Shown one piece after another: positions 1-64,000 of a stretch of 64,000 nucleotides of DNA. Source of the stretch: Deltaproteobacteria bacterium (GTDB taxonomy: Bacteria; Myxococcota_A; UBA796; GCA-2862545). Position 1 is the stretch's first letter. Every line of letters begins with the position of its first letter. Below the pieces are notes generated by a model. It searched no databases and had not been told where the DNA came from. It saw only the letters and a program-made list of their open reading frames with translations. The stretch covers positions 1 through 64,000 of the forward strand of contig JAFGVK010000097.1 in the NCBI GenBank assembly GCA_016938035.1, in the 5' to 3' direction. The position numbers and the translations under genes were made by a program.

Positions 1-1267
1 GCCTGCCCGCTGGGGGCGGGATCCTGGCGGGCGATCTCGCCGCGAGGTTGTGGGGCGGGGTGGTTCGCGGACCCCTTCGGCCCTCCGCGGGCCTGCCAGG
101 ACGCGCGCCCTCGCGCCCCGTGTGCTCCGGCGGTTGGAGGTGGTAGGGCTGGGATCGCGTCCACGCCAGGGGTCCACGCGGCGCGCGACCTGCGGCGGGT
201 GTGCGGGGGCGGCTGGTTCGCGTCGCCGCGGGTGGAGCGCCGCGGGGCGGCGTGCATCGGGGGGGGGAGGGAGCGGCCACATCACCGTTCAACCAGCCTG
301 CGGCGGAACAAGTGAGGTCCCCGGGGGGCGGGTGTGCTCCACCGTGTGGAGCGCTGTGGCACACCGGCTGCTTGGGCACGAGCCCACAAGGACCGGCCAA
401 CGCCTACACCCGTCGCAGCTACGGCGAGCCGGTGGGGACGACCCTCCGGCAGGCCCCCTGTATGCCTGACCGGGCTGAGAAGCACACCCCTGCCAGGAAA
501 TCCGGTCCGAGCGAATATAGTCGTGGACACACCCGCTCGCCCAGGGCATAGCATGCCCCAGCGCTCGGTGCGGAGCAGGAGGCGTGCGTCGACAACGGTG
601 GTTCGTTCGTTTTGCCACCCTGCCGCGACGCTCCACGGGCGTGGCGCGGGTTGCTGATCCCGAGCCGATCGGTCGCGATATCTGCAACATCGTTCATAGA
701 AAGGGACCTACGGTGTGAATCGACGGCTGCCTTGAGCAGGGGGCGGACGCATGGCTCGGAGGTCCTGCCTGCGTGCTTTCTACTCAGAGCGCGGCGTGCC
801 CTCCGCGCACCTGCCACCTGGACGGGATCCCGTGGCCCCCCAGCCCACGCGGCGGACATCCTCGGCACCCGCCAGGGCCCGCGCCCTGGGCTCCGCGAGA
901 TCGCCCAGCGAGGATCCCCGCTAGGAGCCCGTCACCGCCCACACCAACATGGGAATACGTTCCCCGCGGCGCGCTCATCTCCTACCGTTGGGGTGGTGAT
1001 GCGCTCGGAGAGGCAGGTGGAGGGACACACCGCAGATACGCCGTAGGCCGCACGCAGCACCCGCCGCTCCCCCCTTGGGGCGGCGTCGCACTTCTCCTGG
1101 GACGGGTGGGCCTGCCTCGGCGGACGCGCCACCCGGGTCCGAAGGACCGTGTCCTCCACGATCGCGGGAGACAATCTTGGAAGTTCCTGCCCCTGCAAGC
1201 CCGAGCCGCCGCCGAGGAGGCGACGCTCCCTGGCGGCTCCCTCTGCCTGAAAGTCCGGGCATCCCCC
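1..1267. other. Gene-free region with one family B repeat
   Basis: I see no convincing gene in the first 1.27 kb. Open frames exist on both strands but they lack ribosome binding sites, recognisable domains and sensible composition, and they read through each other. The only organised signal is an inverted copy of intergenic repeat family B near 494-767. The left window edge may cut a gene whose 3' end I cannot see. Confidence 0.6.
494..767 (-). repeat. Intergenic repeat family B, copy B1
   Basis: Read on the minus strand this 274 bp segment matches three plus-strand segments at 4429, 6661 and 14288. Shared blocks in order are an AGCCGTCGATTCAC-like block, a GACCGATCGGCTCGGG block, a GCGCTGGG...ATGC block and a CCACGA...GCTCGGAC block. 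Its two ends are imperfect inverted repeats: CAGGAAATCCGGTCC at one end and CAGGACCTCCGAGCC, read inward, at the other. It is the only copy in reverse orientation. No protein frame is kept across copies. Confidence 0.75.
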
Positions 1268-2200
1268 TCACACTCGTGGGATCACAGGATGGGGTGCGAT
1301 CTCGGAGGCGATGGATCCGTCGACAAGCTCGAACCGGGCCCCACGGCCCTCTGCGCGCGCCAGCACCAGGTTCTCCTTGGCCCGGTCGATGTGCGCCGCT
1401 GTGATCTCTCCGGTGACGCCCAGGTGATCGACCACCTCCGCCGCCAGCGCGTTCGTCAGCCACGGCTGACCCTGCGTGTAATAGAACACTCGCTCCAGCG
1501 CCCCCTCCGAGAAGGGCTGCCCCGTCGCCTCCGTGTGCTGAACCAGCAGCTCCCTCACCTGCGCCTCGGTGAACGAGGGCATCCGCGTTGACGCAACGTT
1601 GATGTTGAACGGCGACGACGTCCCCAGACGCCCCTTCCCACCGCTCGCCATCCTGTAGTCCCGAACGTCTCGGAGACCGCACAGGATCACCGCGTGCGGG
1701 GCCCGGGTCGCGTACGAAGCCCGGAGCTGCCGCAGCACCGTGCGCAGGCCGTCGTCTCGAAGGGCGTCGATCTCGTCGAAGAAGAGCACCACTGGCTTGG
1801 GGCAGGACCTGCACCACGCGCGAAGGTTGGAGGACAGCTGAACACCGACCGGCGCGCTTACAACAGGCGGCGGCCGCAGCGCCTCGGGGAGGTCGTCCTC
1901 GGCGGTCATCGCGATCTGCCGCAGCAGCGCCCCCTCCACCTCACCCACGTCGTCCGAGACCGCCTCCCCTGCCTCGCAGGAGAATAACGGCGCGGCAAAG
2001 CGCCCCTCCTCCGTCAGCGCCTTCGCCAGGGCCCGAAGGGTCGGCGTCTTCCCCGTCTGACGCGGCGCGTGGAGCACGAAGCAGCCCTGCCAATCGATCA
2101 GCGCGATGGCCTCCGGGAAGCGCGCCAGCGGGTCGATCCCATAGTGACGCACTGGATCACAGGGGCCAGCGGTGTTGAAGAAGCGGGGTGTTGTCGTCAT
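1268..2200 (-). CDS. AAA-like P-loop ATPase, possibly C-terminally shortened
   Basis: A 310-residue ATP-binding protein. The start at 2200 is chosen because GGGGAGG lies just upstream of ATG and the protein then opens MTTTPRFFNTAGP, typical of this family. A Walker A motif (APRQTGKT) sits near residue 45, Walker B (VVLFFDEIDAL) near residue 140, and an arginine-rich sensor region follows. The family, annotated as AAA-like or ATP-binding protein in Myxococcota and relatives, is as I recall usually longer, with a further C-terminal domain after the ITAAHIDRAKE helix. Here the protein ends about 35 residues after that helix, so it may be truncated. It is divergent from the exported caspase/FGE gene, about 195 bp away. 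Substrate and partner are unknown, and no signal peptide is seen. Confidence 0.8.
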   Translation of the reverse strand: MTTTPRFFNTAGPCDPVRHYGIDPLARFPEAIALIDWQGCFVLHAPRQTGKTPTLRALAKALTEEGRFAAPLFSCEAGEAVSDDVGEVEGALLRQIAMTAEDDLPEALRPPPVVSAPVGVQLSSNLRAWCRSCPKPVVLFFDEIDALRDDGLRTVLRQLRASYATRAPHAVILCGLRDVRDYRMASGGKGRLGTSSPFNINVASTRMPSFTEAQVRELLVQHTEATGQPFSEGALERVFYYTQGQPWLTNALAAEVVDHLGVTGEITAAHIDRAKENLVLARAEGRGARFELVDGSIASEIAPHPVIPRV

Positions 2201-2394
2201 GGGCCTCCCCAAACCCCGCGCCTCGGACGGCGGGACCGGCGCGCTCGCGACGCCCGCAGCAGCCGGATGGGCAGGGGGCACGGCCACACCCCTGAGGATC
2301 CCCTCCCACCGGCGACCGACGTACCGAGGACATGCGGCTCACCGCCCCCTGAGGTAAACAGGATCTGCAGCGAGCGCAGCGCGTGGAGGTCGAG

Positions 2395-4428
2395 ATGTGG
2401 AGCCTGCTCTGGGGTCTAGGTGTAGGGGCGGTGGCGCTGGGCGCGGAGTGGCCCGACGTGACCGCAGGTCTACCGCAGACGGCGGAGGGCGCTGGTGACG
2501 CGGCGGTGATCGTGGGTCTCAGCGACTACGTGTTTGCGCCAGACGTCCCGGGGGCGCTGGAGAACGCGAGCGACTGGCGGCGCTACCTGGCGAGCCGTGG
2601 GGTCCCGCTGGCGAGTATCCACCTGCTGGCGAACGGCGCGGCGACGCGGGAGGCGATGCTGGACGAGGCGGAGTGGGCGGCGGAGCGGGTGCGTCCTGGG
2701 GGCAGGGTCTGGTTCGTGTACATCGGGCACGGCGCGCCCTCTGAGGACGGTCGCGACGGGGTGTTCGTCGGCGCAGACACCCAGGGCACCGCCCGATCTC
2801 TGTACGCGCGGGGGGTGCGTCAGGGGGAATTGCAGTCGATCCTGTCCGCTGGGCCGCAGGCCGACACGGTGATGCTCCTGGACGCGTGCTTCTCTGGGAA
2901 GACCTCGGCGGAGGGGACGCTGGTAAGGGGACTCCAGCCGCTCATCCCCACCGCAGCCACGGCGACAGGCGGGGCGCTGGTGCTGTCTGCGGGCCGCTCC
3001 GACCAATTCGCCGGTCCGCTGCCCGGGCTGGACCGTCCAGCCTTCTCCTACCTGGCGCTTGGGGCGCTGACCGGGTGGGGGGACGCGGATGGCGACGGGG
3101 AGGTGACGGCGGGTGAGGCGGTGGACTACGCATCAGGCGCCCTGTCGGTGCTGGTGACGGACCGGGTGCAGCAGCCGCAGCTGTCCGGAGGGGCGCGCGC
3201 GCGGGTGCTGGGTGGCGGTTCTCGCGGGGGGCCGGACCTGCTGGCGATGGCAGAGTCGCTGCAAGGGCGCGGTCCGGCGGAGTCGGTGGTGACGCTGGAC
3301 CAGCACCCCAGTGATCTCGGCGATCTGGAGGCACGCATACGCGAGCAGCGGTGCCGCGCTGCGGCGAGCGCCGAGGTGGTGCGTCAACGCGACGCGGGCG
3401 TGGGCGCGGCGGTTGCGGCGCGTGAGGCCGCGCTGACGGCGGAGTGGATTAGGCTGAGGGCGGTGGCCTCCGAGTGCGGCCGCCTGGAGGACGGGGACCT
3501 GCGGGGCTCCTGTCGCGCGGAGGTGCTGGGCTTCAGGGAGCGGCTGACAGGGGAGGAGGTGCGCGTGAGCGCGAGCGCGCTGGAGGTAGCCACGGCCTGC
3601 GGGCGGCGCCACGGCCTGGCGGAGGGCGCCGAGGTACCTGTGGGTGAGGGCGTCCGAGAGGAGGTGGACAGGTTCCTGTCGAGATACCGAGAGGGGAGCT
3701 GGTGGGTGGACGAGCCGGGCGACATGGCGGGCGCTGACGGTCGACAGCTCCAGAGCCCCGTGCTGGGCACGCTGCGGTGGATCCCCGCGGGGATCTTCGA
3801 GATGGGTTCACCGGAGGGAGAGGCCGGACGGGACGACGACGAGGATCAGCACGAGGTGCGGCTTCGGGCTGGGTACTGGATGATGGAGAGCGAGGTCACG
3901 CAGCGGATGTGGACCGAGGTGATGGGGAGCAGCCCGGCCTATTTCACGACCTGCGGCACGGAGTGCCCGGTGGAGACCGTGTCGTGGGAGGACGCCGCCG
4001 CGTTCGCGCGTCGTGTGTCTGCGAGGGAGGGGGTGCCCTATCGGCTCCCCACCGAGGCGGAGTGGGAGTACGCTGCGCGGGGAGGAGAGGACCACCGCTA
4101 CGCGGGGGACGGGGAGCTCGCGGCCGTGGGGTGGGTCGGGAGCGGCTCGGCGGGCACCACCCATCGGGTGTGCACCAAGCGCCGCAACGGCTACGGCCTG
4201 TGCGACATGAGCGGGAACGTGTGGGAGTGGGTGATCGACTGGGAGGGGTACTACGGCGATGACCTAGTGACGGATCCAGAGGGGCCCGCAGCGGGCACCC
4301 GCAGGGTCTACCGCGGCGGAGGCTGGAACGACGACCCGCGGAAGGCGCGGGTGGCCCACAGGGGCAGCGGCCCACCGGGCGACCGCGACATCGACCTCGG
4401 CTTCCGCCTGGTGAGGACGAGCAACTGA
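2395..4428 (+). CDS. Exported caspase-like protein fused to FGE-sulfatase domain
   Basis: A 677-residue protein. ATG at 2395 has GGAGG five bases upstream and gives a signal peptide (MWSLLWGLGVGAVALGA). Residues about 35-260 are a caspase/metacaspase (C14) fold with the catalytic pair His112 (YIGHGAP) and Cys165 (LLDACFSG). An EF-hand-like GDADGDGEVTAGE loop follows at 229-241, then a charged helical segment to about 435. Residues 455-677 form a formylglycine-generating-enzyme-like domain with RLPTEAEWEYAARGG, CDMSGNVWEW, YRGGGWNDD and LGFRLVR. The terminal Cys of true FGE (LGFRC) is absent, so FGE catalysis is unlikely and the domain is probably a binding or scaffold module. Export suggests periplasmic or surface action. 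A family B repeat begins at the base after the stop codon. Confidence 0.9.
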   Translation: MWSLLWGLGVGAVALGAEWPDVTAGLPQTAEGAGDAAVIVGLSDYVFAPDVPGALENASDWRRYLASRGVPLASIHLLANGAATREAMLDEAEWAAERVRPGGRVWFVYIGHGAPSEDGRDGVFVGADTQGTARSLYARGVRQGELQSILSAGPQADTVMLLDACFSGKTSAEGTLVRGLQPLIPTAATATGGALVLSAGRSDQFAGPLPGLDRPAFSYLALGALTGWGDADGDGEVTAGEAVDYASGALSVLVTDRVQQPQLSGGARARVLGGGSRGGPDLLAMAESLQGRGPAESVVTLDQHPSDLGDLEARIREQRCRAAASAEVVRQRDAGVGAAVAAREAALTAEWIRLRAVASECGRLEDGDLRGSCRAEVLGFRERLTGEEVRVSASALEVATACGRRHGLAEGAEVPVGEGVREEVDRFLSRYREGSWWVDEPGDMAGADGRQLQSPVLGTLRWIPAGIFEMGSPEGEAGRDDDEDQHEVRLRAGYWMMESEVTQRMWTEVMGSSPAYFTTCGTECPVETVSWEDAAAFARRVSAREGVPYRLPTEAEWEYAARGGEDHRYAGDGELAAVGWVGSGSAGTTHRVCTKRRNGYGLCDMSGNVWEWVIDWEGYYGDDLVTDPEGPAAGTRRVYRGGGWNDDPRKARVAHRGSGPPGDRDIDLGFRLVRTSN

Positions 4429-4712
4429 CAGGAGATCCGGCCCATGCGGCCGTCCATTGCTCATAACGGCCGTCGATTCACACAGATGATCCTGTGCTAT
4501 GGACGACGTCTCGATAATCGTGACCGATCGGCTCGGGTTCACCGGCCCCCTGCAGCCCGGGCCGCGCCTGTGGAAGGTCGCGGCACGGCACAAACACGAA
4601 CGAACCAACGTTATCTGCGCGAGCCTCGCTCTCCGCGCCGGGCGCTGGGTCATGCCGAGCCTCGGACAAGGGGGTGGTTCCACGACGTTGTGCGTTCGGA
4701 CCTGAGCTCCTG
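4429..4712 (+). repeat. Intergenic repeat family B, copy B2
   Basis: A 284 bp copy that starts on the base after the TGA of the caspase/FGE gene. The ends read CAGGAGATCCGGCCC and, inward from the right, CAGGAGCTCAGGTCC, an imperfect terminal inverted repeat. The core GTGACCGATCGGCTCGGG and the block GTGGTTCCACGACGTTGTGCG are nearly identical to copy B3. A frame starting at 4499 gives a short peptide, but it is not kept in other copies. Confidence 0.8.
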
Positions 4713-4768
4713 GCTGACCCTCCGCGGCCACCTGGACGGCCCGAGGGACGCCCCCGCGGTCACCGCGC

Positions 4769-5167
4769 TCAGGGCGCTCCCTCCTCCGGCGCAGGGTCCG
4801 GCGCCGGCCCCGCCCCCCTGCCGCTCATCGACACCCCCACCGCCAGAAAGACCAGCGCGAAGGCGATCAGGTCCTGCACCCGCAGGCGCTCCCTGGCCAC
4901 CAGCACGGTGAAGACCGAGAAGACCGTCAGGGTGATGGCCTCCTGCAGCACCTTGAGCTGAGGGAGGGTGAAGACGCCGCCGTAGTCCACGTGTCCCAGG
5001 CGGTTGGCGGGGACCTGGAGGGCGTACTCCGGCAGGGCGATCAGCCAGGAGAGGCCGATGGCGAGGAGCAGGGGCCAGCCCCGCTGCTTGACGTGGTAGT
5101 ACCAGGCGAAGGTCATGAAGCTGTTCGAGAGGAGCAAGAGCAGCACGGTAGGGAGCCAGCGCGGCAT
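4769..5167 (-). CDS. DMT-family (DUF486-type) small membrane protein
   Basis: A 132-residue inner-membrane protein with four hydrophobic segments near residues 5-22, 32-48, 75-92 and 98-112. The sequence resembles the DUF486/DMT superfamily: MTFAWYYH near the N-terminus, IALPEYALQVPANR in the middle and VFTLPQLKVLQE before the third helix. Members are about 110-120 residues and are annotated only as DMT-family proteins. Transport activity is unproven. The C-terminal tail is rich in Pro, Glu and Gly. A good promoter candidate lies at 5194-5222. Family placement is confident; function is unknown. Confidence 0.85.
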   Translation of the reverse strand: MPRWLPTVLLLLLSNSFMTFAWYYHVKQRGWPLLLAIGLSWLIALPEYALQVPANRLGHVDYGGVFTLPQLKVLQEAITLTVFSVFTVLVARERLRVQDLIAFALVFLAVGVSMSGRGAGPAPDPAPEEGAP

Positions 5168-5193
5168 GAGGGCCTCCGTGGCGGTGGGGCCGG

Positions 5194-5222
5194 CATATCG
5201 CCCGCTGTGGCCCGCTGGTCAA
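5194..5222 (-). promoter_or_regulatory. Sigma70-like promoter candidate for the DMT-type gene
   Basis: On the minus strand TTGACC (5217-5222) and GATATG (5194-5199) are separated by exactly 17 bp and sit about 27 bp upstream of the ATG at 5167. The -35 is near consensus; the -10 is a partial match. Confidence 0.5.
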
Positions 5223-5405
5223 CGGCGCGACACCCCGCCCTGTGCCGACGTTGGCCCGGGCGCTGCGGTGGGCCCCCCGCGTTCCGGGTCCAGAGGGCCA
5301 CAGCCCGCGACTGGCCGCACGCTCGCGCGGGCACCTGCGGAGGGAGCCCCGGCCCTTGCGCGACGCCCAGCGATCGGGGGGGGGACGCCTCCTCCCCCTA
5401 GCCTG

Positions 5406-6071
5406 CTACAGGCGGGTGCCCCGCACGCAGCGGGTCATCATGTCGCCGTTCCCCGGGTTGAACGAGTCCACCGTGGCCTGGTAGTACTGCACGTACCACT
5501 GCCCGCTCTGCGCGTCCGCCACCGCGGTGGAGGTCCAGAAGCCGTAGAGGCCGCCGAGCAGGGTGCCGTGGAGCTCCGAGGGCCAGTAGAAGCCCTCTGG
5601 GGCGGGCCCCTCGCCCTCGGCGCAGCCGTCGTAGCAGGTCTGGCTATAGCAGGACCCCGGCCCTACCTCCACGCAGCCACCCTGGTCATCGACGGTGCAG
5701 GCGCCCCCCAACTCGGTGGCGGCGCAGCCGCGCAGCAGGCTGCGGGCCTCCCCCACGGTGGGCAGCCGCCAGTCGTCGTGCCCGTCCAGCACCAGATCCT
5801 CACAATAGGCGATCGCCACCGGGAGCATCATGGTCTCGGAGAGGTAGGGGTCCTGCCAGGTGAGGCCGGAGGCGCTGTCGGTCCAGACGCTGGTGTCGGT
5901 GTCGGTGTCCGTGTCCGTGTCGGTGTCCGTGTCCGTGTCCGTGTCCGTGTCCGTGTCGGTGTCGGTGTCGGTATCGGTGTCCGACGAGGAGGTGTCCTTC
6001 TCGGTGTTGTCCGAGCCGCACCCGGGGGAAAGGGACGCGACAGCCAACAGTGCGAGCGAGCGAAACAACAT
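5406..6071 (-). CDS. Lipoprotein with (Asp-Thr)n linker and DUF1566 (Lcl C-terminal) domain
   Basis: A 221-residue secreted lipoprotein. ATG at 6071 has GGAGG upstream and gives a signal peptide ending SLSPGC, a lipobox-like site. An Asp-Thr dipeptide repeat of about 15 units follows, encoded by a 6-bp tandem repeat that probably forms a flexible surface linker. The remainder matches the DUF1566/Lcl C-terminal domain: SGLTWQDP, DGHDDWRLPTVGEARSLL, FWTSTAVADAQSGQWYV and a final MTRCVRG. Several Cys residues in the middle suggest disulfides. Domains of this type occur in exported proteins with C-type-lectin or FGE-like folds. The ligand is unknown, and the gene appears to stand alone. Confidence 0.85.
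   Translation of the reverse strand: MLFRSLALLAVASLSPGCGSDNTEKDTSSSDTDTDTDTDTDTDTDTDTDTDTDTDTDTDTSVWTDSASGLTWQDPYLSETMMLPVAIAYCEDLVLDGHDDWRLPTVGEARSLLRGCAATELGGACTVDDQGGCVEVGPGSCYSQTCYDGCAEGEGPAPEGFYWPSELHGTLLGGLYGFWTSTAVADAQSGQWYVQYYQATVDSFNPGNGDMMTRCVRGTRL
5893..5982 (-). repeat. 6-bp coding microsatellite, (Asp-Thr)n
   Basis: About fifteen tandem units of the type GTGTCC/GTGTCG read on the plus strand, with one GTATCG unit near the end. They encode an Asp-Thr run in the lipoprotein and are in frame, so changes in unit number would alter linker length without a frameshift. Confidence 0.9.
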
Positions 6072-6195
6072 GGGGGCCTCCAAGTCTCTGTGATGCGGAA
6101 CCGAATAACGGGCTGCGGCCCGCGGTGTCGTACTTTGTGGGGGCCGCGCCCCCCGAGGGGCGTGCTCCTCGGGGGCGCGGCCCCCGAGCGGAGGC

Positions 6196-6420
6196 GACGC
6201 CACGGGTCAATCAGCCGGACCGGCTCACAGGAGGGGCTTCATCATTCCAGAGGAATCATCCGATGAAGTTGCTCGTCGAATCTTCCAGACTGCAAACGGG
6301 CGCCGAGTCGCTAGGCAAATCGGCGTGCAACCGCCGTTCCGCAGGGAGGAAGCGCACTTTTCTACGCGACGAGCGTAGCAACAAGGACACGCGTCGAGAG
6401 GCCAGCGGATCGGCGCCGGG
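6196..6420 (+). repeat. Intergenic repeat family A, copy A1
   Basis: About 225 bp, matching segments at 13944, 17791, 29926 and 30214. Shared blocks are GGTCNATCAGCCGGAC near the start, CGATGAAGTTGCTCGTCGAA, a CAAACGGGCGCCG block, an AGGGAGGAAGCG block, and GACGAGCG...AACAAGGACACGCGTCGAGAGGCCAGCG at the end. A local hairpin, ATTCC-AGA-GGAAT, is enclosed by CTTCATC...GATGAAG near 6237-6268. The ends are only weakly complementary in this copy. It is followed 240 bp later by family B copy B4. Confidence 0.8.
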
Positions 6421-6660
6421 GGCGACGTTCGGGGTAGCCACCCCTGCCAGGAGGCGCCTGGAGGTGCGGAGCGCCGCGCGCGGGACCACCGCGAGCGCCC
6501 ACCCCCTGGGCCCCTCGCGGATCACCGGGGCCGCGCCCGGCTGGCTCGCGAGGACGCCCGGCGGGGGAGCCCCTCCGGGGCCCTGTGGGGCACCGCGAGG
6601 CCACCCCACCCTCCCCGATCCGCGAGGCGCCTCAGCGCGCCGCCGACGCCGGCCTTCCGA

Positions 6661-6928
6661 CAGGACATCCGGCCGCCGCGTTCGCGAAGACCGTCGCTTC
6701 GCGCGTCCGTTTCGGCGCGATGAACCCCGGCGCGCCAGTCACCACCGACCGACCAGGGCTCAGCAGCCCGTCCAAGTCCGCGCCCGGGGAGCGTCGCGGC
6801 AGGCCGGCAAAACGAACCAACCCACATTCTCGGACCAGGCCTCGCTCGCCACACCGGGCGGGCGGCAGTCCCGAGCCATGGGCGAACCAGGGATTCCACG
6901 ATGTTGCGTGCTCGGACTTCACTTCGGG
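6661..6928 (+). repeat. Intergenic repeat family B, copy B4 (most diverged)
   Basis: About 268 bp. It begins CAGGACATCCGG and keeps the GACCGACCAGGGCTC core (CCGATCGGCTCGG in other copies), GGAGCGTCGCGGCAGG as in B1, and a TTCCACGATGTTGCGTGCTCGGAC block near the right end. Terminal complementarity is poor in this copy. It ends about 65 bp from the 3' end of the transglutaminase gene. Confidence 0.65.
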
Positions 6929-6992
6929 TCCGGGAGCGGCGTGCGCCTCGCTCACCGCGTCGAGCGGCAGCTGCCGCTGCGGTCCGCGCGCC

Positions 6993-8711
6993 TCACGGCC
7001 CGCTCAGGCGGCCCACCGCGACCTCCAGCCGCCGCGCCTCCTCGGCCAGGGCGCCGGGGTCCTCGCCCCCGTAGCGGACCCGGTACATCAGCCACGCGAG
7101 GCGCTCCAGCGGCGCCGCCTCCTCCCCCAGCTGCCCGGCGAGCCAGCGGGCCGCCTCCACCGGGGGCAGCTCCTCCGGGAACCACCAGCCCTTGCGGCGC
7201 AGGGAGGCCCTCGCCCTGCGGTGCGCCCTGCTGACCGGATCGGTGGGGGCGAGCGCCCTGCGCCTCCGCGGCAGGCCCCCCGCCGCGCGCCACCCCACCC
7301 CGGCGCCCACCAGGGTGAGCAGCGCGGCGAGCAGGGGCCAGGGCGCAGCCGCCCACAGGGCACGCTGCCCCCTGCGGTCCAGCCCCGCCACCCACCAGCG
7401 CCAGCCGCCGGCCAGCGCGGCGGCCACCCCGGATGCCTGGGGGGGCGGCGCGCCCTTCGGCGAGGCGTCCGCCAGCACCCACCCCTCCCCAGGGAGGTAG
7501 ACCTCCACCCAGGCGTGGGCGTGGCGGGGCCCAAACACCCGCGCGCCGTCCACCTCATCGCCCCATGCCAGGCCGCTCACCACCCGCGCCGGCAGGCCCC
7601 TGGCGCGGAGCAGCACCGCGAGCGCGGTCGCGAAGTGCTCGCAGTGGCCCTCCCTCCCCTCCAGCAGGAAGCCGTCGAGGGTGGTGCGGGAGCCCTGATC
7701 CGTCCAACGCCAGCCAGCGCGCAGCCCCTCCTCCAGCGCCGCCACCACCTCCTCGGGGGCTGAGGCATCCCCCGCCAGGGTGCGGGCCAGCGCCGGGATC
7801 CTGGGATCCAGGGCCTCGGGCAGGGCGGTGAGCGCCTGCATCGCGTCCAGGGACAGGGCGCGCTGCGGCCCTGACGGCTCGCCCGGCGCGAAGGGGGGGA
7901 GCGCCACCAGCCTGTAGCTGAGGAGCCCGCCCCGCCCAGGGCTGTACCAGCCCCCCAGGGGATCCTCCGCCAGCGCCGAGGGCCCCGCCACCCCCTGCAC
8001 CACGCCCACGGTGAAGACCACCTCCCCCAGGCCCTCGGCCCGGGTGAGGTCCAGCGCCAGCCCCAGGTCGAGGACCTCGGTGATGTCGTATTCCTCGCGG
8101 GCTTGAGCCGCGGGCGGGGGCAGCCACCTGAGCCCGTCGAAGTCCCCTAGCACCGCCCCCCGCAGGTAGAGGGGGGACGGGAGGCGCTCGCCCCGGACGG
8201 TCACCAGCGCCGCGTCTCCAGGCACCGCCCGCAGGGGCGCGGTGAGGGCCACCTCCCTGGCGAAGCCCTGAGCGCGCCCCTCCCCCTGCGAGGGCCGGGG
8301 CAGCAAAAAAAAGAGCGGCACCGCCAAGAGCACCACCGCCCACAGCGCGCGCCGGGGCGAGGCGGCGGGAGCCAGGGCCCCCAGGCCCCACAGCAAGGCC
8401 GCGAGCGCCTCCAGGGGCCCGAACCTGTCCCCCGCCCCGAGGGCCACAAGCGCCAGCGAGAGCGGCGCAGCCCAGCGCGAGGCGGGCAGGGTGAGCTGCC
8501 GCGCCAGGCCCAGCAGCAGCAGCGCCGGCAGCGCGAGCTCCCACCCCACCGAGAGCAGGCCCGCGGCCAGGGCCGCCACCACGCCGAGCTGCGCCGCCCT
8601 CTCGCGGGACACCCAGGGCGCGGCCAAGCCAAGCGCCACCAGCGCCCCCCGCGCCCAGAGAGGCAGGGCCTCCGCCGCCAGGGCCGGCGCCAGCGCGAGC
8701 AGGGCCCTCAC
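6993..8711 (-). CDS. TgpA-like membrane transglutaminase-family protein
   Basis: A 572-residue integral membrane protein. Residues 1-140 hold about five to six hydrophobic helices (DUF3488-like), followed by a soluble region with a transglutaminase-like domain at about 320-420. The catalytic triad is visible as Cys357 (GREGHCEHFA), His399 (RHAHAWVEV) and Asp415 (LADASP). One further membrane helix near 443-465 precedes a cytoplasmic tail. This is the TgpA architecture; the Pseudomonas member is essential, but its substrate is not settled. The start overlaps the end of the DUF58 gene by 4 bp, so it is the last gene of the lipoprotein-moxR-DUF58-tgpA operon. The MoxR/DUF58/transglutaminase combination is a well-known conserved set. 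Confidence 0.9.
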   Translation of the reverse strand: MRALLALAPALAAEALPLWARGALVALGLAAPWVSRERAAQLGVVAALAAGLLSVGWELALPALLLLGLARQLTLPASRWAAPLSLALVALGAGDRFGPLEALAALLWGLGALAPAASPRRALWAVVLLAVPLFFLLPRPSQGEGRAQGFAREVALTAPLRAVPGDAALVTVRGERLPSPLYLRGAVLGDFDGLRWLPPPAAQAREEYDITEVLDLGLALDLTRAEGLGEVVFTVGVVQGVAGPSALAEDPLGGWYSPGRGGLLSYRLVALPPFAPGEPSGPQRALSLDAMQALTALPEALDPRIPALARTLAGDASAPEEVVAALEEGLRAGWRWTDQGSRTTLDGFLLEGREGHCEHFATALAVLLRARGLPARVVSGLAWGDEVDGARVFGPRHAHAWVEVYLPGEGWVLADASPKGAPPPQASGVAAALAGGWRWWVAGLDRRGQRALWAAAPWPLLAALLTLVGAGVGWRAAGGLPRRRRALAPTDPVSRAHRRARASLRRKGWWFPEELPPVEAARWLAGQLGEEAAPLERLAWLMYRVRYGGEDPGALAEEARRLEVAVGRLSGP

Positions 8712-9565
8712 CGACGGGGCGCCGAGGCGAGGGCGGTGAGCAGGTGCCGCAGCCAGGCCTCACCCCGCTGGGGTGGGAGCCGCTCATCGCCCAGGATCAG
8801 CCCCACCGCCTGCCCCAGCTCCGCGGCGTCGAGCAGGGCGCCGGCGGCCTCAGAGAGGGCGCGCTCCCACGCCTCACCCTCCAGCGCCTCCACCACCACC
8901 CACGCCTGCTCCCCCCGCTCCTCCCCCCGCATCCCCACCCAGGGGCGCCCGGTGCGCGCGGTGGCCGGCCAGTGGATCCGGCTCACCGGGTCGCCCTCCC
9001 GATAGGGGCGCAGGCCCTCCAAGTCGCCCAGGCCGCGCCCGTGGGGGCTGGTGCCCTCGCCCTCGCCGGTGCCGCCACCGGGGGAGCCGCGCAGCGGCGC
9101 CGGGTACACCACGACCTCCGCCGCCTGGTCCACGACCCGCTGGTGGACGCAGAGCCCCAGGGGCCCCTGGCTGCGGAGCGCGACCTTGCCCAGCACGCCG
9201 CGCCCCCTGCGGCCCCAGCGCCAGGCGGTGCCCTGGGTCCTGCGCTCCCCCGGACCCAGGGCACGCAGCCGCGCCTCGCCCTCGGCACCGTCCAGCTCCA
9301 CCACCTCCACCCGCCCCACCGCGAGGCGCCCCGCGACCAGGGCGAAGCTCCCCTGCGCCTCACGCCCCGCGTAGACCTCCTCCGGTAGGGCGCGCGACAG
9401 GCTCAGACCCGCCAGGGACAGGGGCCCCACGGTGAGCTGCACCGCCCAGGCCGAGAGGATCAGCGCCAGCAGCCCGTAGAGCGTGTTGGCCCCGGTAGCC
9501 CACGCACCCAGCGCCAGGGCGAGCGCCGCCCCGAGGGTCCACCACCCGTGCGGAGTGATCCGCAT
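8708..9565 (-). CDS. DUF58 domain protein
   Basis: A 285-residue protein with two N-terminal membrane helices (about residues 9-46), an exported-looking beta-rich segment, and the DUF58 signature LRPYREGDPVSRIHWPATA near 185-203, followed by a vWA-like remnant fold. DUF58 proteins act with MoxR ATPases and are thought to interact with metal-binding vWA or transglutaminase partners. The exact biochemistry is unknown. ATG follows the moxR stop with a single base between (TGAGATG), and its own end overlaps the transglutaminase start, so the three are translationally coupled. Confidence 0.9.
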   Translation of the reverse strand: MRITPHGWWTLGAALALALGAWATGANTLYGLLALILSAWAVQLTVGPLSLAGLSLSRALPEEVYAGREAQGSFALVAGRLAVGRVEVVELDGAEGEARLRALGPGERRTQGTAWRWGRRGRGVLGKVALRSQGPLGLCVHQRVVDQAAEVVVYPAPLRGSPGGGTGEGEGTSPHGRGLGDLEGLRPYREGDPVSRIHWPATARTGRPWVGMRGEERGEQAWVVVEALEGEAWERALSEAAGALLDAAELGQAVGLILGDERLPPQRGEAWLRHLLTALASAPRR

Positions 9566-9566
9566 C

Positions 9567-10457
9567 TCAGCCAGGCGCCGGGAGCTCGTCGAGCAGGGCG
9601 CGGATCAGGGCCTCGCCCTCCTGAGCGCCGCGTCCCGCGACCCTGTGGGCCAGCACCGGCACCGCCAGCTCGCGCACGTCCTCAGGCACGGCGAAGTCCC
9701 TCCCCCGCACCAGGGCCAGGGCACGCACCGCCCGGTACAGGGCCCGCGCGCCGCGGGGCGAGACCCCGCGCAGGAAGCGCGCGTCGCGGCGGCTCCGCTC
9801 CACGAGGGTGAGGATCAGGTCCTCCACCTCTCGGTGGACGCGGACCTCGCTCACCGCCGCGAGCATCCGCTCCAATTCCTCCGCCGTCACCGCCCTGTTC
9901 ACAAGCCCCCTGCCGCTCCGGCGCAAGATCTCGCGCTCGGACTCCCGATCGGGGTAGCCCAGCGAGAGCTGCATCAGGAAGCGGTCGAGCTGCGACTCGG
10001 GGAGCGGGTAGGTGCCGTAGTGCTCCCACGGGTTGCGCGTCGCGAGCACCACGAAGGGGCGCGGGAGCTGGTGGGTCTCGCCGTCCACCGACACCTTGCC
10101 CTCCTCCATCGCCTCCAGCAGGGCCGACTGGGTGCGAGGGGTGGTGCGGTTGAGCTCGTCGGCGAGCACCACGTGGGCGAAGATCGGGCCGGGACGGAAG
10201 CTGAATGCACCGTCTCTGAGCACGTTGACGCCGGTCAGATCGGCGGGGAGCAGGTCCGCGGTGAACTGGACCCGCGAGAAGCCGAGCCCAAGGGCCCCCG
10301 CGACGCTCGCGGCCAGGGTGGTCTTTCCCACCCCCGGGACGTCCTCGATGAGCACGTGGCCCTCGGCCAACACCGCGACCAGCGCGAGCTCCACCACCGG
10401 ATCCTTGCCCCGCACCACCGCGCGGATGGCCGCAAGGAGCCGGGGGATGGCCTCCAT
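9567..10457 (-). CDS. MoxR-family AAA+ ATPase
   Basis: A 296-residue cytoplasmic AAA+ chaperone-type ATPase. Walker A is EDVPGVGKTTLA (about 38-49), Walker B HVVLADELNRT (about 104-114), the sensor region FVVLATRNPWE, and a C-terminal lid with ARFLRGVSPRGARAL. Its length is usual for the family (about 300-330). MoxR proteins remodel or load partner proteins, often vWA or DUF58 proteins encoded next door, as here. The ATG follows directly on the TAG of the upstream lipoprotein gene (TAGATG), indicating coupled translation within a four-gene operon. Confidence 0.95.
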   Translation of the reverse strand: MEAIPRLLAAIRAVVRGKDPVVELALVAVLAEGHVLIEDVPGVGKTTLAASVAGALGLGFSRVQFTADLLPADLTGVNVLRDGAFSFRPGPIFAHVVLADELNRTTPRTQSALLEAMEEGKVSVDGETHQLPRPFVVLATRNPWEHYGTYPLPESQLDRFLMQLSLGYPDRESEREILRRSGRGLVNRAVTAEELERMLAAVSEVRVHREVEDLILTLVERSRRDARFLRGVSPRGARALYRAVRALALVRGRDFAVPEDVRELAVPVLAHRVAGRGAQEGEALIRALLDELPAPG

Positions 10458-10928
10458 CTAGTGGGCCTCTCCGGCATAGGCGCCCTGTGCGTGGAGCACC
10501 AGTTCGCAGCCTGGGGCGATGTCTGGGTGGTCCGAGGAGAGGATCGTGAAGGTCTCTGTCCCCAGCCAGTCGGTGCCAGCGCTCAGGTTGCAGGCGTCGC
10601 CGCCAGGCCGGTAGGTGGCCTCGCCCGCGAGCGACCAGCGCACCGTGTAGCCGTCGATGTTCTGCCCCCACACCACTGAGTCGTAGGCGATCTCGCAGCC
10701 GGAGATCGCGCCGGTAGCGAAGAGATCCGGTCCGATCGCGAGGTCCACGTACGAGCCGTCAAAGACGAGGCGGTAGGGCAGCTGTTCGGTGTAATCTGCC
10801 GACGCAGCGGGGAGACAGCCGTCCTCCAGCACGGACAGCTCCACATCCCAGAGAAAGCCGTCGAGGGGTTCCTCGGGGGCGCAGCCGACGAGGCCGGTGA
10901 GCGCCAGCGCGAGCCAGAACTTCGCCAT
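10458..10928 (-). CDS. Small lipoprotein, first gene of the moxR operon
   Basis: A 156-residue predicted lipoprotein of unknown function. ATG at 10928 has AGGAAG upstream and gives a short signal peptide ending LTGLVGC, a good lipobox. The mature part is Cys-containing (five Cys after the lipidated one) with alternating hydrophobic and polar residues, consistent with a small beta-rich outer-membrane or periplasmic protein. I do not recognise a family. Its stop codon abuts the moxR start, so it is probably co-transcribed with moxR-DUF58-tgpA. It is divergent from the TPR protein gene at 11029. Confidence 0.75.
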   Translation of the reverse strand: MAKFWLALALTGLVGCAPEEPLDGFLWDVELSVLEDGCLPAASADYTEQLPYRLVFDGSYVDLAIGPDLFATGAISGCEIAYDSVVWGQNIDGYTVRWSLAGEATYRPGGDACNLSAGTDWLGTETFTILSSDHPDIAPGCELVLHAQGAYAGEAH

Positions 10929-10940
10929 CTGTCTCTTCCT

Positions 10941-10969
10941 TTGCATTAGGGCGTTGCCAAACATATATA
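10941..10969 (+). promoter_or_regulatory. Promoter candidate for the TPR protein gene
   Basis: TTGCAT (10941-10946) and TATATA (10964-10969) are separated by exactly 17 bp, about 60 bp upstream of the GTG at 11029. The ATATAT run is striking in such GC-rich DNA. The element lies in the 100 bp between two divergent genes. Confidence 0.65.
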
Positions 10970-11028
10970 TCCAACCGTCCAGACCGCTGCGGCGGTCCCC
11001 GCAGTCAACAGCTTGACAGGAGCCCATT

Positions 11029-13587
11029 GTGGCCGAAGAAACCACTCCCTTCGTTGCGCGTGAGGAAGACCTCCAGACCCTGAGCGCCTACTGGCAGGAA
11101 GCCAAGGCGGGGAAGGCCCAGGTCATCCGCCTCCAGGCGCCTTTTGGCGGAGGCCGCCGCGCCCTCGCCGGCGAGTTCCTCCGCGCCGCGTCCCGTACGG
11201 ACGAGGAGGCGATCCTCTGGCGCGTGGTGTGCATGGACCAGGAGAACGGCCTCCAGTGGCTGATCCGCATGTACGGCTCGCTCGTCGCCACCCTGAACGA
11301 GGACCTGCTCCGCCGCTCCCGCGCCGAGATGAGCCTCAACGCCCTGCTCCCCGCCCAGCCCAAGCGGGTCCAGGGCTGGTACCAGGGCTTCATCGAGTCG
11401 ATGAAGCAGGCCAAGACCGACAAGGAGAAGGGCGCGGTGCAGCTCCGCCTGCCCCAGGACAACCCCCTGATCGGCCTGGTCGAGGTGGTGAACGGCCTGG
11501 CTCAGCGCCAGCCGGTGCTCATCGACCTGCAGAACGCCAACGTGGTCCACTCCCTCGCGCTGGGTCAGTTCCTAGAGGCCCTGCTCACCGAGGCCCGCGA
11601 GCTGGGCGCCAAGCTGATGGTCATCCTCCACGACGAGCCCGATGACGACGTGAGCAAGGCCCTCACCCCCGTCCCCCTGCTCGACATGTTCCAGCGCCGC
11701 GCCGACGACCTGGGCGTGCTGGCGATCGCCCCCTGGACCGAGGCGGACACCGCCCGCTACCTGGAGTCCAAGGGCCTCACGACCGCCAACGCCGCGCGGA
11801 TCACCGAGATCGCCAAGGGCCGCCCCGGCTTCGTGGCCGAGCTCACCGAGATCCTCAGCGCCACCGAGCAGCTCGACGCCGACCTCTCTGAGGTCAGCTT
11901 CTCCTCCCTCACGCCGCTCACCGTGAAGGAGGGCGAGATCGATGCCCCCACCGAGCCCCCGGTCGAGGGACAGCGCCGCCCCGCCACCACCAACGACGTG
12001 GCCCAGGTGGTCTACCTCGCCGCCCTGCTCGGCCAGGCCTTCCCCTCGAACCTGGTCGCCGACATGGGCGGCTTCACCCGCGACTCGATCGACGACCTGC
12101 TCGACGCGATGGGCGACCTCTTCGAGGAGGTGCAGCACACCAAGGAGCTCGGCTGGCTGTACCGCTTCACCCGCGGCTCCTGGCGCGAGGGCGTGATGGA
12201 GCGCAACGACACCGAGGAGGGTCACGAGCTCGCCCGCAGGGTCGGCGTGTTCATGGAGCGCCAGCTGGTGCCCAGGGGCTACGGCTTCATCTCCAAGACC
12301 GCGCGGGTCTACGCCGAGCACCAGGCCGGCGCTCGCGCCGCGCTGATGCGGTCGATCGCCCTCACCAACGACGCCCCCGACATGTGGGGCCTCGCCTACG
12401 ATCTCACCAAGTACTTCGATGAGATCACCTGGCCCGACCCCATGAAGCGCACCATCTTCATGAACCTGGCCGAGCGCATCGTCGGCAGCGGCGCCATCGA
12501 GGTCGCGGAGCGCGTCCTCAAGGACGGAACCGACTGGGCCACCGCCCACGAGGACCGCGAGCTGGCCGCCTACCTGCTCTTCGCGGGCTCCCGCCTCGAC
12601 ACCCGCCGGCAGGACCTGTACCGCGCCCGCGATCGCGCCCGCGACGCCATCCGCCTCTACGAGGCGATGGGCAACAAGGGGCGCACCGCCGAGATCTACA
12701 ACCACCTCGCCGCCATCGAGCTGCAGGATGGCAGCCCCAACGCCGCCCTCGAGCTGGTGAACAAGGCCATCGAGAGCGGTCTTGTAGAGGGTGCAGACGG
12801 CAAGAAGGTCCTCCCCCCCCAGATCTTCGCGCACGCTGAGCACATCCAGGGCCTGGTCGCCCGCCGCTCGAACAAGCTCGCCGAGGCCACCACCCACTTC
12901 CAGCGCGCCAACGAGATCGCGGGCGCTGCGGGCCTCGGGCCCCTGGCCCTGGACGCGGGCCTCCAGTTCGGGGAGGCGCTGCTCGCGCAGCGGGAATTCG
13001 AGAAGGCGCGGACCATCCTCCAGCAGGTGCTGCAGATCGCCCGCTCCCTCCAGTCCCCGATCCGCGAGCGCGGCACCTGCGAGCTGCTGGCCCAGGCAGA
13101 GGGCGCCCTCGGCAACCACGAGGCGGCCACCTCCTTCGCGGCCCGCACCCTGGAGCTCTCCAAGGCGCTGCGCTTCGAGCAGGTGATCCCCCTCGACCTC
13201 TACAACCTCGGCTACTTCCACTACGCCAACAAGAAGCCGTCCGAGGCCCTCACCTTCTTCCGCCAGGCGGAGGAGCGGGTCGGCCAGCTCGGCGAGCACC
13301 CTGTGGTGAAGGAGCTCTACCACTTCATGGGCCTGTCCTACCTGTCCGTGAACCAGCTCGACGAGGCCAAGGACGCCCTCCGCAAGGGGCTCCGCCCCGC
13401 GCAGAAGGCCAACGACTGGCCCAAGATGGTTGTCTCCCTCGACGCCCTCGCCAATATCGAGCAGCGCCAGGGCCGCATCCAGGTGGCGAGCAAGCTGCTC
13501 ACCGACGCGATCGGCTTCGCCAAGAAGGGCAACCTCCGCGACGCCCGCAAGGACCTGAAGAAGAAGCTCGACCGCCTGGCCCACTAG
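11029..13587 (+). CDS. Large TPR protein with degenerate STAND/AAA-like N-terminal domain
   Basis: An 852-residue protein starting at GTG with AGGAG eight bases upstream. The N-terminal third resembles an AAA/STAND NTPase: an FVAREEDLQTL entry helix, then APFGGGRRAL (37-46) where Walker A should be, and PVLIDLQN where Walker B should be. The Walker lysine is replaced and the acidic pair is lost, so ATP hydrolysis is doubtful. The C-terminal half is a chain of TPR-like helices (residues about 520-840) with repeated LAxxYxxLGxxxxxLxxxxxA patterns. There is no signal peptide or membrane segment, so it is probably cytoplasmic and a scaffold or sensor. It has its own promoter and a strong stem-loop after its stop. 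Function unknown. Confidence 0.9.
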   Translation: MAEETTPFVAREEDLQTLSAYWQEAKAGKAQVIRLQAPFGGGRRALAGEFLRAASRTDEEAILWRVVCMDQENGLQWLIRMYGSLVATLNEDLLRRSRAEMSLNALLPAQPKRVQGWYQGFIESMKQAKTDKEKGAVQLRLPQDNPLIGLVEVVNGLAQRQPVLIDLQNANVVHSLALGQFLEALLTEARELGAKLMVILHDEPDDDVSKALTPVPLLDMFQRRADDLGVLAIAPWTEADTARYLESKGLTTANAARITEIAKGRPGFVAELTEILSATEQLDADLSEVSFSSLTPLTVKEGEIDAPTEPPVEGQRRPATTNDVAQVVYLAALLGQAFPSNLVADMGGFTRDSIDDLLDAMGDLFEEVQHTKELGWLYRFTRGSWREGVMERNDTEEGHELARRVGVFMERQLVPRGYGFISKTARVYAEHQAGARAALMRSIALTNDAPDMWGLAYDLTKYFDEITWPDPMKRTIFMNLAERIVGSGAIEVAERVLKDGTDWATAHEDRELAAYLLFAGSRLDTRRQDLYRARDRARDAIRLYEAMGNKGRTAEIYNHLAAIELQDGSPNAALELVNKAIESGLVEGADGKKVLPPQIFAHAEHIQGLVARRSNKLAEATTHFQRANEIAGAAGLGPLALDAGLQFGEALLAQREFEKARTILQQVLQIARSLQSPIRERGTCELLAQAEGALGNHEAATSFAARTLELSKALRFEQVIPLDLYNLGYFHYANKKPSEALTFFRQAEERVGQLGEHPVVKELYHFMGLSYLSVNQLDEAKDALRKGLRPAQKANDWPKMVVSLDALANIEQRQGRIQVASKLLTDAIGFAKKGNLRDARKDLKKKLDRLAH

Positions 13588-13610
13588 TCGCGCGGGGGAG
13601 CCGCTGACTT

Positions 13611-13632
13611 GGTGGTCCCCTCTGGGACCACC
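13611..13632 (+). terminator. Stem-loop after the TPR gene
   Basis: GGTGGTCCC-CTCT-GGGACCACC, a perfect 9-bp stem with a 4-base loop, 24 bp after the stop at 13587. There is no T-tract, so it may be a transcript-end stabiliser or a Rho-assisted terminator rather than a classical intrinsic one. Confidence 0.55.
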
Positions 13633-13943
13633 GGGACCCAGGGGTCACCAGGGGCCTTCGTCTCAAGCCGACGGGCGCCGCTGTACCCCGGACCGGGGAC
13701 GCCTGCGTCGCGGCCCCGGCCGCGGCGGTCCCGCTGCGGCAGGGGCGCGCGGATCGCAAGCCGCCCCCACGAGAGCCCTGCACGCTGGAGAGCGGCCACA
13801 TCGGCGGGTCCGCCGCGCCCCCCTGCGCGACCATGAGGCTGGCGACACGGAGAATCCAACCGAATCGCGGCACCGCGGCGCTGCGGGATCGCGCCCCTGC
13901 GGCAGCCGTGTAGGGCAGGAGCGTTCTGCGCGGACCGACGGGT

Positions 13944-14167
13944 ACCGGCACCGGTCCATCATCGGGACAGTCTCTCAGGATGGCCTTGGTCATTCCAACG
14001 AGACCATCGGATGAAGCTGCCAGTCACATCCTCCAGAGGGCAAACCGGCACGAGTCCCTGGGACCGTCGGCGTGTGGCCGCCATTCCACAGGGAGCATGC
14101 GCACCTCTGTGCGCGACGCGCGCAGGAACCAGGCCCCTCGGCGAGCGGCCAGCGAGTCTGTGCCCCC
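13944..14167 (+). repeat. Intergenic repeat family A, copy A2
   Basis: About 224 bp. The left end CCGGCACCGGTCCATCATCGG is close to copy A4, and the right end contains GTGCC, giving a partly complementary GGCAC/GTGCC pair. Internally TGGTC...GACCA around 13986-14006 can form a local hairpin in the same place where other copies pair ATTCC with GGAAT or CATCGG with CCGATG. Copy B3 follows 120 bp later in the same orientation. Confidence 0.75.
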
Positions 14168-14206
14168 GAGCCCGACCGCAATGGGGGGCGAGAGCCGCGA
14201 CATCGG

Positions 14207-14260
14207 CTGCCGCCGGCGTGGACCGGGCGGTGTCTGCCGCCGGCGCGGACCGGGCGGTGT
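14207..14260 (+). repeat. Two tandem 27-bp units
   Basis: Units at 14207-14233 and 14234-14260 differ at one position out of 27. They begin CTGCCGCCGGCG and end GACCGGGCGGTGT. They lie between repeats A2 and B3. Two adjoining copies without a spacer do not make a CRISPR. Confidence 0.9.
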
Positions 14261-14287
14261 CAACCGCCATGACCGCCGTCCCACGAG

Positions 14288-14571
14288 GAGGAGATCCGAC
14301 CCACGCGTCCGTACCCTGCTCACGATAGCCGCCGATTCACCATGTAGACACCGCGCTCTGGACGGCGTCGCGATCATCGTGACCGATCGGCTCGGGCTCG
14401 GCAGCCCCTCCCAGCACGCGCCTCGCCCGTGGCGCGTCGCCGCGGGCCGCTATCACGAGTGAATCACTGTTATCGGCGCGTGCCTCGCGCTCCGCGCCGG
14501 GGGCTGGGTCACGCCGAGCCTCGGACAAGGCGGTGGTTCCACGACGTTGTGCGCTCGGACCCGATCTCCGG
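14288..14571 (+). repeat. Intergenic repeat family B, copy B3
   Basis: A 284 bp copy. GGAGATC at 14290-14296 pairs perfectly with GATCTCC at 14563-14569 as a terminal inverted repeat. It shares GTGACCGATCGGCTCGGG, GGCTGGGTCACGCC and GGTGGTTCCACGACGTTGTGCG with copy B2, allowing for single changes. Confidence 0.8.
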
Positions 14572-14922
14572 CCTGATGCATCGCCGAGATCCTCGATGCC
14601 CGCTGCATCGTCTGCTCCCCTAAGCATCGCCAGCGGCGCGACAGACAGGACATCACTGCGCTCGGGTCGCCACCCCCTCTGGCCTCGGGGATCCCGCACC
14701 AGCTCAGGTCCAGGTGTCCTCTCCCCAGGCTCAGCCACCGACACCATGCACCGCCTCACGACGACAGGGAGCACCGCCACGGTGTGTAGATGGCGACGGA
14801 CGATCGGTGTCGGTCTCCTTCCACAGGCTGCCAGCGAACGCCGCGAGCGCCTGGGGTTCTGAGACCGAGAGCTGGCGTGCAAAGCACCTCTAGGTGTACC
14901 ATGTGGTCCCCCCGGAGGCCCA

Positions 14923-17628
14923 ATGACCCTGCTGCGCACCACCGCCCTCATCGCCCTCGCCCTCGCCGGCTGCCGCAAGGCAGAGGAGGCCTATGTCGAC
15001 CTCGACGGCGACGGCGTCCTCTCGGACCTCGACTGCGACGACACCGACGCTGACGCCCACCCAGGGGCCGACGAGCGCTGTGACGGGGTAGACAACGACT
15101 GCGACGCCGAGATCGACGAGGACCCCGTCGACGCCCCCACCTGGTACGCGGACGCCGACTCGGACGGCTATGGCGATCCCGACACCTCCTGGGAGGCCTG
15201 CGAGGCGCCGGTGGATTTCGTCGACAACGCCGAGGACTGCGACGACACCAACCCCACCTTCCACCCAGGCGCCCCAGAGACGGACTGCACCGACGCCAAC
15301 GACTACAACTGCGACGGCTCCGTAGGCTACGCGGACGCCGACGCCGACGGCGTGCCCGCCTGCGAGGACTGTGACGACAGGCGAGCCGACGTGCTCCCGG
15401 GAGCGGACGAGCTGTGCGACGGCGCCGACAACGACTGCGACGCGCTGGTCGACGAGGACGCGGTGGACGCGGAGACCTGGTACGCGGATCTCGACCACGA
15501 CGGGCACGCCGATCCGGACAACGCGGTGCGCGCCTGCGAGGCCCCTGCGGGCTGGCTGGCCACGGCCGACGACTGCGATGACCTGGCCTCCAGCGTGTAC
15601 CCAGGCGCGGACGAGCTGTGCGACGGCGCCGACAACGACTGCGACGGCGGCGTGGATCACAACGCCATCGACGCGACGCCCTGGTACGCCGACGCCGACG
15701 GGGATCGCTACGGAGACCCCCTCGCTGAGGTGATCGGCTGCGAGGCCCCGCAGGGCTACGTGGACGACCACAGCGACTGCGACGACACCGCGCCCTCCAC
15801 CCGCCCCGGCGCGGTGGAGCTGTGCGACGGCGCCGACAACGACTGCGACGGCTCGGTCGACGAGGAGGCCCTCGACGCGCCCACCTGGTACACCGACGGC
15901 GACGGCGACAGCTATGGGCTGGACGGCAGCGGGGTGCGCGCCTGCGCCCAGCCCGAGGGCAGCGCCGCACGCGCTGGCGACTGCGACGACACCAGCGCCG
16001 CCCGCTTCCCCACCAACCCCGAGGTCTGTGACGGGGTGGACAACAACTGCGACGGGGGCGTCGACCTCAGCGCGGTGGACGCGACCACCTGGTACCGCGA
16101 CCTGGACCTGGACGGCTTTGGCGGCGATCTGGTCACACAGACCTCCTGCTCGCAGCCCCCTGGGGCGGACTGGCACACCACAGGCCCCGACTGCCGCGAC
16201 CTGGACCCCTCCATCCACCCTGCGGCGGCCGACACCTGCGACGGCGTCGACAACAACTGCGACGGGCTGGTGGACCAGACCCTCGGGCAGGCGCCCTTCT
16301 CCTTCTCTCAGGCTCCTGACGCGAGCTGGCAGCTCAGCGGGGACGCGTCCTGGCTGACGGGGATGGTGCGGCTGACCGAGGCGGTGGACGCCTCTGCGGG
16401 CGGCCTCTTCTACCTGCCGGCGCTGGGCGCGGACCGCTGGTTCACGAGCTTCTCCTTCGAGATGTCCGCCGGTACGGGGGGCGACGGGCTCGCCCTCGCG
16501 ATCCTGGACGACCGCACCGGGCTGGTGGGGCAGTCCCTCGGCTGCGAGGACCTGGGCGGCCTGTGCGTCGCCCTGAGCACCGCGGGGGAGGAGGACCTGG
16601 TGGAGGTGCGCCACGGGCTGGACTGGGGCGCACCCTACGCGAGCGCAGCGGTGGCCCCCCTCTCCGGCCCCCACACGGGCCACGTGTTCTGGGATCAGGG
16701 CCACCTGCAGGTCTTCGTCGACCAGGCGCGGGTGCTGAACACCTGGATCCCCGCAGACGACTTCCCCTGGGCGCCTGAGGTGACCCTCGGCTGGACCGCC
16801 GGCACCGGCGCCCTCAACCAGGCACACGACGTGGACGACATCGTCATCGGCTGCGCCACCGCTGAGGACCTGGACGGTGACGGCAGCGCCATGCCCGAGG
16901 ACTGCGACGACAGCGACCCCACCGTCTCGGCGGGCGTCGCCGGCGGGTGCGTCGACGGGCTCTCCTGCGCCGACGCCCTGGCCCGCGATCCCTCGCGGCT
17001 CTCCCTGGACGGGCGCTATCTGATCGATCCCGACGGCGACAGCGGCCCCGCCGCCCCCCGCCTGGAGTGGTGCGACATGACCACCGATGGGGGAGGCTGG
17101 ACCCTGGTCTTCGACTGGAGCCCCGCCGAGGGCGCCGCCGGCTGGGACAGCTTCTGGAGCGACACGGTGTTCGACAACCTCGACACCGAGAGCTTCGGCC
17201 CCAACTACCTCCGCCTGTGGGACGGGAACTGCACCCAGGACGTGCAGGTGAAGCGCCACCCCATCGACTTCCCCAACGGGGGAGAGGTCCGGATGGTCCA
17301 CCACCAGCAATTGGTCTCCTTTGAAGGCGGCGGCGAGTGGATCGCGGGGGAGCTGTCCTCGGACGGCTCGCTAGAGAACGTGTGGTGCCACGACCAGCAC
17401 CCGGAGGACCACGTCTCGAGCGCCCTCTTCAGCGCCGAGGAGCTGGCCTGGATGCCCTACGACGCCTGCCCCGACTTCGACGCCTACGCCAACGGCCAGT
17501 CGTACACCTACGACATGACCGCTCAGAGCGCCCTGTCAGGGCCTATCGACGCCCTGCGCTGGGTGCTGTTCGAGGCCTGCAGCGGGGATGATCACTTCCT
17601 CTACAGCATGAGCTTCGCGGTGCGCTAA
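14923..17628 (+). CDS. Large lipoprotein: MopE-type repeats, lectin-like and fibrinogen-like domains
   Basis: A 901-residue surface lipoprotein. The signal peptide ends ALAGC. About seven MopE-type units follow (residues 25-460), each with DxDxDG, DCDD, a Pro-Gly-Ala step, CDGxDNDCD and WYxDxDxDGYG, a known putative Ca2+-binding motif; one unit is degenerate. Residues about 465-660 resemble a bacterial L-type-lectin-like sandwich (FEMSAGTGGDGLALAIL, VFWDQGHLQVFVDQ). Another DxDGDG/DCDD unit follows. The C-terminal part from about 690 carries a fibrinogen-like signature (CADALARD, YLIDPDGDSG, WCDMTTDGGGWTLVFDW). This suggests calcium-stabilised adhesion or carbohydrate binding at the cell surface. 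A stem-loop follows the stop. Confidence 0.9.
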   Translation: MTLLRTTALIALALAGCRKAEEAYVDLDGDGVLSDLDCDDTDADAHPGADERCDGVDNDCDAEIDEDPVDAPTWYADADSDGYGDPDTSWEACEAPVDFVDNAEDCDDTNPTFHPGAPETDCTDANDYNCDGSVGYADADADGVPACEDCDDRRADVLPGADELCDGADNDCDALVDEDAVDAETWYADLDHDGHADPDNAVRACEAPAGWLATADDCDDLASSVYPGADELCDGADNDCDGGVDHNAIDATPWYADADGDRYGDPLAEVIGCEAPQGYVDDHSDCDDTAPSTRPGAVELCDGADNDCDGSVDEEALDAPTWYTDGDGDSYGLDGSGVRACAQPEGSAARAGDCDDTSAARFPTNPEVCDGVDNNCDGGVDLSAVDATTWYRDLDLDGFGGDLVTQTSCSQPPGADWHTTGPDCRDLDPSIHPAAADTCDGVDNNCDGLVDQTLGQAPFSFSQAPDASWQLSGDASWLTGMVRLTEAVDASAGGLFYLPALGADRWFTSFSFEMSAGTGGDGLALAILDDRTGLVGQSLGCEDLGGLCVALSTAGEEDLVEVRHGLDWGAPYASAAVAPLSGPHTGHVFWDQGHLQVFVDQARVLNTWIPADDFPWAPEVTLGWTAGTGALNQAHDVDDIVIGCATAEDLDGDGSAMPEDCDDSDPTVSAGVAGGCVDGLSCADALARDPSRLSLDGRYLIDPDGDSGPAAPRLEWCDMTTDGGGWTLVFDWSPAEGAAGWDSFWSDTVFDNLDTESFGPNYLRLWDGNCTQDVQVKRHPIDFPNGGEVRMVHHQQLVSFEGGGEWIAGELSSDGSLENVWCHDQHPEDHVSSALFSAEELAWMPYDACPDFDAYANGQSYTYDMTAQSALSGPIDALRWVLFEACSGDDHFLYSMSFAVR

Positions 17629-17637
17629 GGGTCCCAG

Positions 17638-17669
17638 CAGCGGCGGTCCAGCGCGCAGGTCCGCCGCTG
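17638..17669 (+). terminator. Stem-loop after the MopE/lectin gene
   Basis: CAGCGGCGG (17638-17646) and CCGCCGCTG (17661-17669) form a perfect 9-bp stem with a 14-base loop, ten bases past the stop. No T-run follows. Confidence 0.45.
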
Positions 17670-17790
17670 TCCGTCACATCGCGACAGGGTCCTCGTCGGC
17701 TTCACCTGGGGCTGCGGTGCCGTCCCCCCCCCACGAACCTCCCCCGCGACGGGGCGACCGCGGGACGTTCCCCGCCCCAGGTCGCCCCGG

Positions 17791-17988
17791 CCGGCACCGC
17801 TCCATCCGCCGCAGGAAGCGCTCCATCGGTCCATAGGAACCATCCGATGAAGCTGCTCGTCGACGCTTCCGAACCTCAAAGGGGGGCCGAGTCGCCAGGC
17901 ATTTCGGCGTGTTGCCGTGGTTCCATAGGGAGGAGGAGCACTCTTTGGAACAAGGACGCGCGCCGAGAGGCCGGCGAAGCAGTGCCCC
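17791..17988 (+). repeat. Intergenic repeat family A, copy A3
   Basis: A shorter copy of 198 bp. The ends CCGGCACCGC and GCAGTGCC are complementary apart from one mismatch. Internally CATCGG and CCGATG (17824-17850) enclose the TCC/GGA hairpin position. It ends 73 bp before the fumarase start, so it could lie in the fumarase leader. Confidence 0.75.
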
Positions 17989-18061
17989 ACGGCGGTATCC
18001 TGCCCTACATCATCCAGAGGTGTTATTCCTCGTCCCCCTCGGAACCAGCCAGGAGAGTGAC

Positions 18062-19663
18062 ATGTCCGGCTACCAGTACAGCGATCCGTACCCCCTCTCG
18101 GAGGACAAGACCTCCTACCGCCTCCTCACCACCGAGCACGTCCGGCAGGTGGAGATCGACGGCGACACCTTCCTGAAGGTGCAGCCAGAGGCCCTGGAGC
18201 TGCTCGCCCGCGAGGCGATGCGGGAGGTCTCCTTCTTCCTCCGCCCCGCACACCAGGAGAAGGTGGCGGGGATCCTGCGCGACCCCGAGGCCTCCCTCAA
18301 CGACCGCTTCGTGGCCCGCACCATGCTCCTCAACTCGGTGGTCGCCGCCGAGGGTCAGCTCCCCACCTGCCAGGACACCGGCACCGCCACCGTGGTGGGC
18401 AAGCGGGGCCACAGGGTGATCACCTCCGGACACGACGCCGCCGCACTCTCCGCGGGCATCCACGCAACCTACGCCAAAGAGAACCTGCGGTACTCCCAGG
18501 TCGCGCCCCTGACGATGTACAAAGAGAAGAACACCGGCGACAACATGCCCGCCCAGGTGGACCTCTACGCGGTGGACGGCGCCGAGTACAAGTTCCTCTT
18601 CGTGGCCAAGGGCGGCGGGTCCGCCAACAAGATGTACCTCTACCAGCAGACCAAGGCCCTGCTCACCCCCGAGAAGCTCATCCCCTTCTTGGTGGAGAAG
18701 ATGCGCTCCCTCGGCACCGCGGCCTGCCCGCCGTACCACATCGCCTTCGTGATCGGCGGCACCAGCGCCGAGACCACCCTCAAGATGGTCAAGCTCGCGA
18801 GCGCGGGCGAGCTGGACGGGCTGCCCTCCACCGGCGACGCCTCCGGCCGCGCCTTCCGGGACCTGGAGCTGGAGGCCACCCTGCTGGAGGAGGCCCAGAA
18901 GCTGGGCGTCGGCGCTCAATTCGGCGGCAAGTACTTCGCCCACGACGTGCGCGTGGTGCGCCTGCCCCGCCACGGGGCCTCCCTCCCCGTGGGGCTCGGG
19001 GTGTCCTGCTCCGCTGACCGGAACATCAAGGCCAAGATCAACCACAAGGGCGTCTGGCTGGAGGAGATGGACCACGACCCCGCCCGCTGGCTCGCCGGCA
19101 TCGAGTACGGTGAGACCCCGGGCGTGTCGATTGATCTGAACCAGCCCATGTCCGAGGTGCTGGCCGAGCTCTCCAAGCACCCGGTCTCCACCAGGCTGTC
19201 GCTCAACGGCACCCTGATCGTGGCCCGCGACATGGCCCACCTCCGGCTGGCGGAGCGCCTGGAGCGGGGCGAGGGGCTGCCGGACTACCTCAAGAAGCAC
19301 CCGGTCTACTACGCCGGTCCTGCCAAGAAGCCCGAGGGCATGGCCTCCGGATCGTTCGGCCCCACCACCGCCCAGCGCATGGACCCTTACGTGGGCCCCT
19401 TCCAGGCCGAGGGCGCCTCGATGATCATGATCGCCAAGGGCAACAGGGGCCAGGAGGTCACCGACGCCTGCAAGACCTTCGGAGGCTTCTACCTGGGCTC
19501 AGTGGGAGGCCCCGCGGCCATCCTCGCGCAGCGCTCGATCACCTCGGTGGAGGTCCTCGACATGGAGGAGCTGGGGATGGAGGCGGTGTGGAAGATCGAG
19601 GTCAAGGACTTCCCCGCGTTCATCCTGGTGGATGACAAGGGCAACGACTTCTTCAAGCGCTAG
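18062..19663 (+). CDS. fumA: Class I (iron-sulfur) fumarate hydratase
   Basis: A 533-residue cytoplasmic enzyme for the reversible hydration of fumarate to L-malate in the TCA cycle. ATG at 18062 follows AGGAG. It is homologous over full length to FumA/FumB-type class I fumarases (about 548 residues). The three cluster-binding cysteines are visible at Cys103 (PTCQDTGT), Cys222 ([10 protein letters not shown]) and Cys316 (GVSCSADRN), the same spacing as 105/224/318 in E. coli FumA. The C-terminal beta domain includes [18 protein letters not shown]. The enzyme is expected to be oxygen-sensitive. Repeat A3 lies directly upstream. It is convergent with a small gene, sharing the CTAG at the two stops. 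Confidence 0.97.
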
Positions 19664-20034
19664 GCACGCAGCGCCCTGCGGAGCTCCCGCAGGGACGGAT
19701 CCTCCAGGGTGGGGTCCGCGGCGATCGCGGCGTCCAGCAGGGCCAGCCCCTTCTGCTGGAGCTGTGGCTCCCCCGCGTCGGCCCCCCTCCGCGCCAGCAC
19801 CAGCCCTACGCTCAGGGCCCTGGGCCCGTCGAAGCGGCCGTCCACCCCGGTCAGCAGCAGGCGGAGGGTGCCGAGCGAGAGGCGCTCTGCCGCCACCCCC
19901 GAGAGCCCGGTGGCTCCGAGGAGCTGGGCCTCATCGATGGGATCGGCGAGCTTGGCCCCAGCGAGGTGGGCGAGCAGCGCCTCTGCCAGCTCCTGGAGCT
20001 GATCGAGGAGCCAGTCGCGGCGGGTGTGGAGCAT
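19660..20034 (-). CDS. Small helical protein, function unknown
   Basis: A 124-residue, mostly alpha-helical soluble protein rich in Leu, Ala and Arg ([20 protein letters not shown] at the N-terminus, [13 protein letters not shown] near the end). There is no signal peptide, metal motif or recognisable domain; the end looks like a single TPR-type helical pair. Its stop shares bases with the fumarase stop (convergent, 4-bp overlap). The start is the first ATG after a weak purine-rich stretch. It lies downstream of the diguanylate cyclase gene with 54 bp between, so the two may be co-transcribed. Confidence 0.65.
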
Positions 20035-20088
20035 GGGCGCACCTCCGTCCAGCCAGGATAGTCCCCCAGCCCCCGGCGACCAGCCCCC

Positions 20089-21342
20089 TCAGTGGCGGGA
20101 CGCCTCGTCCCCCGGCGCGGGGATCGCCATCACCACCTGGTCCCTCCCCCCGTGCTTGGCCGCGTAGAGGGCCTTGTCGGCGCGCCCCACCAGGGAGGCT
20201 GGCCCCTCGCCCGGCCCCAGCACCGCCACCCCGCAGGAGATGGTGACCCCCATCACCGCGCTCTCGGTCTCGAACTGGAGCGCCGCCACCGCCACCCTGA
20301 TGCGCTCCGCCACCGCCTCGGACACCCTGTGGTTGGCCCCGGACAGGATCAGCGCGAATTCCTCTCCGCCATACCGCGCGGCGCGGTCGCTGCCGCGGAC
20401 GTGGTGGCGGAGCACGAAGGCCAGCCCCTCCAGCACCTTGTCGCCCATCTGGTGGCCCCAGGTGTCATTGACCGCCTTGAAGTGGTCGATGTCGAGCATC
20501 ACCAGCGCGAGGGGGTGGTGCATCATCTCCGCCCGGCGGATGTCCTCTACGATCGCCTTGTTGAAGCTGCCCCGGTGGAGCAGCCCGGTCAAGCCGTCGA
20601 GCGCCGCGGAGGAGCGCACGTCCAGCAGCTCAGCCTCCTTGCGGATCAGCCGCTCCTCCAGCTGCGCGGACCTCGCGCGCGCCTCCATCAGCTCCCCGTG
20701 CAGTGAGCCGGCGCTCTGCCCTAGCGCCCTCACCCGCCCGACCAGCGCGGCTCGTGCCGTCTGAAGATCGCCGGTCCGCTGGACCTCCTCCATCACCGAG
20801 ACCAGATCCTTCGCCTCCGCGGCGACGGTGGCCCCCTGGGAGGACAGCGAGGCCAGCTCGCGTCCCAGGTCGGAGATCATCGCCGTCACCTCCTCCTGCC
20901 GGCGGATCGCCCGCTCCCTGGCTGGCGCCGCGGTCTGCAGCAGGGCCGCCCCCTGGCGCTCCAGGCGCCGCGCCTCGCTCACCCCCAGGCGAACCGGGAT
21001 GCCATCGCGAAACTCCTTGACAGCCTCAGACAGGGAGTCGTCGATCAGGCACGCCACGCTCATGACGTGGGCGAGCTGCCGCGCGGCCTCCGCCGCCAAT
21101 TCGGGCAGCGCCGCGGAGGTGCCCCTGGTCCTGGGGGTGACCACCGCGACCTTCTTGAGCTCTCGCATCAGCCCGGTGGGGACCGGCGGCCGGGCGAGCC
21201 GCTCCGCCACCCGGCGCAGATCGTCCACATGATCAGGGGGGACCGTCTCCGCCAGGCGAGCCAGCAGGAAGATGCTCGCCTGCCGCAACAGCTCCAGCTC
21301 CTCGTCCCGCGCCGAGCGATCGGATCGACTCCACAACGGCAT
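20089..21342 (-). CDS. Diguanylate cyclase (GGDEF), cytoplasmic
   Basis: A 417-residue protein predicted to make cyclic di-GMP from two GTP. Residues 1-130 are an uncharacterised helical region. About 140-240 is a long coiled coil (RQEEVTAMISDLGRELA... to RLIRKEAELLDV), a likely dimerisation or signal helix. The GGDEF domain spans 245-405 with DGLTGLLHRGSF, metal ligand Asp284 (MLDIDHFKAVND) and the active-site loop GGEEF at 325-329. An inhibitory I-site RxxD (Arg316-Asp319) stands five residues before GGEEF, so product feedback is likely. There is no membrane segment, hence cytoplasmic. The input signal is unknown. Confidence 0.93.
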   Translation of the reverse strand: MPLWSRSDRSARDEELELLRQASIFLLARLAETVPPDHVDDLRRVAERLARPPVPTGLMRELKKVAVVTPRTRGTSAALPELAAEAARQLAHVMSVACLIDDSLSEAVKEFRDGIPVRLGVSEARRLERQGAALLQTAAPARERAIRRQEEVTAMISDLGRELASLSSQGATVAAEAKDLVSVMEEVQRTGDLQTARAALVGRVRALGQSAGSLHGELMEARARSAQLEERLIRKEAELLDVRSSAALDGLTGLLHRGSFNKAIVEDIRRAEMMHHPLALVMLDIDHFKAVNDTWGHQMGDKVLEGLAFVLRHHVRGSDRAARYGGEEFALILSGANHRVSEAVAERIRVAVAALQFETESAVMGVTISCGVAVLGPGEGPASLVGRADKALYAAKHGGRDQVVMAIPAPGDEASRH

Positions 21343-21429
21343 CGCGTCTCCTACTAGGGGCTATCGACCGGCGGGACAGTTCCTTGAGGCGGTGCTGCGG
21401 GAGCGGCGCCGGTGTGCTACCGAGAGGGC

Positions 21430-21996
21430 ATGGGACGCGCCGAACACATGCTCCACCAGGCGGCCCGGCACGGGGCCCCGCTCAGGCTGGGCTACAAGCT
21501 GGAGCACCGGTGGACGCGCCTGGTGGGGCGGCTCCTGCGGCCGATACTCCCCGAATTCATGGATCGCACCGCCACAGTAGTCGGTGGCGTGATCTACCTT
21601 CCCCTGCGGCGGGGAGCCCTCCCGGATGACCTGATCGCGAGGGTGGTGGCGCACGAGTGGGTGCACCGACGCGACATGCTGGCCTTCGGGCCCCTCTTCT
21701 ACCTCTCCTACGCGCTGCTGCTCCCCGTTGGGTGGACCGCGAGGGCACACTGGGAGCGCAGGGCCTACGCGGTAGAGCTGATGCTCGCCTGGGAGGAGGG
21801 CGGGGAGCAGCGCCTCGCCGCCACAGAGGCCGAGCTGGTCACCTTCTTCGCCGGCTCCAGCTACCTGTGGATGTGCCCTGGACGGAGGAGGGCCCAGCGC
21901 TGTCTGGCGCCTGTTTCCCAGCAGATCAGGGCAGGGACGCTCCAGGAGACGATTCCTTACCGCCACATACTCGCCGCCTGGCGGGGCTCGCGATAG
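21430..21996 (+). CDS. Putative zinc peptidase-like protein (HExxH)
   Basis: A 188-residue protein starting at ATG 21430 after GAGAGGG. It contains a zincin motif VVAHEWVHRRD, then a hydrophobic stretch (LFYLSYALLLPVGW), then an HWERRAYAVELMLAWE helix whose glutamates could give the third zinc ligand. The order resembles small gluzincin-like or DUF4157-like proteins, but I cannot assign a family, and catalysis is inference from the HExxH motif only. It has no signal peptide. It is followed 18 bp later by a membrane protein gene and then galU, a likely operon. Confidence 0.7.
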   Translation: MGRAEHMLHQAARHGAPLRLGYKLEHRWTRLVGRLLRPILPEFMDRTATVVGGVIYLPLRRGALPDDLIARVVAHEWVHRRDMLAFGPLFYLSYALLLPVGWTARAHWERRAYAVELMLAWEEGGEQRLAATEAELVTFFAGSSYLWMCPGRRRAQRCLAPVSQQIRAGTLQETIPYRHILAAWRGSR

Positions 21997-22014
21997 ACGC
22001 CGGCGCACCGGAGG

Positions 22015-22737
22015 ATGACGATGGAATACCTCTCTTGGGTGACCCTTGGGACCGCGATCTTTGAGCTGGGGGCAGCGGCCTGGATCCTCACCGGTCCTGG
22101 CGCGAGGTCCATCCGCATCCCCGCGGGGCTGATCACGCTCTTCTTGGGGACCTACCAGGCCCTGGAGTGGGCGGTGTGCGGAGACCCCAGCGCCGAGACG
22201 CTGGCCCGCTTGGCGTGGGTCACGATCTCCTTCCTGCCCCCGCTTGGGGTGCTGCTGGTGGTCGGGCTGGCCCAGCCCAAGAGCGCGCTGCCCAAGGCGC
22301 TGGCCTACGGGCACCTGGCGATCGCCTCCGCCGCCGCCGCGATCATGTACGCCGTCCCGGTGATGCACAGCGGCCCGGTGTGCGAGGTGATCTGGGCCCG
22401 CTACGACTTCGACAAGCAGTCCGTCGCCACCGTGTTCTACGGGGTGGTCTACTACCTCGGGATGATGGCGATGGTCTTCGCCGCCGCCTGGGTGCAGGGC
22501 TGGCTCAAGGATGACGTGCGCAGGGCGATGCTGGCCCGGGCCCAGATAGGCTTCCTCGCCTTCCTGCTCCCGGCGATGATCATGCTGCTCACCGTCCCCG
22601 CGTCCTCTGGGGCCCAGGCCTCGGTGCTCTGCCACTGGGCGATCTTCCTGGCGATCTTCCTGGTCCGCATGATGCGGCTGGTCCGACAGGAGCGAGGCGC
22701 CACCCAGTCCAGCGGCGCGCGGATGGAGAAGGCGTGA
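22015..22737 (+). CDS. Seven-helix membrane protein, function unknown
   Basis: A 240-residue integral membrane protein with about seven hydrophobic segments (near 6-25, 34-50, 68-85, 95-113, 140-160, 175-195 and 200-220) and a charged C-terminal tail. The layout resembles the 7TM sensor input module of some histidine kinases, but no kinase follows, and I do not recognise the family. The end overlaps the galU start as GTGA, so translation is coupled to galU. The upstream gene is the HExxH protein. Confidence 0.75.
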   Translation: MTMEYLSWVTLGTAIFELGAAAWILTGPGARSIRIPAGLITLFLGTYQALEWAVCGDPSAETLARLAWVTISFLPPLGVLLVVGLAQPKSALPKALAYGHLAIASAAAAIMYAVPVMHSGPVCEVIWARYDFDKQSVATVFYGVVYYLGMMAMVFAAAWVQGWLKDDVRRAMLARAQIGFLAFLLPAMIMLLTVPASSGAQASVLCHWAIFLAIFLVRMMRLVRQERGATQSSGARMEKA

Positions 22738-23591
22738 GGGTCAAGGGGCTGATCCTCGCCGCGGGCTACGGGACCCGCTTTCTCCCGATCACCAGGGTGC
22801 TGCCGAAAGAGATGCTCCCCCTCGTCGACCGCCCCAGCTTGGACTTCGTGGTACAGGAGATGGTGGAGGCGGGCATCGAGGACATCCTGGTGGTCACCTC
22901 ACGGAGGAAGAGGGCGATCGAAGACTGGTTTGACAGAGATCCCGAATTGGAGGGGGTCTTCGTCAGCGAGGGCGCGACCGGGAAGCTGGCCAAGGTGGCC
23001 CCCCCCGCGGTGCGGGTGTCCTTCATGCGGCAGCAGGAGATGCGCGGCACGGGTCACGCCCTGCTGCTCGCCCGCGAATTTGCGGGCGATGACGCGCTAG
23101 TCGTCGCCTTCCCCGACGACCTGTTCGGCCCCCCAAGCGCCTCGGCGCAGCTGGTGGCGACCTGGCAGAGGACCGGCCGGTCGGTGCTCTCCGCCGCGGA
23201 CCTCTCGGGCGAGGACGTGTCGCGCTACGGCGTGCTCGACGTGGTCCCCTCCGAGGGCGGGCTGCTGCTCCGAAACATCGTCGAGAAGCCGGCGCCAGGC
23301 ACAGAGCCGTCCCACCTCGTGTCGCTGGGCCGCTTCCTCTATACCCCGGAGCTCTTCGCGCACCTGGAGCGGGGCTGGGCAGCCCACACCGGCGGTGAGT
23401 TCTTCCCGATGGGCGCCATCAACGCCTTGGCCGCTGAGGGGCTGGTGGCGGTAGAGGTGCTGGACGGGGTGCGGATGGACACCGGCACCCCGCTCGGCCT
23501 GCTGATGGCCTCGGTGGAGGAGGGGCTCAGCCGCCCGGACCTGGGACCGGCCCTGCGCCAGTGGCTGACCGAGCGCCTCGATCAGCCCTGA
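22734..23591 (+). CDS. galU: UTP-glucose-1-phosphate uridylyltransferase
   Basis: A 285-residue nucleotidyltransferase making UDP-glucose for polysaccharide and envelope synthesis. The N-terminal signature GLILAAGYGTRFLPITRVLPKEMLPLVDRP is split here as the LAAGYGTRFLP loop and the KEMLPLVDRP motif. FPDDLFG gives the metal/nucleotide site, VEKPAPG the sugar-binding loop, and DGVRMDTGTPLG the C-terminal part. Length is normal. It begins at GTG overlapping the previous stop. It is convergent with the EVE-domain gene, with a 10-bp overlap of coding ends. Confidence 0.93.
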   Translation: MRVKGLILAAGYGTRFLPITRVLPKEMLPLVDRPSLDFVVQEMVEAGIEDILVVTSRRKRAIEDWFDRDPELEGVFVSEGATGKLAKVAPPAVRVSFMRQQEMRGTGHALLLAREFAGDDALVVAFPDDLFGPPSASAQLVATWQRTGRSVLSAADLSGEDVSRYGVLDVVPSEGGLLLRNIVEKPAPGTEPSHLVSLGRFLYTPELFAHLERGWAAHTGGEFFPMGAINALAAEGLVAVEVLDGVRMDTGTPLGLLMASVEEGLSRPDLGPALRQWLTERLDQP

Positions 23592-24049
23592 TCCGCCAGG
23601 GCGAGCACCGCGCTGAAATGGGCCTCATCGACGGGCTGCACCGACAGGCGCGAGCCCCTGCGCAGGACCCACATGCCCTCTAGCTGAGGCGCGGCCTTGA
23701 GCTCGTCCAGGCTGACCAGCCGGGGGAGCTGCGCCACGAAGGCCACGTCCACCATCACCCAGGGGTTCTTGTCTGCGGTGGCCTTCTGGGCGTAGTAGTG
23801 GCTGGAGGGATCGAGGGCGTGGTGGTCGGGGTAGGCCTCGCGCACCACCTCTGCGACCCCCACCACCCCAGGGGGCTTGGCGTTGGAGTGGTAGATCAGC
23901 ACCTTGTCGCCCCGGCGCATCTCGTCCCGCATCAGGTTGCGCACCTGGTAGTTGCGGACGCCCTCCCAGGAGGTCACGCCGTCTCGCTGGAGGTCCTCGA
24001 TGGAGTAGGTGGTGGGCTCGGTCTTCATCAACCAGAAGCGGGGGGTCAT
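23582..24049 (-). CDS. EVE domain protein
   Basis: A 155-residue EVE (DUF55, PUA-like) domain protein. ATG at 24049 has GGAGG upstream and gives the family's typical opening FWLMKTEPTTYSIEDLQRDG, then WEGVRNYQVRNLMRD, GDKVLIYHSNAKPPGVVG and a final VLRRGSRLSVQPV. EVE domains bind modified bases in nucleic acids in characterised examples. The target here is unknown. It is an isolated gene downstream of the S41 protease with 58 bp between. The usual length is about 140-160. Confidence 0.93.
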   Translation of the reverse strand: MTPRFWLMKTEPTTYSIEDLQRDGVTSWEGVRNYQVRNLMRDEMRRGDKVLIYHSNAKPPGVVGVAEVVREAYPDHHALDPSSHYYAQKATADKNPWVMVDVAFVAQLPRLVSLDELKAAPQLEGMWVLRRGSRLSVQPVDEAHFSAVLALADQG

Positions 24050-24107
24050 GGGGCCTCCAGTGGGGGGGATCGCTCCCATAGCAGGGCGCTGGGGAGCGCG
24101 CGAGCGG

Positions 24108-26618
24108 CTACTCGTCGGCCTCGCCCCCCGCCACCCCCTCACCCTCGCCGGTGGCGAGCACCCTGTAGCTCTCCTGGCCGCGAACGCCCTGATCGTCCTC
24201 GGCCATCACCGCGAGGCGGTTCACCCCCACCTTGAGCGGGACGTGGGCGACGATCTCCTGAGCGCCGGCGCCGGCCCACGCGATCTTCTCGCCGTTGGCA
24301 TAGACCACGACGTGATCCAGCGCGCCCTCGTCCCGCACGGTGAAATGGAGGTCCACCTCACCCACCTCCACCTCCACCGGGAGGTGGACCGGGCGGATCT
24401 CCGGCGCGCGGAGGCTCAGCTCCCCTCCCTCTCTGGGGAGGGGCAGCGGCCACGAGAGCAGGCGCCCATAGCGATCGCCGCTGGCCTGCAGGGTGAGCGG
24501 CAGCACCGCAGGCGCCTCGGGGCCGACCCGCAGCGACAGGGACACCACCGCCTCTCCCCCCCCGGGGAGCGTGACCGGCGGCGCCGCCGCCTCCAGCAGC
24601 TCCAGGTCCAGGTCGCCCGGGTGGGCGAAGGAGACGTCGAGGCCGTCTACCTGCACCTCAGAGAGGTTGCGCAGCCGGACGCTCACCGTCCGAACCGAGC
24701 CCTCACCCGCCAGGGTCGCGTCCACCGCGAGCCTGGGCCGCTCGGAGGTCACCGCCTGCAGCGTGGCGGGAGGCAGGCGGGCGGGAGGGCGCTGATCCGC
24801 CCGGAGGATCACCCGCACGGGATCGCTCCGCAGGTGGATGCCCGGCTTGATCGGCACAAACACCGTGCCCACGGCGCTCTCGCCGGGGCCGATCCAGCCC
24901 ACCGGCACCACCAGCCCGTCCCAGGCCGAGAAGGAGTCGCACTCCAGCTGCACCTGCGCCTGGAACAGCGGCTCATCCCCCAGGTTCTCTACCTCCACCC
25001 GCACCCCGAACACGTCCTGTCGCTGCGGATCCGCCAGCGACTGAACGGTGACCTTGGCGGTGGGCTCTGGCCCAGGCGCCTGTGCGGGGCTCCAGTCCAC
25101 ATCCGTCGCCCCCAGGGCCACCGCCAGGGCCTCCTCCTCCTCCGCGTTCACCGACACCACCACCTCATTCACCGCGGCGACCGCCGCCTCCCTGGTGGGG
25201 GCCACCGCCCTGAGCGCCGCTCTGCGCGCGATCTCTAGCTCCACATCGCCGGGATCCCGCTCCTCACCGGCCCAGTCAGCGCGGACGTACACCAGGGGCA
25301 GCAGCGCCTCGAAGGGCACCCCCGCCTTCCCCTCGTGCCAGCCCCTGTACCTGGCGCCATACCCGTCGAAGGTGACCGAGGCCACCGACAGATCCGGCAC
25401 GATCCCCACGTCGATCGGCCGGTCGTTCGCCACGAGGTAGCGGGCGACGGTGAGCTTGAGCCGCACCCCCTCGTCCAGGGGGTAGATCTTCTGCACCACC
25501 CCCTTTCCAAAGGTCCTGGTCCCCACCAGCGCCACCCGGTCCAGCTCCAGCAGGGTGCCGGCGAGGATCTCGGAGCCGGACGCGGTGCGCTCGTCGACCA
25601 GCAGCACCAGCGGGACGCTGATCACGTCGCCCTCGTGGGCCTCCATCTGGGCCTGGAGGTTCTGGACGGTGCCGCCGTCGGGGCCCTGGGTGCGGAGCAG
25701 CACCCCGTGCTCCACAAACAGATCGGCGACCCCCGCCGCCTGCTTCATCGAGCCGCCGGTGTTCCCGCGCAGGTCCATCACCAGGCCCCGCTCCAACCCA
25801 CCCTGGGCCCGCAGCTCGTCCAGCGCGTGGCGCAGGTTCTCCAGCGTCACCTGGGAGAAGTGATCGATGCGGACGTAGCCCACGGGGCCCGGCAGCACCT
25901 CCTGGGTCACGTTGGGCACCACCACGCTGGCGCGGGTCAGCACCAGGGTGAGCTGGGCCTCCCCCCGGCGCACCGAGACCGCTACCGCGGTGCCGCTATC
26001 GCCCCGCAGGCGCCTCACCGCCTCGGACAGGGCCATGTTGACGGTGCTGACGCCGTCGATGCGCTCCAGCACGTCCCCCACCTGCACCCCCCCCAGCGCC
26101 GCGGGCCCCCCCGGCACCAAGGCCTTCACCCACAGGGCGCCGTCGCGCAGGTTCACGGTGGCGCCGATCCCCTCCATCGTCCCCTTGATGCGCACGTCGA
26201 ATTGCTCCAGCCGCTCGCCCGACAGCACCCGCGAGTAGGGATCCAGCGCGGTCATCATCCCCTTCACCAGCTCAAGCCGCAGGTCGACCTCCCCCGGCGC
26301 GTCCCCCGCCCCGAGGACGAGGCTACGCGTCGCCTCCAGCGCCGCGGGCAGCTCGGAGAGGCCCGTCACCTGGACCGACCCCAGCTCCGCGCCCGCGCCG
26401 TGGCGGAGCACCATCGCCCCGTCCCGCTCGCTGACCATCAGCCAGTCCAGCTCGTCCGCGAGCCCCCTGCCAGCAGCGAGCAGCATCGCCTGCGGGTCGA
26501 CCTGATCCGGGTACAGGTACAGGCGCTGGACCAGATCCACCGCGCGCTCGGGGACCTGCTCCGACACCTCGGCGCGCGCCACCCCATGGAGGAAGAGCAA
26601 GAGGGACAACCAACGCAA
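24108..26618 (-). CDS. Exported S41 family C-terminal processing peptidase with long beta-rich tail
   Basis: An 836-residue periplasmic serine protease. The signal peptide is MRWLSLLLFLHGVARA. A PDZ domain lies at about 145-225 (IGATVNLRDG, GGVQVGDVLERIDG), and the S41 catalytic domain at about 240-430. Ser347 (DERTASGSE) and Lys372 (TFGKGVVQ) match the Prc Ser-Lys dyad with the same 25-residue spacing. The roughly 330 residues after about 500 are unusual for this family and look like two beta-sandwich modules (VTVQSLADPQRQDVFGVRVE and later repeats), possibly CARDB-like. This suggests surface or substrate tethering. It is divergent from larB. Confidence 0.93.
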   Translation of the reverse strand: MRWLSLLLFLHGVARAEVSEQVPERAVDLVQRLYLYPDQVDPQAMLLAAGRGLADELDWLMVSERDGAMVLRHGAGAELGSVQVTGLSELPAALEATRSLVLGAGDAPGEVDLRLELVKGMMTALDPYSRVLSGERLEQFDVRIKGTMEGIGATVNLRDGALWVKALVPGGPAALGGVQVGDVLERIDGVSTVNMALSEAVRRLRGDSGTAVAVSVRRGEAQLTLVLTRASVVVPNVTQEVLPGPVGYVRIDHFSQVTLENLRHALDELRAQGGLERGLVMDLRGNTGGSMKQAAGVADLFVEHGVLLRTQGPDGGTVQNLQAQMEAHEGDVISVPLVLLVDERTASGSEILAGTLLELDRVALVGTRTFGKGVVQKIYPLDEGVRLKLTVARYLVANDRPIDVGIVPDLSVASVTFDGYGARYRGWHEGKAGVPFEALLPLVYVRADWAGEERDPGDVELEIARRAALRAVAPTREAAVAAVNEVVVSVNAEEEEALAVALGATDVDWSPAQAPGPEPTAKVTVQSLADPQRQDVFGVRVEVENLGDEPLFQAQVQLECDSFSAWDGLVVPVGWIGPGESAVGTVFVPIKPGIHLRSDPVRVILRADQRPPARLPPATLQAVTSERPRLAVDATLAGEGSVRTVSVRLRNLSEVQVDGLDVSFAHPGDLDLELLEAAAPPVTLPGGGEAVVSLSLRVGPEAPAVLPLTLQASGDRYGRLLSWPLPLPREGGELSLRAPEIRPVHLPVEVEVGEVDLHFTVRDEGALDHVVVYANGEKIAWAGAGAQEIVAHVPLKVGVNRLAVMAEDDQGVRGQESYRVLATGEGEGVAGGEADE

Positions 26619-26630
26619 GACAAACTCCTC

Positions 26631-26665
26631 GTGTCACCCCCTAACCCCCGGGGCTGGGATGACAC
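26631..26665. promoter_or_regulatory. Inverted repeat between divergent genes
   Basis: GTGTCACCCC (26631-26640) and GGGATGACAC (26656-26665) are inverted with nine of ten positions complementary and a 15-bp C-rich then G-rich spacer. It lies between the S41 peptidase start and larB, so it cannot be a terminator for either gene and may be an operator. Confidence 0.4.
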
Positions 26666-26750
26666 TTCCCTGTAGGCTGACCCCCTATCCGGCCCCGACG
26701 CCTCCACCCCAGCGGCGGAACCGGATATTTGTCGGGACCCTGGAGATGCC

Positions 26751-27506
26751 ATGTCCCCCGCTACACCGCTACACATCTTGCGCGAGGTACAGCGCGGCGC
26801 CCTCACCCCCGAAGCGGCGGTGGGCCTGCTGCGCCCGGTCACCGACCTGGGCTACGCGCGGATCGACGACCACCGGGCCGCGCGCACCGGCCTCGCCGAG
26901 GTGATCTACGGAGAGGGGAAGACCCCGGAGCAGATCGCCGGCATCCTCGAGCACCTGGTCAGCGCCGGGCAGCCGGCCCTGGCCACGCGAGTCTCCCCCG
27001 AGAAGGCCGCGGCGGCGCGGGCCCTGCTCCCCGGGGCCACCTATGAGCCGGTGCCCCGCCTGCTGTGGGCCGCGCCGGAGGGGCACAGGGCCTTCGCCCC
27101 CACGCAAGAGGGGAAGGTGTGCGTGATCTCGGGGGGCACCGCCGATCTCCCGGTCGCCGAGGAGGCCGCGCGCTGCGCCGAGTGGTTCGGCCTGGAGGTG
27201 GAGCGGGCCTGGGACGTGGGGGTGTCCGGGCTGCACCGGCTGCTCTCCCGCCTCGACGGGCTGACCGACGCCCGCGTGATCATCGCGGTGGCGGGGATGG
27301 AGGGGGCCCTGCCCTCGGTGGTCGCGGGGCTGGTGCGCGCCCCGATCATCGCGGTGCCCACCTCGCAGGGCTACGGGGTCCACCTGGGTGGGCTCGCCCC
27401 CCTGCTCACCATGCTCGACTCCTGCGCGGCGGGGGTGAGCGTGGTGAACATCGACAACGGCTTCGGCGCGGCGCTGGTCGCCTGGCGCATGGTGGCGAGG
27501 CGATGA
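26751..27506 (+). CDS. larB: LarB, pyridinium-3,5-biscarboxylate mononucleotide synthase
   Basis: A 251-residue PurE-related enzyme that carboxylates and hydrolyses nicotinate adenine dinucleotide, the first step of nickel-pincer nucleotide cofactor synthesis. Family features are DLGYARIDDHRAARTGLAEVIYGEGK at the N-terminus (in pieces), GGTADLPVAEEA, WDVGVSGLHRL, and the PurE-like AVAGMEGALPSVVAGL and PTSQGYG. The final part GGLAPLLTMLDSCAAGVSVVNIDNG is diagnostic. Length is typical. The stop overlaps the larC start (ATGA). Confidence 0.95.
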   Translation: MSPATPLHILREVQRGALTPEAAVGLLRPVTDLGYARIDDHRAARTGLAEVIYGEGKTPEQIAGILEHLVSAGQPALATRVSPEKAAAARALLPGATYEPVPRLLWAAPEGHRAFAPTQEGKVCVISGGTADLPVAEEAARCAEWFGLEVERAWDVGVSGLHRLLSRLDGLTDARVIIAVAGMEGALPSVVAGLVRAPIIAVPTSQGYGVHLGGLAPLLTMLDSCAAGVSVVNIDNGFGAALVAWRMVARR

Positions 27507-28768
27507 GCCACTCCACCGGCAGGGTGCTGTGGTGGGACACCTCCGTCGGCGCGGCGGGGGACATGCTGCTGGCGTCGCTGGTCGACGCGGGGGCGCGCCC
27601 GGACGCGATCCGGGCCGGCCTCGCCGAGGTGCTGGGCGCAGAGGGCTGGACCCTGACCTTCGAGGAGGCCTCTCGGGGCGGGATGCGGGCCCTGCACACG
27701 GTGGTCACAGACACGGGCGGGAGCGCCCTGGACGCCGGGATCGACCACCACGAGCACCACCACGAGCACCACCACGAGCACCACCACGAGCACCACCCCG
27801 CAGGTGGCCACCACACCCACCGCCCCTGGCGCACCCTGCGCGCCCTGATCCAGCGCCTCGGGGGCAGGGCGGGCGAGCGGGCCCTCAGGGTCTACGGGCG
27901 CCTCGCCGAGGCGGAGTCCCGCATCCACGGGGTGCCGGTAGAGACCATCGAGCTGCACGAGGTGGGGTCCCTCGACAGCGTCGTCGACATACTCGGGGTG
28001 TGCCTCGCCCTCGAGGACCTGGGTGTGGACGAGATCATCGCGACCCCCCTCCCCCTCGGCGCGGGCTCTACCCGCGGCGCCCACGGGCGCATCCCCCTCC
28101 CCGCCCCCGCGACCCTCGCGGTGCTCCAGGGGTGGCCGGTGGTGCCGTCCATCCTCCCGGGGGAGTGGGTGACCCCCACGGGCGCGGCGCTGATCGCCGG
28201 GCTCGCGAGCCCCGGTGGTCCCCCGGCGATGACCCTGGACGGCCTGGGCACCGGTGCCGGGACCAGAGCACCGGACGCCTTCCCCAACGTTGTCCGCGCA
28301 GTGCTCGGCAGGGTGGAGGGCGCCGCCCGCCTCGACACGGTGGTGGAGCTCACCTGCCAGATCGACGACGCCACCGGAGAGCTGCTCGCGCCGGCGCTGG
28401 AGCTGGCCCTCGCCCAGGGGGCGCTGGACGCGATCGCGGTGCCCGCCCTGATGAAGAAGGGTCGCCCCGGAGTACAGCTTCAGCTGCTCGCGCGCCCGCA
28501 GGACGCCGACCGCCTCAGCGAGCTGCTGCTGCGCCACACCACCACCCTGGGGGTGCGCCGCACCGCCGCCACAAGGCAGCTGCTGGAGCGCTGGCAGGTG
28601 CCGGTCCAGACCCCCTGGGGCCAGGTCCGGGTCAAGGTGGGGGGGCGTGACGGGGTCGCGTGGCACGGCGCGCCAGAATTCTCCGATGTGCAGGCCATCT
28701 CCGCCCTGGCGGGGGTTCCGGTCCTTCAGGTCTACCAGGCCGCGGTCCGCGCCTGGTCAGGGGAATAG
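27503..28768 (+). CDS. larC: LarC, nickel insertion protein, single-frame
   Basis: A 421-residue protein that inserts nickel into the pincer cofactor using CTP in characterised homologues. It starts WWDTSVGAAGDMLLASLVDAG. A His/Glu run of about 20 residues (HEHHHEHHHEHH type, residues about 81-99) is a plausible nickel store. LHEVGSLDSVVDILGVC and PTGAALI follow, then the second half with ELTCQIDDATGE and MKKGRPGVQLQLL. Here larC is one uninterrupted frame, unlike the frameshifted larC1/larC2 of Lactobacillus. LarE and the client racemase LarA are not in the window. Translation is coupled to larB. Confidence 0.95.
   Translation: MSHSTGRVLWWDTSVGAAGDMLLASLVDAGARPDAIRAGLAEVLGAEGWTLTFEEASRGGMRALHTVVTDTGGSALDAGIDHHEHHHEHHHEHHHEHHPAGGHHTHRPWRTLRALIQRLGGRAGERALRVYGRLAEAESRIHGVPVETIELHEVGSLDSVVDILGVCLALEDLGVDEIIATPLPLGAGSTRGAHGRIPLPAPATLAVLQGWPVVPSILPGEWVTPTGAALIAGLASPGGPPAMTLDGLGTGAGTRAPDAFPNVVRAVLGRVEGAARLDTVVELTCQIDDATGELLAPALELALAQGALDAIAVPALMKKGRPGVQLQLLARPQDADRLSELLLRHTTTLGVRRTAATRQLLERWQVPVQTPWGQVRVKVGGRDGVAWHGAPEFSDVQAISALAGVPVLQVYQAAVRAWSGE
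27744..27796 (+). repeat. 12-bp coding repeat, His/Glu-rich
   Basis: Four tandem units of CACCACGAGCAC inside larC encode the HEHH/HHEH run. It is in frame. Confidence 0.9.
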
Positions 28769-28804
28769 GCCTCCCCCCTCCCCTGTCTCACCCGAGAGGT
28801 GCTC

Positions 28805-29758
28805 TTGTTCTCGCTACTGCTCACCCTCCTCCTCACCGCCGCGCACGCCACTCAACTGGAGGGCGCGGAGGTGCCGTGCCCGCTCGGCGGTGCGCCGGTG
28901 CAGGTCTTCCGGCTGATCTCGCAAGACAGCATGGGGGGCTGGGACTCGGACGGGGTCGGCTACTCCACCCAGGGTCAATTTCGCAACTTCGAGGTGTCGA
29001 CCTGTCCCAACCACGCCCTCGCCCTCTACGGCAGGGACATGGAGCTGGGGCTCTCGGCCGCGCAGCTCGCCCTGGTGACCCCCCTGGTGGACCAGCTCGA
29101 AGCCCGCTACCCCAACCCCAGCGCCCTTGAGGCCTGGGATCGCCACGCGATGGCTGCGCGCACCTACGAGGCGCTGGGGCGCGACGACTGGTTCCTGGCC
29201 AAGGCCTGGCTCAAGGCGGGTTGGACCCTTCGGGACGCGGCGGTGGGGGAGATGATCGGTCTGAGTGGGCCGCTGCTCACCCGGCAGCTGCTCCTCGCCG
29301 GCGAGGGGGAGCTGAAGAAGGAGCTGCCCCCCTCCCAGCGCAAGCTGCTCCTGTTCAACATGGCCCGCGCCGCCCACAGGGGTGGCTACGGGGCGGAGCG
29401 CGACGCGCTGCTCCAGCAGCTGGAGGCGGTCGGCGCGCTAGACGACGCCGAGCAGATCGCCCTGGCCAAGCTGAGGACCGCCGCCGAGCTGGAACCTGGG
29501 CTCCAGGAGCAGGCGATGCGGCACCTCGCAGCGGTGGTGGAGGGGGAGGGCCCCTTCACCTACCAGGCCCACTACCTCCTCGCGGACCTGCTCCGCCGCA
29601 CGGGGCGGGGCGCGCTCGCCATCGCGGCCTACGAGGACATCGCCGGGGATCGCAAGGCGCCCGACAACCTGCGCGCCCTGTCCAGCTACCTGGCGGCGGA
29701 GCTTAAGGGCGAGCGCCCCTGGGAGCAGGAGCAGCGGACCCCGCTCACCGCCCCGTAG
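28805..29758 (+). CDS. Secreted protein of unknown function
   Basis: A 317-residue protein with an N-terminal signal peptide (LLLTLLLTAAHA). Start choice: TTG at 28805 has GAGAGG six bases upstream; GTG at 28799 is in frame but overlaps that site. The mature N-terminus carries a two-cysteine pattern (EVPCPLGGAPV ... STCPNHALALYG) that could bind a metal, as in DUF2225-like proteins. The rest is helical and TPR-like (FLAKAWLKAGWTLRDA, YQAHYLLADLLRRTGRGALAIAAYED). It lies 36 bp downstream of larC and may be co-transcribed, but the family is not linked to nickel cofactor chemistry as far as I know. Confidence 0.75.
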   Translation: MFSLLLTLLLTAAHATQLEGAEVPCPLGGAPVQVFRLISQDSMGGWDSDGVGYSTQGQFRNFEVSTCPNHALALYGRDMELGLSAAQLALVTPLVDQLEARYPNPSALEAWDRHAMAARTYEALGRDDWFLAKAWLKAGWTLRDAAVGEMIGLSGPLLTRQLLLAGEGELKKELPPSQRKLLLFNMARAAHRGGYGAERDALLQQLEAVGALDDAEQIALAKLRTAAELEPGLQEQAMRHLAAVVEGEGPFTYQAHYLLADLLRRTGRGALAIAAYEDIAGDRKAPDNLRALSSYLAAELKGERPWEQEQRTPLTAP

Positions 29759-29925
29759 ACCGGCGCTCTTGCAGGCCTCCCGGTCGTCGATCGGGTGCTC
29801 TCGCCCGCGCCGCCCGCACCTCGTCCGTCGCGGCTCCAGCGCGCTATCTCCTCCGAAGCCGGGCCTCGCCCTTCGATGTCCACGGACGAACCAGCCTCCA
29901 GGTCCTCGGTCCCGGACTCCCCGGT

Positions 29926-30089
29926 CGGCGCACCGGTCCATCAGCCGGACCGCCTCACAACACGCGCCTGCTCCTTCCAGAGGCGCCCGCCGCCCTGTGG
30001 ACGCGTTCTCCATGGCGGACGCCCGCTATGGTACGCGTCGAGCGCTGGAACAGAGACAGGCGTCGAGAGGCCAGGGAGGCGGCGCCCTG
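29926..30089 (+). repeat. Intergenic repeat family A, shortened copy A0
   Basis: 164 bp. The left end CACCGGTCCATCAGCCGGACCGCCTCACA (in part) and the right end ACAGGCGTCGAGAGGCCAGG match full copies. The middle, including the CGATGAAGTTGCTC block, is missing or badly diverged. It looks like an internally deleted copy. Confidence 0.65.
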
Positions 30090-30213
30090 TTCGACGCTCC
30101 AGTAAAGGGGACCACCAGGGCGCCCGCGGCCGCGGGGTAGGCCCCCGCTCGGCTCACCCGGCGCCGCGAGGCCCCAGCGGAGCCCGCCCAGCTCGCCTCA
30201 CCCGCTGCGGGCA

Positions 30214-30438
30214 CCCGGCACCGGTCCATCAGCCGGACAGTCTCACAGCAAGCGATGCATCATTCCCTTGGAACCATCGGATGAGGTTGCTCGTCGAATC
30301 TTCCAGACAGCAAACGGGCGCCGCGTCGCTAGGCGGATCGGCGGGTGGCCACCGTTCCCTAGGGAGGAAGCGTACTTTTGTGCGCGACGAGCGCAGGAAC
30401 AAGGACACGCGTCGAGAGGCCAGCGAATCGGTGCCGGG
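30214..30438 (+). repeat. Intergenic repeat family A, copy A4 with perfect terminal inverted repeat
   Basis: 225 bp. CCCGGCACCG at 30214-30223 is the exact reverse complement of CGGTGCCGGG at 30429-30438. It is the best-preserved copy. Against A1 the right two thirds are close to identical, including GCTCGTCGAATCTTCCAGAC and ACAAGGACACGCGTCGAGAGG. Confidence 0.85.
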
Positions 30439-30518
30439 CACGCGGCCGGCAGTGGCCCGGCGAGCCCGGCGAGCCCGGCCACAGACCGCGATTCGACGGT
30501 TCACCTCGGCGGCTCCAT

Positions 30519-31409
30519 CTACCAGGGACGCATCCCCGGCAGCATGCCCAGGGCGTGGGAGGTGAGGATCACCACGACGGCGAGGCCATAGAGGGCCACG
30601 GTGACGAGCAGTGGGCGATCGCGGAACAGGGTGTCCTCCGGCGCGGCGCCCTCCCCTCGCTGCTCGACCAGGTACACCCACCGGAACACCCCGTACAGCA
30701 CGATCGGAGCGGTCACCGCCATCCATCGCTCAGTGCCCATCACCGTGTACAGGGTGTAGGTGAGGATCACCCCGCTGGTGACCGTCATCTGGAAATGCTC
30801 AAGCATCCGGAGGGTGTACGCGTCGAGGGTCTTGCGCGTGCCAGCCTCCGCGCCCACCTGCCGCAGCTCGGCGTAGCGCTTGTTGAAGCCCAGAAACAGC
30901 GCAAGAAACGCGGTACAGGCGAAGAACCACGGAGACACCGTGACCTCGATCGCCGCCGCCCCGGCCAGCGCGCGCCACACGAAGCCAGTAGCCAGCAGCA
31001 TCACGTCGAGGATCACCACGTGCTTGAAGTAGTAGGAGTAGCTCATGGTGGTGGCGAGGTAGAACATGGTCAACGCGAAGAACGCGACCGAGATCTGCAG
31101 CGACAGCGCCACCCCTAGCGCGGCGACCACCGCGAAGAGGACGATCGCCACGGGGATCGGGAGCCGCCCCGACGCGATGGGACGACGCCGCTTCTTGGGG
31201 TGCCTCCGGTCTGCCTCGCGGTCGAGCAGGTCGTTGAGGACGTACCCCGCTGACGAGACCATCGAGAAGGCAACGAAGCCCAGCACCGTCCGCCCGACCA
31301 TCTCCAAGCTCAAGAACTCTGACGAGAAGATCAGCGCCGCGAAGAGCAGCACGTTCTTGGCCCACTGTTTGGGGCGGAGCTGCTCAAGCGCAGCAAACAC
31401 CAGCTTCAA
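30519..31409 (-). CDS. UbiA-family decaprenyl-phosphate phosphoribosyltransferase-like protein
   Basis: A 296-residue membrane enzyme with about eight to nine helices. The opening LRPKQWAKNVLLFAALIF and the first Asp-rich loop NDLLDREADRRHP match the decaprenyl-phosphate 5-phosphoribosyltransferase branch of the UbiA superfamily (Rv3806c type) rather than quinone or haem enzymes. The second loop region LGFNKRYAEL carries basic residues for the phosphate. The likely reaction is transfer of phosphoribose from PRPP to polyprenyl phosphate for cell-surface glycan building. It sits 12 bp downstream of the Ser/Thr kinase gene and is probably co-transcribed with it. Confidence 0.88.
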   Translation of the reverse strand: MKLVFAALEQLRPKQWAKNVLLFAALIFSSEFLSLEMVGRTVLGFVAFSMVSSAGYVLNDLLDREADRRHPKKRRRPIASGRLPIPVAIVLFAVVAALGVALSLQISVAFFALTMFYLATTMSYSYYFKHVVILDVMLLATGFVWRALAGAAAIEVTVSPWFFACTAFLALFLGFNKRYAELRQVGAEAGTRKTLDAYTLRMLEHFQMTVTSGVILTYTLYTVMGTERWMAVTAPIVLYGVFRWVYLVEQRGEGAAPEDTLFRDRPLLVTVALYGLAVVVILTSHALGMLPGMRPW

Positions 31410-31421
31410 GGGAACCCCCTG

Positions 31422-33038
31422 CTAGGGGATGACAATAACGCGGACCTCTCCAGGCTCCAACGTCAGCGCCGCCTCGTAGACCAGCTCTTCACCCCGGCGC
31501 ACCTGTAGCTGAACCTGCTCCCCGGGGGGGATCATCCGCTCGCCGTCCACAGGCATGTCGTTGATACGGATCACCAGCCCCTCCTCGCCCTGGACGCGGA
31601 GCACCGGGTCCTGAAGGGGGGCCGCCGCGCTGCCCGCTGGGGGGCGCCCAAGATCGCCGAGGAACAGCAGCGCACCCCCCACCACGATCCCGCCGATCGC
31701 CAGCCCGAAGAAGAAGAAGAAGACCGTCAGCACCAAGCTGAACAGGCGCCCCAAGCCCCTCCCGCCAGACGGAGCCTTGGGCAGCCCGCCGGCGCTGACC
31801 CCGGAGTTGCGAAGCGGCGGCGGCCCCGAGGAGATCGACCCGCTGCGGGTGGAGAGCCTCCCGCTGGGGGTGGGGAAGGGGCTCCCCTTGACGATCGTCT
31901 CGGGATCCTCGGCCCACTCGGGGGACGCCCAGGGGAAATCGGGCGCCGCCAGCGGGCTCTTGTGGATGATGGTCGCCTCCTCCTCGCCGAGCCGCGGGTT
32001 GTTCCCCTTGCGGATCTCCTCCATCACCTTCTCATTGCCCATCACCCTGGTGGGCCCCTCCGGATCCTCCTGCGCCACCATCCCGGTGCGCCTGGGGCTG
32101 GACTCTGGGAAGAGGCTCTGGAGCCACGCGGCGAGGGTGGAGCGGTTGAAGAGGAAGCCGGAGTCGTGGAAGAAGCTCTCGAGGGCGTCCTTGAAGGCGG
32201 TGGCCGAGGGGTGCCGGTCGGTGGCGTTCACCTTGAGGGCCCGATCGACGATCGCCTCGAGCTGGAACGGGACCCCGGGGTTCACCGCCGAGACCGCCTC
32301 GTACTCCCCCGCGCGCACCCGCTCGATGGTGGTGAGCTCGTTGCCGGTCCGGAAGGGGTGCACCCCAGTGAGCATCTCGTAGAGGAGCACCCCCACCGAG
32401 AACAGGTCCGAGCGCTGATCGAGGGTGTTGCCCCCCGCCTGCTCGGGGCTCATGTAGTCGAAGCGCCCCTTGATGACCCCAGCGTGGGTCTGGAGCGCCT
32501 TGTGCGAGGCCTTGGCGATACCAAAGTCGGTGAGCTTGACCTCGCCCTGGAACGACAACAGCACGTTGGGGGGCGAGATGTCGCGGTGGATGATGTTGAG
32601 GGCCTCGGCACGCCCGCCGCGCATCACCTGGCGCTGGTGCGCGTACTCCAGGCCCTTCAGCAGCTCGATGGTGATGAACAGGGCGTGCGGCAGCGGCAGG
32701 GGCAGCTCGCGCTCGTGGACCCTGCGGAGGACCTTGCCGAGGTCGGGCCCCTCCACAAACTCCATCGCGATGTACCACATGTCATCGACCTGCCCCAGGT
32801 CGAGGATCTGGACGATGTTGGCGTGAGACAGCAGCCCCGCGACCTTGGCCTCGTCCACCAGCATGTTGACGTACTCAGCGTTGGCGGAGAGGTGTGGCAG
32901 GATGCGCTTGATGGCGAAAGTCCTCTGGAATCCGCCGATCCCCTCCAGGCGGGCCTTATAGATCTCCGCCATGCCCCCGGTAGCGATAAGCTCCAGGATC
33001 TGGTACTTGCCAAACGTGCTCGCTGCGGGCTTCGCCAA
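31422..33038 (-). CDS. Eukaryotic-type Ser/Thr protein kinase, single C-terminal membrane helix
   Basis: About 538 residues. The kinase domain (about 10-280) has a glycine loop IATGGMAEIYKA, Lys in FAIKRIL, the catalytic loop HRDISPPNVLL, the DFG motif LTDFGIAKA and YMSPEQAGG. A low-complexity linker follows, then a membrane helix (LVLTVFFFFFGLAIGGIVV) and a small beta domain ending in VRVIVIP, probably extracytoplasmic and PEGA-like. The start is uncertain. TTG at 33038 (MAKPAAST...) has GGAG about ten bases upstream, and GTG at 33047 or TTG at 33044 are alternatives; the longer frame further upstream lacks kinase homology. It is a Myxococcota-style regulatory kinase, and its ligand is unknown. 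Confidence 0.9.
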   Translation of the reverse strand: MAKPAASTFGKYQILELIATGGMAEIYKARLEGIGGFQRTFAIKRILPHLSANAEYVNMLVDEAKVAGLLSHANIVQILDLGQVDDMWYIAMEFVEGPDLGKVLRRVHERELPLPLPHALFITIELLKGLEYAHQRQVMRGGRAEALNIIHRDISPPNVLLSFQGEVKLTDFGIAKASHKALQTHAGVIKGRFDYMSPEQAGGNTLDQRSDLFSVGVLLYEMLTGVHPFRTGNELTTIERVRAGEYEAVSAVNPGVPFQLEAIVDRALKVNATDRHPSATAFKDALESFFHDSGFLFNRSTLAAWLQSLFPESSPRRTGMVAQEDPEGPTRVMGNEKVMEEIRKGNNPRLGEEEATIIHKSPLAAPDFPWASPEWAEDPETIVKGSPFPTPSGRLSTRSGSISSGPPPLRNSGVSAGGLPKAPSGGRGLGRLFSLVLTVFFFFFGLAIGGIVVGGALLFLGDLGRPPAGSAAAPLQDPVLRVQGEEGLVIRINDMPVDGERMIPPGEQVQLQVRRGEELVYEAALTLEPGEVRVIVIP

Positions 33039-33063
33039 GTTCAACACGCTCCGTGAGAAGGGA

Positions 33064-33282
33064 ATGTACCACGAACACCAGGGTCCAGACCTGCCCGTAC
33101 CCCCGTCACCCTCACATAAGCGAGCCCTGCTGACAAGTGCGGCGATCCTGTTCCTGTGGGCCGGGCTCACCCTGGGCTCGACGCCCGCCTCCCACGCTCT
33201 CGCGGGCGCGGTGGAGCGCGCGGAGGTGGCGTGGGGCTTCGACCGCTCGCTGGGAGACCGAAAGCTCACCGAGGAGCCATGA
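33064..33282 (+). CDS. Small single-helix membrane peptide before the prepilin peptidase gene
   Basis: A 72-residue frame with one hydrophobic helix (ALLTSAAILFLWAGLTLGS) and a charged C-terminus. Its TGA overlaps the ATG pair that starts the prepilin peptidase gene (ATGATG), which argues that it is translated and coupled. The start at ATG 33064 after AAGGG is tentative; later GTG codons are possible. No family is recognised. It could be a pilin-system accessory or simply a leader peptide. Confidence 0.45.
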   Translation: MYHEHQGPDLPVPPSPSHKRALLTSAAILFLWAGLTLGSTPASHALAGAVERAEVAWGFDRSLGDRKLTEEP

Positions 33283-33785
33283 TGGAGCAGCTCGCCAACC
33301 TCACCCTGATGCTAGGCCTCGCGATCGCCGTTGTCACCGACATCCGCGAGGGAAAGATCTACAACCTGCTCACCGGCCCGCTGATCGGGGCGGGGCTCCT
33401 CTTCTCGGCGCTGGGCGGGCACCTGACGGAGGGCCTCATCGGGCTTGTCGCGGCCTTCGCGCTGCACTTTCTCCTGTTCGCGCTCCAGGTGGACCGCGGC
33501 GGAGACGCCAAGCTGATGATGGCGGTCGGCGCCTTCCTCGGCTGGCAGGAGATGGTCGAGGCCACGCTGTTCTCGTTCGTGTTCTTCCTCCCGGTGGGGG
33601 TCTGGGTCCTGTTCATCCAGGGCAAGCTAGGGAGGTTCTGGGCCGCCCTGCGGTGGACGCTGCTCAAGGCGATGGGCAGCCCCCTGGCGGGCGACCGGCC
33701 GGAGCCCACGGTGATGATCAAGGCCCCCTCCATCATGGCCGGCACCGTGCTCGCCATGTACACCCAGCTGCTCGTGCTCTCGTGA
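33282..33785 (+). CDS. Type IV prepilin peptidase, A24 family (CpaA/TadV-like)
   Basis: A 167-residue membrane aspartic protease, short form without the N-terminal methylase domain. The two catalytic aspartates are visible in VVTDIREGKIYN (near residue 20) and RGGDAKLMMAVGAFLG (near residue 68, the GxGD-type motif). There are about five helices. Such enzymes cleave class III leader peptides of Flp/Tad or related pilins. No pilin gene is in the window. ATG at 33282 is preferred to 33279 because GGAG then has normal spacing. The end overlaps the next gene as GTGA. Confidence 0.9.
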   Translation: MEQLANLTLMLGLAIAVVTDIREGKIYNLLTGPLIGAGLLFSALGGHLTEGLIGLVAAFALHFLLFALQVDRGGDAKLMMAVGAFLGWQEMVEATLFSFVFFLPVGVWVLFIQGKLGRFWAALRWTLLKAMGSPLAGDRPEPTVMIKAPSIMAGTVLAMYTQLLVLS

Positions 33786-34354
33786 TCGCCGCGGGATTGC
33801 CTGCTCCAGCGCTCGCCGGTCAGCCGCTCTTTGGGCTCCGGGTCAACGGAGCGGCGGCGCTCAAGCAGGTGGAGGTCAACGGGCTGCTGGTGGTCTTCCT
33901 GAAGTACCCCGGCTCCTCAGTGACCCGCGAGACGCTGGCACACCTGGACGGAGCGCTGCCGACCCTTGAGCTTCGGGGGATCGCGGTGGTGGCGGTGCTG
34001 CCCGGAGACGAGGCGGCAGCCAGAGATCTGGTCTGTCGCCTGCAGATCGTCCACCCGGTGCTGCACGATCCCGACGACGCGCACCGGGCCCGGTGGGGGG
34101 TTGAGGCCGGCGCCACGCGACCATCGCTGCGGGTGCTCCCCCGCCTGGTGTCTCCATCGAGGGGACTCCCCGACTGGAGACGCCGCGCGATGCGGGTTGA
34201 AGCCGCGTTGCTGGACACTTCGGGGCTGGTGCGCTGGACTTGGTGTGCCCCATCGTCCTACACTGCGCTGAACCCTGAGGCCCTCTCGCGGGCCGTGGAC
34301 CACCTCTTCCCCGACACGACCGGAATCTCACATGTGCTCTCCCCAGAGCTCTGA
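33782..34354 (+). CDS. Thioredoxin-fold (AhpC/TSA-like) protein lacking the active cysteine
   Basis: A 190-residue protein beginning at GTG overlapping the prepilin peptidase stop. The order LFGLRVNG, LLVVFLKYPG, ELRGIAVVAVLPGDEAAARDL, HPVLHDPDDAHRARWGVEAG and ALLDTSGLVRW follows the peroxiredoxin/AhpC-TSA fold. In the peroxidatic position (KYPGSSVTRE) serine replaces cysteine, so peroxidase activity is not expected. It may be a redox-inactive binding protein. There is no clear signal peptide. Co-transcribed with the prepilin peptidase gene by coupling. Confidence 0.75.
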   Translation: MIAAGLPAPALAGQPLFGLRVNGAAALKQVEVNGLLVVFLKYPGSSVTRETLAHLDGALPTLELRGIAVVAVLPGDEAAARDLVCRLQIVHPVLHDPDDAHRARWGVEAGATRPSLRVLPRLVSPSRGLPDWRRRAMRVEAALLDTSGLVRWTWCAPSSYTALNPEALSRAVDHLFPDTTGISHVLSPEL

Positions 34355-34376
34355 TACACTCCGCGACGGAGGACGC

Positions 34377-34835
34377 ATGCGCTTGGGTCGATCTCTCACA
34401 CTCGCCGCCACACTGGCCCTGGCCGCTCTACTGGTGGGCTGCCCCTGGGTCAACGAGAAGGATTTTGACGCGGCCTGGGACGCGGACGGAGACTCCTGGG
34501 GCATCGACGAGGACTGCGCTCCAGACGATGCGGACGTGTACCCCTACGCCGGTGACGTGCGCGGAGATGGCTGCGACGCGGACTGCTCGATGGAGCTGGA
34601 CAGCGACGGCGACGACTGGCCGGACGACTCGGACTGCGGCCCCACCGATCCAACCATCCACCCCTGCTCGCTCTCCGAGACGGTGGGAGACGGGGTGGAC
34701 TCCGACTGCGACGGGAAGGACGGCGTGCGGACGCTCCCCTGCCCCACCGGTGATCCCGAGTGGCCCGACGCCATCGACTACTCCGAGGGGGGCTGCCCCT
34801 TCCCCGCGGTGCCGAAAGCGCCGGCCGCCGAGTAG
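34377..34835 (+). CDS. Small MopE-type lipoprotein
   Basis: A 152-residue lipoprotein. ATG at 34377 has GGAGG upstream and gives a signal peptide ending ALLVGC. Two to three Asp-rich MopE-type units follow: WDADGDSWGIDEDC, LDSDGDDWPDDSDC and GDGVDSDCDGKDG, with Cys pairs typical of these putative metal-binding modules. The C-terminus is Pro/Ala rich. It lies 22 bp after the thioredoxin-fold gene, so it may close that operon. Calcium binding and surface location are inferred from the motif. Confidence 0.85.
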   Translation: MRLGRSLTLAATLALAALLVGCPWVNEKDFDAAWDADGDSWGIDEDCAPDDADVYPYAGDVRGDGCDADCSMELDSDGDDWPDDSDCGPTDPTIHPCSLSETVGDGVDSDCDGKDGVRTLPCPTGDPEWPDAIDYSEGGCPFPAVPKAPAAE

Positions 34836-35260
34836 CCAGCTCCTGCACCGCCTCCGCGGTGTGAGACGCGCACAGCACCTGGAGAGGCGGCGACCGCGCG
34901 AAGGAGCTGGCGCCGCGGTGTGAGACGCGCACAGCACCCCCGTCAGCGCATCCCTCTGGATTGGGCGCTGCGCGCTGGCGCGGGCGCTAGGCACCCGCGA
35001 CGCGGCGCCTCAAGGCGAGCCTCCTCGGCCCCGAGCCGCACGCCGTCCGCGCACCGCTGCGCCTCTCGACCTGGCCTCGGTCGCTCCACGCGGCCAGCGG
35101 CAGCCGGGCGGTCTACTCCGCGAGGCGACACCCCACGCTGAGCGCGCCGTCCACCCCGTCGATCAGGGCCACGGGCCCTCGGGGAGCCGCCCCGCGATGA
35201 TCGCGCCGCCAACAGGCGTCTCCAGCCTGCGCTGCAGGGTGCGCCCGAGGGGGGGGCGGT
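34836..35260. other. Intergenic region of duplicated sequence
   Basis: Between the convergent lipoprotein and clpB genes there is no gene of its own. The region holds a 26-bp direct repeat pair and the outer copy of a duplicated clpB 3' end. A 150-bp stretch between them shows nothing clear. Confidence 0.7.
34854..34938 (+). repeat. Pair of identical 26-bp direct repeats
   Basis: Copies at 34854-34879 and 34913-34938 both read CCGCGGTGTGAGACGCGC followed by ACAGCACC. The 33 bp between them is unlike either. Two units only; no CRISPR spacing series. Confidence 0.9.
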
Positions 35261-35401
35261 CTACTCCGCGAGGCGACACCCCACGCTGAGCGCGCCGTCC
35301 ACCGCGTCGATCAGGGCCACGGAGCCCTCGGGGAGCCGCCCCGCGATGATCGCGCGGCCAACAGGCGTCTCCAGCCTGCGCTGCAGGGTGCGCGCGAGGG
35401 G
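35106..35401 (-). repeat. Tandem duplication of the clpB 3' end
   Basis: Segments 35106-35253 and 35254-35401, about 148 bp each, differ by only a few substitutions and one single-base indel. The inner copy is the real end of clpB, with its stop at 35261-35263. The outer copy lies past that stop and repeats the last 47 or so codons and the stop codon, so it is non-coding debris of a recent duplication. Confidence 0.93.
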
Positions 35402-37870
35402 CCTGGCTCCATAGACCGGGTCGTAGCCCTCCGCCGCCAGCCAACGCACCGCCTCAGGGGTGAGCTCCAGGCCGATCCCCTGCTCCTCCAGGCGGTGGCG
35501 CAGGCGCCCGAGCATCAGCGCCGCGATGCGCCCCACCTCCTCCAGCTGCAGGGGCTTGAACATCACCACCTCGTCCACCCGGTTGAGGAATTCCGGCCGA
35601 AAGTGGGACCGCAGCGCCCTCATCACCGCCTCACGCGCGCCCTCGGTGATCGCCCCGTCGCGCACCCCGTCGAGCAGGGCGTGAGAGCCGATGTTGGAGG
35701 TCATGATCACCACCGTGTTGCGGAAGTCCACGGTACGCCCCTGGCTGTCGGTGAGCCGCCCGTCGTCCAGGAGCTGCAGCAGGGTGTTGAACACGTCGGG
35801 GTGGGCCTTCTCCACCTCGTCCAGGAGCACCACCGCGTAGGGCCTGCGGCGCACCGCCTCGGTGAGCTGCCCGCCCTCCTCGTGCCCGACGTAGCCTGGG
35901 GGCGCCCCGATCAGGCGTGACACCGAGTGCTTCTCCATGTACTCCGACATGTCGAGGCGCACCATCGCCGCCTCGGCGTCGAAGAGCTGCTCCGCGAGCG
36001 CCTTGGCCAGCTCGGTCTTCCCCACCCCTGTGGGCCCGAGGAACAGGAACGAGCCCACTGGCCTGGTGGGGTCCTGGATCCCGGCCCTGGCCCGCAGCAC
36101 CGCGTCCACCACCAGCTCCACCGCCTGGTCCTGGCCCACGACCCGCTGGTGGAGCAGCGCGTCGAGGCCGAGGAGCTTCTCGCGCTCCCCCTCGACCAGG
36201 CGACGCACCGGCACCCCGGTCCAGCGCGACACGATCTCTGCCACCTCCTCGCTGGTCACCTCCTCGCGCAGCAGCCTCCCACCGGAGGCCGCGCGGGACA
36301 GGCCCTCCTCGGCCTCGGTGATCTGGCGCTCCAGCGAGGGGAGCTCACCGTACTGCAGCTCCGCGGCCCGGTTGAGGTCGTAGGCGCGCTGGCGCTCCTC
36401 GATCTCCTGGCGCACCCGCTCGGCCCTGGCCCGCAGGGCCCGCACCGCCTCGATCGCGGCCTTCTCTGCGGTCCACTGCCCTGAGAGGGCGTCCCGCTCC
36501 GACCTCCGGTCTACCAGCTCGCGCCGCAGCGCCTCCAGGCGCTCCCCGCTCGCGTGGTCGGTCTCCCGCGAGAGCGCCGCCTCCTCGATCTCCAGGCGCA
36601 CCACCCGCCTGGTGAGGTCATCGAGGGCGGCGGGCATCGAGTCGATCTCGGTGCGGATGGTGGCGCAGGCCTCATCCACCAGGTCGATGGCCTTGTCCGG
36701 CAGGAAGCGGTCGGTGATGTACCGCTCGGACAGGGTCGCGGCGGCCACCAGGGCCCCGTCCTGGATCCGCACCCCGTGGTGGACCTCGAAGCGCTCCTTG
36801 AGCCCGCGCAGGATCGACACCGTGTCGGCCACGTCGGGGGGCGCGAGGCGCACAGGCTGGAAGCGGCGCTCCAGGGCGGCGTCCTTCTCCACGTACTTGC
36901 GGTACTCGTCCAGGGTCGTGGCCCCGATGCAGTGGAGCTCGCCCCTGGCCAGCATCGGCTTGAGCATGTTGGCGGCGTCCGCCGATCCCTGCGCTGCGCC
37001 CGCGCCGATGACCGTGTGCAGCTCGTCGATGAACAGCAGCACCCGCCCCTCGGACTCGGCCACCTCCTTCAGCACCGCCTTCAGCCGCTCCTCAAACTCG
37101 CCCCGGTACTTGGCTCCTGAGATCAGCGCCCCCATGTCGAGCGAGAACACCGTGTGCCCCTTGAGCCAGCTGGGCACGTCGCCGGTGTGGATGCGCTGCG
37201 CGAGGCCCTCGACCACCGCGGTCTTGCCCACCCCCGGCTCGCCGATGAGCACCGGGTTGTTCTTGGTCTTGCGGGACAGGATTCGGATCACCCGGCGGAT
37301 CTCCTCGTCCCGCCCGATGACGGGATCGAGCTTGCCCCTGCGCGCCTGCTCGACGAGGTCGGTCCCGTAGCGCTGGAGGGCGTCGTAGGAGGCCTCCGGG
37401 TCCTGGCTGGTGACCCGCTGGTTGCCGCGCACCTCCTTGAGCGCGTCGAGGAAGCGTCCGGGATCCACCCCCACCCCGCGCAGCAGGGCCCCCGCGGGGT
37501 CGCGCTCGTCGGCGAGGAAGGCCAGGAGCAGGTGCTCGACGCTCACGTAGTCGTCCTGCATCCTGGTGGCCTCGTCCGTAGCCCGCTGCAGCGCCTGGCT
37601 CAGGGCGCCGCTGACGACGACCCTCCCGGGCTCCACCCCTGGGCCCCGCTGGGAGGCCCTGCGGGCAAGGCGCTCCTCCACCGCACGCGCAACCCCCTCA
37701 GGCCGCACCCCCACCCCCGCCAGCAGGCGCGGGGTGATGCCCTCCTCCTGCGAGAGCAGCGCGGCGAGCAGGTGGAGGGAGTCCACCTCGGGGTGCCCCC
37801 TGCGGGACGCGAGATCCTGCGCCTCCTGGAGTGCCTGCAGCGAGCGTCTGGTGAGCTTGTCAGGGTTCAT
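35261..37870 (-). CDS. clpB: ATP-dependent disaggregase ClpB
   Basis: An 869-residue Hsp100 chaperone that, with DnaK, pulls proteins out of aggregates. ATG at 37870 has AGGAGA seven bases upstream and gives the usual [17 protein letters not shown] start. The N-domain spans 1-150. AAA-1 has Walker [14 protein letters not shown] and Walker [10 protein letters not shown]. The ClpB-specific coiled-coil M domain lies at about 405-530. AAA-2 has [14 protein letters not shown] and [11 protein letters not shown], and the C-terminal D2 small domain ends VGCRLAE. Length matches the family (about 857). No CIRCE element was seen upstream. Its last 148 bp are tandemly duplicated downstream. Confidence 0.97.
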
Positions 37871-38039
37871 GCGCACGTCTCCTGAGGGTGAGAGAGCCGT
37901 TCCCATCGGGCGCTCGGCGGGTCCTGCGTTCGTGCGGTCGCCGCCGCGCCCTCCCACAGGGTGCGCACCCGCCGGGCGCCGTCAACCCCGCCGCGAGCAC
38001 CGACGGGGCCTCTGAGGGGGGCGATCGCGGTCGCTCCGG

Positions 38040-38106
38040 CACACAGCGGCGCAGGAGGCCAGAACAAAGCCACGCCTCGCGTGGTCAACGGGTCGGGGCC
38101 TCCGGG
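38040..38106 (+). repeat. Possible family A remnant upstream of clpB
   Basis: About 65 bp resembling the right end of family A: AGAACAAAGCCACGCCTCGCG against GGAACAAGGACACGCGTCGAG, followed by GGTCAACGGGTCGG against GGCCAGCGAATCGG. There is no recognisable left part. Weak but position-by-position similar over more than 40 bases. Confidence 0.4.
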
Positions 38107-38119
38107 CGCGCCCCCAGCC

Positions 38120-38458
38120 CTACCAGAGCAGGAAGCGCCGGCGCTCGCCCTCAGCGGGGGTCACGCCGCCGCTGATCAGGTCCTGACGGTGCGCCCGCAG
38201 GCTCCGCTGCAGCCGGACCACCTGCCCCCGCACCGGTCGGCTCCAGGCGCCGCCCTCTGCCCCCTCCTCCTCCAGCTCGGCCCAGGCCAGCTCGGCGAGG
38301 GAGGAGGTGGGGTAGCGGAGCACGAAGCCCCGCAGCGCCGCGACCCTGGCCTCGCCCTCCTCCGCGGCGAGCAGGCGCCACGCGGCGATGTCCGCCCCGG
38401 TAGACACCTGGACTGGCTGGGCGCTGGCGAGGCTGAGCAGCAGGAGAAGGACGATCAA
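38120..38458 (-). CDS. Small secreted protein, function unknown
   Basis: A 112-residue protein with a signal peptide (LLLLLSLASAQ). The start is taken as TTG at 38458, with GGAG six bases upstream; an upstream in-frame TTG at 38479 has no such site. The mature part is helical and Arg/Glu rich (RVAALRGFVLRYPTSSLAELAWAELE, in part), similar to a single TPR/Tol-Pal-like helical pair. It follows the NtrC-type regulator gene by about 45 bp and may be part of the same transcript. No family assignment. Confidence 0.6.
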   Translation of the reverse strand: MIVLLLLLSLASAQPVQVSTGADIAAWRLLAAEEGEARVAALRGFVLRYPTSSLAELAWAELEEEGAEGGAWSRPVRGQVVRLQRSLRAHRQDLISGGVTPAEGERRRFLLW

Positions 38459-38503
38459 GCAGAGCTCCGAGGCGGTCAAAGATAGGGGGGGCGCGCCTCG
38501 CCG

Positions 38504-39868
38504 TCAACCCTCTTGCTCGTCTCGCTCTCCCGCCCAGTCGGCCTCGCGCCGGTAGAGGGTGCGCGCCGTGGTGCCCAGCAGCGAGGCGGCGAGGATCTTG
38601 TCGCCCTCGCAGTAGCGGAGGGTCTCCTCGATCAGCTGGCGCTCCACCACCTTGAGCGGCGTGCCGACCTCGAAGCAGAGGCGCTTCCTCCGACCGCCGC
38701 CTCCCCGCATCGGCGGTGGGAGGTCGTCGAGCCCTATGGCGTCACCGCGCGCCAGGACCACCGCCCGCTCCACCGCGTTCTCCAGCTCCCGCACGTTGCC
38801 CGGCCAGGACCAGCCCGCGAAGGCGTCGAGCGCCTCCACCGAGAAGCCGTGGAGGGTCTTGCGGTTCTTCTCCGCGTACTTGAGCAGGAAATGCTGCGCG
38901 AGCAGCGGGATGTCCTCCGGGTGCTCCCGCAGCGCGGGGGCGTGGAGCCGGATGACGTTCAGCCGGTAGAACAGGTCCTGGCGAAAGCGCCCGTCCCGCA
39001 CCAGCTCCTCGACCCTGGTGTTGGTGGCGGCGATGATCCTGGCGTCCACCTGCAGGGTCCTGGTGCCCCCTACCCGCTCGTACTCCCCTTCCTGCAGTAC
39101 CCGCAGCAGCTTGACCTGGAGCGGCAGCGACATCTCGGTGATCTCGTCCAGGAACAGCGTGCCTCCCCGGGCCAGGTCGAAGCGTCCCTCTTTGCGCCCG
39201 CTGGCACCAGTAAAGGCGCCCTTCTCATAGCCAAACAGCTCGCTCTCCAGCAGGGTCTCGGGGAGCGCGGCGCAATTGACGGTGATCAGCGGGCCCTGCG
39301 CCCGCCGGCTGGCCCTGTGGAGCACCCTCGCCAGCAGCCCCTTGCCGGTGCCGGACTCGCCGGTGAGCAGCACGGTCGCGTCCGAGGGAGCCACCTGCTC
39401 CACCTCGGCCAGCAGCGACTGGACCCTGGGGGAGCGCCCCACCAGCTCCTCCGCCCTGCGCCCCCCAAGCTGCGCGCGCAGGCGCTCGTTCTCCAGCAGC
39501 AGGCCGCGCTTCTCCAGGGCCTTCTCCAGCACCTTCAGCAGCTCGGCGCGCTTGAGGGGCTTGGCGACGAAATCGTAGGCCCCCTCCTTCATCGCCTCTA
39601 CCGCGGTCTCCACCGTGCCGTAGGCGGTCATCACCACCACCTCGACCGAGGGGCTGAGCTTCTTCACCGCACGCAGCAGCTCGTGGCCCGTCATCCCGGG
39701 CATCTTCAGGTCGGTGAGCACCAGGTCCACCGCCGCGTCCCGGAGGGCGACCAGGGCCTCGCGCCCGTTGTCGGCCGAGCGCACCTCGTAGCCCTCACGG
39801 ACCAGGATGCGGGTCAGGGTGGAGAGGTTGGAGGGGTCGTCGTCCACGACCAGGACGGTGGGGGCCAT
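38504..39868 (-). CDS. NtrC-family sigma54-dependent response regulator
   Basis: A 454-residue transcription activator. The receiver domain spans 1-115 with phospho-acceptor Asp53 (VLTDLKMPG) and Lys103. The sigma54-interaction AAA+ domain spans about 142-370 with Walker A GESGTGKG and GAFTGA at 217-222 for sigma54 contact, and GGTLFLDEI as Walker B. The C-terminal Fis-type helix-turn-helix (about 415-440) reads EGDKILAASLLGTTARTLYRR. It should activate sigma54 promoters in response to the sensor kinase encoded immediately upstream, with a 6-bp gap. Target genes are unknown. Confidence 0.95.
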   Translation of the reverse strand: MAPTVLVVDDDPSNLSTLTRILVREGYEVRSADNGREALVALRDAAVDLVLTDLKMPGMTGHELLRAVKKLSPSVEVVVMTAYGTVETAVEAMKEGAYDFVAKPLKRAELLKVLEKALEKRGLLLENERLRAQLGGRRAEELVGRSPRVQSLLAEVEQVAPSDATVLLTGESGTGKGLLARVLHRASRRAQGPLITVNCAALPETLLESELFGYEKGAFTGASGRKEGRFDLARGGTLFLDEITEMSLPLQVKLLRVLQEGEYERVGGTRTLQVDARIIAATNTRVEELVRDGRFRQDLFYRLNVIRLHAPALREHPEDIPLLAQHFLLKYAEKNRKTLHGFSVEALDAFAGWSWPGNVRELENAVERAVVLARGDAIGLDDLPPPMRGGGGRRKRLCFEVGTPLKVVERQLIEETLRYCEGDKILAASLLGTTARTLYRREADWAGERDEQEG

Positions 39869-39874
39869 GCTTCC

Positions 39875-41689
39875 TCAGGGGGTGGTGGCGGGGAAGACCA
39901 ACGCGAGCACCGTGCCTCGCCCTGGCTGCGAGCTTATCTCCACCGCGCCGTGGTGGTCCTCAAGGATTTGTCGCGTGATGGCGAGGCCCAGGCCGGTGCC
40001 CGTCGCCTTGGTGGAGAAGAACGGGTCCGTGGCCCGCGCTACCTCCTCCTCGCTCATGCCAGGTCCGTCGTCGGCGAGGGTGAGGCGCACCTCGTCCCCC
40101 TGCCGGGACAGGCTCAGCACCAGCGCGCGCCCCCCCGCCTCTACCGCGTTGCGCACCACGTTGAGCAGCGCCTGCCGGACCTGGTTGGCGTCCACCGAGA
40201 CCGGCGGCAGCGGCTCGATCGTGACCTGGAGCGCCGCCCCGTCCCGCTGGAGCTCCGGGCGGAGCAGCCGAGCGACCTCGTCCACCACCTCCCCCAAGGC
40301 GGTGGGCGTGAGGCGAGCCGCCGGGCGGCGCGCGAGCTGCAGGTAGTGGCCTGTCACCGAGGTGAGGCGGTCCACTTCGTGCGAGATGGTGTCGAGGATC
40401 TCCCAGGCCTCTGTGCCCCGGTCTGGGTCCATGTCACGCAGCTCATCGCCGAGCAGCTCCGCGTTGAGCGACAGGGCGTTGAGGGGGTTGCGGACCTCGT
40501 GGGTGATCTGCGCCAGCATCTGCCCCACCAGGGCCAGGCGCTCTGAGCGGGAGAGGCGCTCGGCGGCGACGCTCTCTGCCGTCACGTCGGAGCAGAGCAC
40601 CACCTGCCCCCCAGGGCCAAAGGGGATCACCCCCACCCGGACCCGCCGCTGATCTGGCGCGACGAGGTCGTGGCTGCCCTCGCGGAGGGCGGACAACCAC
40701 CGAGGCGGCTCCTCGCCCAGGATCACGCCCCACTCCCCCTCCGAGGCGGGGTTCGCCAGGCTGACCCTGTGGTCCTCCACCACGAAGAGCCCGTCCTGCA
40801 GGCTGTCCAGCACGCTCCCCAGGTAGCGCGAGAGGCGGTTGAGCTCCTCAGCGCGCTCTACCAGCGCCCTGTCGCGCCCCTCCAGCACCTGGGCCATCGC
40901 GTTGAACTCCTCGGCGAGCACCGCGATCTCGTCCCCCCCTCGCGCCTCCACCCGCCCGCCGTAGTCGCCCGACGCGAGGCGCTGCACCTCGGTGGTGAGG
41001 CGCCCGATCGGCCGGAGCGCCAAGAGGACCACCGCCCCAGCGAGCACCGCCAGGGCCAGCGCCAGGGCGGTGAGCAGCGCCGCCACGACCCCACCCCTGG
41101 CCTGAGCGCTGCGGATGCTGCCAGCTAGACCGTCCACCCGATCGTCCACCAGCCGACCCAGGCTCCCGATCTCCTCCTGGAGGCGGGCGCTGTCCCGGAG
41201 CAGCGCCTGCGCCCGCTGACGCGCCCGCTCCTCGTCCCCCCCCCGCTGGAGCGCGAGCAGCTCGTCCCCGCCGCGCTGAAAGCCAGAGAACAGGGCGTCC
41301 ATCCGGTCGATCTGCGCCAGCACCCGCTGGAAGACCGCCCGGTCCTCGCCCGACAGTCCGGACTCCAGCGCCTCCCGGGCCTGCACCCTGCCCTCAGCCA
41401 GGGTGAGGTCGAGCTGCTCCCGGTACACATCGAGCGGCGCGCGGGCACCCTCTGGTGCGCGCACCTCGTTGCGAACCAGCCGCTGCAGGTCCGAGGAGAC
41501 CCGCTGCTCATAGGCCTGAAGCCGGTCGACCACCCGCGACAGGGGGACCCAGGTGGTGAGCAGCAGCTCGGTGGAGCGGGCCGCCTCACGCTGCTCCCAC
41601 AGCAGGTAGCCCTGTGAGCCGCCCATGACGAGCAGGGCCGCCGCGAGGGTGAGGCCGATCCGCACCCGGAGCGACCTGAGCCGCCTCAC
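39875..41689 (-). CDS. Membrane sensor histidine kinase (HAMP-PAS-HisKA-HATPase)
   Basis: A 604-residue sensor. Membrane helices at about 9-30 and 199-225 enclose a helical periplasmic domain of about 165 residues (four-helix-bundle type). A HAMP region follows at about 222-275, a PAS-like domain at about 285-370, HisKA with phosphorylated His397 (QITHEVRNPLNAL), and HATPase with N-box NVVRNAVEAGG, DDGPGMS and FSTKATGTGLGLAI. Its partner is the NtrC-type regulator directly downstream. It overlaps the preceding secreted-protein gene by 4 bp, suggesting a common signal pathway. The ligand is unknown. Confidence 0.95.
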   Translation of the reverse strand: MRRLRSLRVRIGLTLAAALLVMGGSQGYLLWEQREAARSTELLLTTWVPLSRVVDRLQAYEQRVSSDLQRLVRNEVRAPEGARAPLDVYREQLDLTLAEGRVQAREALESGLSGEDRAVFQRVLAQIDRMDALFSGFQRGGDELLALQRGGDEERARQRAQALLRDSARLQEEIGSLGRLVDDRVDGLAGSIRSAQARGGVVAALLTALALALAVLAGAVVLLALRPIGRLTTEVQRLASGDYGGRVEARGGDEIAVLAEEFNAMAQVLEGRDRALVERAEELNRLSRYLGSVLDSLQDGLFVVEDHRVSLANPASEGEWGVILGEEPPRWLSALREGSHDLVAPDQRRVRVGVIPFGPGGQVVLCSDVTAESVAAERLSRSERLALVGQMLAQITHEVRNPLNALSLNAELLGDELRDMDPDRGTEAWEILDTISHEVDRLTSVTGHYLQLARRPAARLTPTALGEVVDEVARLLRPELQRDGAALQVTIEPLPPVSVDANQVRQALLNVVRNAVEAGGRALVLSLSRQGDEVRLTLADDGPGMSEEEVARATDPFFSTKATGTGLGLAITRQILEDHHGAVEISSQPGRGTVLALVFPATTP

Positions 41690-42249
41690 CGCCCAGTAGA
41701 CCAGAAGCGGCTGGAGCCCCCCGCGACCTCGGGGACCTTCCCCGCGCTGACCTGGAGCACCACCGCCTCGGCCCCCTCCAGCATCAGCTCCCCCCTGGCC
41801 CAGATCAGCGTGCCGTCTGCCGACCTGATCTCCAGGTTGTGGGTGCCTGCAGGCCGCACCAGCGACAGCTGCCGACCGCCGCTCACCGCCAGCCGCTCGC
41901 CGTCCAGGAGCACCATCACCCCCTCGTCGCCCTGATGCCGGATCGACACCTGCACCTGCGGCACCGCGGCGGGCGCGACCCGATCGTACAGTACCTCTGC
42001 GGAGAGACCGATCCTGCCGATCACCAGCAGGGTCGGGACCCCCTCGACCACGCTGAAGTCGAGCGGCTGCGGGGCTCCGTGGGTGAGCACCTCCGCCCGG
42101 TGGGGGCCTGGCGGCACCTCGACCGTGGCGTCGAGGGGCTGAAAGGCCTGCAACACGGGCAGCCCGTCGATCCGGAGCTCCGCCGGAACCCTGGCCGTCA
42201 CACGGAGCTCACCGCCCCACACCACCGAGCACAACAAGAGGAACCACAT
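41686..42249 (-). CDS. Secreted PEGA-like protein upstream of sensor kinase
   Basis: A 187-residue exported protein with signal peptide MWFLLLCSVVWGG. It has two beta-rich modules resembling PEGA folds: LRIDGLPVLQAFQPLDATVEVPPGPHRAEV in part, and later VMVLLDGERLAVSGGRQLSLVRPAGTHNLEI in part. The stop overlaps the histidine-kinase start as ATGA, so it is the first gene of a three- or four-gene operon. It could be a ligand-binding or cell-wall-contact partner for the kinase. That role is inference from coupling only. Confidence 0.75.
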   Translation of the reverse strand: MWFLLLCSVVWGGELRVTARVPAELRIDGLPVLQAFQPLDATVEVPPGPHRAEVLTHGAPQPLDFSVVEGVPTLLVIGRIGLSAEVLYDRVAPAAVPQVQVSIRHQGDEGVMVLLDGERLAVSGGRQLSLVRPAGTHNLEIRSADGTLIWARGELMLEGAEAVVLQVSAGKVPEVAGGSSRFWSTGR

Positions 42250-42281
42250 AGGTCCCGACTAACCCGAAATTTCCCCGCTGG

Positions 42282-42295
42282 GAGACAGCTGTCTC
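42282..42295. promoter_or_regulatory. Perfect 14-bp palindrome between divergent operons
   Basis: GAGACAGCTGTCTC is perfectly self-complementary. It lies 32 bp upstream of the secreted-protein start at 42249 and 17 bp before the -35 of the PPIase gene on the other strand, where an operator would act on both. Confidence 0.45.
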
Positions 42296-42311
42296 GTTTC
42301 TTCGCAGCAAG

Positions 42312-42340
42312 TTGCCCGTGAGAATTGCTCGTGATACGGC
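42312..42340 (+). promoter_or_regulatory. Promoter candidate for the PPIase-surA-pdxA operon
   Basis: TTGCCC (42312-42317), 17 bp, then TACGGC (42335-42340), ending 48 bp before the ATG at 42389. The -35 and spacing match other promoter candidates in the window; the -10 is poor at its last position. Confidence 0.45.
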
Positions 42341-42388
42341 GCCCCACCTCGGCCCCCTGCGGGCCGCGAAACACCACGGAGCAAGACG

Positions 42389-43396
42389 ATGCACAAGCCC
42401 CTCTTCCTCGCCGCGGCCCTCGCCCTCGCGGGCTGCGCGCAGCCCCCCGCGGAGCAGACGACCACCACCGCCGCCCAGACGGCTCCCGCCGTGGACATCG
42501 GCGAGGTGATCGCCACCGTGGGAGACATCCAGGTGGGCTCTAAGGAGTTCCAGATGGCGGCGGCCCGCCACACCCCCGCCGACGGGAAGGAGCTCACCCT
42601 CGCCGAGAAGCAGGAGATCCTCGACCAGCTGGTGGTGGAGAAGATGCTCTACCTCGAGGCGCGCAAGAAGGGCATCGACCGGGACCCCAAGGTGCAGAAG
42701 GTGATGATGAACACCCTGCTCCGCCAGGAGGTCTACTCCACGGTGCGCAACTCCGACTTCTCGCAGGAGGAGCTCCGCGCCTATTTCGACGCCCACCAGG
42801 ACGACTTCGTGGTCCCCGAGAAGGTCCAGATCAAGCGCATTTTCATCAAGGCCGGCGAGGCCCGCACCGCCGACGAGGCCGAGGCCCTCGCCACGGAGAT
42901 CAGGGGCAAGGTGGTGGCGGACCAGAGCACCTTCAAGGAGCTGGCGACCAAGCACTCCGAGGACCCCTACAGGCGCCGCGGGGGCGACTTGGGCTTCGTG
43001 GCCAAGGACGGGAAGCCCGGCGTGGACCAGGCGGTGGTGGACAAGGCCTTCGGCCTGGAGGTGAACCAGGTCTCCGAGGTCTTCGAGGCGGACGGCGGCT
43101 ACAACGTGGTGCTGGTCGCCAACCGCCGCGAGCGGGTGGAGCGCACCTTCGAGCAGATGAAGGGCAGCGTGCTCCGCAAGGTGAAGAGCGACAAGTACAA
43201 GGACCTCTATGACGGCTACGTGGCCGGGATCCGCGACGGCTACAAGGTGTCCGTCGACGAGAACACCCTCGGCGCCGTGGAGATCGAGCAGGCCCGCCGC
43301 CTCACCCCCCACCCGATGGGCATGCGCCCCGGCGCAGACGACGAGGAGCCTGAGGGCGCGGAGCCTGGCGAGGCGATGCCTGGTGAGGACGAGTGA
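42389..43396 (+). CDS. Parvulin-type peptidyl-prolyl isomerase lipoprotein
   Basis: A 335-residue lipoprotein with signal peptide ending ALALAGC. A SurA/PrsA-like chaperone region spans about 35-135 (ATVGDIQVGSKEF, ILDQLVVEKMLYLEA). The rotamase domain spans about 145-245, with QIKRIFIKA, FKELATKHSEDPYRRRGGDLGFV and VSEVFEADGGYNVVLV. The tail is acidic and proline-rich. It is expected to help fold outer-membrane or secreted proteins in the periplasm. The stop overlaps the next gene as GTGA. First gene of an operon ending in pdxA. Confidence 0.93.
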   Translation: MHKPLFLAAALALAGCAQPPAEQTTTTAAQTAPAVDIGEVIATVGDIQVGSKEFQMAAARHTPADGKELTLAEKQEILDQLVVEKMLYLEARKKGIDRDPKVQKVMMNTLLRQEVYSTVRNSDFSQEELRAYFDAHQDDFVVPEKVQIKRIFIKAGEARTADEAEALATEIRGKVVADQSTFKELATKHSEDPYRRRGGDLGFVAKDGKPGVDQAVVDKAFGLEVNQVSEVFEADGGYNVVLVANRRERVERTFEQMKGSVLRKVKSDKYKDLYDGYVAGIRDGYKVSVDENTLGAVEIEQARRLTPHPMGMRPGADDEEPEGAEPGEAMPGEDE

Positions 43397-44334
43397 GCGC
43401 ACTGCTCCTGATCGCCTCCCTGCTCGCCCCCGCTCAGGGGGCGGTGGTGGACCGGGTGGCGGCGGTGGTGAACGATGAGGTCATCGCCCTGTCCGAGGTC
43501 TACGATCTCGGCGCGCCCTACATCCAGCAGAAGTGCGGGCTGGCCCCCAGCGACGGCTGCCGCCACGAGGCGGAGCTAGAGATCCTCGACAGCCTCATCC
43601 AGCGGGCCCTCATGGAGCAGGAGCTGGAGAAGCAGGGGATGGGCGTGTCTCAGGAGGACCGCGACCGCGCGGTGTCGTCGATCCTCAAGGACAACGGCTA
43701 CGCCAGGCCAGAGGACCTGCGGGCGGCGATCGAGGAGAGCGGGCTCACCTGGGACACCTACCTGGAGCAGATCAGCGAGCAGCTGCTCCAGATGAAGTTC
43801 GAGCAGCTCATCGCGTCGAGAGTGATGATCTCCGACGCCGAGGTGCTCGACCTGTACAAGCGCACCGCCCGCACCACCCAGGGCCCGCCCCTGGTGCAGG
43901 TGGAGGCCACGATCTGGCCGGCCGCGACCGACGCTCAGGAGGCCCTGGCGGACCAGGTCGCCCTGCTCCGAGCCCAGCTCGCCCTGATGCGCGACGGACA
44001 GCTGAGCTGGGAGCAGCTCCCCAGCGCCCTCCCCGGCTCGATGCAGCAGCCGATGGGCACCAAGGCGGTCCGCACCACCGATCTCGCCCCCGCGCTAGCC
44101 GGGGCGCTGGTGGACGTGCCGGTGGGCGGGATCACCGAGCCGGTGATGCTGAACGGGGCCCTGGTGCTCCTGCGGGTCAACGAGCGCAAGGACTCCGACG
44201 TGCTGCCCTTCGAGCAGGTCCAGGATCAGCTGCGGGAGCGGGTCCGGCAGGGCCGGATCGAGGAAGAGGTGGAGCAATGGTACCTTCGGGCCAAGCGTCA
44301 GGCTGCACTCAAGATCGTCCTCGACGGGGCATGA
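43393..44334 (+). CDS. SurA-like periplasmic chaperone
   Basis: A 313-residue exported protein. The signal peptide is very short (SALLLIASLLAPAQG), followed by the SurA N-terminal opening VVDRVAAVVNDEVIALSEV and helical region (DSLIQRALMEQELEKQG, TWDTYLEQISEQLLQMKFEQLIASRV in parts). Only one rotamase-like domain follows, and it lacks a clear parvulin signature, so it is chiefly a chaperone. It sits between a PPIase lipoprotein and pdxA, the same SurA-PdxA neighbourhood known from E. coli. It is joined by GTGA upstream and ATGA downstream. Confidence 0.85.
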   Translation: MSALLLIASLLAPAQGAVVDRVAAVVNDEVIALSEVYDLGAPYIQQKCGLAPSDGCRHEAELEILDSLIQRALMEQELEKQGMGVSQEDRDRAVSSILKDNGYARPEDLRAAIEESGLTWDTYLEQISEQLLQMKFEQLIASRVMISDAEVLDLYKRTARTTQGPPLVQVEATIWPAATDAQEALADQVALLRAQLALMRDGQLSWEQLPSALPGSMQQPMGTKAVRTTDLAPALAGALVDVPVGGITEPVMLNGALVLLRVNERKDSDVLPFEQVQDQLRERVRQGRIEEEVEQWYLRAKRQAALKIVLDGA

Positions 44335-45272
44335 GCGGTCCCCTGCTCCTCACCCCCGGCGATCCGCTGGGGGTGGGCGCCGAGGTGACCTGCAAGGCGC
44401 TCCTGTCCCGGCGGGGAGGCGGGGTCGCGGTCGTTGGGGCATGGGCCCCTATGGCCGAGTGGGGTGAGCGCCTCGGGCTGCCCCTGCGGCGGGTCGAGGG
44501 ACTCCAGGCGCTGCCAGAGCGAGGCGTGGGGGTGATCGAGCCGCGAGGCGACGAGCCCGTCGAGGTGCGGTCCATCCGCTTCGCGGTCGAGGCCTGCCTG
44601 GGGGGCGACGCGGCGGGGCTGGTCACCGGGCCCATCCACAAGGCCAGGCTCGCGGCGCACGGCTTCCCCTACCCGGGCCACACCGACTTTCTCGGGCACC
44701 TCTGCGGCGTGGCCTCCCCGGTGATGGCCTTCACCGGTGGCTCGTTGAGGGTGGCGCTGGTCACGGTGCACCTGCCCCTGTCACGGGTCGCGGAGGCGGT
44801 GACGGTGGAGGCGGTGCTCCACACCCTCAGGGTGGCGCACCAAGCGCTCATCGATCAGGTGGGGATCCCCTCGCCCCGCTTGATCCTGTGCGGCCTCAAC
44901 CCCCACGCGGGGGACGACGGCCTGCTGGGGCGCGAGGAGCTAGAGGTCATCGGCCCCGCCGCAGCGCTGGCGCGGCGCGAGGGGATCAGCGTCCACGGGC
45001 CGGTGAGCGCGGAGGGCGCCTTCCTGGCCGCCAGGCGCGGTGAGGGCGACATGGTGGTGGCCATGTACCACGACCAGGGCCTCGCCCCGCTCAAGCTGGT
45101 GGACTTCGGGCGCTCGGTCAATTGGACGCTGGGCCTGCCGATCATCCGCACCTCGGTGGACCACGGCACCGCCGACGGCATCGCCGGTCAGGGGATCGCC
45201 GACCCCGCGTCGATGATCGCGGCCCTCGACTGGGCCGAGCACCTCACCCTGGGCGGCAGAGCGCGCGGCTGA
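44331..45272 (+). CDS. pdxA: 4-hydroxythreonine-4-phosphate dehydrogenase
   Basis: A 313-residue enzyme of pyridoxal 5'-phosphate synthesis (DXP-dependent route), oxidising 4-phosphohydroxy-L-threonine with NAD. Family motifs are LLTPGDPLGVGAEVT at the N-terminus, LVTGPIHKARL and GHTDFLGHL, the metal-binding histidines in GLNPHAGDDGLLGREE, and AMYHDQGLAPLK, and the closing IIRTSVDHGTADGIAG. Length is normal (about 330). ATG overlaps the SurA stop. Its 3' end overlaps the coding end of the convergent lipoprotein gene by 29 bp. Confidence 0.96.
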   Translation: MSGPLLLTPGDPLGVGAEVTCKALLSRRGGGVAVVGAWAPMAEWGERLGLPLRRVEGLQALPERGVGVIEPRGDEPVEVRSIRFAVEACLGGDAAGLVTGPIHKARLAAHGFPYPGHTDFLGHLCGVASPVMAFTGGSLRVALVTVHLPLSRVAEAVTVEAVLHTLRVAHQALIDQVGIPSPRLILCGLNPHAGDDGLLGREELEVIGPAAALARREGISVHGPVSAEGAFLAARRGEGDMVVAMYHDQGLAPLKLVDFGRSVNWTLGLPIIRTSVDHGTADGIAGQGIADPASMIAALDWAEHLTLGGRARG

Positions 45273-45741
45273 TGGAGGGGCAGTCCGGCAGGCCGTCCAC
45301 CCGGTCCCACACACCCGCGGAGCCGCCGCTGGCACACGTCGCGATCTGTCCGTCGCGGTCGTACAGATAGACCCACCAGCCCACCGCGTCGTCACAGCTC
45401 ATGGCGGTGGTCGCCCCGGTCTGGAACGCGCGCCAGTCCCCCACCTGGTCCAGCTCCAGCGCCAGCAGGTCCGAGCTGCCGTCGGCCGCCGCGGCGACGG
45501 AGCGCAGGGGGTGCTCCTCGATCCACTGGCCGTCCACGGTCCAGAGCAGCGCACCGCCCCCGGTCCATGCGCTGGCGCTGACCTCTATCGACCAGCGCTC
45601 GCGTCCCGGGTCACAGCGCACCTGCACGCAGCGCAGCGCTGGTGGGTCGGTGACCACGTCCTCACCCACCAGGGGGCCGGGGGCGAGCTCGGCGCAGCCC
45701 GACAGGGACGCCCACACCACCGGGGCGATCATCCACCTCAT
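45244..45741 (-). CDS. Small lipoprotein, function unknown
   Basis: A 165-residue lipoprotein. ATG at 45741 has GGAGG upstream and gives a signal peptide ending SLSGC. The mature protein is Trp- and Cys-rich (WTGGGALLWTVDGQWIEEHP, MSCDDAVGWWVYLYDRDGQ in parts) and ends in RALCRPG, probably a compact beta domain with disulfides. No family recognised. Its last 29 bp overlap pdxA on the other strand. Confidence 0.75.
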   Translation of the reverse strand: MRWMIAPVVWASLSGCAELAPGPLVGEDVVTDPPALRCVQVRCDPGRERWSIEVSASAWTGGGALLWTVDGQWIEEHPLRSVAAAADGSSDLLALELDQVGDWRAFQTGATTAMSCDDAVGWWVYLYDRDGQIATCASGGSAGVWDRVDGLPDCPSISRALCRPG

Positions 45742-46205
45742 ACCACCTCCGCGATGGGGAGAGCGCACAGTCTACCCCGGCTTCACGCTCTGGGCCCGTC
45801 GGGAACGGCCCTGCCATCGCGAGACACCCCAAGGCGCTGCGCGCGCCGCCCCGGCGCCCTGCCCATCTGCCACCGCAGACCACCGGCACAGGGGCCAGGT
45901 GCGGGCGCGCGCCCACCGGATCCCGCGGCGTGGTCGATAGCCACGGCGCCGCGCAGCGCGAACGGGGAGGGACCTTCCACGCCGCGGAGACCGAGAACCC
46001 GCAGGGAAGCCCGCACCACGAGAGGTAGACGGGAGCGAGGCGGCAGGGCGCCGGCGGAGCCCTCGCTCACGTCCGAGGGTGCGTCTCCTCCTGCCGCCGT
46101 GGAGGTCCGAGCCTGCCGCCCATAGGCCGAGGCCCGAGACGAGCCGCGCAAAAAAAAACCGCGGATCCTTCGATCCGCGGTGCCCTACGAGAGGTGGGGC
46201 TCAGC
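45742..46205. other. Gene-free region with one terminator
   Basis: About 460 bp between two minus-strand lipoprotein genes. The only clear feature is the intrinsic terminator at 46150-46180. Open frames here lack ribosome binding sites and known motifs, and I see no family A or B repeat. Confidence 0.65.
46150..46180 (-). terminator. Intrinsic terminator of the paralogous lipoprotein gene
   Basis: On the minus strand CCGCGGATC-GAAG-GATCCGCGG is followed by nine T. It is a perfect 9-bp stem with a 4-base loop, 26 bp past the stop at 46206. It is the only textbook Rho-independent terminator I found in the window. Confidence 0.95.
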
Positions 46206-46745
46206 CTACTCCGCCGGAGGGTTCCAGTTCAGGCAGCCGTCGGCGTCGTAGATGCTGACGTCGGAGCCCCACACGGCGCAGTCGGCCTTGTTCATCTCCG
46301 CGTCGTAGACGGTGAGCTCGAACATCATCAGGTCGTGCATGTCGCAGGTGAACAGGGAATTGGTGTCCGAGACCTGCGCCGCGTAGTCGCTGGTGATGAC
46401 CAGGTTGCGCTCGATCTCGTCCCAGCAGTGCTCGTGATCCGCGTCGGCCTCGCCGCTGTTCACGGAGACCAGGGTGTGCTCCTCGTGCCAGGGGCTGGCG
46501 GTGTTCTGGTCCACCTTCACGTCGGCCGCGCCGGTCATGCCCTGGGTGGTCGCCCAGTAGTCCCACCCGGCGGTGTCGTCACACGAGAAGTCGATGTTCA
46601 TGATCAGCGTCTCGACGCCAGTGCAGTCCTCGACGTTGGTGTCGCTGGTGTCGCTGGTGTCGCTGGTGTCCTCGGACTCGGGATCGCAGCCCGCGAGGGC
46701 GAGGGTGCTAACAGCGGCCAAAACCACAAACTTGAAAGCCTTCAT
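46206..46745 (-). CDS. Small Cys-rich lipoprotein, paralogue 1
   Basis: A 179-residue lipoprotein. ATG at 46745 has GAGGAGAC upstream. The signal peptide ends TLALAGC, followed by a Ser-Asp-Thr run from a 9-bp repeat. The mature part shares long identical stretches with the gene at 46917: GVETLIMNIDFSC, VDQNTASPWHEEHTLVSVN, CWDEIER, CAVWGSDVSIYD and GCLNWN. Conserved Cys positions suggest disulfides. No known family is recognised. It has its own promoter and a strong terminator, so it is a monocistronic, probably well-expressed surface protein. It arose by tandem duplication. Confidence 0.85.
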   Translation of the reverse strand: MKAFKFVVLAAVSTLALAGCDPESEDTSDTSDTSDTNVEDCTGVETLIMNIDFSCDDTAGWDYWATTQGMTGAADVKVDQNTASPWHEEHTLVSVNSGEADADHEHCWDEIERNLVITSDYAAQVSDTNSLFTCDMHDLMMFELTVYDAEMNKADCAVWGSDVSIYDADGCLNWNPPAE

Positions 46746-46786
46746 GATGTCTCCTCTCTTGGTGTACGGGTGCACACGGCGCCTTG

Positions 46787-46815
46787 CAGATAGCGCGACC
46801 CGGCGCAGCATGCAA
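46787..46815 (-). promoter_or_regulatory. Promoter of lipoprotein paralogue 1
   Basis: On the minus strand TTGCAT (46810-46815), 17 bp, TATCTG (46787-46792), about 41 bp upstream of the ATG. The same arrangement occurs upstream of paralogue 2 at the equivalent place. Confidence 0.7.
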
Positions 46816-46916
46816 GAGGGCCACGGCGCATACCGCGACCCGGGGAATGCGGACTCGTCCTAGCGGAAGCGCGACCTCATCGCCCCCTGGTGAGGGCGAC
46901 GGCGTCGCGGACCGGC

Positions 46917-47441
46917 CTAGCCGTTCCAGTTCAGGCAGCCGTTCCCGTCGTAGATGCTCACATCCGAGCCCCACACGGCGCAGTCAGACTTGTGCATCTC
47001 CACGTCGTAGACGGTGAGCATGAACATCATCAGGTTCTCCATGTCGCACTGGAACAGGGAATTGCTGTCCGCGACCTGCGCCTGGTAGTCGCTGGTGATG
47101 CTCAGGGTGCGCTCGATCTCGTCCCAACAGACCTCGTGGTTCGCGTCCGCGTTGCCGCTGTTCACGGAGACCAGGGTGTGCTCCTCATGCCAGGGGGACG
47201 CGGTGTTCTGGTCCACGGCCACGTCAGCCGCGCCGACCCACCCGTCGGTGGCCGCCCAGTAGTCCCACCCGGAGCCACCGCACGAGAAGTCGATGTTCAT
47301 GATGAGGGTCTCAACACCGGAGCAGTCATCGCCGATGTTGCCCGTCTCGAGGCCGGTGCCGGTGTCGGAGATCACCCCGTCGCACCCGGCGAGGGAGAGC
47401 GCGCCAAGGGCTGCGACCACCACAAACTTGAAAACCTTCAT
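46917..47441 (-). CDS. Small Cys-rich lipoprotein, paralogue 2
   Basis: A 174-residue lipoprotein, tandem paralogue of the gene at 46206. The signal peptide MKVFKFVVVAALGALSLAGC is followed by a Gly/Thr/Asp linker in place of the SDT run, then the shared core (GVETLIMNIDFSC, NTASPWHEEHTLVSVNSG, VCWDEIERTLSITSDY, CAVWGSDVSIYDGNGCLNWN in parts). The core is more conserved than the linker, as expected for two functional copies. ATG at 47441 after GAGGAGAC. Function unknown. Confidence 0.85.
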   Translation of the reverse strand: MKVFKFVVVAALGALSLAGCDGVISDTGTGLETGNIGDDCSGVETLIMNIDFSCGGSGWDYWAATDGWVGAADVAVDQNTASPWHEEHTLVSVNSGNADANHEVCWDEIERTLSITSDYQAQVADSNSLFQCDMENLMMFMLTVYDVEMHKSDCAVWGSDVSIYDGNGCLNWNG

Positions 47442-47478
47442 GTCGTCTCCTCATCGTGCAGTTGTGTGCACACCCCGC

Positions 47479-47507
47479 AGCGTAGCCCAGCCTCACGCGG
47501 CCCGCAA
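47479..47507 (-). promoter_or_regulatory. Promoter of lipoprotein paralogue 2, overlapping an inverted repeat
   Basis: On the minus strand TTGCGG (47502-47507), 17 bp, TACGCT (47479-47484). The -35 sits partly in one arm of a perfect 9-bp inverted repeat, GCGGCCCGC (47497-47505) and GCGGGCCGC (47516-47524). That repeat could also act as the transcript end for hflX. Confidence 0.6.
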
Positions 47508-47561
47508 GGGCAAACGCGGGCCGCGCCTCCGGCCGAAAAGCACGCTAAGCGAGGGAATAAA

Positions 47562-49223
47562 TCACAGAGTCGGGGCTGCCTCGTCGCTCTCCGCACGAGC
47601 CTGGAGGAACAGGGTGCGCTCGATGTGGTCGAGCAGCGCCTGGGTGCCCTCTCCGGTGAGGGCCGAGACCGCCACCCCACCATAGGTCCGGAGGATCGCC
47701 TCTAGCTCCTCTGGGGCGACCCGATCCGCCTTGTTCCACACCAGCACCACCGGGGTCTCCTCCAGGCCCAGGTCCTTGAGCACGCCCTCGACGGAGGCCT
47801 TGTGGTGCTCGCGCTCTATGTCCGAGGCGTCCATGACGTGGAGCATCAGGTTGGCCTCGTCCAGCTCCTCCAGGGTGGCCCGGAAGGCCTGAACCAGGGT
47901 CTTGGGCAGGTCCTCGATGAAGCCGACGGTGTCGGTGAGGATGATCTCGCGGGCCGCGGGGAACCGGAAGCGGCGCGAGGTGGGGTCGAGGGTCGCGAAG
48001 AGCGCGTCCGCAGCGAGCACCTCGGAGCGGGTGAGGCGGTTGAGGAGGGTGCTCTTGCCGGCGTTGGTGTACCCGACGATCGACACCTGCGGCAGGCCCA
48101 TGCGGATCCGCCTGCTCCTGCGGAGGGCGCGGTGCTTGGCGAGCTGCCCCAGCTCCCGCTCCACCCGGAGCACCCGCTCGTCCGCCCTGCGCCGGTTGAT
48201 CTCCAGCTTGGTCTCGCCCGGTCCCCTCCCGCCGATCCCGCCGGTCAGGCGGGACATGGCGGTGGGCATCAGCGCGAGGCGGGGCATGGCGTAGCGGAGC
48301 TGGGCGAGCTCCACCTGCAGCTTGCCCTCCCGCGACTGGGCGTGCTGGGCGAAGATGTCCAAGATCAGCTGCGTCCGGTCCAGCACCTTGAGCTCGGTGA
48401 CCGTGGCGATATTCCGAAGCTGAGAGGGCGACAGCTCCCGGTCGAACAGGAGCACCTCCGCGCCCTGGTGCATCGACTGGAGGAGCAGCGTCTGGAGGGT
48501 CCCCTGCCCCACACAGGTCTTCCCGTCGAGCTTGTCGCGGCGGTGCAGCACAGAGTCCACCACCCTCAGACCGGCGGTGTCGGCGAGGCGCTCCAGCTCA
48601 GCGAGCGACCTGCGGGCCTTCCGCGGGTTGCGGAGCGTGATGCCCACTAGGATCGCCCCCTCCGCCCCGGCGATCTCTTGCAGGCGGGGGCTGCGCGCGA
48701 ACTGCGTCTCCAGGTCCGCGATGAACAGCCCCCAGTCCGCGGGGAGCGCCTCGACGCTCTCGGCGTCGGACACGCGCCACATGGCCCCGCTGGGCTCGGG
48801 CGGAAGCAGGGCGGCGTACTGGACCGGCCCAGGCAGACCGTCGTCGAGCACCCGCACCGTGAGCACCGCGTCCAGCCGGAGCAGCGAGAGATCGGTGAGG
48901 TCGTCCTCGGTCAGGCCCTCACCCCGCAGAGAGGTGTGGACTAGGCGCACCCCCCTCAGGCGCCCCTCACCCGCCCTGCGGGCGCCCAGATCGGGGATGA
49001 ACACCCGCTGCGCGTCACCGACAATGACCTTGTCGATGTCGCCCCGGCGGTTGATGAGGACCCCAATCCGCCGGTTGAGCTCCCTGCTGATCTCGGTGAG
49101 GCTCCGAGCGAGGGGTCTGGTGAGAAAGTCCTCCGCCGCGACGCTACGATCGTAGAGCGCGAGGAGGGCCTTGGACTGTGCGGGCGCGAGGCCCTGGATC
49201 TTGCCAAAAAGCTGATTTGCCAT
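47562..49223 (-). CDS. hflX: GTPase HflX, ribosome-splitting factor
   Basis: A 553-residue GTPase that in known bacteria splits stalled or hibernating ribosomes, notably after heat stress. It has an N-terminal extension of about 190 residues before the HflX domain (LADTAGLRVVDSVLHRRDKLDGKTCVGQG in part, then the helical TGGIGGRGPGETKLEINRR). The G domain follows with G1 GYTNAGKST, G3 DTVGFI and G4 NKAD. The extended N-terminus exceeds the E. coli protein (426 residues) but is seen in other HflX lineages. It is a solo gene, downstream of the flotillin operon by about 55 bp. Confidence 0.95.
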   Translation of the reverse strand: MANQLFGKIQGLAPAQSKALLALYDRSVAAEDFLTRPLARSLTEISRELNRRIGVLINRRGDIDKVIVGDAQRVFIPDLGARRAGEGRLRGVRLVHTSLRGEGLTEDDLTDLSLLRLDAVLTVRVLDDGLPGPVQYAALLPPEPSGAMWRVSDAESVEALPADWGLFIADLETQFARSPRLQEIAGAEGAILVGITLRNPRKARRSLAELERLADTAGLRVVDSVLHRRDKLDGKTCVGQGTLQTLLLQSMHQGAEVLLFDRELSPSQLRNIATVTELKVLDRTQLILDIFAQHAQSREGKLQVELAQLRYAMPRLALMPTAMSRLTGGIGGRGPGETKLEINRRRADERVLRVERELGQLAKHRALRRSRRIRMGLPQVSIVGYTNAGKSTLLNRLTRSEVLAADALFATLDPTSRRFRFPAAREIILTDTVGFIEDLPKTLVQAFRATLEELDEANLMLHVMDASDIEREHHKASVEGVLKDLGLEETPVVLVWNKADRVAPEELEAILRTYGGVAVSALTGEGTQALLDHIERTLFLQARAESDEAAPTL

Positions 49224-49278
49224 GGGGGTCCAGCTAACCTGAGCGCCTGCCCCCGGCTCTGTCCAAGCTTCGCACCGA

Positions 49279-50541
49279 CTAGCGCTTGCGCGACTCCACC
49301 GCCTGCTCCAGCAGCTTGGGGAGGTCCACGCCCAGCGCCCCCTTCAGCTCCTCGACGACGCGGACTGCCTTGGCGGCGGCGGACCCCTCGCCGTCGGCCC
49401 CTGCCGAGGGGAGCATGGTGATCTGGTCGATCTTCACGTCGTCCAGGGTCGCCACCATCGAGTCCATGATCGTCTGGAGCTTCTGCATGAGGAAGATGTC
49501 CCGCGCGTTGGGGCCCGCGGCCTGCCAGACCGTGATCATCTCCTCCAGCACCCGCACCGTGGCCCTGCCGTCCTCTAGGATGCGGGCGGCGCGCCCCTGA
49601 GCTGCGGCAGTGTCCGCCTCCATCTGCGCGGCGGCGGGCTGGATCACGTCCGCCTCAAGCTGGAGCCTGGTCTTCTCGACCCGCGCCTGCTCCGCCTCCA
49701 TCGCGGACTCGGCCCTGGCGATCATCGCGTCGACCTTCCCCTTCTCCTCAGCAACGCGGGAGGCGGTGCGGGTCTTGGCGTCCTGGATGCGGCGGGTAGC
49801 CTCTGCGGTGACGATCTGCTGCTTGGCGTGGATCTCCTGGAGCCTGGCCCGCTCCCTGTTGGTCGCGTCCTGGATCATCGCCTTCGCCTTGGACTCTGCC
49901 TCGGCGATGCGGGACTTCTTGATGATCTCCGCTGAGCGCTTGCGGCCGATGGAGTTGAGGTAGCCGCGGTCATCGGCCACGTTCTGCACCTTCAAGGTGT
50001 CGAGCACCAAGCCGAGCTTGGCGAGATCGTGCTCGGCCTCCTCCAGCAGGTTCTCGGCGAAGGCGATCTTGTCCTCATTGACCTCCTCCGGCGTGAGGCG
50101 GGACAGCACGCCGCGGAGGGTGCCCTCGAGGACATCCTTGGCGATCTGCTTGACGTGCTCGCGGTCCTTGCCGAGGATGCGCTCCACCGCGTGGCCCAGC
50201 ACGGGCTCGTGGCCGGCGATCTTTACGTTGGCGACGCCCTGGATGTTGAGCGGGATGCCGCCCAGCGAGTAGGCGTTCTGCACGGTGACGTCGATGATGA
50301 TGTTGGTGAGGTCCAGGCGGTCCACCTTCTCCAGCAGCGGGGTGCGCCAAGCGCGGCCGCCCTTGACGATGCGGTAGCCCACCACCTGCCCCGACTCCAG
50401 CTTCCGGCGCTTCCCAGAGAAGATCAGCACCTCGTTGGGCTCGCAGATGTAGAGCAGGTTGCCGGCGAGGCCCAGGCTGGCCACCACCGCCGCGAGACCT
50501 ACGACGACGATGACGCCGAAAATCGCGAAGAGAATCTCCAT
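49279..50541 (-). CDS. Flotillin-like SPFH protein 2
   Basis: A 420-residue membrane protein with one N-terminal helix (about 3-28), then the SPFH/band-7 domain (YICEPNEVLIFSGKRRKL, VDRLDLTNIIIDVTVQNAYS, NIQGVANVKIAG, EEVNEDKIAFAENLLEEAEHDL in parts). A long Ala/Glu-rich coiled coil follows at about 200-330, then a C-terminal globular region. It belongs to the YqiK/FloT type that forms membrane microdomain scaffolds. ATG at 50541 shares a base with the previous TGA (TGATG); GTG at 50544 is also possible. It is paralogous to the gene upstream, and the two likely form hetero-oligomers. Confidence 0.92.
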   Translation of the reverse strand: MEILFAIFGVIVVVGLAAVVASLGLAGNLLYICEPNEVLIFSGKRRKLESGQVVGYRIVKGGRAWRTPLLEKVDRLDLTNIIIDVTVQNAYSLGGIPLNIQGVANVKIAGHEPVLGHAVERILGKDREHVKQIAKDVLEGTLRGVLSRLTPEEVNEDKIAFAENLLEEAEHDLAKLGLVLDTLKVQNVADDRGYLNSIGRKRSAEIIKKSRIAEAESKAKAMIQDATNRERARLQEIHAKQQIVTAEATRRIQDAKTRTASRVAEEKGKVDAMIARAESAMEAEQARVEKTRLQLEADVIQPAAAQMEADTAAAQGRAARILEDGRATVRVLEEMITVWQAAGPNARDIFLMQKLQTIMDSMVATLDDVKIDQITMLPSAGADGEGSAAAKAVRVVEELKGALGVDLPKLLEQAVESRKR

Positions 50542-51803
50542 CACTTCACCCCCTTCGAGTCGTCGGCGAGGATCGCTGGCACGTCGACACCGGTCGTGTT
50601 CTTGAACTCGCGCAGCACCGCCGCCACCGCGGCGGGCATAGAGGCGATGTGCTCGGGCAGGGCGGTCCCCTGCCCACCGTCGAGGAGGTTCACCCGGCCC
50701 ACGTGGATGGCCTGGACCTTGGTCGCGACCGTGCTGATAATCGACTCCAGGCGCTGGATGAGGAACACGTCGCGGGCGTCATCACCGGCCCGGAGCCAGG
50801 TGTCGGTCATCATCTGGAGCACCGCGGCCATCGCCTGCCCGTCGGCGATGATGGGGGCGGCCTCTGCCCGGGCGCCCATTTCCTTGGCGCGCCGCTCAGC
50901 GTCGGCGGGGAGCACGACGTCCGACTGGAGGCGGAGCTGCTCGAGGCGCGCGCGGATCTCCTGGAGCTTCTGCTCGGCGCGGGCCTTGGCGGTGAGGGCT
51001 GCCTGCTCAGTGCGCTCCTCCTCGGAGCGCGCCTGCGCGTTCAGGTCGGCGACCACCGCGGCGAGGGCGTTCTCTCTGGTGCGGATCGCCATCTCGGCGC
51101 GCTCGTTGGCGACCGTCCCCTCCTGGGAGGCGTTGGCGGTGGCCTGCTCTGCGTCGGCCTTCGCGTTGGACTCAGCGATCTCCGCCTCCGCCAGGACCCG
51201 CGCGAGGCGCTCGCGCCCGATGCTGTCGAGGTACTGGACGTCATCGCTGACGGACTGGATCTTGAGGGTGTCGAGCTGGAGGCCCAGGCGCTCGAAGTCC
51301 TCTGTGGCCTCCTCCACCAGCTCCTCGGCGAACTTGAGGCGGTCCTCGTTGACCTCCTCAGGGGTCATCCGCGCGATGATGCCGCGCACATGCCCCTCCA
51401 ACGACTCCTGCGCCACCCTGCGGATGGAGCTGGGGTCCTGCCCCAGGAAGCGCTCGATGGCGTTCCCGACGATCCGCTGGTCGGACGAGACCTTCACGTT
51501 GGCGATGGCGTGGGCCGCCAGGGGGATTCCACCGCGCGAGTAGGCGTTCTGCACCTGAAGCTCGATGGGCATGGTGGTCAGGTCCATGCGGTCGACCTTC
51601 TCCATCATCGGGACCCGCCAGCCAAAGCCCCCGTGAAGGACCCTGTAGCCCACGGTGCTCCCGTCTGGGAGCTGGTACTGGCGCCCGGAGAAGATCAGCA
51701 CCTCGTTGGGGCGCCCCACGTAGACAAATTGCTTGGCGACGAACGCGATGGTCACCACAGCGAGGCCGAGCAGGATGCCCAGAACACCAAAGAGCAGCGG
51801 CAC
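50541..51803 (-). CDS. Flotillin-like SPFH protein 1
   Basis: A 420-residue paralogue of the downstream flotillin. The start is GTG at 51803 because GGAGG stands five bases before it; a longer frame to 51827 has no such site. It has an N-terminal membrane helix (LLFGVLGILLGLAVVTIAFVA), an SPFH domain (YVGRPNEVLIFSGRQYQL, VDRMDLTTMPIELQVQNAYSRGG in part, EEVNEDRLKFAEELVEEA) and an Ala/Glu-rich coiled coil. The two genes overlap by one base. Upstream lies an NfeD/YqiJ-like gene, giving the usual NfeD-flotillin pairing. Role: membrane organisation; cargo unknown. Confidence 0.92.
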   Translation of the reverse strand: MPLLFGVLGILLGLAVVTIAFVAKQFVYVGRPNEVLIFSGRQYQLPDGSTVGYRVLHGGFGWRVPMMEKVDRMDLTTMPIELQVQNAYSRGGIPLAAHAIANVKVSSDQRIVGNAIERFLGQDPSSIRRVAQESLEGHVRGIIARMTPEEVNEDRLKFAEELVEEATEDFERLGLQLDTLKIQSVSDDVQYLDSIGRERLARVLAEAEIAESNAKADAEQATANASQEGTVANERAEMAIRTRENALAAVVADLNAQARSEEERTEQAALTAKARAEQKLQEIRARLEQLRLQSDVVLPADAERRAKEMGARAEAAPIIADGQAMAAVLQMMTDTWLRAGDDARDVFLIQRLESIISTVATKVQAIHVGRVNLLDGGQGTALPEHIASMPAAVAAVLREFKNTTGVDVPAILADDSKGVK

Positions 51804-51931
51804 GGAGACCTCCAGAAAGGGGCCCACCGAGGGGTGAGCGTGTGTGAGCCTACTCCCTGCTCTTCTTCACCGCAAGGTGCGGTGTCGCCCCATGCCCTCC
51901 TGGCCAGCCCACAGCACCGCTCGCGTCGCGC

Positions 51932-52723
51932 TCAGGCAGACTCGCCAGCGCTGTGGGTAGGGCGCGCGACGGCATCCCCGTCAGATCCCGGGAGCGAGGG
52001 CATGGCCGTGACCTCCGCGACCCCGTCCGCCACGTGGGCGATCAGCGCGATCGACCCCGCGGGAAGCTCCCGCCGGTCGCGGGTGGTGGCCAGCAGCTCG
52101 GTCCGGCCCGCCATCGTCTGAATGACGATCTTCCCCGGCTTGTCCGGTCTCACCGCCAGCAGCACCCTGGCCTCCTGCCCGATGAAGCGCCTCAGCCCGA
52201 CCTCAGCGCTCACAACATCGGTGGCGAGGTGACGAAACAGCCGCGCGGCGCCGAGCCCTAGTCCGCCACCCAGCAGCACCGCGACCGCCGCCGCGGCGAT
52301 GGCCGGCACCCCGAGGAGCGTCAGGAGGGTCCCTCCCAGCCCGAAGGAGAAGGACCCAAAGGTGAAGAACCGCATCGAGAGGAAGGAGCGCCAGAGCGCG
52401 TCCCCTGCAGTCCCGACGTCATGGTGATGGTCCGCGAGGGCGGGCGGGACGTGGTGTTCGGCGTCCAGCGCCGCGTCGTGGTCGAGGTCCGCGTCGTGGT
52501 CGAGATCCACGTCGTGGTCGAGATCCACGTCGTGGTCAAGGTCCACGTCGTGGTCAAGGTCCACGTCGTGGTCAAGGTCCACGTCGTGGTCAAGGTCCAC
52601 GTCGTGGTCAAGATCCACGTCGTGATCCGCGTCAACCTGTGCCTGGTCACCACCCCCTAGGAGCAGCGACACCCCGATGAGCACCCCGCCGAAAGCCAGC
52701 GCGGCCAGGTAGAGAGACAGCAC
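51932..52723 (-). CDS. YqiJ/NfeD-like membrane protein with Asp/His repeat
   Basis: A 263-residue protein. The N-terminal helix (SLYLAALAFGGVLIGVSLLLGG) is followed by about nine DHDVDL-type hexapeptides, a striking acidic and histidine-rich run likely to bind divalent metal. A His-rich patch (HHVPPALADHHHDV) follows, then two or three membrane helices (about 115-160) and an NfeD-like beta-barrel OB domain (VGLRRFIGQEARVLLAVRP, GRTELLATTRD, GSIALIAHV). NfeD-type proteins partner with flotillins, and the twin flotillin genes lie directly downstream with a 128-bp gap. The Asp/His repeat is not a normal part of the family. Confidence 0.88.
   Translation of the reverse strand: MLSLYLAALAFGGVLIGVSLLLGGGDQAQVDADHDVDLDHDVDLDHDVDLDHDVDLDHDVDLDHDVDLDHDVDLDHDADLDHDAALDAEHHVPPALADHHHDVGTAGDALWRSFLSMRFFTFGSFSFGLGGTLLTLLGVPAIAAAAVAVLLGGGLGLGAARLFRHLATDVVSAEVGLRRFIGQEARVLLAVRPDKPGKIVIQTMAGRTELLATTRDRRELPAGSIALIAHVADGVAEVTAMPSLPGSDGDAVARPTHSAGESA
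52475..52626 (-). repeat. 18-bp coding minisatellite, DHDVDL repeat
   Basis: About eight to nine tandem 18-bp units, on the plus strand of the type GTCGTGGTCAAGGTCCAC, differing by single transitions. The inner units are identical, indicating recent expansion or homogenisation. All in frame. Confidence 0.93.
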
Positions 52724-52732
52724 AGAGACCCC

Positions 52733-54901
52733 CTACCAGCCGAGGAAGAACCAGCCAACCACGTCCTTGGCCCCGTACTTTCCAGTGGATGCCACCAGGA
52801 TGCGATCCTCATCCACATGCAGGGTCGCCTCCTCCACCTCGAAGAAGGCTCCGGTGTCGTCGTAGAGCGGGAGCACCAGGGTGGAGGGAGCGGAAGGATC
52901 GCCGTAGACCAGCAGGACGTCGGCCAAGCCGTCGGCGTCCTGATCAGAGACCGAGGCGACCATGTAGAGCTCCGGCGTACCGTCACCGTCCTGATCGAAG
53001 AAGTGGGCGTCGACCTGGTTCACCGCGATGCCCGACAGCAGGTCGTAGGAGGCGCCAGAGCTTGGGTTCTCCAGGGTCACCCCACCCGTGCCCGCGTAGA
53101 CCTCGAACAGCCACCCATCCCTGGCGTCCATGCTGACGATCGCGGTGGGCTCACTCTCGTACACCTCGAAGTCGATGGCGCTGCCGTTCTCGGTGAAGTC
53201 GATGACGTGGAGGGTCGCTCCGTCGGTGACGTAGATGTCCTCGTTCACCAGGTCCATCGCGCAAGAGGTCCCCGCCGGCGCAGCGCCAGCCCCCAGGAAA
53301 CCGAAGGCCACAGGCGAGCTCGCGACCTTACCCGCGAGGTCCTCCCCCACGACCATCTGCTGCAGCGACTCCTGCCCACAGGCGAGGCCCCACAGCCTGC
53401 CGTCCGAGGCCCGCTGCAGGTCCATGTCCAGCGAGTCGTCGCTCGTCTCCTGGCTGTTGGTGCAGTTGGCGGCGAGATAATATTCCCCCGTCCAAGACAT
53501 GTCGTAGATCTTGTAGAGGGTCCGGTTGTAAGGCGCGCCGCGGTAGTAGGAGAGCAGCGTGCTGTAGCCCATGCTGTCCGCCATCATGTCCAACCCGGAC
53601 GACAGGGGATACGAACTCGCGAGCCCCTGCCAGATGTCCTCGTCGGCGGGCGCCATCCACCCTGCGTCGGGCTCGAACACCAGGGACACCCCTCGGTCCG
53701 AGCCAAACTCGTAGGAGGTGGCGGTGAGAGACACCAAGAAGTGGTTCCCGTCTCGCCCCGCCACCGGGCGAACCGGCGCCACCCACGCGAGCTCGCCGGA
53801 CTGCCCCTCGAAGGCCCAGGGGGTGGTGTCCACCCCCCCGTCGCAGTCCTGGTCGACCGAGTCGCCGAAGCGCTCCAGCAGCCCAGGATGCACCGTGGCG
53901 TCGGTGTCGTCACAGTCACCGTACTCTGGCTCGGGGAGCGAGGTGTTCCAAGTGGCGCGGAAGTCGATGAAGGCGCCCTCGTACTCGGAGCCGACCCACC
54001 CATCGAGATCCTGATCGAAGTCGTTGTCACCACGGCAGTCCTGGTCCACGCCGTCATACCAGGGGTCGGCCGCGCCGGGGTAGACCGCCGCGGGCGAGAC
54101 GCCCTTGATGGTGTCAGCGTCCTCGCAGTCGCCCGTCCTCAGCTCCAGCTCGGTGTACCCGTACTTGGCCACGAACTGCCCGAAGGGCGTCTCGTAGGCG
54201 GCGGGGATGTACCCGTCACCGTCCTGGTCGAAATCGTTATTGCCAGCGCAGTCCGTGTCGCGACCGTCGTACCACAGGTCCTCGAAGTCGGTGTTGTTGT
54301 TGTAGGCCTCGTTGTCGAGATCGTCACAGTCACCGGACACCAGCGGAGGCATGCCACACGAGACGTGGCTGTCGAGGAAGTCGAGGTGCGCCTGCCAGTA
54401 CTGGGCGGGGACGTGCCCGTCACCGTCGCTGTCGAAATCCTCGTCACAGCCGCAGTCCGAGTCCACCCCGTCATAGCGGGCGTCGTTCGCCTCCGGGAAG
54501 ACCAGCGCGTCATTGTCGTCGCAGTCGAGCTTGTCGGGGCTCACGTCATCGGGCCAGCTCAGGGAGCCGCCCTCCCACCCCGCGGCCTGCGCGAGCGCGA
54601 ACCAGTCCTCCTGAGAGATCCCCGCGAAACCATCGCCGTCGATGTCGAGCAGATCACCGTCTCCACCGCAGTCGTTGTCCCACCCGTCGTAGGGGATCTC
54701 CTCGGCGCCTGGCGTCTCGTGCTCACCACCGTCACCCGGCAGGTCGTTGCAGTCGTTCTGCCCCTTGGTGACACCGTCCCCGTCCTCGTCGAGCTCTGCG
54801 ATCCGCTCCGCGTGCTCGCCGGGGGTAACGTAGGTCATGGGCCCGCATCCCACCAGCGACAGGATCAGCGCCAAGCTCGGGAGTGAAGACATGCTGCGCA
54901 T
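52733..54901 (-). CDS. MopE-type lipoprotein with C-terminal FG-GAP-like region
   Basis: A 722-residue surface lipoprotein. ATG at 54901 has GGAGG upstream and gives a signal peptide ending ILSLVGC. The first 360 or so residues carry about six Asp/Cys units (LDEDGDGVTKGQNDC, WDNDCGGDGD, FDSDGDGHVP, YDGRDTDCAGNNDFDQDGDG in parts) with longer inserts than in the 14923 protein. The rest is beta-rich with FFDQDGDGTPELYMVASV and SDQDADGLADVLLVYG, typical of FG-GAP/VCBS-type blades. The likely role is calcium-stabilised surface binding. Monocistronic; it follows tlyA on the same strand with a 115-bp gap. Confidence 0.88.
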   Translation of the reverse strand: MRSMSSLPSLALILSLVGCGPMTYVTPGEHAERIAELDEDGDGVTKGQNDCNDLPGDGGEHETPGAEEIPYDGWDNDCGGDGDLLDIDGDGFAGISQEDWFALAQAAGWEGGSLSWPDDVSPDKLDCDDNDALVFPEANDARYDGVDSDCGCDEDFDSDGDGHVPAQYWQAHLDFLDSHVSCGMPPLVSGDCDDLDNEAYNNNTDFEDLWYDGRDTDCAGNNDFDQDGDGYIPAAYETPFGQFVAKYGYTELELRTGDCEDADTIKGVSPAAVYPGAADPWYDGVDQDCRGDNDFDQDLDGWVGSEYEGAFIDFRATWNTSLPEPEYGDCDDTDATVHPGLLERFGDSVDQDCDGGVDTTPWAFEGQSGELAWVAPVRPVAGRDGNHFLVSLTATSYEFGSDRGVSLVFEPDAGWMAPADEDIWQGLASSYPLSSGLDMMADSMGYSTLLSYYRGAPYNRTLYKIYDMSWTGEYYLAANCTNSQETSDDSLDMDLQRASDGRLWGLACGQESLQQMVVGEDLAGKVASSPVAFGFLGAGAAPAGTSCAMDLVNEDIYVTDGATLHVIDFTENGSAIDFEVYESEPTAIVSMDARDGWLFEVYAGTGGVTLENPSSGASYDLLSGIAVNQVDAHFFDQDGDGTPELYMVASVSDQDADGLADVLLVYGDPSAPSTLVLPLYDDTGAFFEVEEATLHVDEDRILVASTGKYGAKDVVGWFFLGW

Positions 54902-55016
54902 AGAACCTCCATGGGGCGCACTGTAGCACGCCGTCAGAACACATGCGCTATCACGAAAGAGCCGCCCCCTCCACCCGTAGGTGCTGCTCACAGACCACCC
55001 GCACCGAAGCGCCCGC

Positions 55017-55772
55017 TCAGCGCCCCTCAGGCCCAAGCTCCAAATAGAGGAAGTGCTCCAGGTTGCCCGACTTGGCCCCAGCCACCGCCGCGTCAGCCCC
55101 GCCGAGCACCAGAAAACCGCTGTCAGCCGCCACGTGGCGCACTCTGGCGATGGCCGCGCTCCTGGCCTCCTCAGAGCGCACCAGCCCCTTCTTTCCCAGG
55201 CTCTCACGCCCCACCTCGAACTGGGGCTTGACCAGGATGAGCACCCTCCCGCGCGGCCCAAGCACCCTCGCCACCGCGGGGAGGATCAGCTCCAGCGAGA
55301 TGAAGGACAGATCGCCGACCACCAGCGACACCGGCTCCGGTAGGGACTCCAGGTAGCGGGCATTGACCCCCTCCATCACCACCACGCGCGGGTCCTGGCG
55401 CAGGCCCCAGTCCAGCTGCCCCTTGCCCACGTCGATGGCGTAGACCCTCGCCGCGCCCCGTGACAGCAGCACCTGGGTGAAGCCACCGGTGGAGGCGCCG
55501 AAGTCCGCTGCGACAGCCCCCCCAAGGTCCTGCGGGAAGGCCTCCAGCGCGCCGAGCAGCTTCAGCGCGCCGCGCCCCACCCAGCTGTGGTCCTCTTCCT
55601 TGAGCGCGATGGCCTGATCGGCGCGGACCTGCGTGGCGACCTTGAGGGCGGGGACCGTGTCTACCAGCACCTGGCCCTCCTCGATCAGCGCCCTGGCCCG
55701 CGCCCGTGAGGCGGCCAGTCCGAGCTTCACCAGCAGGGCATCCAGGCGCATCAGGGGGGCCTGTCTGCTCAC
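55017..55772 (-). CDS. tlyA: TlyA-family rRNA 2'-O-methyltransferase
   Basis: A 251-residue enzyme. The N-terminal S4 RNA-binding domain (RLDALLVKLGLAASRARARALIEEG in parts) precedes a Rossmann methyltransferase domain with ADFGASTGGFTQVLLSRGA as the SAM loop, the catalytic-region DLSFISLELI, and KPQFEVGRE. In mycobacteria TlyA methylates 16S and 23S rRNA and affects capreomycin sensitivity; many genomes label it hemolysin A. The start is GTG at 55772, one base past the ispA stop; ATG at 55751 also fits. It is the last gene of the tonB-exb-ispA operon. Confidence 0.93.
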   Translation of the reverse strand: MSRQAPLMRLDALLVKLGLAASRARARALIEEGQVLVDTVPALKVATQVRADQAIALKEEDHSWVGRGALKLLGALEAFPQDLGGAVAADFGASTGGFTQVLLSRGAARVYAIDVGKGQLDWGLRQDPRVVVMEGVNARYLESLPEPVSLVVGDLSFISLELILPAVARVLGPRGRVLILVKPQFEVGRESLGKKGLVRSEEARSAAIARVRHVAADSGFLVLGGADAAVAGAKSGNLEHFLYLELGPEGR

Positions 55773-55773
55773 G

Positions 55774-56613
55774 TCAGTAGGACCGATCGACGATGTACCG
55801 CGCGATGGCCAGGAGGGCGGCTGGCGCGGGGAAGGACCTCAGCGCGGCCTCAGCCTCTGCGACCAGGGCCCTGGCCCGGCGCATGGTCTCCTCTCTGCCC
55901 AGCAGCTGCGAGACGTTGGGGGCCTGATCCTCGTCGTGGTCGAACACGTCGTCCACCAGCTGGAAGGCCAGCCCCAGCCCCGCCCCCACCCGCGACAGCG
56001 CCGCCAGTTGGGCGTCCGTGGCCCCCGCCACCAGCCCCCCGGCCACCACACTGGCCCGGAGCAGCGCCCCCGTCTTGCGCGCGTGCACCGAGAGCACCGC
56101 GTCCAGCGCCCCATGGGGGCCCCCCAGCCCAATGTCCGCCGCCTGACCGCCCACCATCCCGTCGGCGCCCGCCGCCTCCGCGTACAGGCCGACCAGCGCG
56201 ATCCGCGCCTCGGCAGAGATCGGGGCCCTCGCCAGCACCGCGAAGGCCTCCGTGAGCAGGGCGTCGCCCACAAGAATCGCGGTGGCTGCCCCGTAGGCGA
56301 CGTGGACTGTGGGGCGCCCTCGCCGCTCGTCGTCGTCGTCCATATCGGGCAGATCGTCGTGGACCAGCGAGTAGGTGTGGATGAGCTCCAGCGCGACCGC
56401 CGCCGGCAGCACCTGGGCCCTGTCCTCCGCCTTGCCCCCCAGGGCCTCCCAGGCCGCGATCACCAGGGCGGGACGCACCCGCTTGCCACCGCTCTCCAGC
56501 GGGTAGTGCAGCGCGGGTCCAAGCGGAGCGGGCCAGACCTCGGGGAAGAGCGAGGCCAGCTCAGCGGCGATCCACTCCCTGCGGAGCTCCAGCCAGCCGT
56601 TCAGATCGAACAC
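55774..56613 (-). CDS. ispA: Polyprenyl (farnesyl-type) diphosphate synthase
   Basis: A 279-residue trans-prenyltransferase, starting at GTG after GGAGG. It has GGKRVRP for IPP binding, the first Asp-rich motif HDDLPDMDDDD with the two-residue insertion typical of bacterial FPP synthases, GDALLTEAF, and the second motif QLVDDVFDHD. The product is probably farnesyl or geranylgeranyl diphosphate; chain length cannot be read safely from sequence. It normally neighbours dxs and xseB; here tlyA follows and the exbD/AgmX gene precedes, with a gap of about 18 bp. Confidence 0.93.
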   Translation of the reverse strand: MFDLNGWLELRREWIAAELASLFPEVWPAPLGPALHYPLESGGKRVRPALVIAAWEALGGKAEDRAQVLPAAVALELIHTYSLVHDDLPDMDDDDERRGRPTVHVAYGAATAILVGDALLTEAFAVLARAPISAEARIALVGLYAEAAGADGMVGGQAADIGLGGPHGALDAVLSVHARKTGALLRASVVAGGLVAGATDAQLAALSRVGAGLGLAFQLVDDVFDHDEDQAPNVSQLLGREETMRRARALVAEAEAALRSFPAPAALLAIARYIVDRSY

Positions 56614-56631
56614 CAGTACCTCCGCCCCGGC

Positions 56632-57408
56632 TCAACCGGGCGAGAACAGGAAGGGGTAGAGCACCAGCGCGGTGTTCTCCTCGCCCAGCGGCGCGAACTG
56701 CAGGCGCCCCAGCACCTCGGTCACGCAGAGCTCCAGCTCGGGGTCCTCGACGTTGTTCCCGGTGACGCTGAACTCCATCAGCGATCCGTCCGGCGCCACC
56801 GCCACCTTGCCCGTCATGCGCCCGCTGAGTGCCCCATTTCGGGCGAGCGCCTGGTTCCAGCAGCCGTTCACGGCGCCCATCAGGGGCTGGATGGCCTTGT
56901 CCGCGACCTTCCCGGTCATGAAACCGATGGGGTTCGGGTTCCCCAGCTGCACCCCTCTGGGCAGGGATCCCGGTGCGACCGAGGTGGGCTCCAGTGGGCC
57001 CTCGGGCTTCATCTTGGCGAGCCCGACCTTGGAGGCGCCGGCCCCCCTGGCGAGGTCCATCATGTGGACCACCAGGCCGTAGTCCACCTCAGGGTGTGCG
57101 TCGATAAAGACGTTCTTCTTGTCCATAGGGCGCAGGCGCCTGGTGACCTCGTAGAACAGCACGTCCTCGGTCATCAACCTCCGGTTGAGGCCCAGCTGAC
57201 CGTCGGGGTACACCCCGATCACCAGCTGCTCCGCCGGCACGTCGAAGCGCGAGGTCTTGACCTCCGCCCCTGGGAGCTTCACGCCCATCTCCTCGATCTG
57301 GATCGGGACGTTCACCATCATGATGATGAGCACCACCAGCACGATGTCGATGAGCGGCGTGAGGTTCATGTCGGACATCACGCCCTTGCCGCCGAGCTGA
57401 GCGCCCAT
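56632..57408 (-). CDS. ExbD/TolR protein fused to AgmX-type C-terminal domain
   Basis: A 258-residue protein. The ExbD part (1-125) has MSDMNLTPLIDIVLVVLIIMM, with the single membrane helix and the conserved Asp of TolR/ExbD energy transducers. The C-terminal part from about 160 (GKVADKAIQPLMGAVNGCWNQALA, GRMTGKVAVAPDGSLMEFSV, ELCVTEVLGRLQF in parts) matches the TonB-like AgmX/PglI C-terminal domain found in Myxococcota gliding and trafficking proteins. The fusion joins motor and envelope-contact domains. ATG follows the previous TAG directly (TAGATG). Confidence 0.88.
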   Translation of the reverse strand: MGAQLGGKGVMSDMNLTPLIDIVLVVLIIMMVNVPIQIEEMGVKLPGAEVKTSRFDVPAEQLVIGVYPDGQLGLNRRLMTEDVLFYEVTRRLRPMDKKNVFIDAHPEVDYGLVVHMMDLARGAGASKVGLAKMKPEGPLEPTSVAPGSLPRGVQLGNPNPIGFMTGKVADKAIQPLMGAVNGCWNQALARNGALSGRMTGKVAVAPDGSLMEFSVTGNNVEDPELELCVTEVLGRLQFAPLGEENTALVLYPFLFSPG

Positions 57409-57852
57409 CTACTCCTCCTTCTCAGCGGCGATGAGCACCGTGGTCATGCGGTGCTCTGCGAGCACGTCCATCACCTCGCGCACCTGCCGGTAGCGCAGGC
57501 GCTTGTCACCCTTGATCAGCAGCGAGCGCTCAGCGTTCTCACGCCACTCGTAGTTGATCTGGGGCACGATGGAGTCCTTGTCAACGGACTCCTGCTCCAC
57601 GTACCACTCGGCAGGCAGCTCGCAGGGGAAGGACTTGCAGCCCTTGTTCGTCCCCACAGAGATCACGATGTGCTGCCCCACGTCGTTGACCGTGGTGGTC
57701 TGGGTGGCCGTGGGCAGGTCCACGGGCAGCCCCGACTGGAGCATCGGGGTGATCACCATGAACACCACCAGCAGCACCAACACCACGTCAATGAGCGGCG
57801 TGACGTTGATGTCGGCCATAGGGCCGCCGCCACCTCCGAGCTTTGCGCCCAA
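57409..57852 (-). CDS. ExbD/TolR-family biopolymer transport protein
   Basis: A 147-residue protein with [21 protein letters not shown] as the single membrane helix with the conserved Asp, and a periplasmic domain ending [20 protein letters not shown]. It acts with ExbB/TolQ to harness the proton gradient. It starts at TTG, three bases past the exbB stop and with GGGGAG upstream. Two cysteines (GCKSFPCEL) are not usual for the family. Confidence 0.92.
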
Positions 57853-57854
57853 AG

Positions 57855-58589
57855 CTACTCCCCGGCCTTTTCTTGGCGCGCGAGCACCAGCTTGGTGGCC
57901 CAGTCCAAGAACTCCGCCTCAGAGGCGGCGAGCTCCTGCGAGACCTTGTCCGTGCGCTGGTTGAAGTAGTTGAACAACCACACCCCGACGATGGCCACGC
58001 CGATACCCACGCCGGTGGTGATGAGCGCCTCTGAGATCCCCGCCGAGATGGCCGCCAGCCCCGACCCGGCCTGCGCCATGCCCTGGAAGGCGTTGATAAC
58101 CCCGAACACCGTCCCGAACAGCCCGACGAAGGGGGCGGTGGAGCCCACCGTAGCCAGCACGGTCATCCCCTTGCTCAGCTTGGAGATCTCCTGACTCGCC
58201 GCCTTGTCCAGCGCGCGCTTGGCCGCCGCGACGCCGTAGTCATCAGGGCGCTCCTGCAGCTCAGCCAAGCCTGCCTTGAGCAGCGCCGCAAGGTAAGAGG
58301 ACTTGTACTCCTCCTTGTTGCTCTGGGCGAGGGCCTTGGTGATGTCAGACTCCTGGAGAGAGGACACCACCTCAGCGGCGAGCATCATCGACTGGGACCG
58401 CGCGCGCTGGTGGGCGATAAGTCGCTCGATACCCACAAAGACCGCCCACGAAACCATCACGATCAGGGTGATGATGACACCCCTCGCGAGCATACCGGAG
58501 TGCTCCCAGATCTCGCCGAGGGTGAAGCCAACGGCTTCTTCCTGCTCGGCAGCAGCCAACGCCAGGGAGGTAAAGAGGGAGAAGATCAT
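57855..58589 (-). CDS. MotA/TolQ/ExbB proton channel protein
   Basis: A 244-residue inner-membrane protein with three helices: about 33-53, 140-160 ([19 protein letters not shown]) and 180-205 ([21 protein letters not shown]). The second and third carry the Thr/Pro residues typical of the ExbB proton path. An extra N-terminal hydrophobic stretch resembles a signal peptide ([14 protein letters not shown]). It provides energy to the TonB and ExbD proteins encoded beside it. Confidence 0.93.
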
Positions 58590-58612
58590 GGAAGTGACTC
58601 CGTTATTTCTGA

Positions 58613-59371
58613 CTACTTGAGCTTATACTTCACGTTGATGATGAACTGGGCCTGAACCTTCTCTCGGTTCACCTTGGCGGGGTACCAGCGCCATTTCATG
58701 ATCGCGTCGCGGGTGGACTGGTGAAACACCCTCGGGCAGGCCTCAAACTGAATGTCGAAGGGAGTCCCTTCCTCGTCGATGAAGACCCGGGCCTTGCAGT
58801 CCACATCGCCCAGGTTGAGGTCCTTGGCGGCGGCGGGGTACTCGGGCACCACCCGGCGCTTGACCTGCACCTCAGAGTGGTGGAACACCCTGGGGCCGAG
58901 CTGTCCGCCCAGCTCGCCGCCGACGATGCCCCCCATGACGCCCCCGACCACCCCGCCCTCAACGCCGCCCTCTACACCGCCCTGGACGCCCGCGGGCTTG
59001 ATCTCGGACTGCATCTTGTCGGAGGGGTCCTCCTCCAGGTCCTGGACGTCCTCCACCATCTCGTCAGGGTTGACCTTGTCGGGCTCCTCGTCGGGCTCCT
59101 CCTCCTCCTCGGGCTCATCGGCCGCAGCGGGGGGGGGAGGCGGCGGGGGCGGGGGGGGAGGCGCGAGGTCTGCCTCCGCCTCCTCGATCACCACCTCGAT
59201 CATGTCGTCAGACTCCGCCACCTGCTCGAGGATCATCTTGGTGGCGGTGAAGGCACCCAGCCCAACGGTAGTCACGCCCGCGAGACCACCCAGGAGGAGC
59301 ATCAGCCCGAGCGTCCAGGCCTGGCGCTTCCTCTGCTCTTCGTCGATATTTTTTCCGACGCTGTCGAACAA
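58613..59371 (-). CDS. TonB-family energy transducer
   Basis: A 252-residue TonB protein. It has an N-terminal membrane helix (LGLMLLLGGLAGVTTVGLGAF), a Pro run of eleven residues, an acidic Glu/Pro stretch, a Gly-rich linker (GGVEGGVEGGVVGGVMGG) and a C-terminal TonB domain (VQVKRRVVPEYPAAAKDLN, MKWRWYPAKVN). The Gly-rich linker and the acidic segment are unusual additions. It starts at TTG 59371 after GGGAG. It is the first gene of the exb operon, and outer-membrane receptor partners are not in the window. Confidence 0.9.
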   Translation of the reverse strand: MFDSVGKNIDEEQRKRQAWTLGLMLLLGGLAGVTTVGLGAFTATKMILEQVAESDDMIEVVIEEAEADLAPPPPPPPPPPPAAADEPEEEEEPDEEPDKVNPDEMVEDVQDLEEDPSDKMQSEIKPAGVQGGVEGGVEGGVVGGVMGGIVGGELGGQLGPRVFHHSEVQVKRRVVPEYPAAAKDLNLGDVDCKARVFIDEEGTPFDIQFEACPRVFHQSTRDAIMKWRWYPAKVNREKVQAQFIINVKYKLK

Positions 59372-59450
59372 GGGGACTCCCTCGTTTCCTGCTGGTGGGA
59401 GAGATCGTCCGGCACCATAACCGGTTCACAAGACGCGCCATCCAGCGATG

Positions 59451-59479
59451 ACTTACGCTGACGAGGTGGGCCACACAAA
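59451..59479 (-). promoter_or_regulatory. Promoter candidate for the tonB-exb operon
   Basis: On the minus strand TTGTGT (59474-59479), 17 bp, TAAGTC (59451-59456), about 80 bp before the TTG start. The fit is moderate. Confidence 0.35.
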
Positions 59480-59511
59480 GCGGGCTGTGAGGCCTGCGCC
59501 CCACCGCTCGC

Positions 59512-59745
59512 CTAGATCTCCTCTGGCTCCGGGAGCGGCTCCTCCTCCAGGCCGCGGGCCCCCTCGCGGAGGGCGGTGACCCGCTGCTCAGCGGCGTCCA
59601 GGTAGGCGTGACACTCCCGCGCCAGGGCCACCCCCTGCTCGTAGTGGCGCAGCGCCTCCTCCAGCGGGATCTCCCCGCTCTCTAGGAGCCTCACCCTGCG
59701 CTCCAGCTCGGCGAGCGACGCCTCAAAGCCCTGCTCGGTCCCCAT
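59512..59745 (-). CDS. xseB: Exodeoxyribonuclease VII small subunit
   Basis: A 77-residue helical protein with the family core FEASLAELERRVRLLESGEIPLEEALRHYEQG in parts, then LAREC and AEQRVTALREG. It forms the multi-subunit ExoVII nuclease with XseA, which is not in the window. ATG overlaps the previous stop as TGATG, so it is coupled to the helicase-associated gene. Confidence 0.92.
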   Translation of the reverse strand: MGTEQGFEASLAELERRVRLLESGEIPLEEALRHYEQGVALARECHAYLDAAEQRVTALREGARGLEEEPLPEPEEI

Positions 59746-61961
59746 CAGGCCTCCACCGGTCGCACCACGACGACCTTCTCGATGATGAACGTCTTCTTCG
59801 CCCCGTCGCCCCGGTCTACCCCAAGGAGGATGGGCTCTCCGTCCTTGATGGTCCGCCGGTGCGGCTCCACCACGCAGCTCACCTCGCCGGATCGCCCGGC
59901 GTAGACCAGCTCCACGTCCTGACGCTGGGCCATCGCCCGCTCCAGCACCGAGATCACCTCGGTGGCGTCCATCTTCTTGGTGGGCTTCGCCGCCCTGCGA
60001 GCCGGCTTCTTGGCGACCCGGGACCCGGGGATGGGGTGCAGCGCCTCGGGCGCGACCTGATCCTGCGCCCTGGCGGTGGGACCCACAGAGCCCTCGCGGG
60101 ACTCGATCAGCATCCGGTGCAGCGCCGCGCGCGCGTCGGCCTGGCTGGGATCGCCGGGATAGCGCCGCACGTCCTTCGAGGGCTCGAAGTTCATGTCCTC
60201 CAGCGCCGCCTCGATCTCTCCCTTGCGGTTGGGATCCACCGCGTACATCCCCGGCCCAAACCTGTGGAGCAAGAAGGGTTTGATCTTCTTGTTCCCCTCA
60301 AGCCGCTTGATCTGGGAGCGGTGTACCGTCATCAGCATCAGCTCGTGGAATTCCACGTTGCCGCGGTGGCCGATCCACCCCTTGATCGTCGCCTCCACGT
60401 TTTCGGGGAGGCCGATCTGCGAGTTGTCCCGCAGGAACTGGAGCACGTCGTCGCGGCGCCAGCCCGCCTTGATCGCCCGCTCGATCGACTCCTCGGTGAT
60501 CTTGTAGGTGTTGGCGCGGTCGCAGCCGGTGAGCTCCGCCAGCTCTCCGATGCGCCCGAGCAGCACCGGGGCGAGCCCCGCGGGCGCCATGATCTCAAAG
60601 GAGGGCGTGAGGTAGAACTGCAGGAAGCCGTCGTCCTCCGGGGGCTCCAGCAGGTTCATCCCTCGGGCAGACACCCGGTAGAACTTCTCCTGCCCCCACT
60701 GCCCCATGTCCAGGATGCCCGAGCGCACGAGCGGCGCGAAGGAGAAGCTCTCGCGCTCAGAGCTCTTGGTGGCGGAGTAGCTGCCGCTGAAGAAGCGCTT
60801 GCGCCACTCCTCACCCTTCCTCCACCTGCGGTAGAGCGCCATGAGCGGTCGCTCAGCGACCCAACCGCCCGCCTCGTACACCACCCACATCACCCACTCG
60901 GCCAGGGGGAAGCGGGTGCCGAGGGCTCGGAAGATCAGATCCCGCTGGTCCTCTGGCTCGAGCTGGAGCCACTCGTCGGCCACGTCGCGGTTGAGCCCCA
61001 GGTACTCGCCTCTTAGCTCGATCATGCCGTTCATCAGCATGAAATCCAGGTGGAAGGCGAACAGCTCCGAGTCCGAGGTCCAGATCTGGGAGAAGAAGGC
61101 GTCCATCGCCTCCTGATCGTGGCGGTAGATGTCGTGCCGCTGCGTGAGGCGGGGCGCGAACTGGTCGATGTAGGTCGCGAGGCTGGTGATCGTGAAGCCG
61201 AGCGGGGGCGAGAAGGGCACCTCGTCGACGACCCGCACGTCCTCGTGCTCGAAGACCGGCAGCACCATCTCGTCGTGCAGCTCGATGACCAGCCCGTCCA
61301 TGAGCGGCTCGGGGACGATGTAGAAGAACTCGCCGCCCTTCTCCTCCGAGGCGACGACCAGCCCCTTGTCCCCCAGCAGCGCCATCGACCGCGCCCACTC
61401 GCGCTCGTGACCGCCCAGCGAGAGGATCAGCTCCCGGTGCAGCTCGTCCGAGTGCGCCACGCCGCCCGCCTGCACCAGCGTCGCGAGGGCCTGCCGATCG
61501 CGGTCCTGCATGCCCTTGAGGGTGGTTCCAACCCGCGAGGGCTGCCCCAGCGCCCTGAGCGCGAGCTGGATCATCCGGTCATCCCCTCCGACCCTGCCCG
61601 GCTGTCCGCCCAGGCCCCGGTAGAGGATGTTCAGCACGTCCGGCGAGAGCCGCTCCAGCCACCCCTGGAACTCATCCCGCTGGGTGCGAGAGAGGCGGCG
61701 GCGTCTCGCTCCTGCCGAGTCCGGAGCGCTGCGGCGAGCCCGCGAGGAGCGCTTGTGCCACGGGTTCCTCCCCGTGGTGGGGATGCTGGGGAGGGGCCCC
61801 TCCACCTCTACGGTGCGGCGACCCTTCCTCTTGGGGCCGGACTCGCCGCCGCCTGTCGAGGCAGGGGGAGCCACAGGCATTTCACCCTCGGGAGACTTCT
61901 TCCGCCTGCGGCGGCGACGCTTACGACGGGCGGACTTGTCTTCAACCAGGCTCTCGCTCAT
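59745..61961 (-). CDS. Helicase-associated protein, XPB partner (Helicase_C_3 type)
   Basis: A 738-residue protein. ATG at 61961 lies four bases past the XPB stop. It starts with a long Lys/Arg-rich disordered region (ARRKRRRRRRKKSPEG) of about 90 residues, likely nucleic-acid binding. The middle part (about 90-600) is winged-helix-like and matches the family annotated as helicase XPB N-terminal-like or helicase-associated domain (FYLTPSFEIMAPAGLAP, LAELTGCDRANTYKITEESI, DDVLQFLRDNSQ). A C-terminal WYL-like beta segment (VELVYAGRSGEVSCVVEPHRR in part) may bind a ligand or ssDNA. It probably works with the XPB helicase encoded directly upstream. Confidence 0.85.
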   Translation of the reverse strand: MSESLVEDKSARRKRRRRRRKKSPEGEMPVAPPASTGGGESGPKRKGRRTVEVEGPLPSIPTTGRNPWHKRSSRARRSAPDSAGARRRRLSRTQRDEFQGWLERLSPDVLNILYRGLGGQPGRVGGDDRMIQLALRALGQPSRVGTTLKGMQDRDRQALATLVQAGGVAHSDELHRELILSLGGHEREWARSMALLGDKGLVVASEEKGGEFFYIVPEPLMDGLVIELHDEMVLPVFEHEDVRVVDEVPFSPPLGFTITSLATYIDQFAPRLTQRHDIYRHDQEAMDAFFSQIWTSDSELFAFHLDFMLMNGMIELRGEYLGLNRDVADEWLQLEPEDQRDLIFRALGTRFPLAEWVMWVVYEAGGWVAERPLMALYRRWRKGEEWRKRFFSGSYSATKSSERESFSFAPLVRSGILDMGQWGQEKFYRVSARGMNLLEPPEDDGFLQFYLTPSFEIMAPAGLAPVLLGRIGELAELTGCDRANTYKITEESIERAIKAGWRRDDVLQFLRDNSQIGLPENVEATIKGWIGHRGNVEFHELMLMTVHRSQIKRLEGNKKIKPFLLHRFGPGMYAVDPNRKGEIEAALEDMNFEPSKDVRRYPGDPSQADARAALHRMLIESREGSVGPTARAQDQVAPEALHPIPGSRVAKKPARRAAKPTKKMDATEVISVLERAMAQRQDVELVYAGRSGEVSCVVEPHRRTIKDGEPILLGVDRGDGAKKTFIIEKVVVVRPVEA

Positions 61962-61965
61962 CCCC

Positions 61966-63708
61966 TCACCTCTTCGCCCCAACCGGGGCCCTCTTGGGCC
62001 GTGCAGGGGCCCGCTTCACCCTGGGCGTCGGCGCCACGGGGTGATCTTCGATGTGATAGTGGTAGCCCTGCTCCGTCAGGAACAGCTGCCGCTTCATCGC
62101 GAAGGTCTGCTCCTTCGAGTCCGCGGTAACTACCGTGTAAAAGTGGGCCTGCCCGTCCTTCGGGCGGAGGATGCGACCGAGCCGCTGAGCCTCCTCCTGG
62201 CGGGAGCCGAAGGAGCCGGACACCTGGATCGCCACGTTGGCGTCGGGGAGATCCACCGCGAAGTTCGCGACCTTGCTCACCACCAGCACCCTGATACGCC
62301 CCTCCCGGAAGTCGGTGAACAGGCGATCGCGCTCCCGCTGGGGGGTCTCTCCGGTGAGGAGCGGCGCGTTCAGCTCGCGAGAGATCCTGCGGAGCTGATC
62401 GAGGTAGGTGCCGATGATCAGCACGAAATCATCCGCGTGCTTCAGCACCAGCTCGCGCACCACGCCCATCTTGGACGGGTTCTCAGAGGCCAGCCGGAAC
62501 TTCTCCGCCTCTTGGGCCATGTCATAGGCCACCTGCACCCGCTGGGTCTGCCCCACGCGAATCTCGTGGCACATGGCCTCTGCGACGTAGCCTTGCTGCT
62601 CCAGCAGCTGCCAGGGGAGGTCGTAGCGCTTGGGCCCCACCAGCGAGAACACGTCGCCCTCACGCCCGTCCTCGCGCACCAGGGTCGCGGTGAGGCCGAG
62701 CCGTCGGCAGCCCTGAAGCTCCGCCGTCGCCCCGAAGACCGGCGCCGGCAGCAAGTGCACCTCGTCGTAGACCAGCAGGCCCCAGTTGTGGTCGCGGAAG
62801 AGGTGGAAGTGCTCGTAGTCCTGATCCTTGGAGCGCCGCCAGGTGAGCACCTGGTAGGTGGCCACGGTCACCGGCCGGATCACCTTCTCCTTGCCGGTGT
62901 AGACCCCCACCTGCTCGGGGGTCAGGGTGGTCTTGTCCAGGATCTCGCGCACCCACTGGTTCACCGCGGTCTGGTTGTTGCAGACGATGAGGGTGTGCTG
63001 CTGGAGCTGAGCCATCGCGGCCAGCGCGACCACCGTCTTGCCCGCGCCACACGGGAGCACCACGACGCCGTGCCCCCCGGCAGGCTGCCCGTCGAGGTGC
63101 CAGCGGCTCACCGCCCCTGTCTGGTACGACCGCAGCGAGAAGGGTTTGCCGTCCTCCAGGTGATCCACCAGCGCGAAGGGCAGGGGGTCGCCCTCGTGGA
63201 AGCCAGCCAGATCCTCCACCGGCCAGGACTCTAGCAGCAGGCGCTGCTTGAAGAGCCCCCGGAGCCCCTGAGGGATGCGCCAGTACCTCGTCCCGTCCCG
63301 CTCTAGGACCTCCCTGCCGGTGACGGTCTTCTTGACCAGCTTCTCGACATAGGCGGTGGCGAAGTTCACCCGGATCCACTGCACGGGGTCCTCTGGGTGA
63401 GGCAACAGCTGGATCAGACCGTACCGGGAGATGGTGTCGTCGATCTGCTGCAGCACCTCAGCGGGCACGTCAAACTTCGAGAAGCCCCGCAGGGTGTCGA
63501 CGATCTCCTCGCGCGGCATCCCCGCTGAGGCGGCGTTCCACAGGGACAGCGGCGTGATCCGGTAGGTGTGGAGCAGATCGGGAGAGGCCTCCAGCTCCGC
63601 GAAGCGAGCGAGGAAGTCGCGCGCGTTGTCGAACTCAGGGTGCTGCGTCTCCAGCAGCACCTTGCCGTCGCCCTGGACGATGATCGGGTTCGTCGGGACT
63701 ATCTGCAT
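61966..63708 (-). CDS. XPB/Rad25-type DNA repair helicase
   Basis: A 580-residue SF2 helicase of the bacterial/archaeal XPB group. An N-terminal damage-recognition-like domain (1-195) precedes RecA1 with Walker A LPCGAGKTVVA and Walker B YDEVHLL, then GLTATLVREDGREGDVF, which contains the RED motif used by XPB to unwind DNA. RecA2 has VSGSFGSRQEEAQRLGRILRP (in part) as motif VI. The tail is basic. The start has only a weak ribosome binding site. Its likely role is opening DNA at damage, with the downstream helicase-associated protein as partner. Confidence 0.95.
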   Translation of the reverse strand: MQIVPTNPIIVQGDGKVLLETQHPEFDNARDFLARFAELEASPDLLHTYRITPLSLWNAASAGMPREEIVDTLRGFSKFDVPAEVLQQIDDTISRYGLIQLLPHPEDPVQWIRVNFATAYVEKLVKKTVTGREVLERDGTRYWRIPQGLRGLFKQRLLLESWPVEDLAGFHEGDPLPFALVDHLEDGKPFSLRSYQTGAVSRWHLDGQPAGGHGVVVLPCGAGKTVVALAAMAQLQQHTLIVCNNQTAVNQWVREILDKTTLTPEQVGVYTGKEKVIRPVTVATYQVLTWRRSKDQDYEHFHLFRDHNWGLLVYDEVHLLPAPVFGATAELQGCRRLGLTATLVREDGREGDVFSLVGPKRYDLPWQLLEQQGYVAEAMCHEIRVGQTQRVQVAYDMAQEAEKFRLASENPSKMGVVRELVLKHADDFVLIIGTYLDQLRRISRELNAPLLTGETPQRERDRLFTDFREGRIRVLVVSKVANFAVDLPDANVAIQVSGSFGSRQEEAQRLGRILRPKDGQAHFYTVVTADSKEQTFAMKRQLFLTEQGYHYHIEDHPVAPTPRVKRAPARPKRAPVGAKR

Positions 63709-64000
63709 GCACAGACCATACGGGGGACCCCTACACGACCCCTGTGAGCAGGGGGCGGGATGACCGTAGATTGCGGTTCAGCCGACGGCCGACCCACTGG
63801 CCGCTACCCGCCGGATCAAACGTCCCGAAGGACTCCGAAAAGAGGCCCAGCCACGCCCCGCGAGGGGGGACGACCGCTGAACATCGAGAGAGGTACAGGC
63901 TGCAGAGAGGCTGCACTCTGGTCGCTAGAGTTACCCGGACCTCTGCCCCTGTCAAGTCCAGCCTTCCCTCGCCCCCTTCTCGGGTTATCAGCCGCGCCCT
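63709..64000. other. Upstream region of the helicase operon, no gene seen
   Basis: About 290 bp with no supported gene. On the minus strand a TATGGT hexamer lies about seven bases before the helicase ATG, which could indicate a nearly leaderless transcript, but there is no matching -35. Confidence 0.5.

What the first reader, a model, noticed from the sequence alone, without database searches (positions are those of the whole stretch)
2395..4428. Exported caspase fused to an FGE-like domain
The His112/Cys165 caspase pair is intact and sits behind a signal peptide, while the C-terminal FGE-sulfatase domain lacks the terminal catalytic Cys. Bacterial caspase-like/FGE fusions are usually considered cytoplasmic effectors; an exported version with an EF-hand-like loop between domains suggests calcium-controlled proteolysis outside the cytoplasm.
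Basis: partly seen in the sequence, partly recalled or inferred. Interest (0 to 1): 0.55.

Follow-up and report, generated by a model that had tools for sequence, protein, structure and literature searches.

The report
Exported caspase with retroelement-type binding domain
A bacterium, probably of the Myxococcota, carries a caspase-like protease that is probably exported and is joined to a binding domain of the kind that diversity-generating retroelements rewrite; in a relative the same kind of gene lies inside a complete retroelement of that sort, which hints at secreted, self-diversifying proteases.

Summary
The gene is real: ATG 2395 behind GGAGG, 677 aa, coding-like composition. His112/Cys165 is intact. 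AlphaFold2 (mean pLDDT 86.6, pTM 0.53) gives a metacaspase/MALT1-like fold (residues 29-275), a helical linker and a C-terminal FGE-type C-type-lectin domain (450-677). Export is likely, not proven: a hydrophobic core sits just before the caspase domain in 31 of 33 related proteins. The EF-hand-like loop (230-241) lies inside the caspase domain, not between the domains; its first Asp and last Glu are invariant in 20 of 20.

The 'FGE' part reads best as a ligand-binding domain of diversity-generating retroelement (DGR) type. Its closest solved structure is the DGR variable protein TvpA (Z 34.6; FGE enzymes at most 28.5). In one relative the same exported fusion is the target of a complete DGR (HRDC, bAvd, RT, template; 14 of 15 template/variable differences at template adenines). 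The 12 template-Asn positions are hypervariable among fusions (2.51 against 1.09 bits). No RT or template was found in the window's own, 89% complete genome.

Caspase-FGE fusions, exported bacterial caspases and caspase-type DGR targets are each in print; I found no report of the exported combination.

In passing: a ~284-nt MITE family flanks the gene.

The parts
2385..2389 (+). Shine-Dalgarno-like GGAGG, 5 nt before the ATG
   Evidence: read
2395..4428 (+). caspase - helical linker - FGE/C-type-lectin fusion gene, 677 aa
2395..2445 (+). putative Sec signal peptide (residues 1-17, MWSLLWGLGVGAVALGA|EWPD); no Lys/Arg in the n-region
   Evidence: family alignment; cleavage site by eye
2491..3264 (+). 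caspase domain (about residues 33-290)
   Evidence: NF047832 match 36-248; AF2 and fold search
2728..2730 (+). catalytic His112
2887..2889 (+). catalytic Cys165
3082..3117 (+). EF-hand-like calcium loop, residues 230-241, inside the caspase domain (helix 216-228 / loop / helix 239-253)
3313..3552 (+). long helical linker, residues 307-386 (coiled coil is inferred)
3742..4425 (+). FGE-type C-type-lectin domain, residues 450-677, no catalytic Cys
4303..4413 (+). region equivalent to a DGR variable repeat (residues 637-673)
   Evidence: similarity to VR and TR of L073; site variability
4429..4712 (+). MITE-like 284-nt repeat directly after the stop codon (the stop lies in its 5-bp target duplication); a neighbour, not part of the protein system
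494..767 (-). second copy of the same repeat, inverted, on the far side of the neighbouring ATPase gene; a neighbour

Best explanation
The gene encodes an exported orthocaspase-type cysteine protease carrying its own recognition arm. The N-terminal signal peptide takes it to the periplasm or beyond. The caspase domain has an intact His/Cys dyad and a built-in EF-hand loop that is probably loaded with calcium outside the cytoplasm and stabilises the domain. A long helical linker, perhaps a dimerising coiled coil, leads to an FGE-type C-type-lectin domain that binds a ligand through a surface of 12 hypervariable positions and has no FGE chemistry. The domain belongs to the class that diversity-generating retroelements rewrite; in a relative the same architecture is inside such a cassette. 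In the window's genome no cassette was found, so this copy is most likely a frozen or formerly diversified paralog. I propose that ligand binding (prey, kin, phage or envelope target) brings caspase domains together or to a substrate and switches on cleavage. Shown: domains by sequence and predicted fold, dyad, loop sequence, DGR linkage in a relative, hypervariable sites. Inferred: export, calcium binding, the ligand, activation on binding.
For: Caspase; both dyad residues in 19 of 20 aligned domains (6 of the 20 are from the own genome). Export: 31 of 33 caspase-domain proteins have a hydrophobic core just before the domain, against 16 of 38 coding-like window ORFs, this gene included. A Cys pair (CGTEC in the window) occurs in the lectin domain of the window protein and 9 of 11 other fusions, against 0 of 4 NACHT-type DGR targets. 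Lectin domain: TvpA is the best solved match by sequence and structure (Z 34.6). DGR: in L073 the fusion gene's 3' end (6598-6722) pairs with a template (8768-8892), 88% identical, 14 of 15 differences at template A, beside HRDC, bAvd and RT. Sites: the 12 template-Asn positions average 2.51 bits against 1.09 (25 other VR sites) and 1.21 (181 other FGE sites) in 11 fusions without L073's own gene, 10 of which reach the region (p 2e-5, 7e-7); 3.23 against 1.33 and 1.63 in 47 non-duplicate rows.
Against: No RT (0 hits) and no template in the own genome, which is only 89% complete. Only 1 of the 7 clear TR/VR target pairs in the survey was a caspase; 4 were NACHT types. The n-region has no positive charge and no signal-peptide predictor was run. 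The Cys-pair argument is mixed: two other DGR targets, one of them probably a surface protein, lack that pair (0 of 2), and the window's second Cys pair recurs in only 3 of 11 other fusions. pTM is 0.53, so the mutual placement of the domains is uncertain. No enzyme, calcium or ligand data. Pfam does not recognise this caspase domain. The site test treats related sequences as independent.
Confidence: 0.55

Rival explanations
1. A periplasmic or secreted caspase-like protease whose FGE-like domain is only a static adhesion or scaffold module, as in GldK/PorK; the DGR linkage in one relative is incidental recruitment.
For: No DGR found in the own genome; PorK/GldK, FGE-like proteins of the T9SS ring, match the domain (that they are exported and non-catalytic is recalled); a clear DGR adjoined only 1 of the 12 collected fusions, in stretches that were often short.
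Against: The positions that vary across the family are those a DGR template makes variable; TvpA scores above PorK and the enzymes.
Confidence: 0.25
2. A cytoplasmic conflict-system effector of the known caspase/FGE kind; the N-terminal hydrophobic stretch is a membrane anchor or not functional.
For: Known DGR variable proteins of this sort are mostly predicted cytosolic (PMC7517822 section 7; PMC10907252 passages); uncharged n-region.
Against: h-core ending in Ala immediately before the domain in most of the family; short h-region; Cys pairs in the lectin domain (mixed); one other apparently exported window protein ([18 protein letters not shown]) also has an uncharged n-region.
Confidence: 0.12
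3. A degenerate FGE maturase that works with the protease on sulfatases (the speculation of the 2012 survey).
For: Fold shared with FGE.
Against: Both catalytic Cys absent here; none of the 11 fusions that reach the region keeps the Cys pair (10 have no Cys after the RGG motif, one has a single Cys).
Confidence: 0.03

Closest known systems
Cyanobacterial DGR variable proteins with orthocaspase N-termini (PMC7517822, section 7 and passages read)
   Same: caspase-type protease joined to a C-terminal C-type-lectin domain that a DGR diversifies; paralogs remote from the cassette
   Different: different phylum; most of those are predicted cytosolic (signal peptides or TM segments are reported for some, which ones I did not see); here the caspase follows a probable signal peptide and carries an EF-hand-like loop, in Myxococcota-related MAGs
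TvpA of Treponema denticola (PDB 2y3c)
   Same: closest solved match of the C-terminal domain; FGE-type C-type-lectin DGR variable protein
   Different: single-domain protein (PMC6328139 passages), no protease
Bacterial metacaspase/FGE-sulfatase fusions (PMC3501461, passages read)
   Same: metacaspase and FGE domains in one chain, 33 of 671 sequences
   Different: there the FGE part was taken as a modifying enzyme; export, loop and DGR link of the fusion were not described in the passages read
Thiohalocapsa PB-PSB1 DGR conflict systems (PMC10907252, passages read)
   Same: DGR-diversified sensors with FGE-type domains; one target (DGR 5) predicted exported; a caspase-like CHAT domain in the DGR 2 target
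   Different: STAND/MoxR partners; no exported caspase-lectin fusion in the passages read
Arabidopsis metacaspase 4 and MALT1 paracaspase (PDB 6w8s, 3uo8)
   Same: caspase fold of residues 29-275, Z about 22
   Different: 14-20% identity; eukaryotic

Membership tests
Caspase-type protease (orthocaspase/metacaspase, clan CD) | caspase fold | tested here: met
   AF2 model; metacaspase 4 Z 21.9 over 212 residues, MALT1 Z 21.6 over 214
Caspase-type protease (orthocaspase/metacaspase, clan CD) | His/Cys catalytic dyad | tested here: met
   His112, Cys165; 19 of 20 aligned domains keep both
Caspase-type protease (orthocaspase/metacaspase, clan CD) | proteolytic activity | not testable with these tools
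   no assay
NCBIfam NF047832 caspase, EACC1-associated type | score above the curated cut-off (140 bits) | tested here: not met
   53.7 bits, E 1.9e-14: a relative, not a member
Formylglycine-generating enzyme | catalytic Cys pair in the C-terminal motif | tested here: not met
   no Cys after residue 603
Formylglycine-generating enzyme | FGE fold | tested here: met
   PF03781 E 2.8e-42; FGE enzymes Z up to 28.5
DGR variable protein | C-type-lectin (FGE subtype) domain with hypervariable sites near the C-terminus | tested here: met
DGR variable protein | template repeat differing at adenines, in the same genome | tested here: not met
   none found for the window gene in an 89% complete genome; met for the homolog in L073
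DGR variable protein | DGR reverse transcriptase in the genome | tested here: not met
   0 hits in the own genome, 89% complete
EF-hand | 12-residue loop D-x-D-G-D-G...E between two helices | tested here: met
   DADGDGEVTAGE 230-241; helices 216-228 and 239-253 in the model
EF-hand | calcium binding | not testable with these tools
   no binding data
Sec-exported protein | hydrophobic h-region at the N-terminus | tested here: met
   mean Kyte-Doolittle 1.94 over 11 residues; the same threshold is passed by 16 of 38 window ORFs
Sec-exported protein | small-residue cleavage site | tested here: inconclusive
   LGA|E by eye; the pattern used was too loose to discriminate
Sec-exported protein | positively charged n-region | tested here: not met
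   MWSLLWG

The most novel reading that the evidence does not exclude
Myxococcota carry a family of secreted or periplasmic, calcium-loaded caspases whose lectin arm is (or was) rewritten by diversity-generating retroelements: antibody-like proteases aimed at changing targets on other cells or phages, outside the cytoplasm.
Probability: 0.35. Interest if true: 0.75.

Novelty: new variant of a known kind. Interest (0 to 1): 0.52.

Why it matters
Bacterial caspases and DGR-diversified sensors have mostly been discussed as intracellular death or defence systems. A family in which the protease and the diversified sensor are one exported chain would move that logic outside the cytoplasm and give a compact, testable system: one polypeptide, in one relative a known template, a known set of 12 variable sites, and proteolysis as a read-out of binding. 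It also corrects the usual label of such proteins as sulfatase-modifying enzymes.

Tried and rejected
DGR for the window gene itself: its last 144 nt were searched in the own genome; apart from itself the best of 28 matches at E <= 1 was 74% over 62 nt (C34), which on inspection has no template-like adenine pattern. RT absent. The pair that the script flagged in the window near 52.5 kb (8 mismatches, 6 at A) is a short-distance repeat inside one ORF; rejected by eye. A 49-nt pair in L112 (6 mismatches, 0.67 at T) is too short and weak; not counted.

Remote variable proteins: the L073 template finds only itself and its own VR in its genome at E <= 1e-5. The 12-kb RT stretch of G046 (L118) shares nothing with the three tandem fusions of G046 at E <= 1e-3. 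L107 holds FGE-, RT- and template-like pieces around a recombinase-like ORF (by eye); not counted.

Gene pair as a composite transposon: inverted repeats flank it, but they are copies of a dispersed MITE at 73-74% identity; coincidence is the better reading. Two of the six caspase genes of the genome have a copy within the fetched flanks; with four copies in 64 kb I did not take this as an association, and did not test it.

Partner role of the neighbouring AAA ATPase (1268-2287, minus): only AAA-type Pfam hits and a weak PADLOC hit (E 0.029); no evidence found. Phages, plasmids, viral contigs and Rfam were not searched. L067 and one L082 hit are the two of 33 caspase proteins without the hydrophobic core.

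Method slips mended: the first repeat alignment mixed orientations (13 of 30 copies reversed) and is superseded. The cleavage-site pattern passed 33 of 33 and is not counted. Alignment A2 (used for AF2) held three rows that are parts of genes present in other rows; one search repeats the 50-row test without them. The 11-fusion test has no duplicates. In one search the FGE stretch could not be cut out of both L125 targets and L083, so whole proteins were scanned. The plain PDB sequence search of the whole protein gave no caspase hit at E <= 0.01; a profile of 20 relatives was needed. VIA-align rows are a second look at Foldseek hits only.

Full report
What is there. The window is contig C224 of a draft genome of 5.19 Mb in 246 contigs, 89% complete. 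The nine named loci found by sequence are from Myxococcota (five) or Deltaproteobacteria (three) MAGs and one labelled only proteobacterium; that the window is of the Myxococcota is inferred from this. ORF 2395-4428 codes for 677 residues; ATG 2395 has GGAGG five bases upstream, so the longer GTG start at 2383 in the ORF list is unlikely. Base composition by codon position is coding-like.

Caspase part. NCBIfam NF047832 matches residues 36-248 (E 1.9e-14, below the curated cut-off), PADLOC caspase 37-227 (E 5.1e-8). Pfam Peptidase_C14 is not called for this protein but is for 12 of the 20 aligned domains. A profile of these 20 finds metacaspase structures (4f6o E 1.2e-5). The AlphaFold2 model (alignment of 51 rows, three of them duplicate pieces; mean pLDDT 86.6, pTM 0.53) superposes on metacaspase 4 (Z 21.9, 2.7 A, 212 residues) and MALT1 (Z 21.6, 3.3 A, 214 residues) within residues 29-275. 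His112 and Cys165 are both kept in 19 of 20 aligned domains, six of which are from this genome. The genome holds five further genes with this domain and no FGE match.

The calcium loop. DADGDGEVTAGE (230-241) lies between helices 216-228 and 239-253 of the model, within the caspase domain. Its first Asp and last Glu are invariant in 20 of 20; in one sub-group the loop is four residues longer. The profile weakly matches EF-hand proteins in the PDB (2jnx, E 0.076, not significant). Position and conservation fit a structural calcium site. A 2019 survey mentions EF-hand motifs in seven and FGE domains in eight archaeal orthocaspases (PMC6426788, passages). Calcium binding, and control of activity, are not shown.

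Export. The protein begins MWSLLWGLGVGAVALGA|EWPD. Of 33 distinct caspase-domain proteins from this genome and relatives, 31 have an 11-residue stretch of mean Kyte-Doolittle hydropathy 1.8 or more just before the domain; among 38 coding-like window ORFs, 16 have one in their first 32 residues, this gene included, so the stretch alone is a weak sign and its constant place in the family is the stronger one. In the fusion alignment it mostly ends in Ala before a common WPDLS-like start. Against export: no basic residue in the n-region; one other apparently exported window protein shares that trait ([14 protein letters not shown]). The lectin domain's four cysteines form two close pairs, 520/524 and 593/603. 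The first pair recurs in 9 of 11 other fusions and in 0 of 4 NACHT-type DGR targets, but also in 0 of 2 other DGR targets (L105, L106); the second recurs in 3 of 11 other fusions and in L105 and L106. This is mixed support.

The C-terminal domain. Pfam FGE-sulfatase 462-674 (E 2.8e-42). No Cys follows residue 603; of 12 fusions one is cut by its contig end, and none of the other 11 has the Cys pair. By sequence (E 1.2e-33) and by structure (Z 34.6, 1.5 A, 223 residues) the best match is TvpA, the DGR variable protein of Treponema denticola, ahead of PvdO (31.7) and FGE enzymes (28.5 and lower). The literature treats FGE-subtype lectin folds as a scaffold of several DGR variable proteins and finds FGE chemistry unlikely there (PMC6328139, passages).

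The retroelement. In one, G048 (locus L073), the gene is followed by an HRDC protein, a bAvd protein and a reverse transcriptase (PF00570 E 5.5e-20, PF22296 E 6.7e-15, PF00078 E 8.1e-10), then a 125-nt template 88% identical to the gene's 3' end, 14 of the 15 differences at template adenines. The template reads RVNRGGSWNNNPRNARVANRNRNTPDNRNNNLGLRLV. This RT has matches at E <= 1e-25 in 7 of 71 genomes of the class. Among 39 stretches scanned and the three new ones, seven clear target/template pairs have 83-95% of their mismatches at template adenines: L073, L105, L106, L108, L124 and two in L125. One of these seven targets is the exported caspase; L108 and both L125 targets and L124 are NACHT proteins, L105 is an FGE protein with a MopE metal-binding motif and Asp/Thr-rich repeats, L106 is cut by its contig end.

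Link to the window gene. Its 3' end matches that template at 71% over 115 nt (E 3e-12). Of the 12 template Asn positions the window keeps one. In the 11 fusions other than L073's own (10 reach the region), those 12 positions average 2.51 bits of entropy, against 1.09 for the 25 other positions of the variable region, 1.21 for 181 other FGE positions and 1.30 for 252 caspase positions (one-sided Mann-Whitney p 2e-5 and 7e-7 for the first two). With 47 non-duplicate rows of caspase and FGE relatives the figures are 3.23, 1.33, 1.63 and 1.71 (p 3e-6 and 9e-8). Rows are related, so the p values are optimistic. The window genome has no RT (0 hits) and no template was found; with 89% completeness this is not final.

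How it most likely works. An exported protease with a recognition arm: the lectin domain binds, the long helices (307-386) transmit or dimerise, the caspase cleaves. The ligand is unknown; prey, kin, phage or envelope targets all fit a myxobacterial life style. Everything after the anatomy is inference.

What is known. Caspase-FGE fusions (33 of 671) and N-terminal helices likely to be signal peptides on bacterial caspases: PMC3501461 (passages). Orthocaspase N-termini on cyanobacterial DGR variable proteins, which are mostly predicted cytosolic: PMC7517822 (passages; section 7). DGR conflict systems, one target with a signal peptide: PMC10907252 (passages). FGS domains in VMAP systems: PMC7159879 (passages). 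Searches for DGR with Myxococcota (0 papers), DGR with Deltaproteobacteria and signal peptide (0), orthocaspase with C-type lectin (1, the cyanobacterial paper), DGR with caspase (11, 10 listed) and caspase with formylglycine-generating and signal peptide (4) showed me no exported caspase-lectin DGR target; I read passages of only some of these, and subscription papers and preprints are not held.

A second thing. The ATPase/caspase gene pair is flanked by inverted copies of a 284-nt repeat. It has terminal inverted repeats (CAGGAGATCCGG...), duplicates a 5-bp target NCNGN (21 of 30 copies match in at least 4 of 5 bases, 12 exactly, against 4.2 on average and at most 10 when partners are shuffled 1000 times), and the copies lie on average 12% from their consensus. 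The consensus has two stop-free frames, open in only 14 and 16 of 30 copies, so coding is not supported. Two BLAST searches gave 41 matches (40 of 162 candidates scored) and 37 (36 of 180 scored); its terminal pattern hits 192 times with up to 3 mismatches against 12 for the reversed control. 0 of 20 other genomes of the family had a match. It is best read as a lineage-specific MITE family, four copies of it in this window. A search for such elements with 'Myxococc' gave three papers, seen as a listing only.

Noticed in passing
window 494-767 (-), 4429-4712 (+), 6662-6923 (+), 14289-14570 (+); loci L009-L038: A 284-nt MITE-like family, on the order of 100 copies in this genome by its terminal repeats (192 pattern hits against 12 control), 5-bp NCNGN target duplications (21 of 30), about 12% divergence from consensus, no match in 20 other genomes of the family. 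By eye some facing ends lie 367-511 nt apart, so size variants may exist; no transposase was sought.
   Followed up: partly
window 1268-2287 (-): AAA ATPase of 339 aa divergent from the caspase gene; its C-terminus looks shorter than that of relatives as I recall them (no call compared lengths).
   Followed up: no
L070 (G046:C354:7000-24000): A cluster of five caspase-domain genes within 17 kb, three of them full caspase-FGE fusions in tandem; no template/variable pair was flagged there.
   Followed up: partly
L108, L124, L125: DGRs whose targets are NACHT-FGE proteins, one with a TIR_2 and one with an EAD1 domain: the known STAND-type conflict architecture in genomes of the same class.
   Followed up: partly
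L105:8618-10150 (-): DGR target with Asp/Thr/Gly-rich repeats, a MopE metal-binding motif and an FGE domain: probably a surface protein.
   Followed up: no
window 5406-6203 (-): Lipoprotein-like Lcl_C protein with a DTDTDT repeat encoded by a GTGTCC/GTGTCG tandem array; an own-genome FGE protein at C202 (L008) has a similar repeat.
   Followed up: no
L064: A relative of the caspase domain that lacks both catalytic residues (GQAS, DASI), a likely pseudo-protease.
   Followed up: no

Follow-up and report, generated by a model that had tools for sequence, protein, structure and literature searches.

Small repeats in bacterial genomes are commonly viewed as defunct remnants of insertion sequences whose structure, if any, is a by-product of their inverted ends. 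HEARO / IscB omega RNA (RF02033) is a structured RNA carried in many copies within a mobile element. The repeat described here, family A, is a 219-bp gene-less element from a Deltaproteobacteria genome (GCA_016938035.1), represented by five copies in the first 64,000 nucleotides of contig JAFGVK010000097.1 (hereafter, the window). Bacterial MITEs (Correia/nemis, ERIC, RUP, Nezha, QMITE; PMC10969869) are, like family A, short and non-coding, with terminal inverted repeats (TIRs), target duplication, many intergenic copies and predicted folded transcripts; family A differs from those listed in that half of it is a rod-like hairpin conserved across phyla by covariation, and in that no source insertion sequence was found in its genome. 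BOX elements of Streptococcus pneumoniae (PMC3049150), set side by side with family A by description, are likewise interspersed and strongly folded, with TIRs and target duplications. GTAG-/CGTC-tagged REPs (RAYT; PMC3733652) are palindromic intergenic repeats, and in Coriobacteriia such a palindrome, tagged CGTC, comes after the rod, whereas family A has a longer rod, a conserved apex and 8-bp duplications, and no Y1 transposase was found in its genome. IS256/Mutator elements share the 8-bp duplications, seen together with the end pattern GGTAnTGTCC in two elements of one same-family genome, but for family A no transposase was found inside the element or in the genome, and the end similarity is modest. 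HEARO resembles the rod as a structured module in a many-copy mobile element, whereas family A has 8-bp duplications, no Rfam match and no associated nuclease gene seen.

Extent, copies and placement of family A

The true boundaries of the element were GGCACC at the start and GGTGCC at the end, within ~10-bp TIRs of the form GGCACYGGTC...GATCGGTGCC that were 86% paired across 69 aligned copies (terminal stem, 86.4% vs. 86.2% in shuffles). The initial annotation had given copy A4 a perfect 10-bp inverted repeat (CCCGGCACCG/CGGTGCCGGG); the ends are indeed complementary, but the 8-bp target duplication spans the outer CCC/GGG, so that three bases per side of that repeat belong to the target. All five copies annotated in the window were recovered on the + strand by a profile search (profile built from repeat copies; E 9e-72 to 4e-6; Table 1). 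The proposed remnant at 38040 was not significant in the same search (best local match 38062-38099, E 0.18). Tandem direct repeats with an 18-bp period and 6-bp steps, probably within coding sequence, were also seen in the window at 52422-52654 and 5875-5994.

Table 1. Positions of family A features and copies in the window
Feature	Position	Strand	Basis or remark
Full 219-bp element, copy A4	30217..30435	+	BLAST, ends, target duplication, profile search
Left target duplication GGGCACCC	30209..30216	.	7/8 identity with right duplication
Right target duplication GGGCACGC	30436..30443	.	Flank comparison
Left terminal inverted repeat GGCACCGGTC	30217..30226	+	
Right terminal inverted repeat AATCGGTGCC	30426..30435	+	Family consensus GATCGGTGCC
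Left hairpin domain	30221..30311	+	Consensus fold; own copies without covariation
Right half, long rod hairpin with right TIR at its end	30317..30435	+	Consensus fold; R2 match 30323-30427
Conserved apex GGAAGCGTACTTTTGTGCGCGAC	30366..30388	+	Stem 30370-30375 / 30380-30385
Copy A1	6199..6417	+	Profile search; R2 match 6305-6409, E 0.41
Copy A2	13947..14164	+	Profile search; R2 match 14053-14159, E 0.14
Copy A3, internal deletion	17793..17986	+	Profile search
Copy lacking most of the middle	29930..30085	+	Profile search, two pieces (model 2-55 and 128-218)

Copy numbers were determined in the host genome assembly (5.19 Mb, 246 contigs, 89% complete) and are lower bounds. BLAST returned at least 44 matches, at least 40 of them strong. 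The further copies that the initial annotation called for were found by a genome-wide pattern search at ≤3 mismatches, which located at least 128 right ends (66 forward, 62 reverse) and at least 92 left ends, compared with 0 for a reversed control pattern; 1.07 Mb of the genome contained 138 matches, including 80 at full length. The uniform direction reported for the copies therefore holds for 5/5 in the window and not genome-wide, where the strands are balanced, and the one-way arrangement in the window is chance. One 67-bp form (L144 4116-4182) consisted of hardly more than two family A ends. Forms of ~361-365 bp (L142 9442-9802, L157, L189, L194, L195) carried a nested second repeat of ~150 bp, apparently another miniature element; its ends resemble GAGCCACTCGTAAG / ACGAGGGGCTC, and it occurs either way round, with two or more insertion sites among these forms.

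The 8-bp flanks of the 80 full copies included 25 perfect duplications, where 0 were expected, and flank identity at k=8 averaged 79% (vs. 34% for a mismatched-pair control); no signal above control was obtained in these copies for lengths of 2-7 or 9-15. Duplication identity dropped as the element diverged (Spearman 0.32 with element score, p 0.004), which fits ageing insertions. Genes were called with a simple codon-usage caller, so placement is rough: 124/125 copies lay outside predicted genes (overlap ≤100 bp), though 83% of the sequence was called coding, and neighbouring genes were convergent at 54/125 copies (vs. 99/385 of all intergenic gaps), divergent at 15, and in the two tandem orientations at 33 and 23. 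This placement is the pattern left by selection purging insertions from genes and promoters, and the copies look like decaying insertions.

The rod in the window genome and in other lineages

The consensus folded into two parts: on the left a hairpin domain, on the right a long rod terminating in the right TIR. This rod measures ~117 nt, and its apex is conserved. In the 69-copy alignment, cells were paired at 88.1% in the rod (88.2% in shuffles) and 86.0% in the left domain (85.7% in shuffles), and double changes were not in excess over shuffles in the rod, left domain or terminal stem. The compensatory change that had been read into small hairpins near position 50 of each copy did not hold up, pairing and double changes being at shuffle level, and the covariation sought among the genome's own copies was likewise none above shuffles. 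On this evidence, those hairpins are alternative pairings in decayed copies; the own copies stem from few close sources and thereafter lost pairs at random. Divergence was 0.10-0.11 at paired and 0.15-0.17 at unpaired sites, which may reflect weak constraint or a composition effect.

The commonest apex form, GGAAGCGTACTTTTGTACGCGAC, was found in same-family genomes within otherwise different long hairpins, where the apex stem showed compensatory changes (for example GTGTAC/GTACAC). A search of 257 billion bases with the exact degenerate apex pattern returned 60 stretches, against a chance expectation of ~0.1 calculated with even base composition. Hosts, by record title, were mostly Coriobacteriia (Collinsella, Slackia, Adlercreutzia and further Eggerthellaceae), the remainder being Lentisphaerae SIG84, Proteobacteria DTSAM18, Deltaproteobacteria Meg22_24_Bin_159 and one Klebsiella-labelled MAG. 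Multi-copy genomes included a Collinsella (16 matches), an Eggerthellaceae MAG (23) and a Lentisphaerae MAG (48). Searches of plasmids, phages and viral contigs gave 0 matches. The MAG labelled Klebsiella pneumoniae (L092 / CAMASI010000126) contains a rod on a contig that corresponds to one in G004, a genome from the family of the window, and the MAG label is probably wrong. Apex covariation exceeded shuffles on most measures.

Among 19 divergent Coriobacteriia rods, double changes were found at 32/36 pairs, 96.0% of rod cells were paired (70.6% in shuffles) and 160 cells were double changes (41 in shuffles), values matched by 0/500 shuffles; the shuffles leave relatedness in, and slid controls, which also keep it, paired far less (29-45%). 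Covariance model R2 was built from the Coriobacteriia rods alone and the apex model R1 partly from own copies, and E-values of these home-made models are rough. Within the 64-kb window, R2 matched only family A copies at E<1 (best 30323-30427, E 1.3e-4), and it detected full-length rods (E down to 1.7e-12) at loci elsewhere, among them those of DTSAM18, Meg22_24 and Lentisphaerae, as well as outside family A in the window genome itself (L166 6328-6433). Purine-rich or GA-rich unpaired internal loops and the apex sequence were conserved across phyla while the helices changed, and the same rod was found in elements with unrelated ends. The rod structure is thus conserved between lineages by covariation, with a putative action as RNA or DNA. 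Of the structured RNA closed by a terminal stem, offered as one reading in the initial annotation, the evidence from terminal pairing and compensation fails, and the structure stands for the right half, through other genomes.

The elements that carry the rod differ between lineages. In Lentisphaerae SIG84 it lies inside a different 277-bp element (ends GGTATTGTCCCAATTTTTGTG / GTTAATGTCTCAAATGTTGTG) with perfect 8-bp duplications in 15/25 copies and longer ones in none. Rod-less SIG84 forms of 165-184 bp had perfect duplications too, which suggests that insertion may proceed without the rod, later rod deletion being equally possible. No autonomous element behind the Lentisphaerae ends was present among the loci read. 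In DTSAM18 the rod was part of a composite repeat, with three in tandem at 100 bp. At three DTSAM18 loci (L234, L235, L241) a second, smaller hairpin whose sequence resembles GAGGAGC...GCAGCGACGAAG is followed by a conserved GCGAAAGCAATCCCAG linker and the rod, a two-hairpin unit of which several occur in pairs. Target duplication was looked for at the Coriobacteriia rods and none was found. In Coriobacteriia (L082-L140) the rod often precedes GCAGCGTCG and a strong palindrome of the CGTC-tagged REP kind, of which some loci have several.

Mobilisation and competing explanations

The MITE-like non-autonomous element, the other initial reading, is borne out by the TIRs, exact 8-bp duplications, copy number and dispersion. 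Family A is probably a MITE-like non-autonomous DNA transposon whose rod module is selected in mobile lineages while the copies in this genome decay. The 8-bp duplications show insertion through an 8-bp staggered cut, and the element would have been inserted there as double-stranded DNA, with a DDE-type transposase, most likely of IS256/Mutator type, supplied in trans. Surviving copies lie mostly downstream of genes, a position in which they would be tolerated. Selection on the rod structure would operate on the mobile lineage, not on what individual copies do for the host; the rod, for example as folded RNA or as extruded or single-stranded DNA, may be bound by a protein and aid copying, targeting or persistence.

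Transposases of the Y1, ISL3, IS1595 and IS256 families were searched for in the 89% complete assembly and none was found (Y1_Tnp, PF01797, 0 matches). A Transposase_mut gene was absent from this assembly and from Lentisphaerae SIG84, and no autonomous element with family A ends was present in 1.07 Mb of the genome. Many accepted MITEs have no living autonomous partner, so the missing partner weakens the claim about the source and not the claim of a MITE. DTSAM18 contained two IS256 elements (PF00872, E 1e-115 or better), 1402 bp in length and bounded by ends GGTAGTGTCC; their 8-bp duplications, CTCGAATC and CGTGGGGC, were exact. The ends bear a good likeness to the Lentisphaerae end GGTATTGTCC and a modest one to family A GGCACTGGTC. 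An IS256 insertion beside the DTSAM18 rods was seen for only 1/2 copies and was taken as chance. Judged from end and duplication sequences, IS256/Mutator is the likeliest source of the enzyme, a call that could go either way, and that source may have been lost or may lie in the missing 11% of the genome.

The rod may instead be a gene or module for a small structured RNA that works either for the cell or as an RNA-level parasite (SINE-like) and that different transposons acquired across phyla, and this has nearly an even chance of being right. The strong covariation, the unpaired GA-rich internal loops that are kept, the recurrence of the rod within elements of unrelated ends and its occurrence outside family A in the window genome all speak for it; against it, promoter or terminator patterns near the window copy were no better than chance, no Rfam relative was found, and the own copies show no covariation. 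A role of the copies as host bidirectional terminators or mRNA-stability hairpins at gene ends is unlikely: their enrichment between convergent genes would suit it, but that placement needs no more than an avoidance of promoters and genes, pairs decay at the shuffle rate, and the window copy has no terminator pattern. Quasi-palindrome correction can change both arms of a long inverted repeat jointly, and the hairpin could in principle be kept by such DNA mechanics, through template switching and without selection on structure. Mismatches would then vanish, yet purine-rich loops and apex persist across phyla, and the own-genome copies show no such correction, which makes this explanation quite improbable. 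A REP/RAYT-type palindrome moved by a Y1 transposase, suggested by the many-copy hairpin repeats and the CGTC-tagged palindrome after the Coriobacteriia rod, is very improbable, given the 0 Y1_Tnp matches in the genome and exact 8-bp duplications, which are unexpected for Y1 enzymes.

Novelty and meaning of a conserved module on decaying elements

Rfam gave no family at the gathering cut-off and only weak matches with a raised E-value; one of these, Srn266 to the Lentisphaerae element, was weak, lay mainly over the AT-rich part and was rejected. The letters of the apex motif had no match in the literature searched, of which coverage was partial. Both results agree with the initial statement that no described family has this sequence, and the rod in the repeats of distant bacteria seems not to have been described before. 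It is tentatively proposed, as possible and not as probable, that the rod, with its fixed apex and GA-rich loops, may be a new cross-phylum structured module riding on unrelated miniature transposons in at least 3 lineages, selected for spread of the element as a SINE-like analogue, with a putative apex-recognising protein partner.

For the MITE-like family A, what stands out is the contrast between a structure conserved with covariation between distant bacteria and its decay in the copies of the window genome. This contrast opens to testing the hard question of how a folded module benefits a mobile element without genes. With its short, exact sequence the apex lends itself to use as bait for a protein partner, and it is present in cultured Collinsella and Slackia strains.
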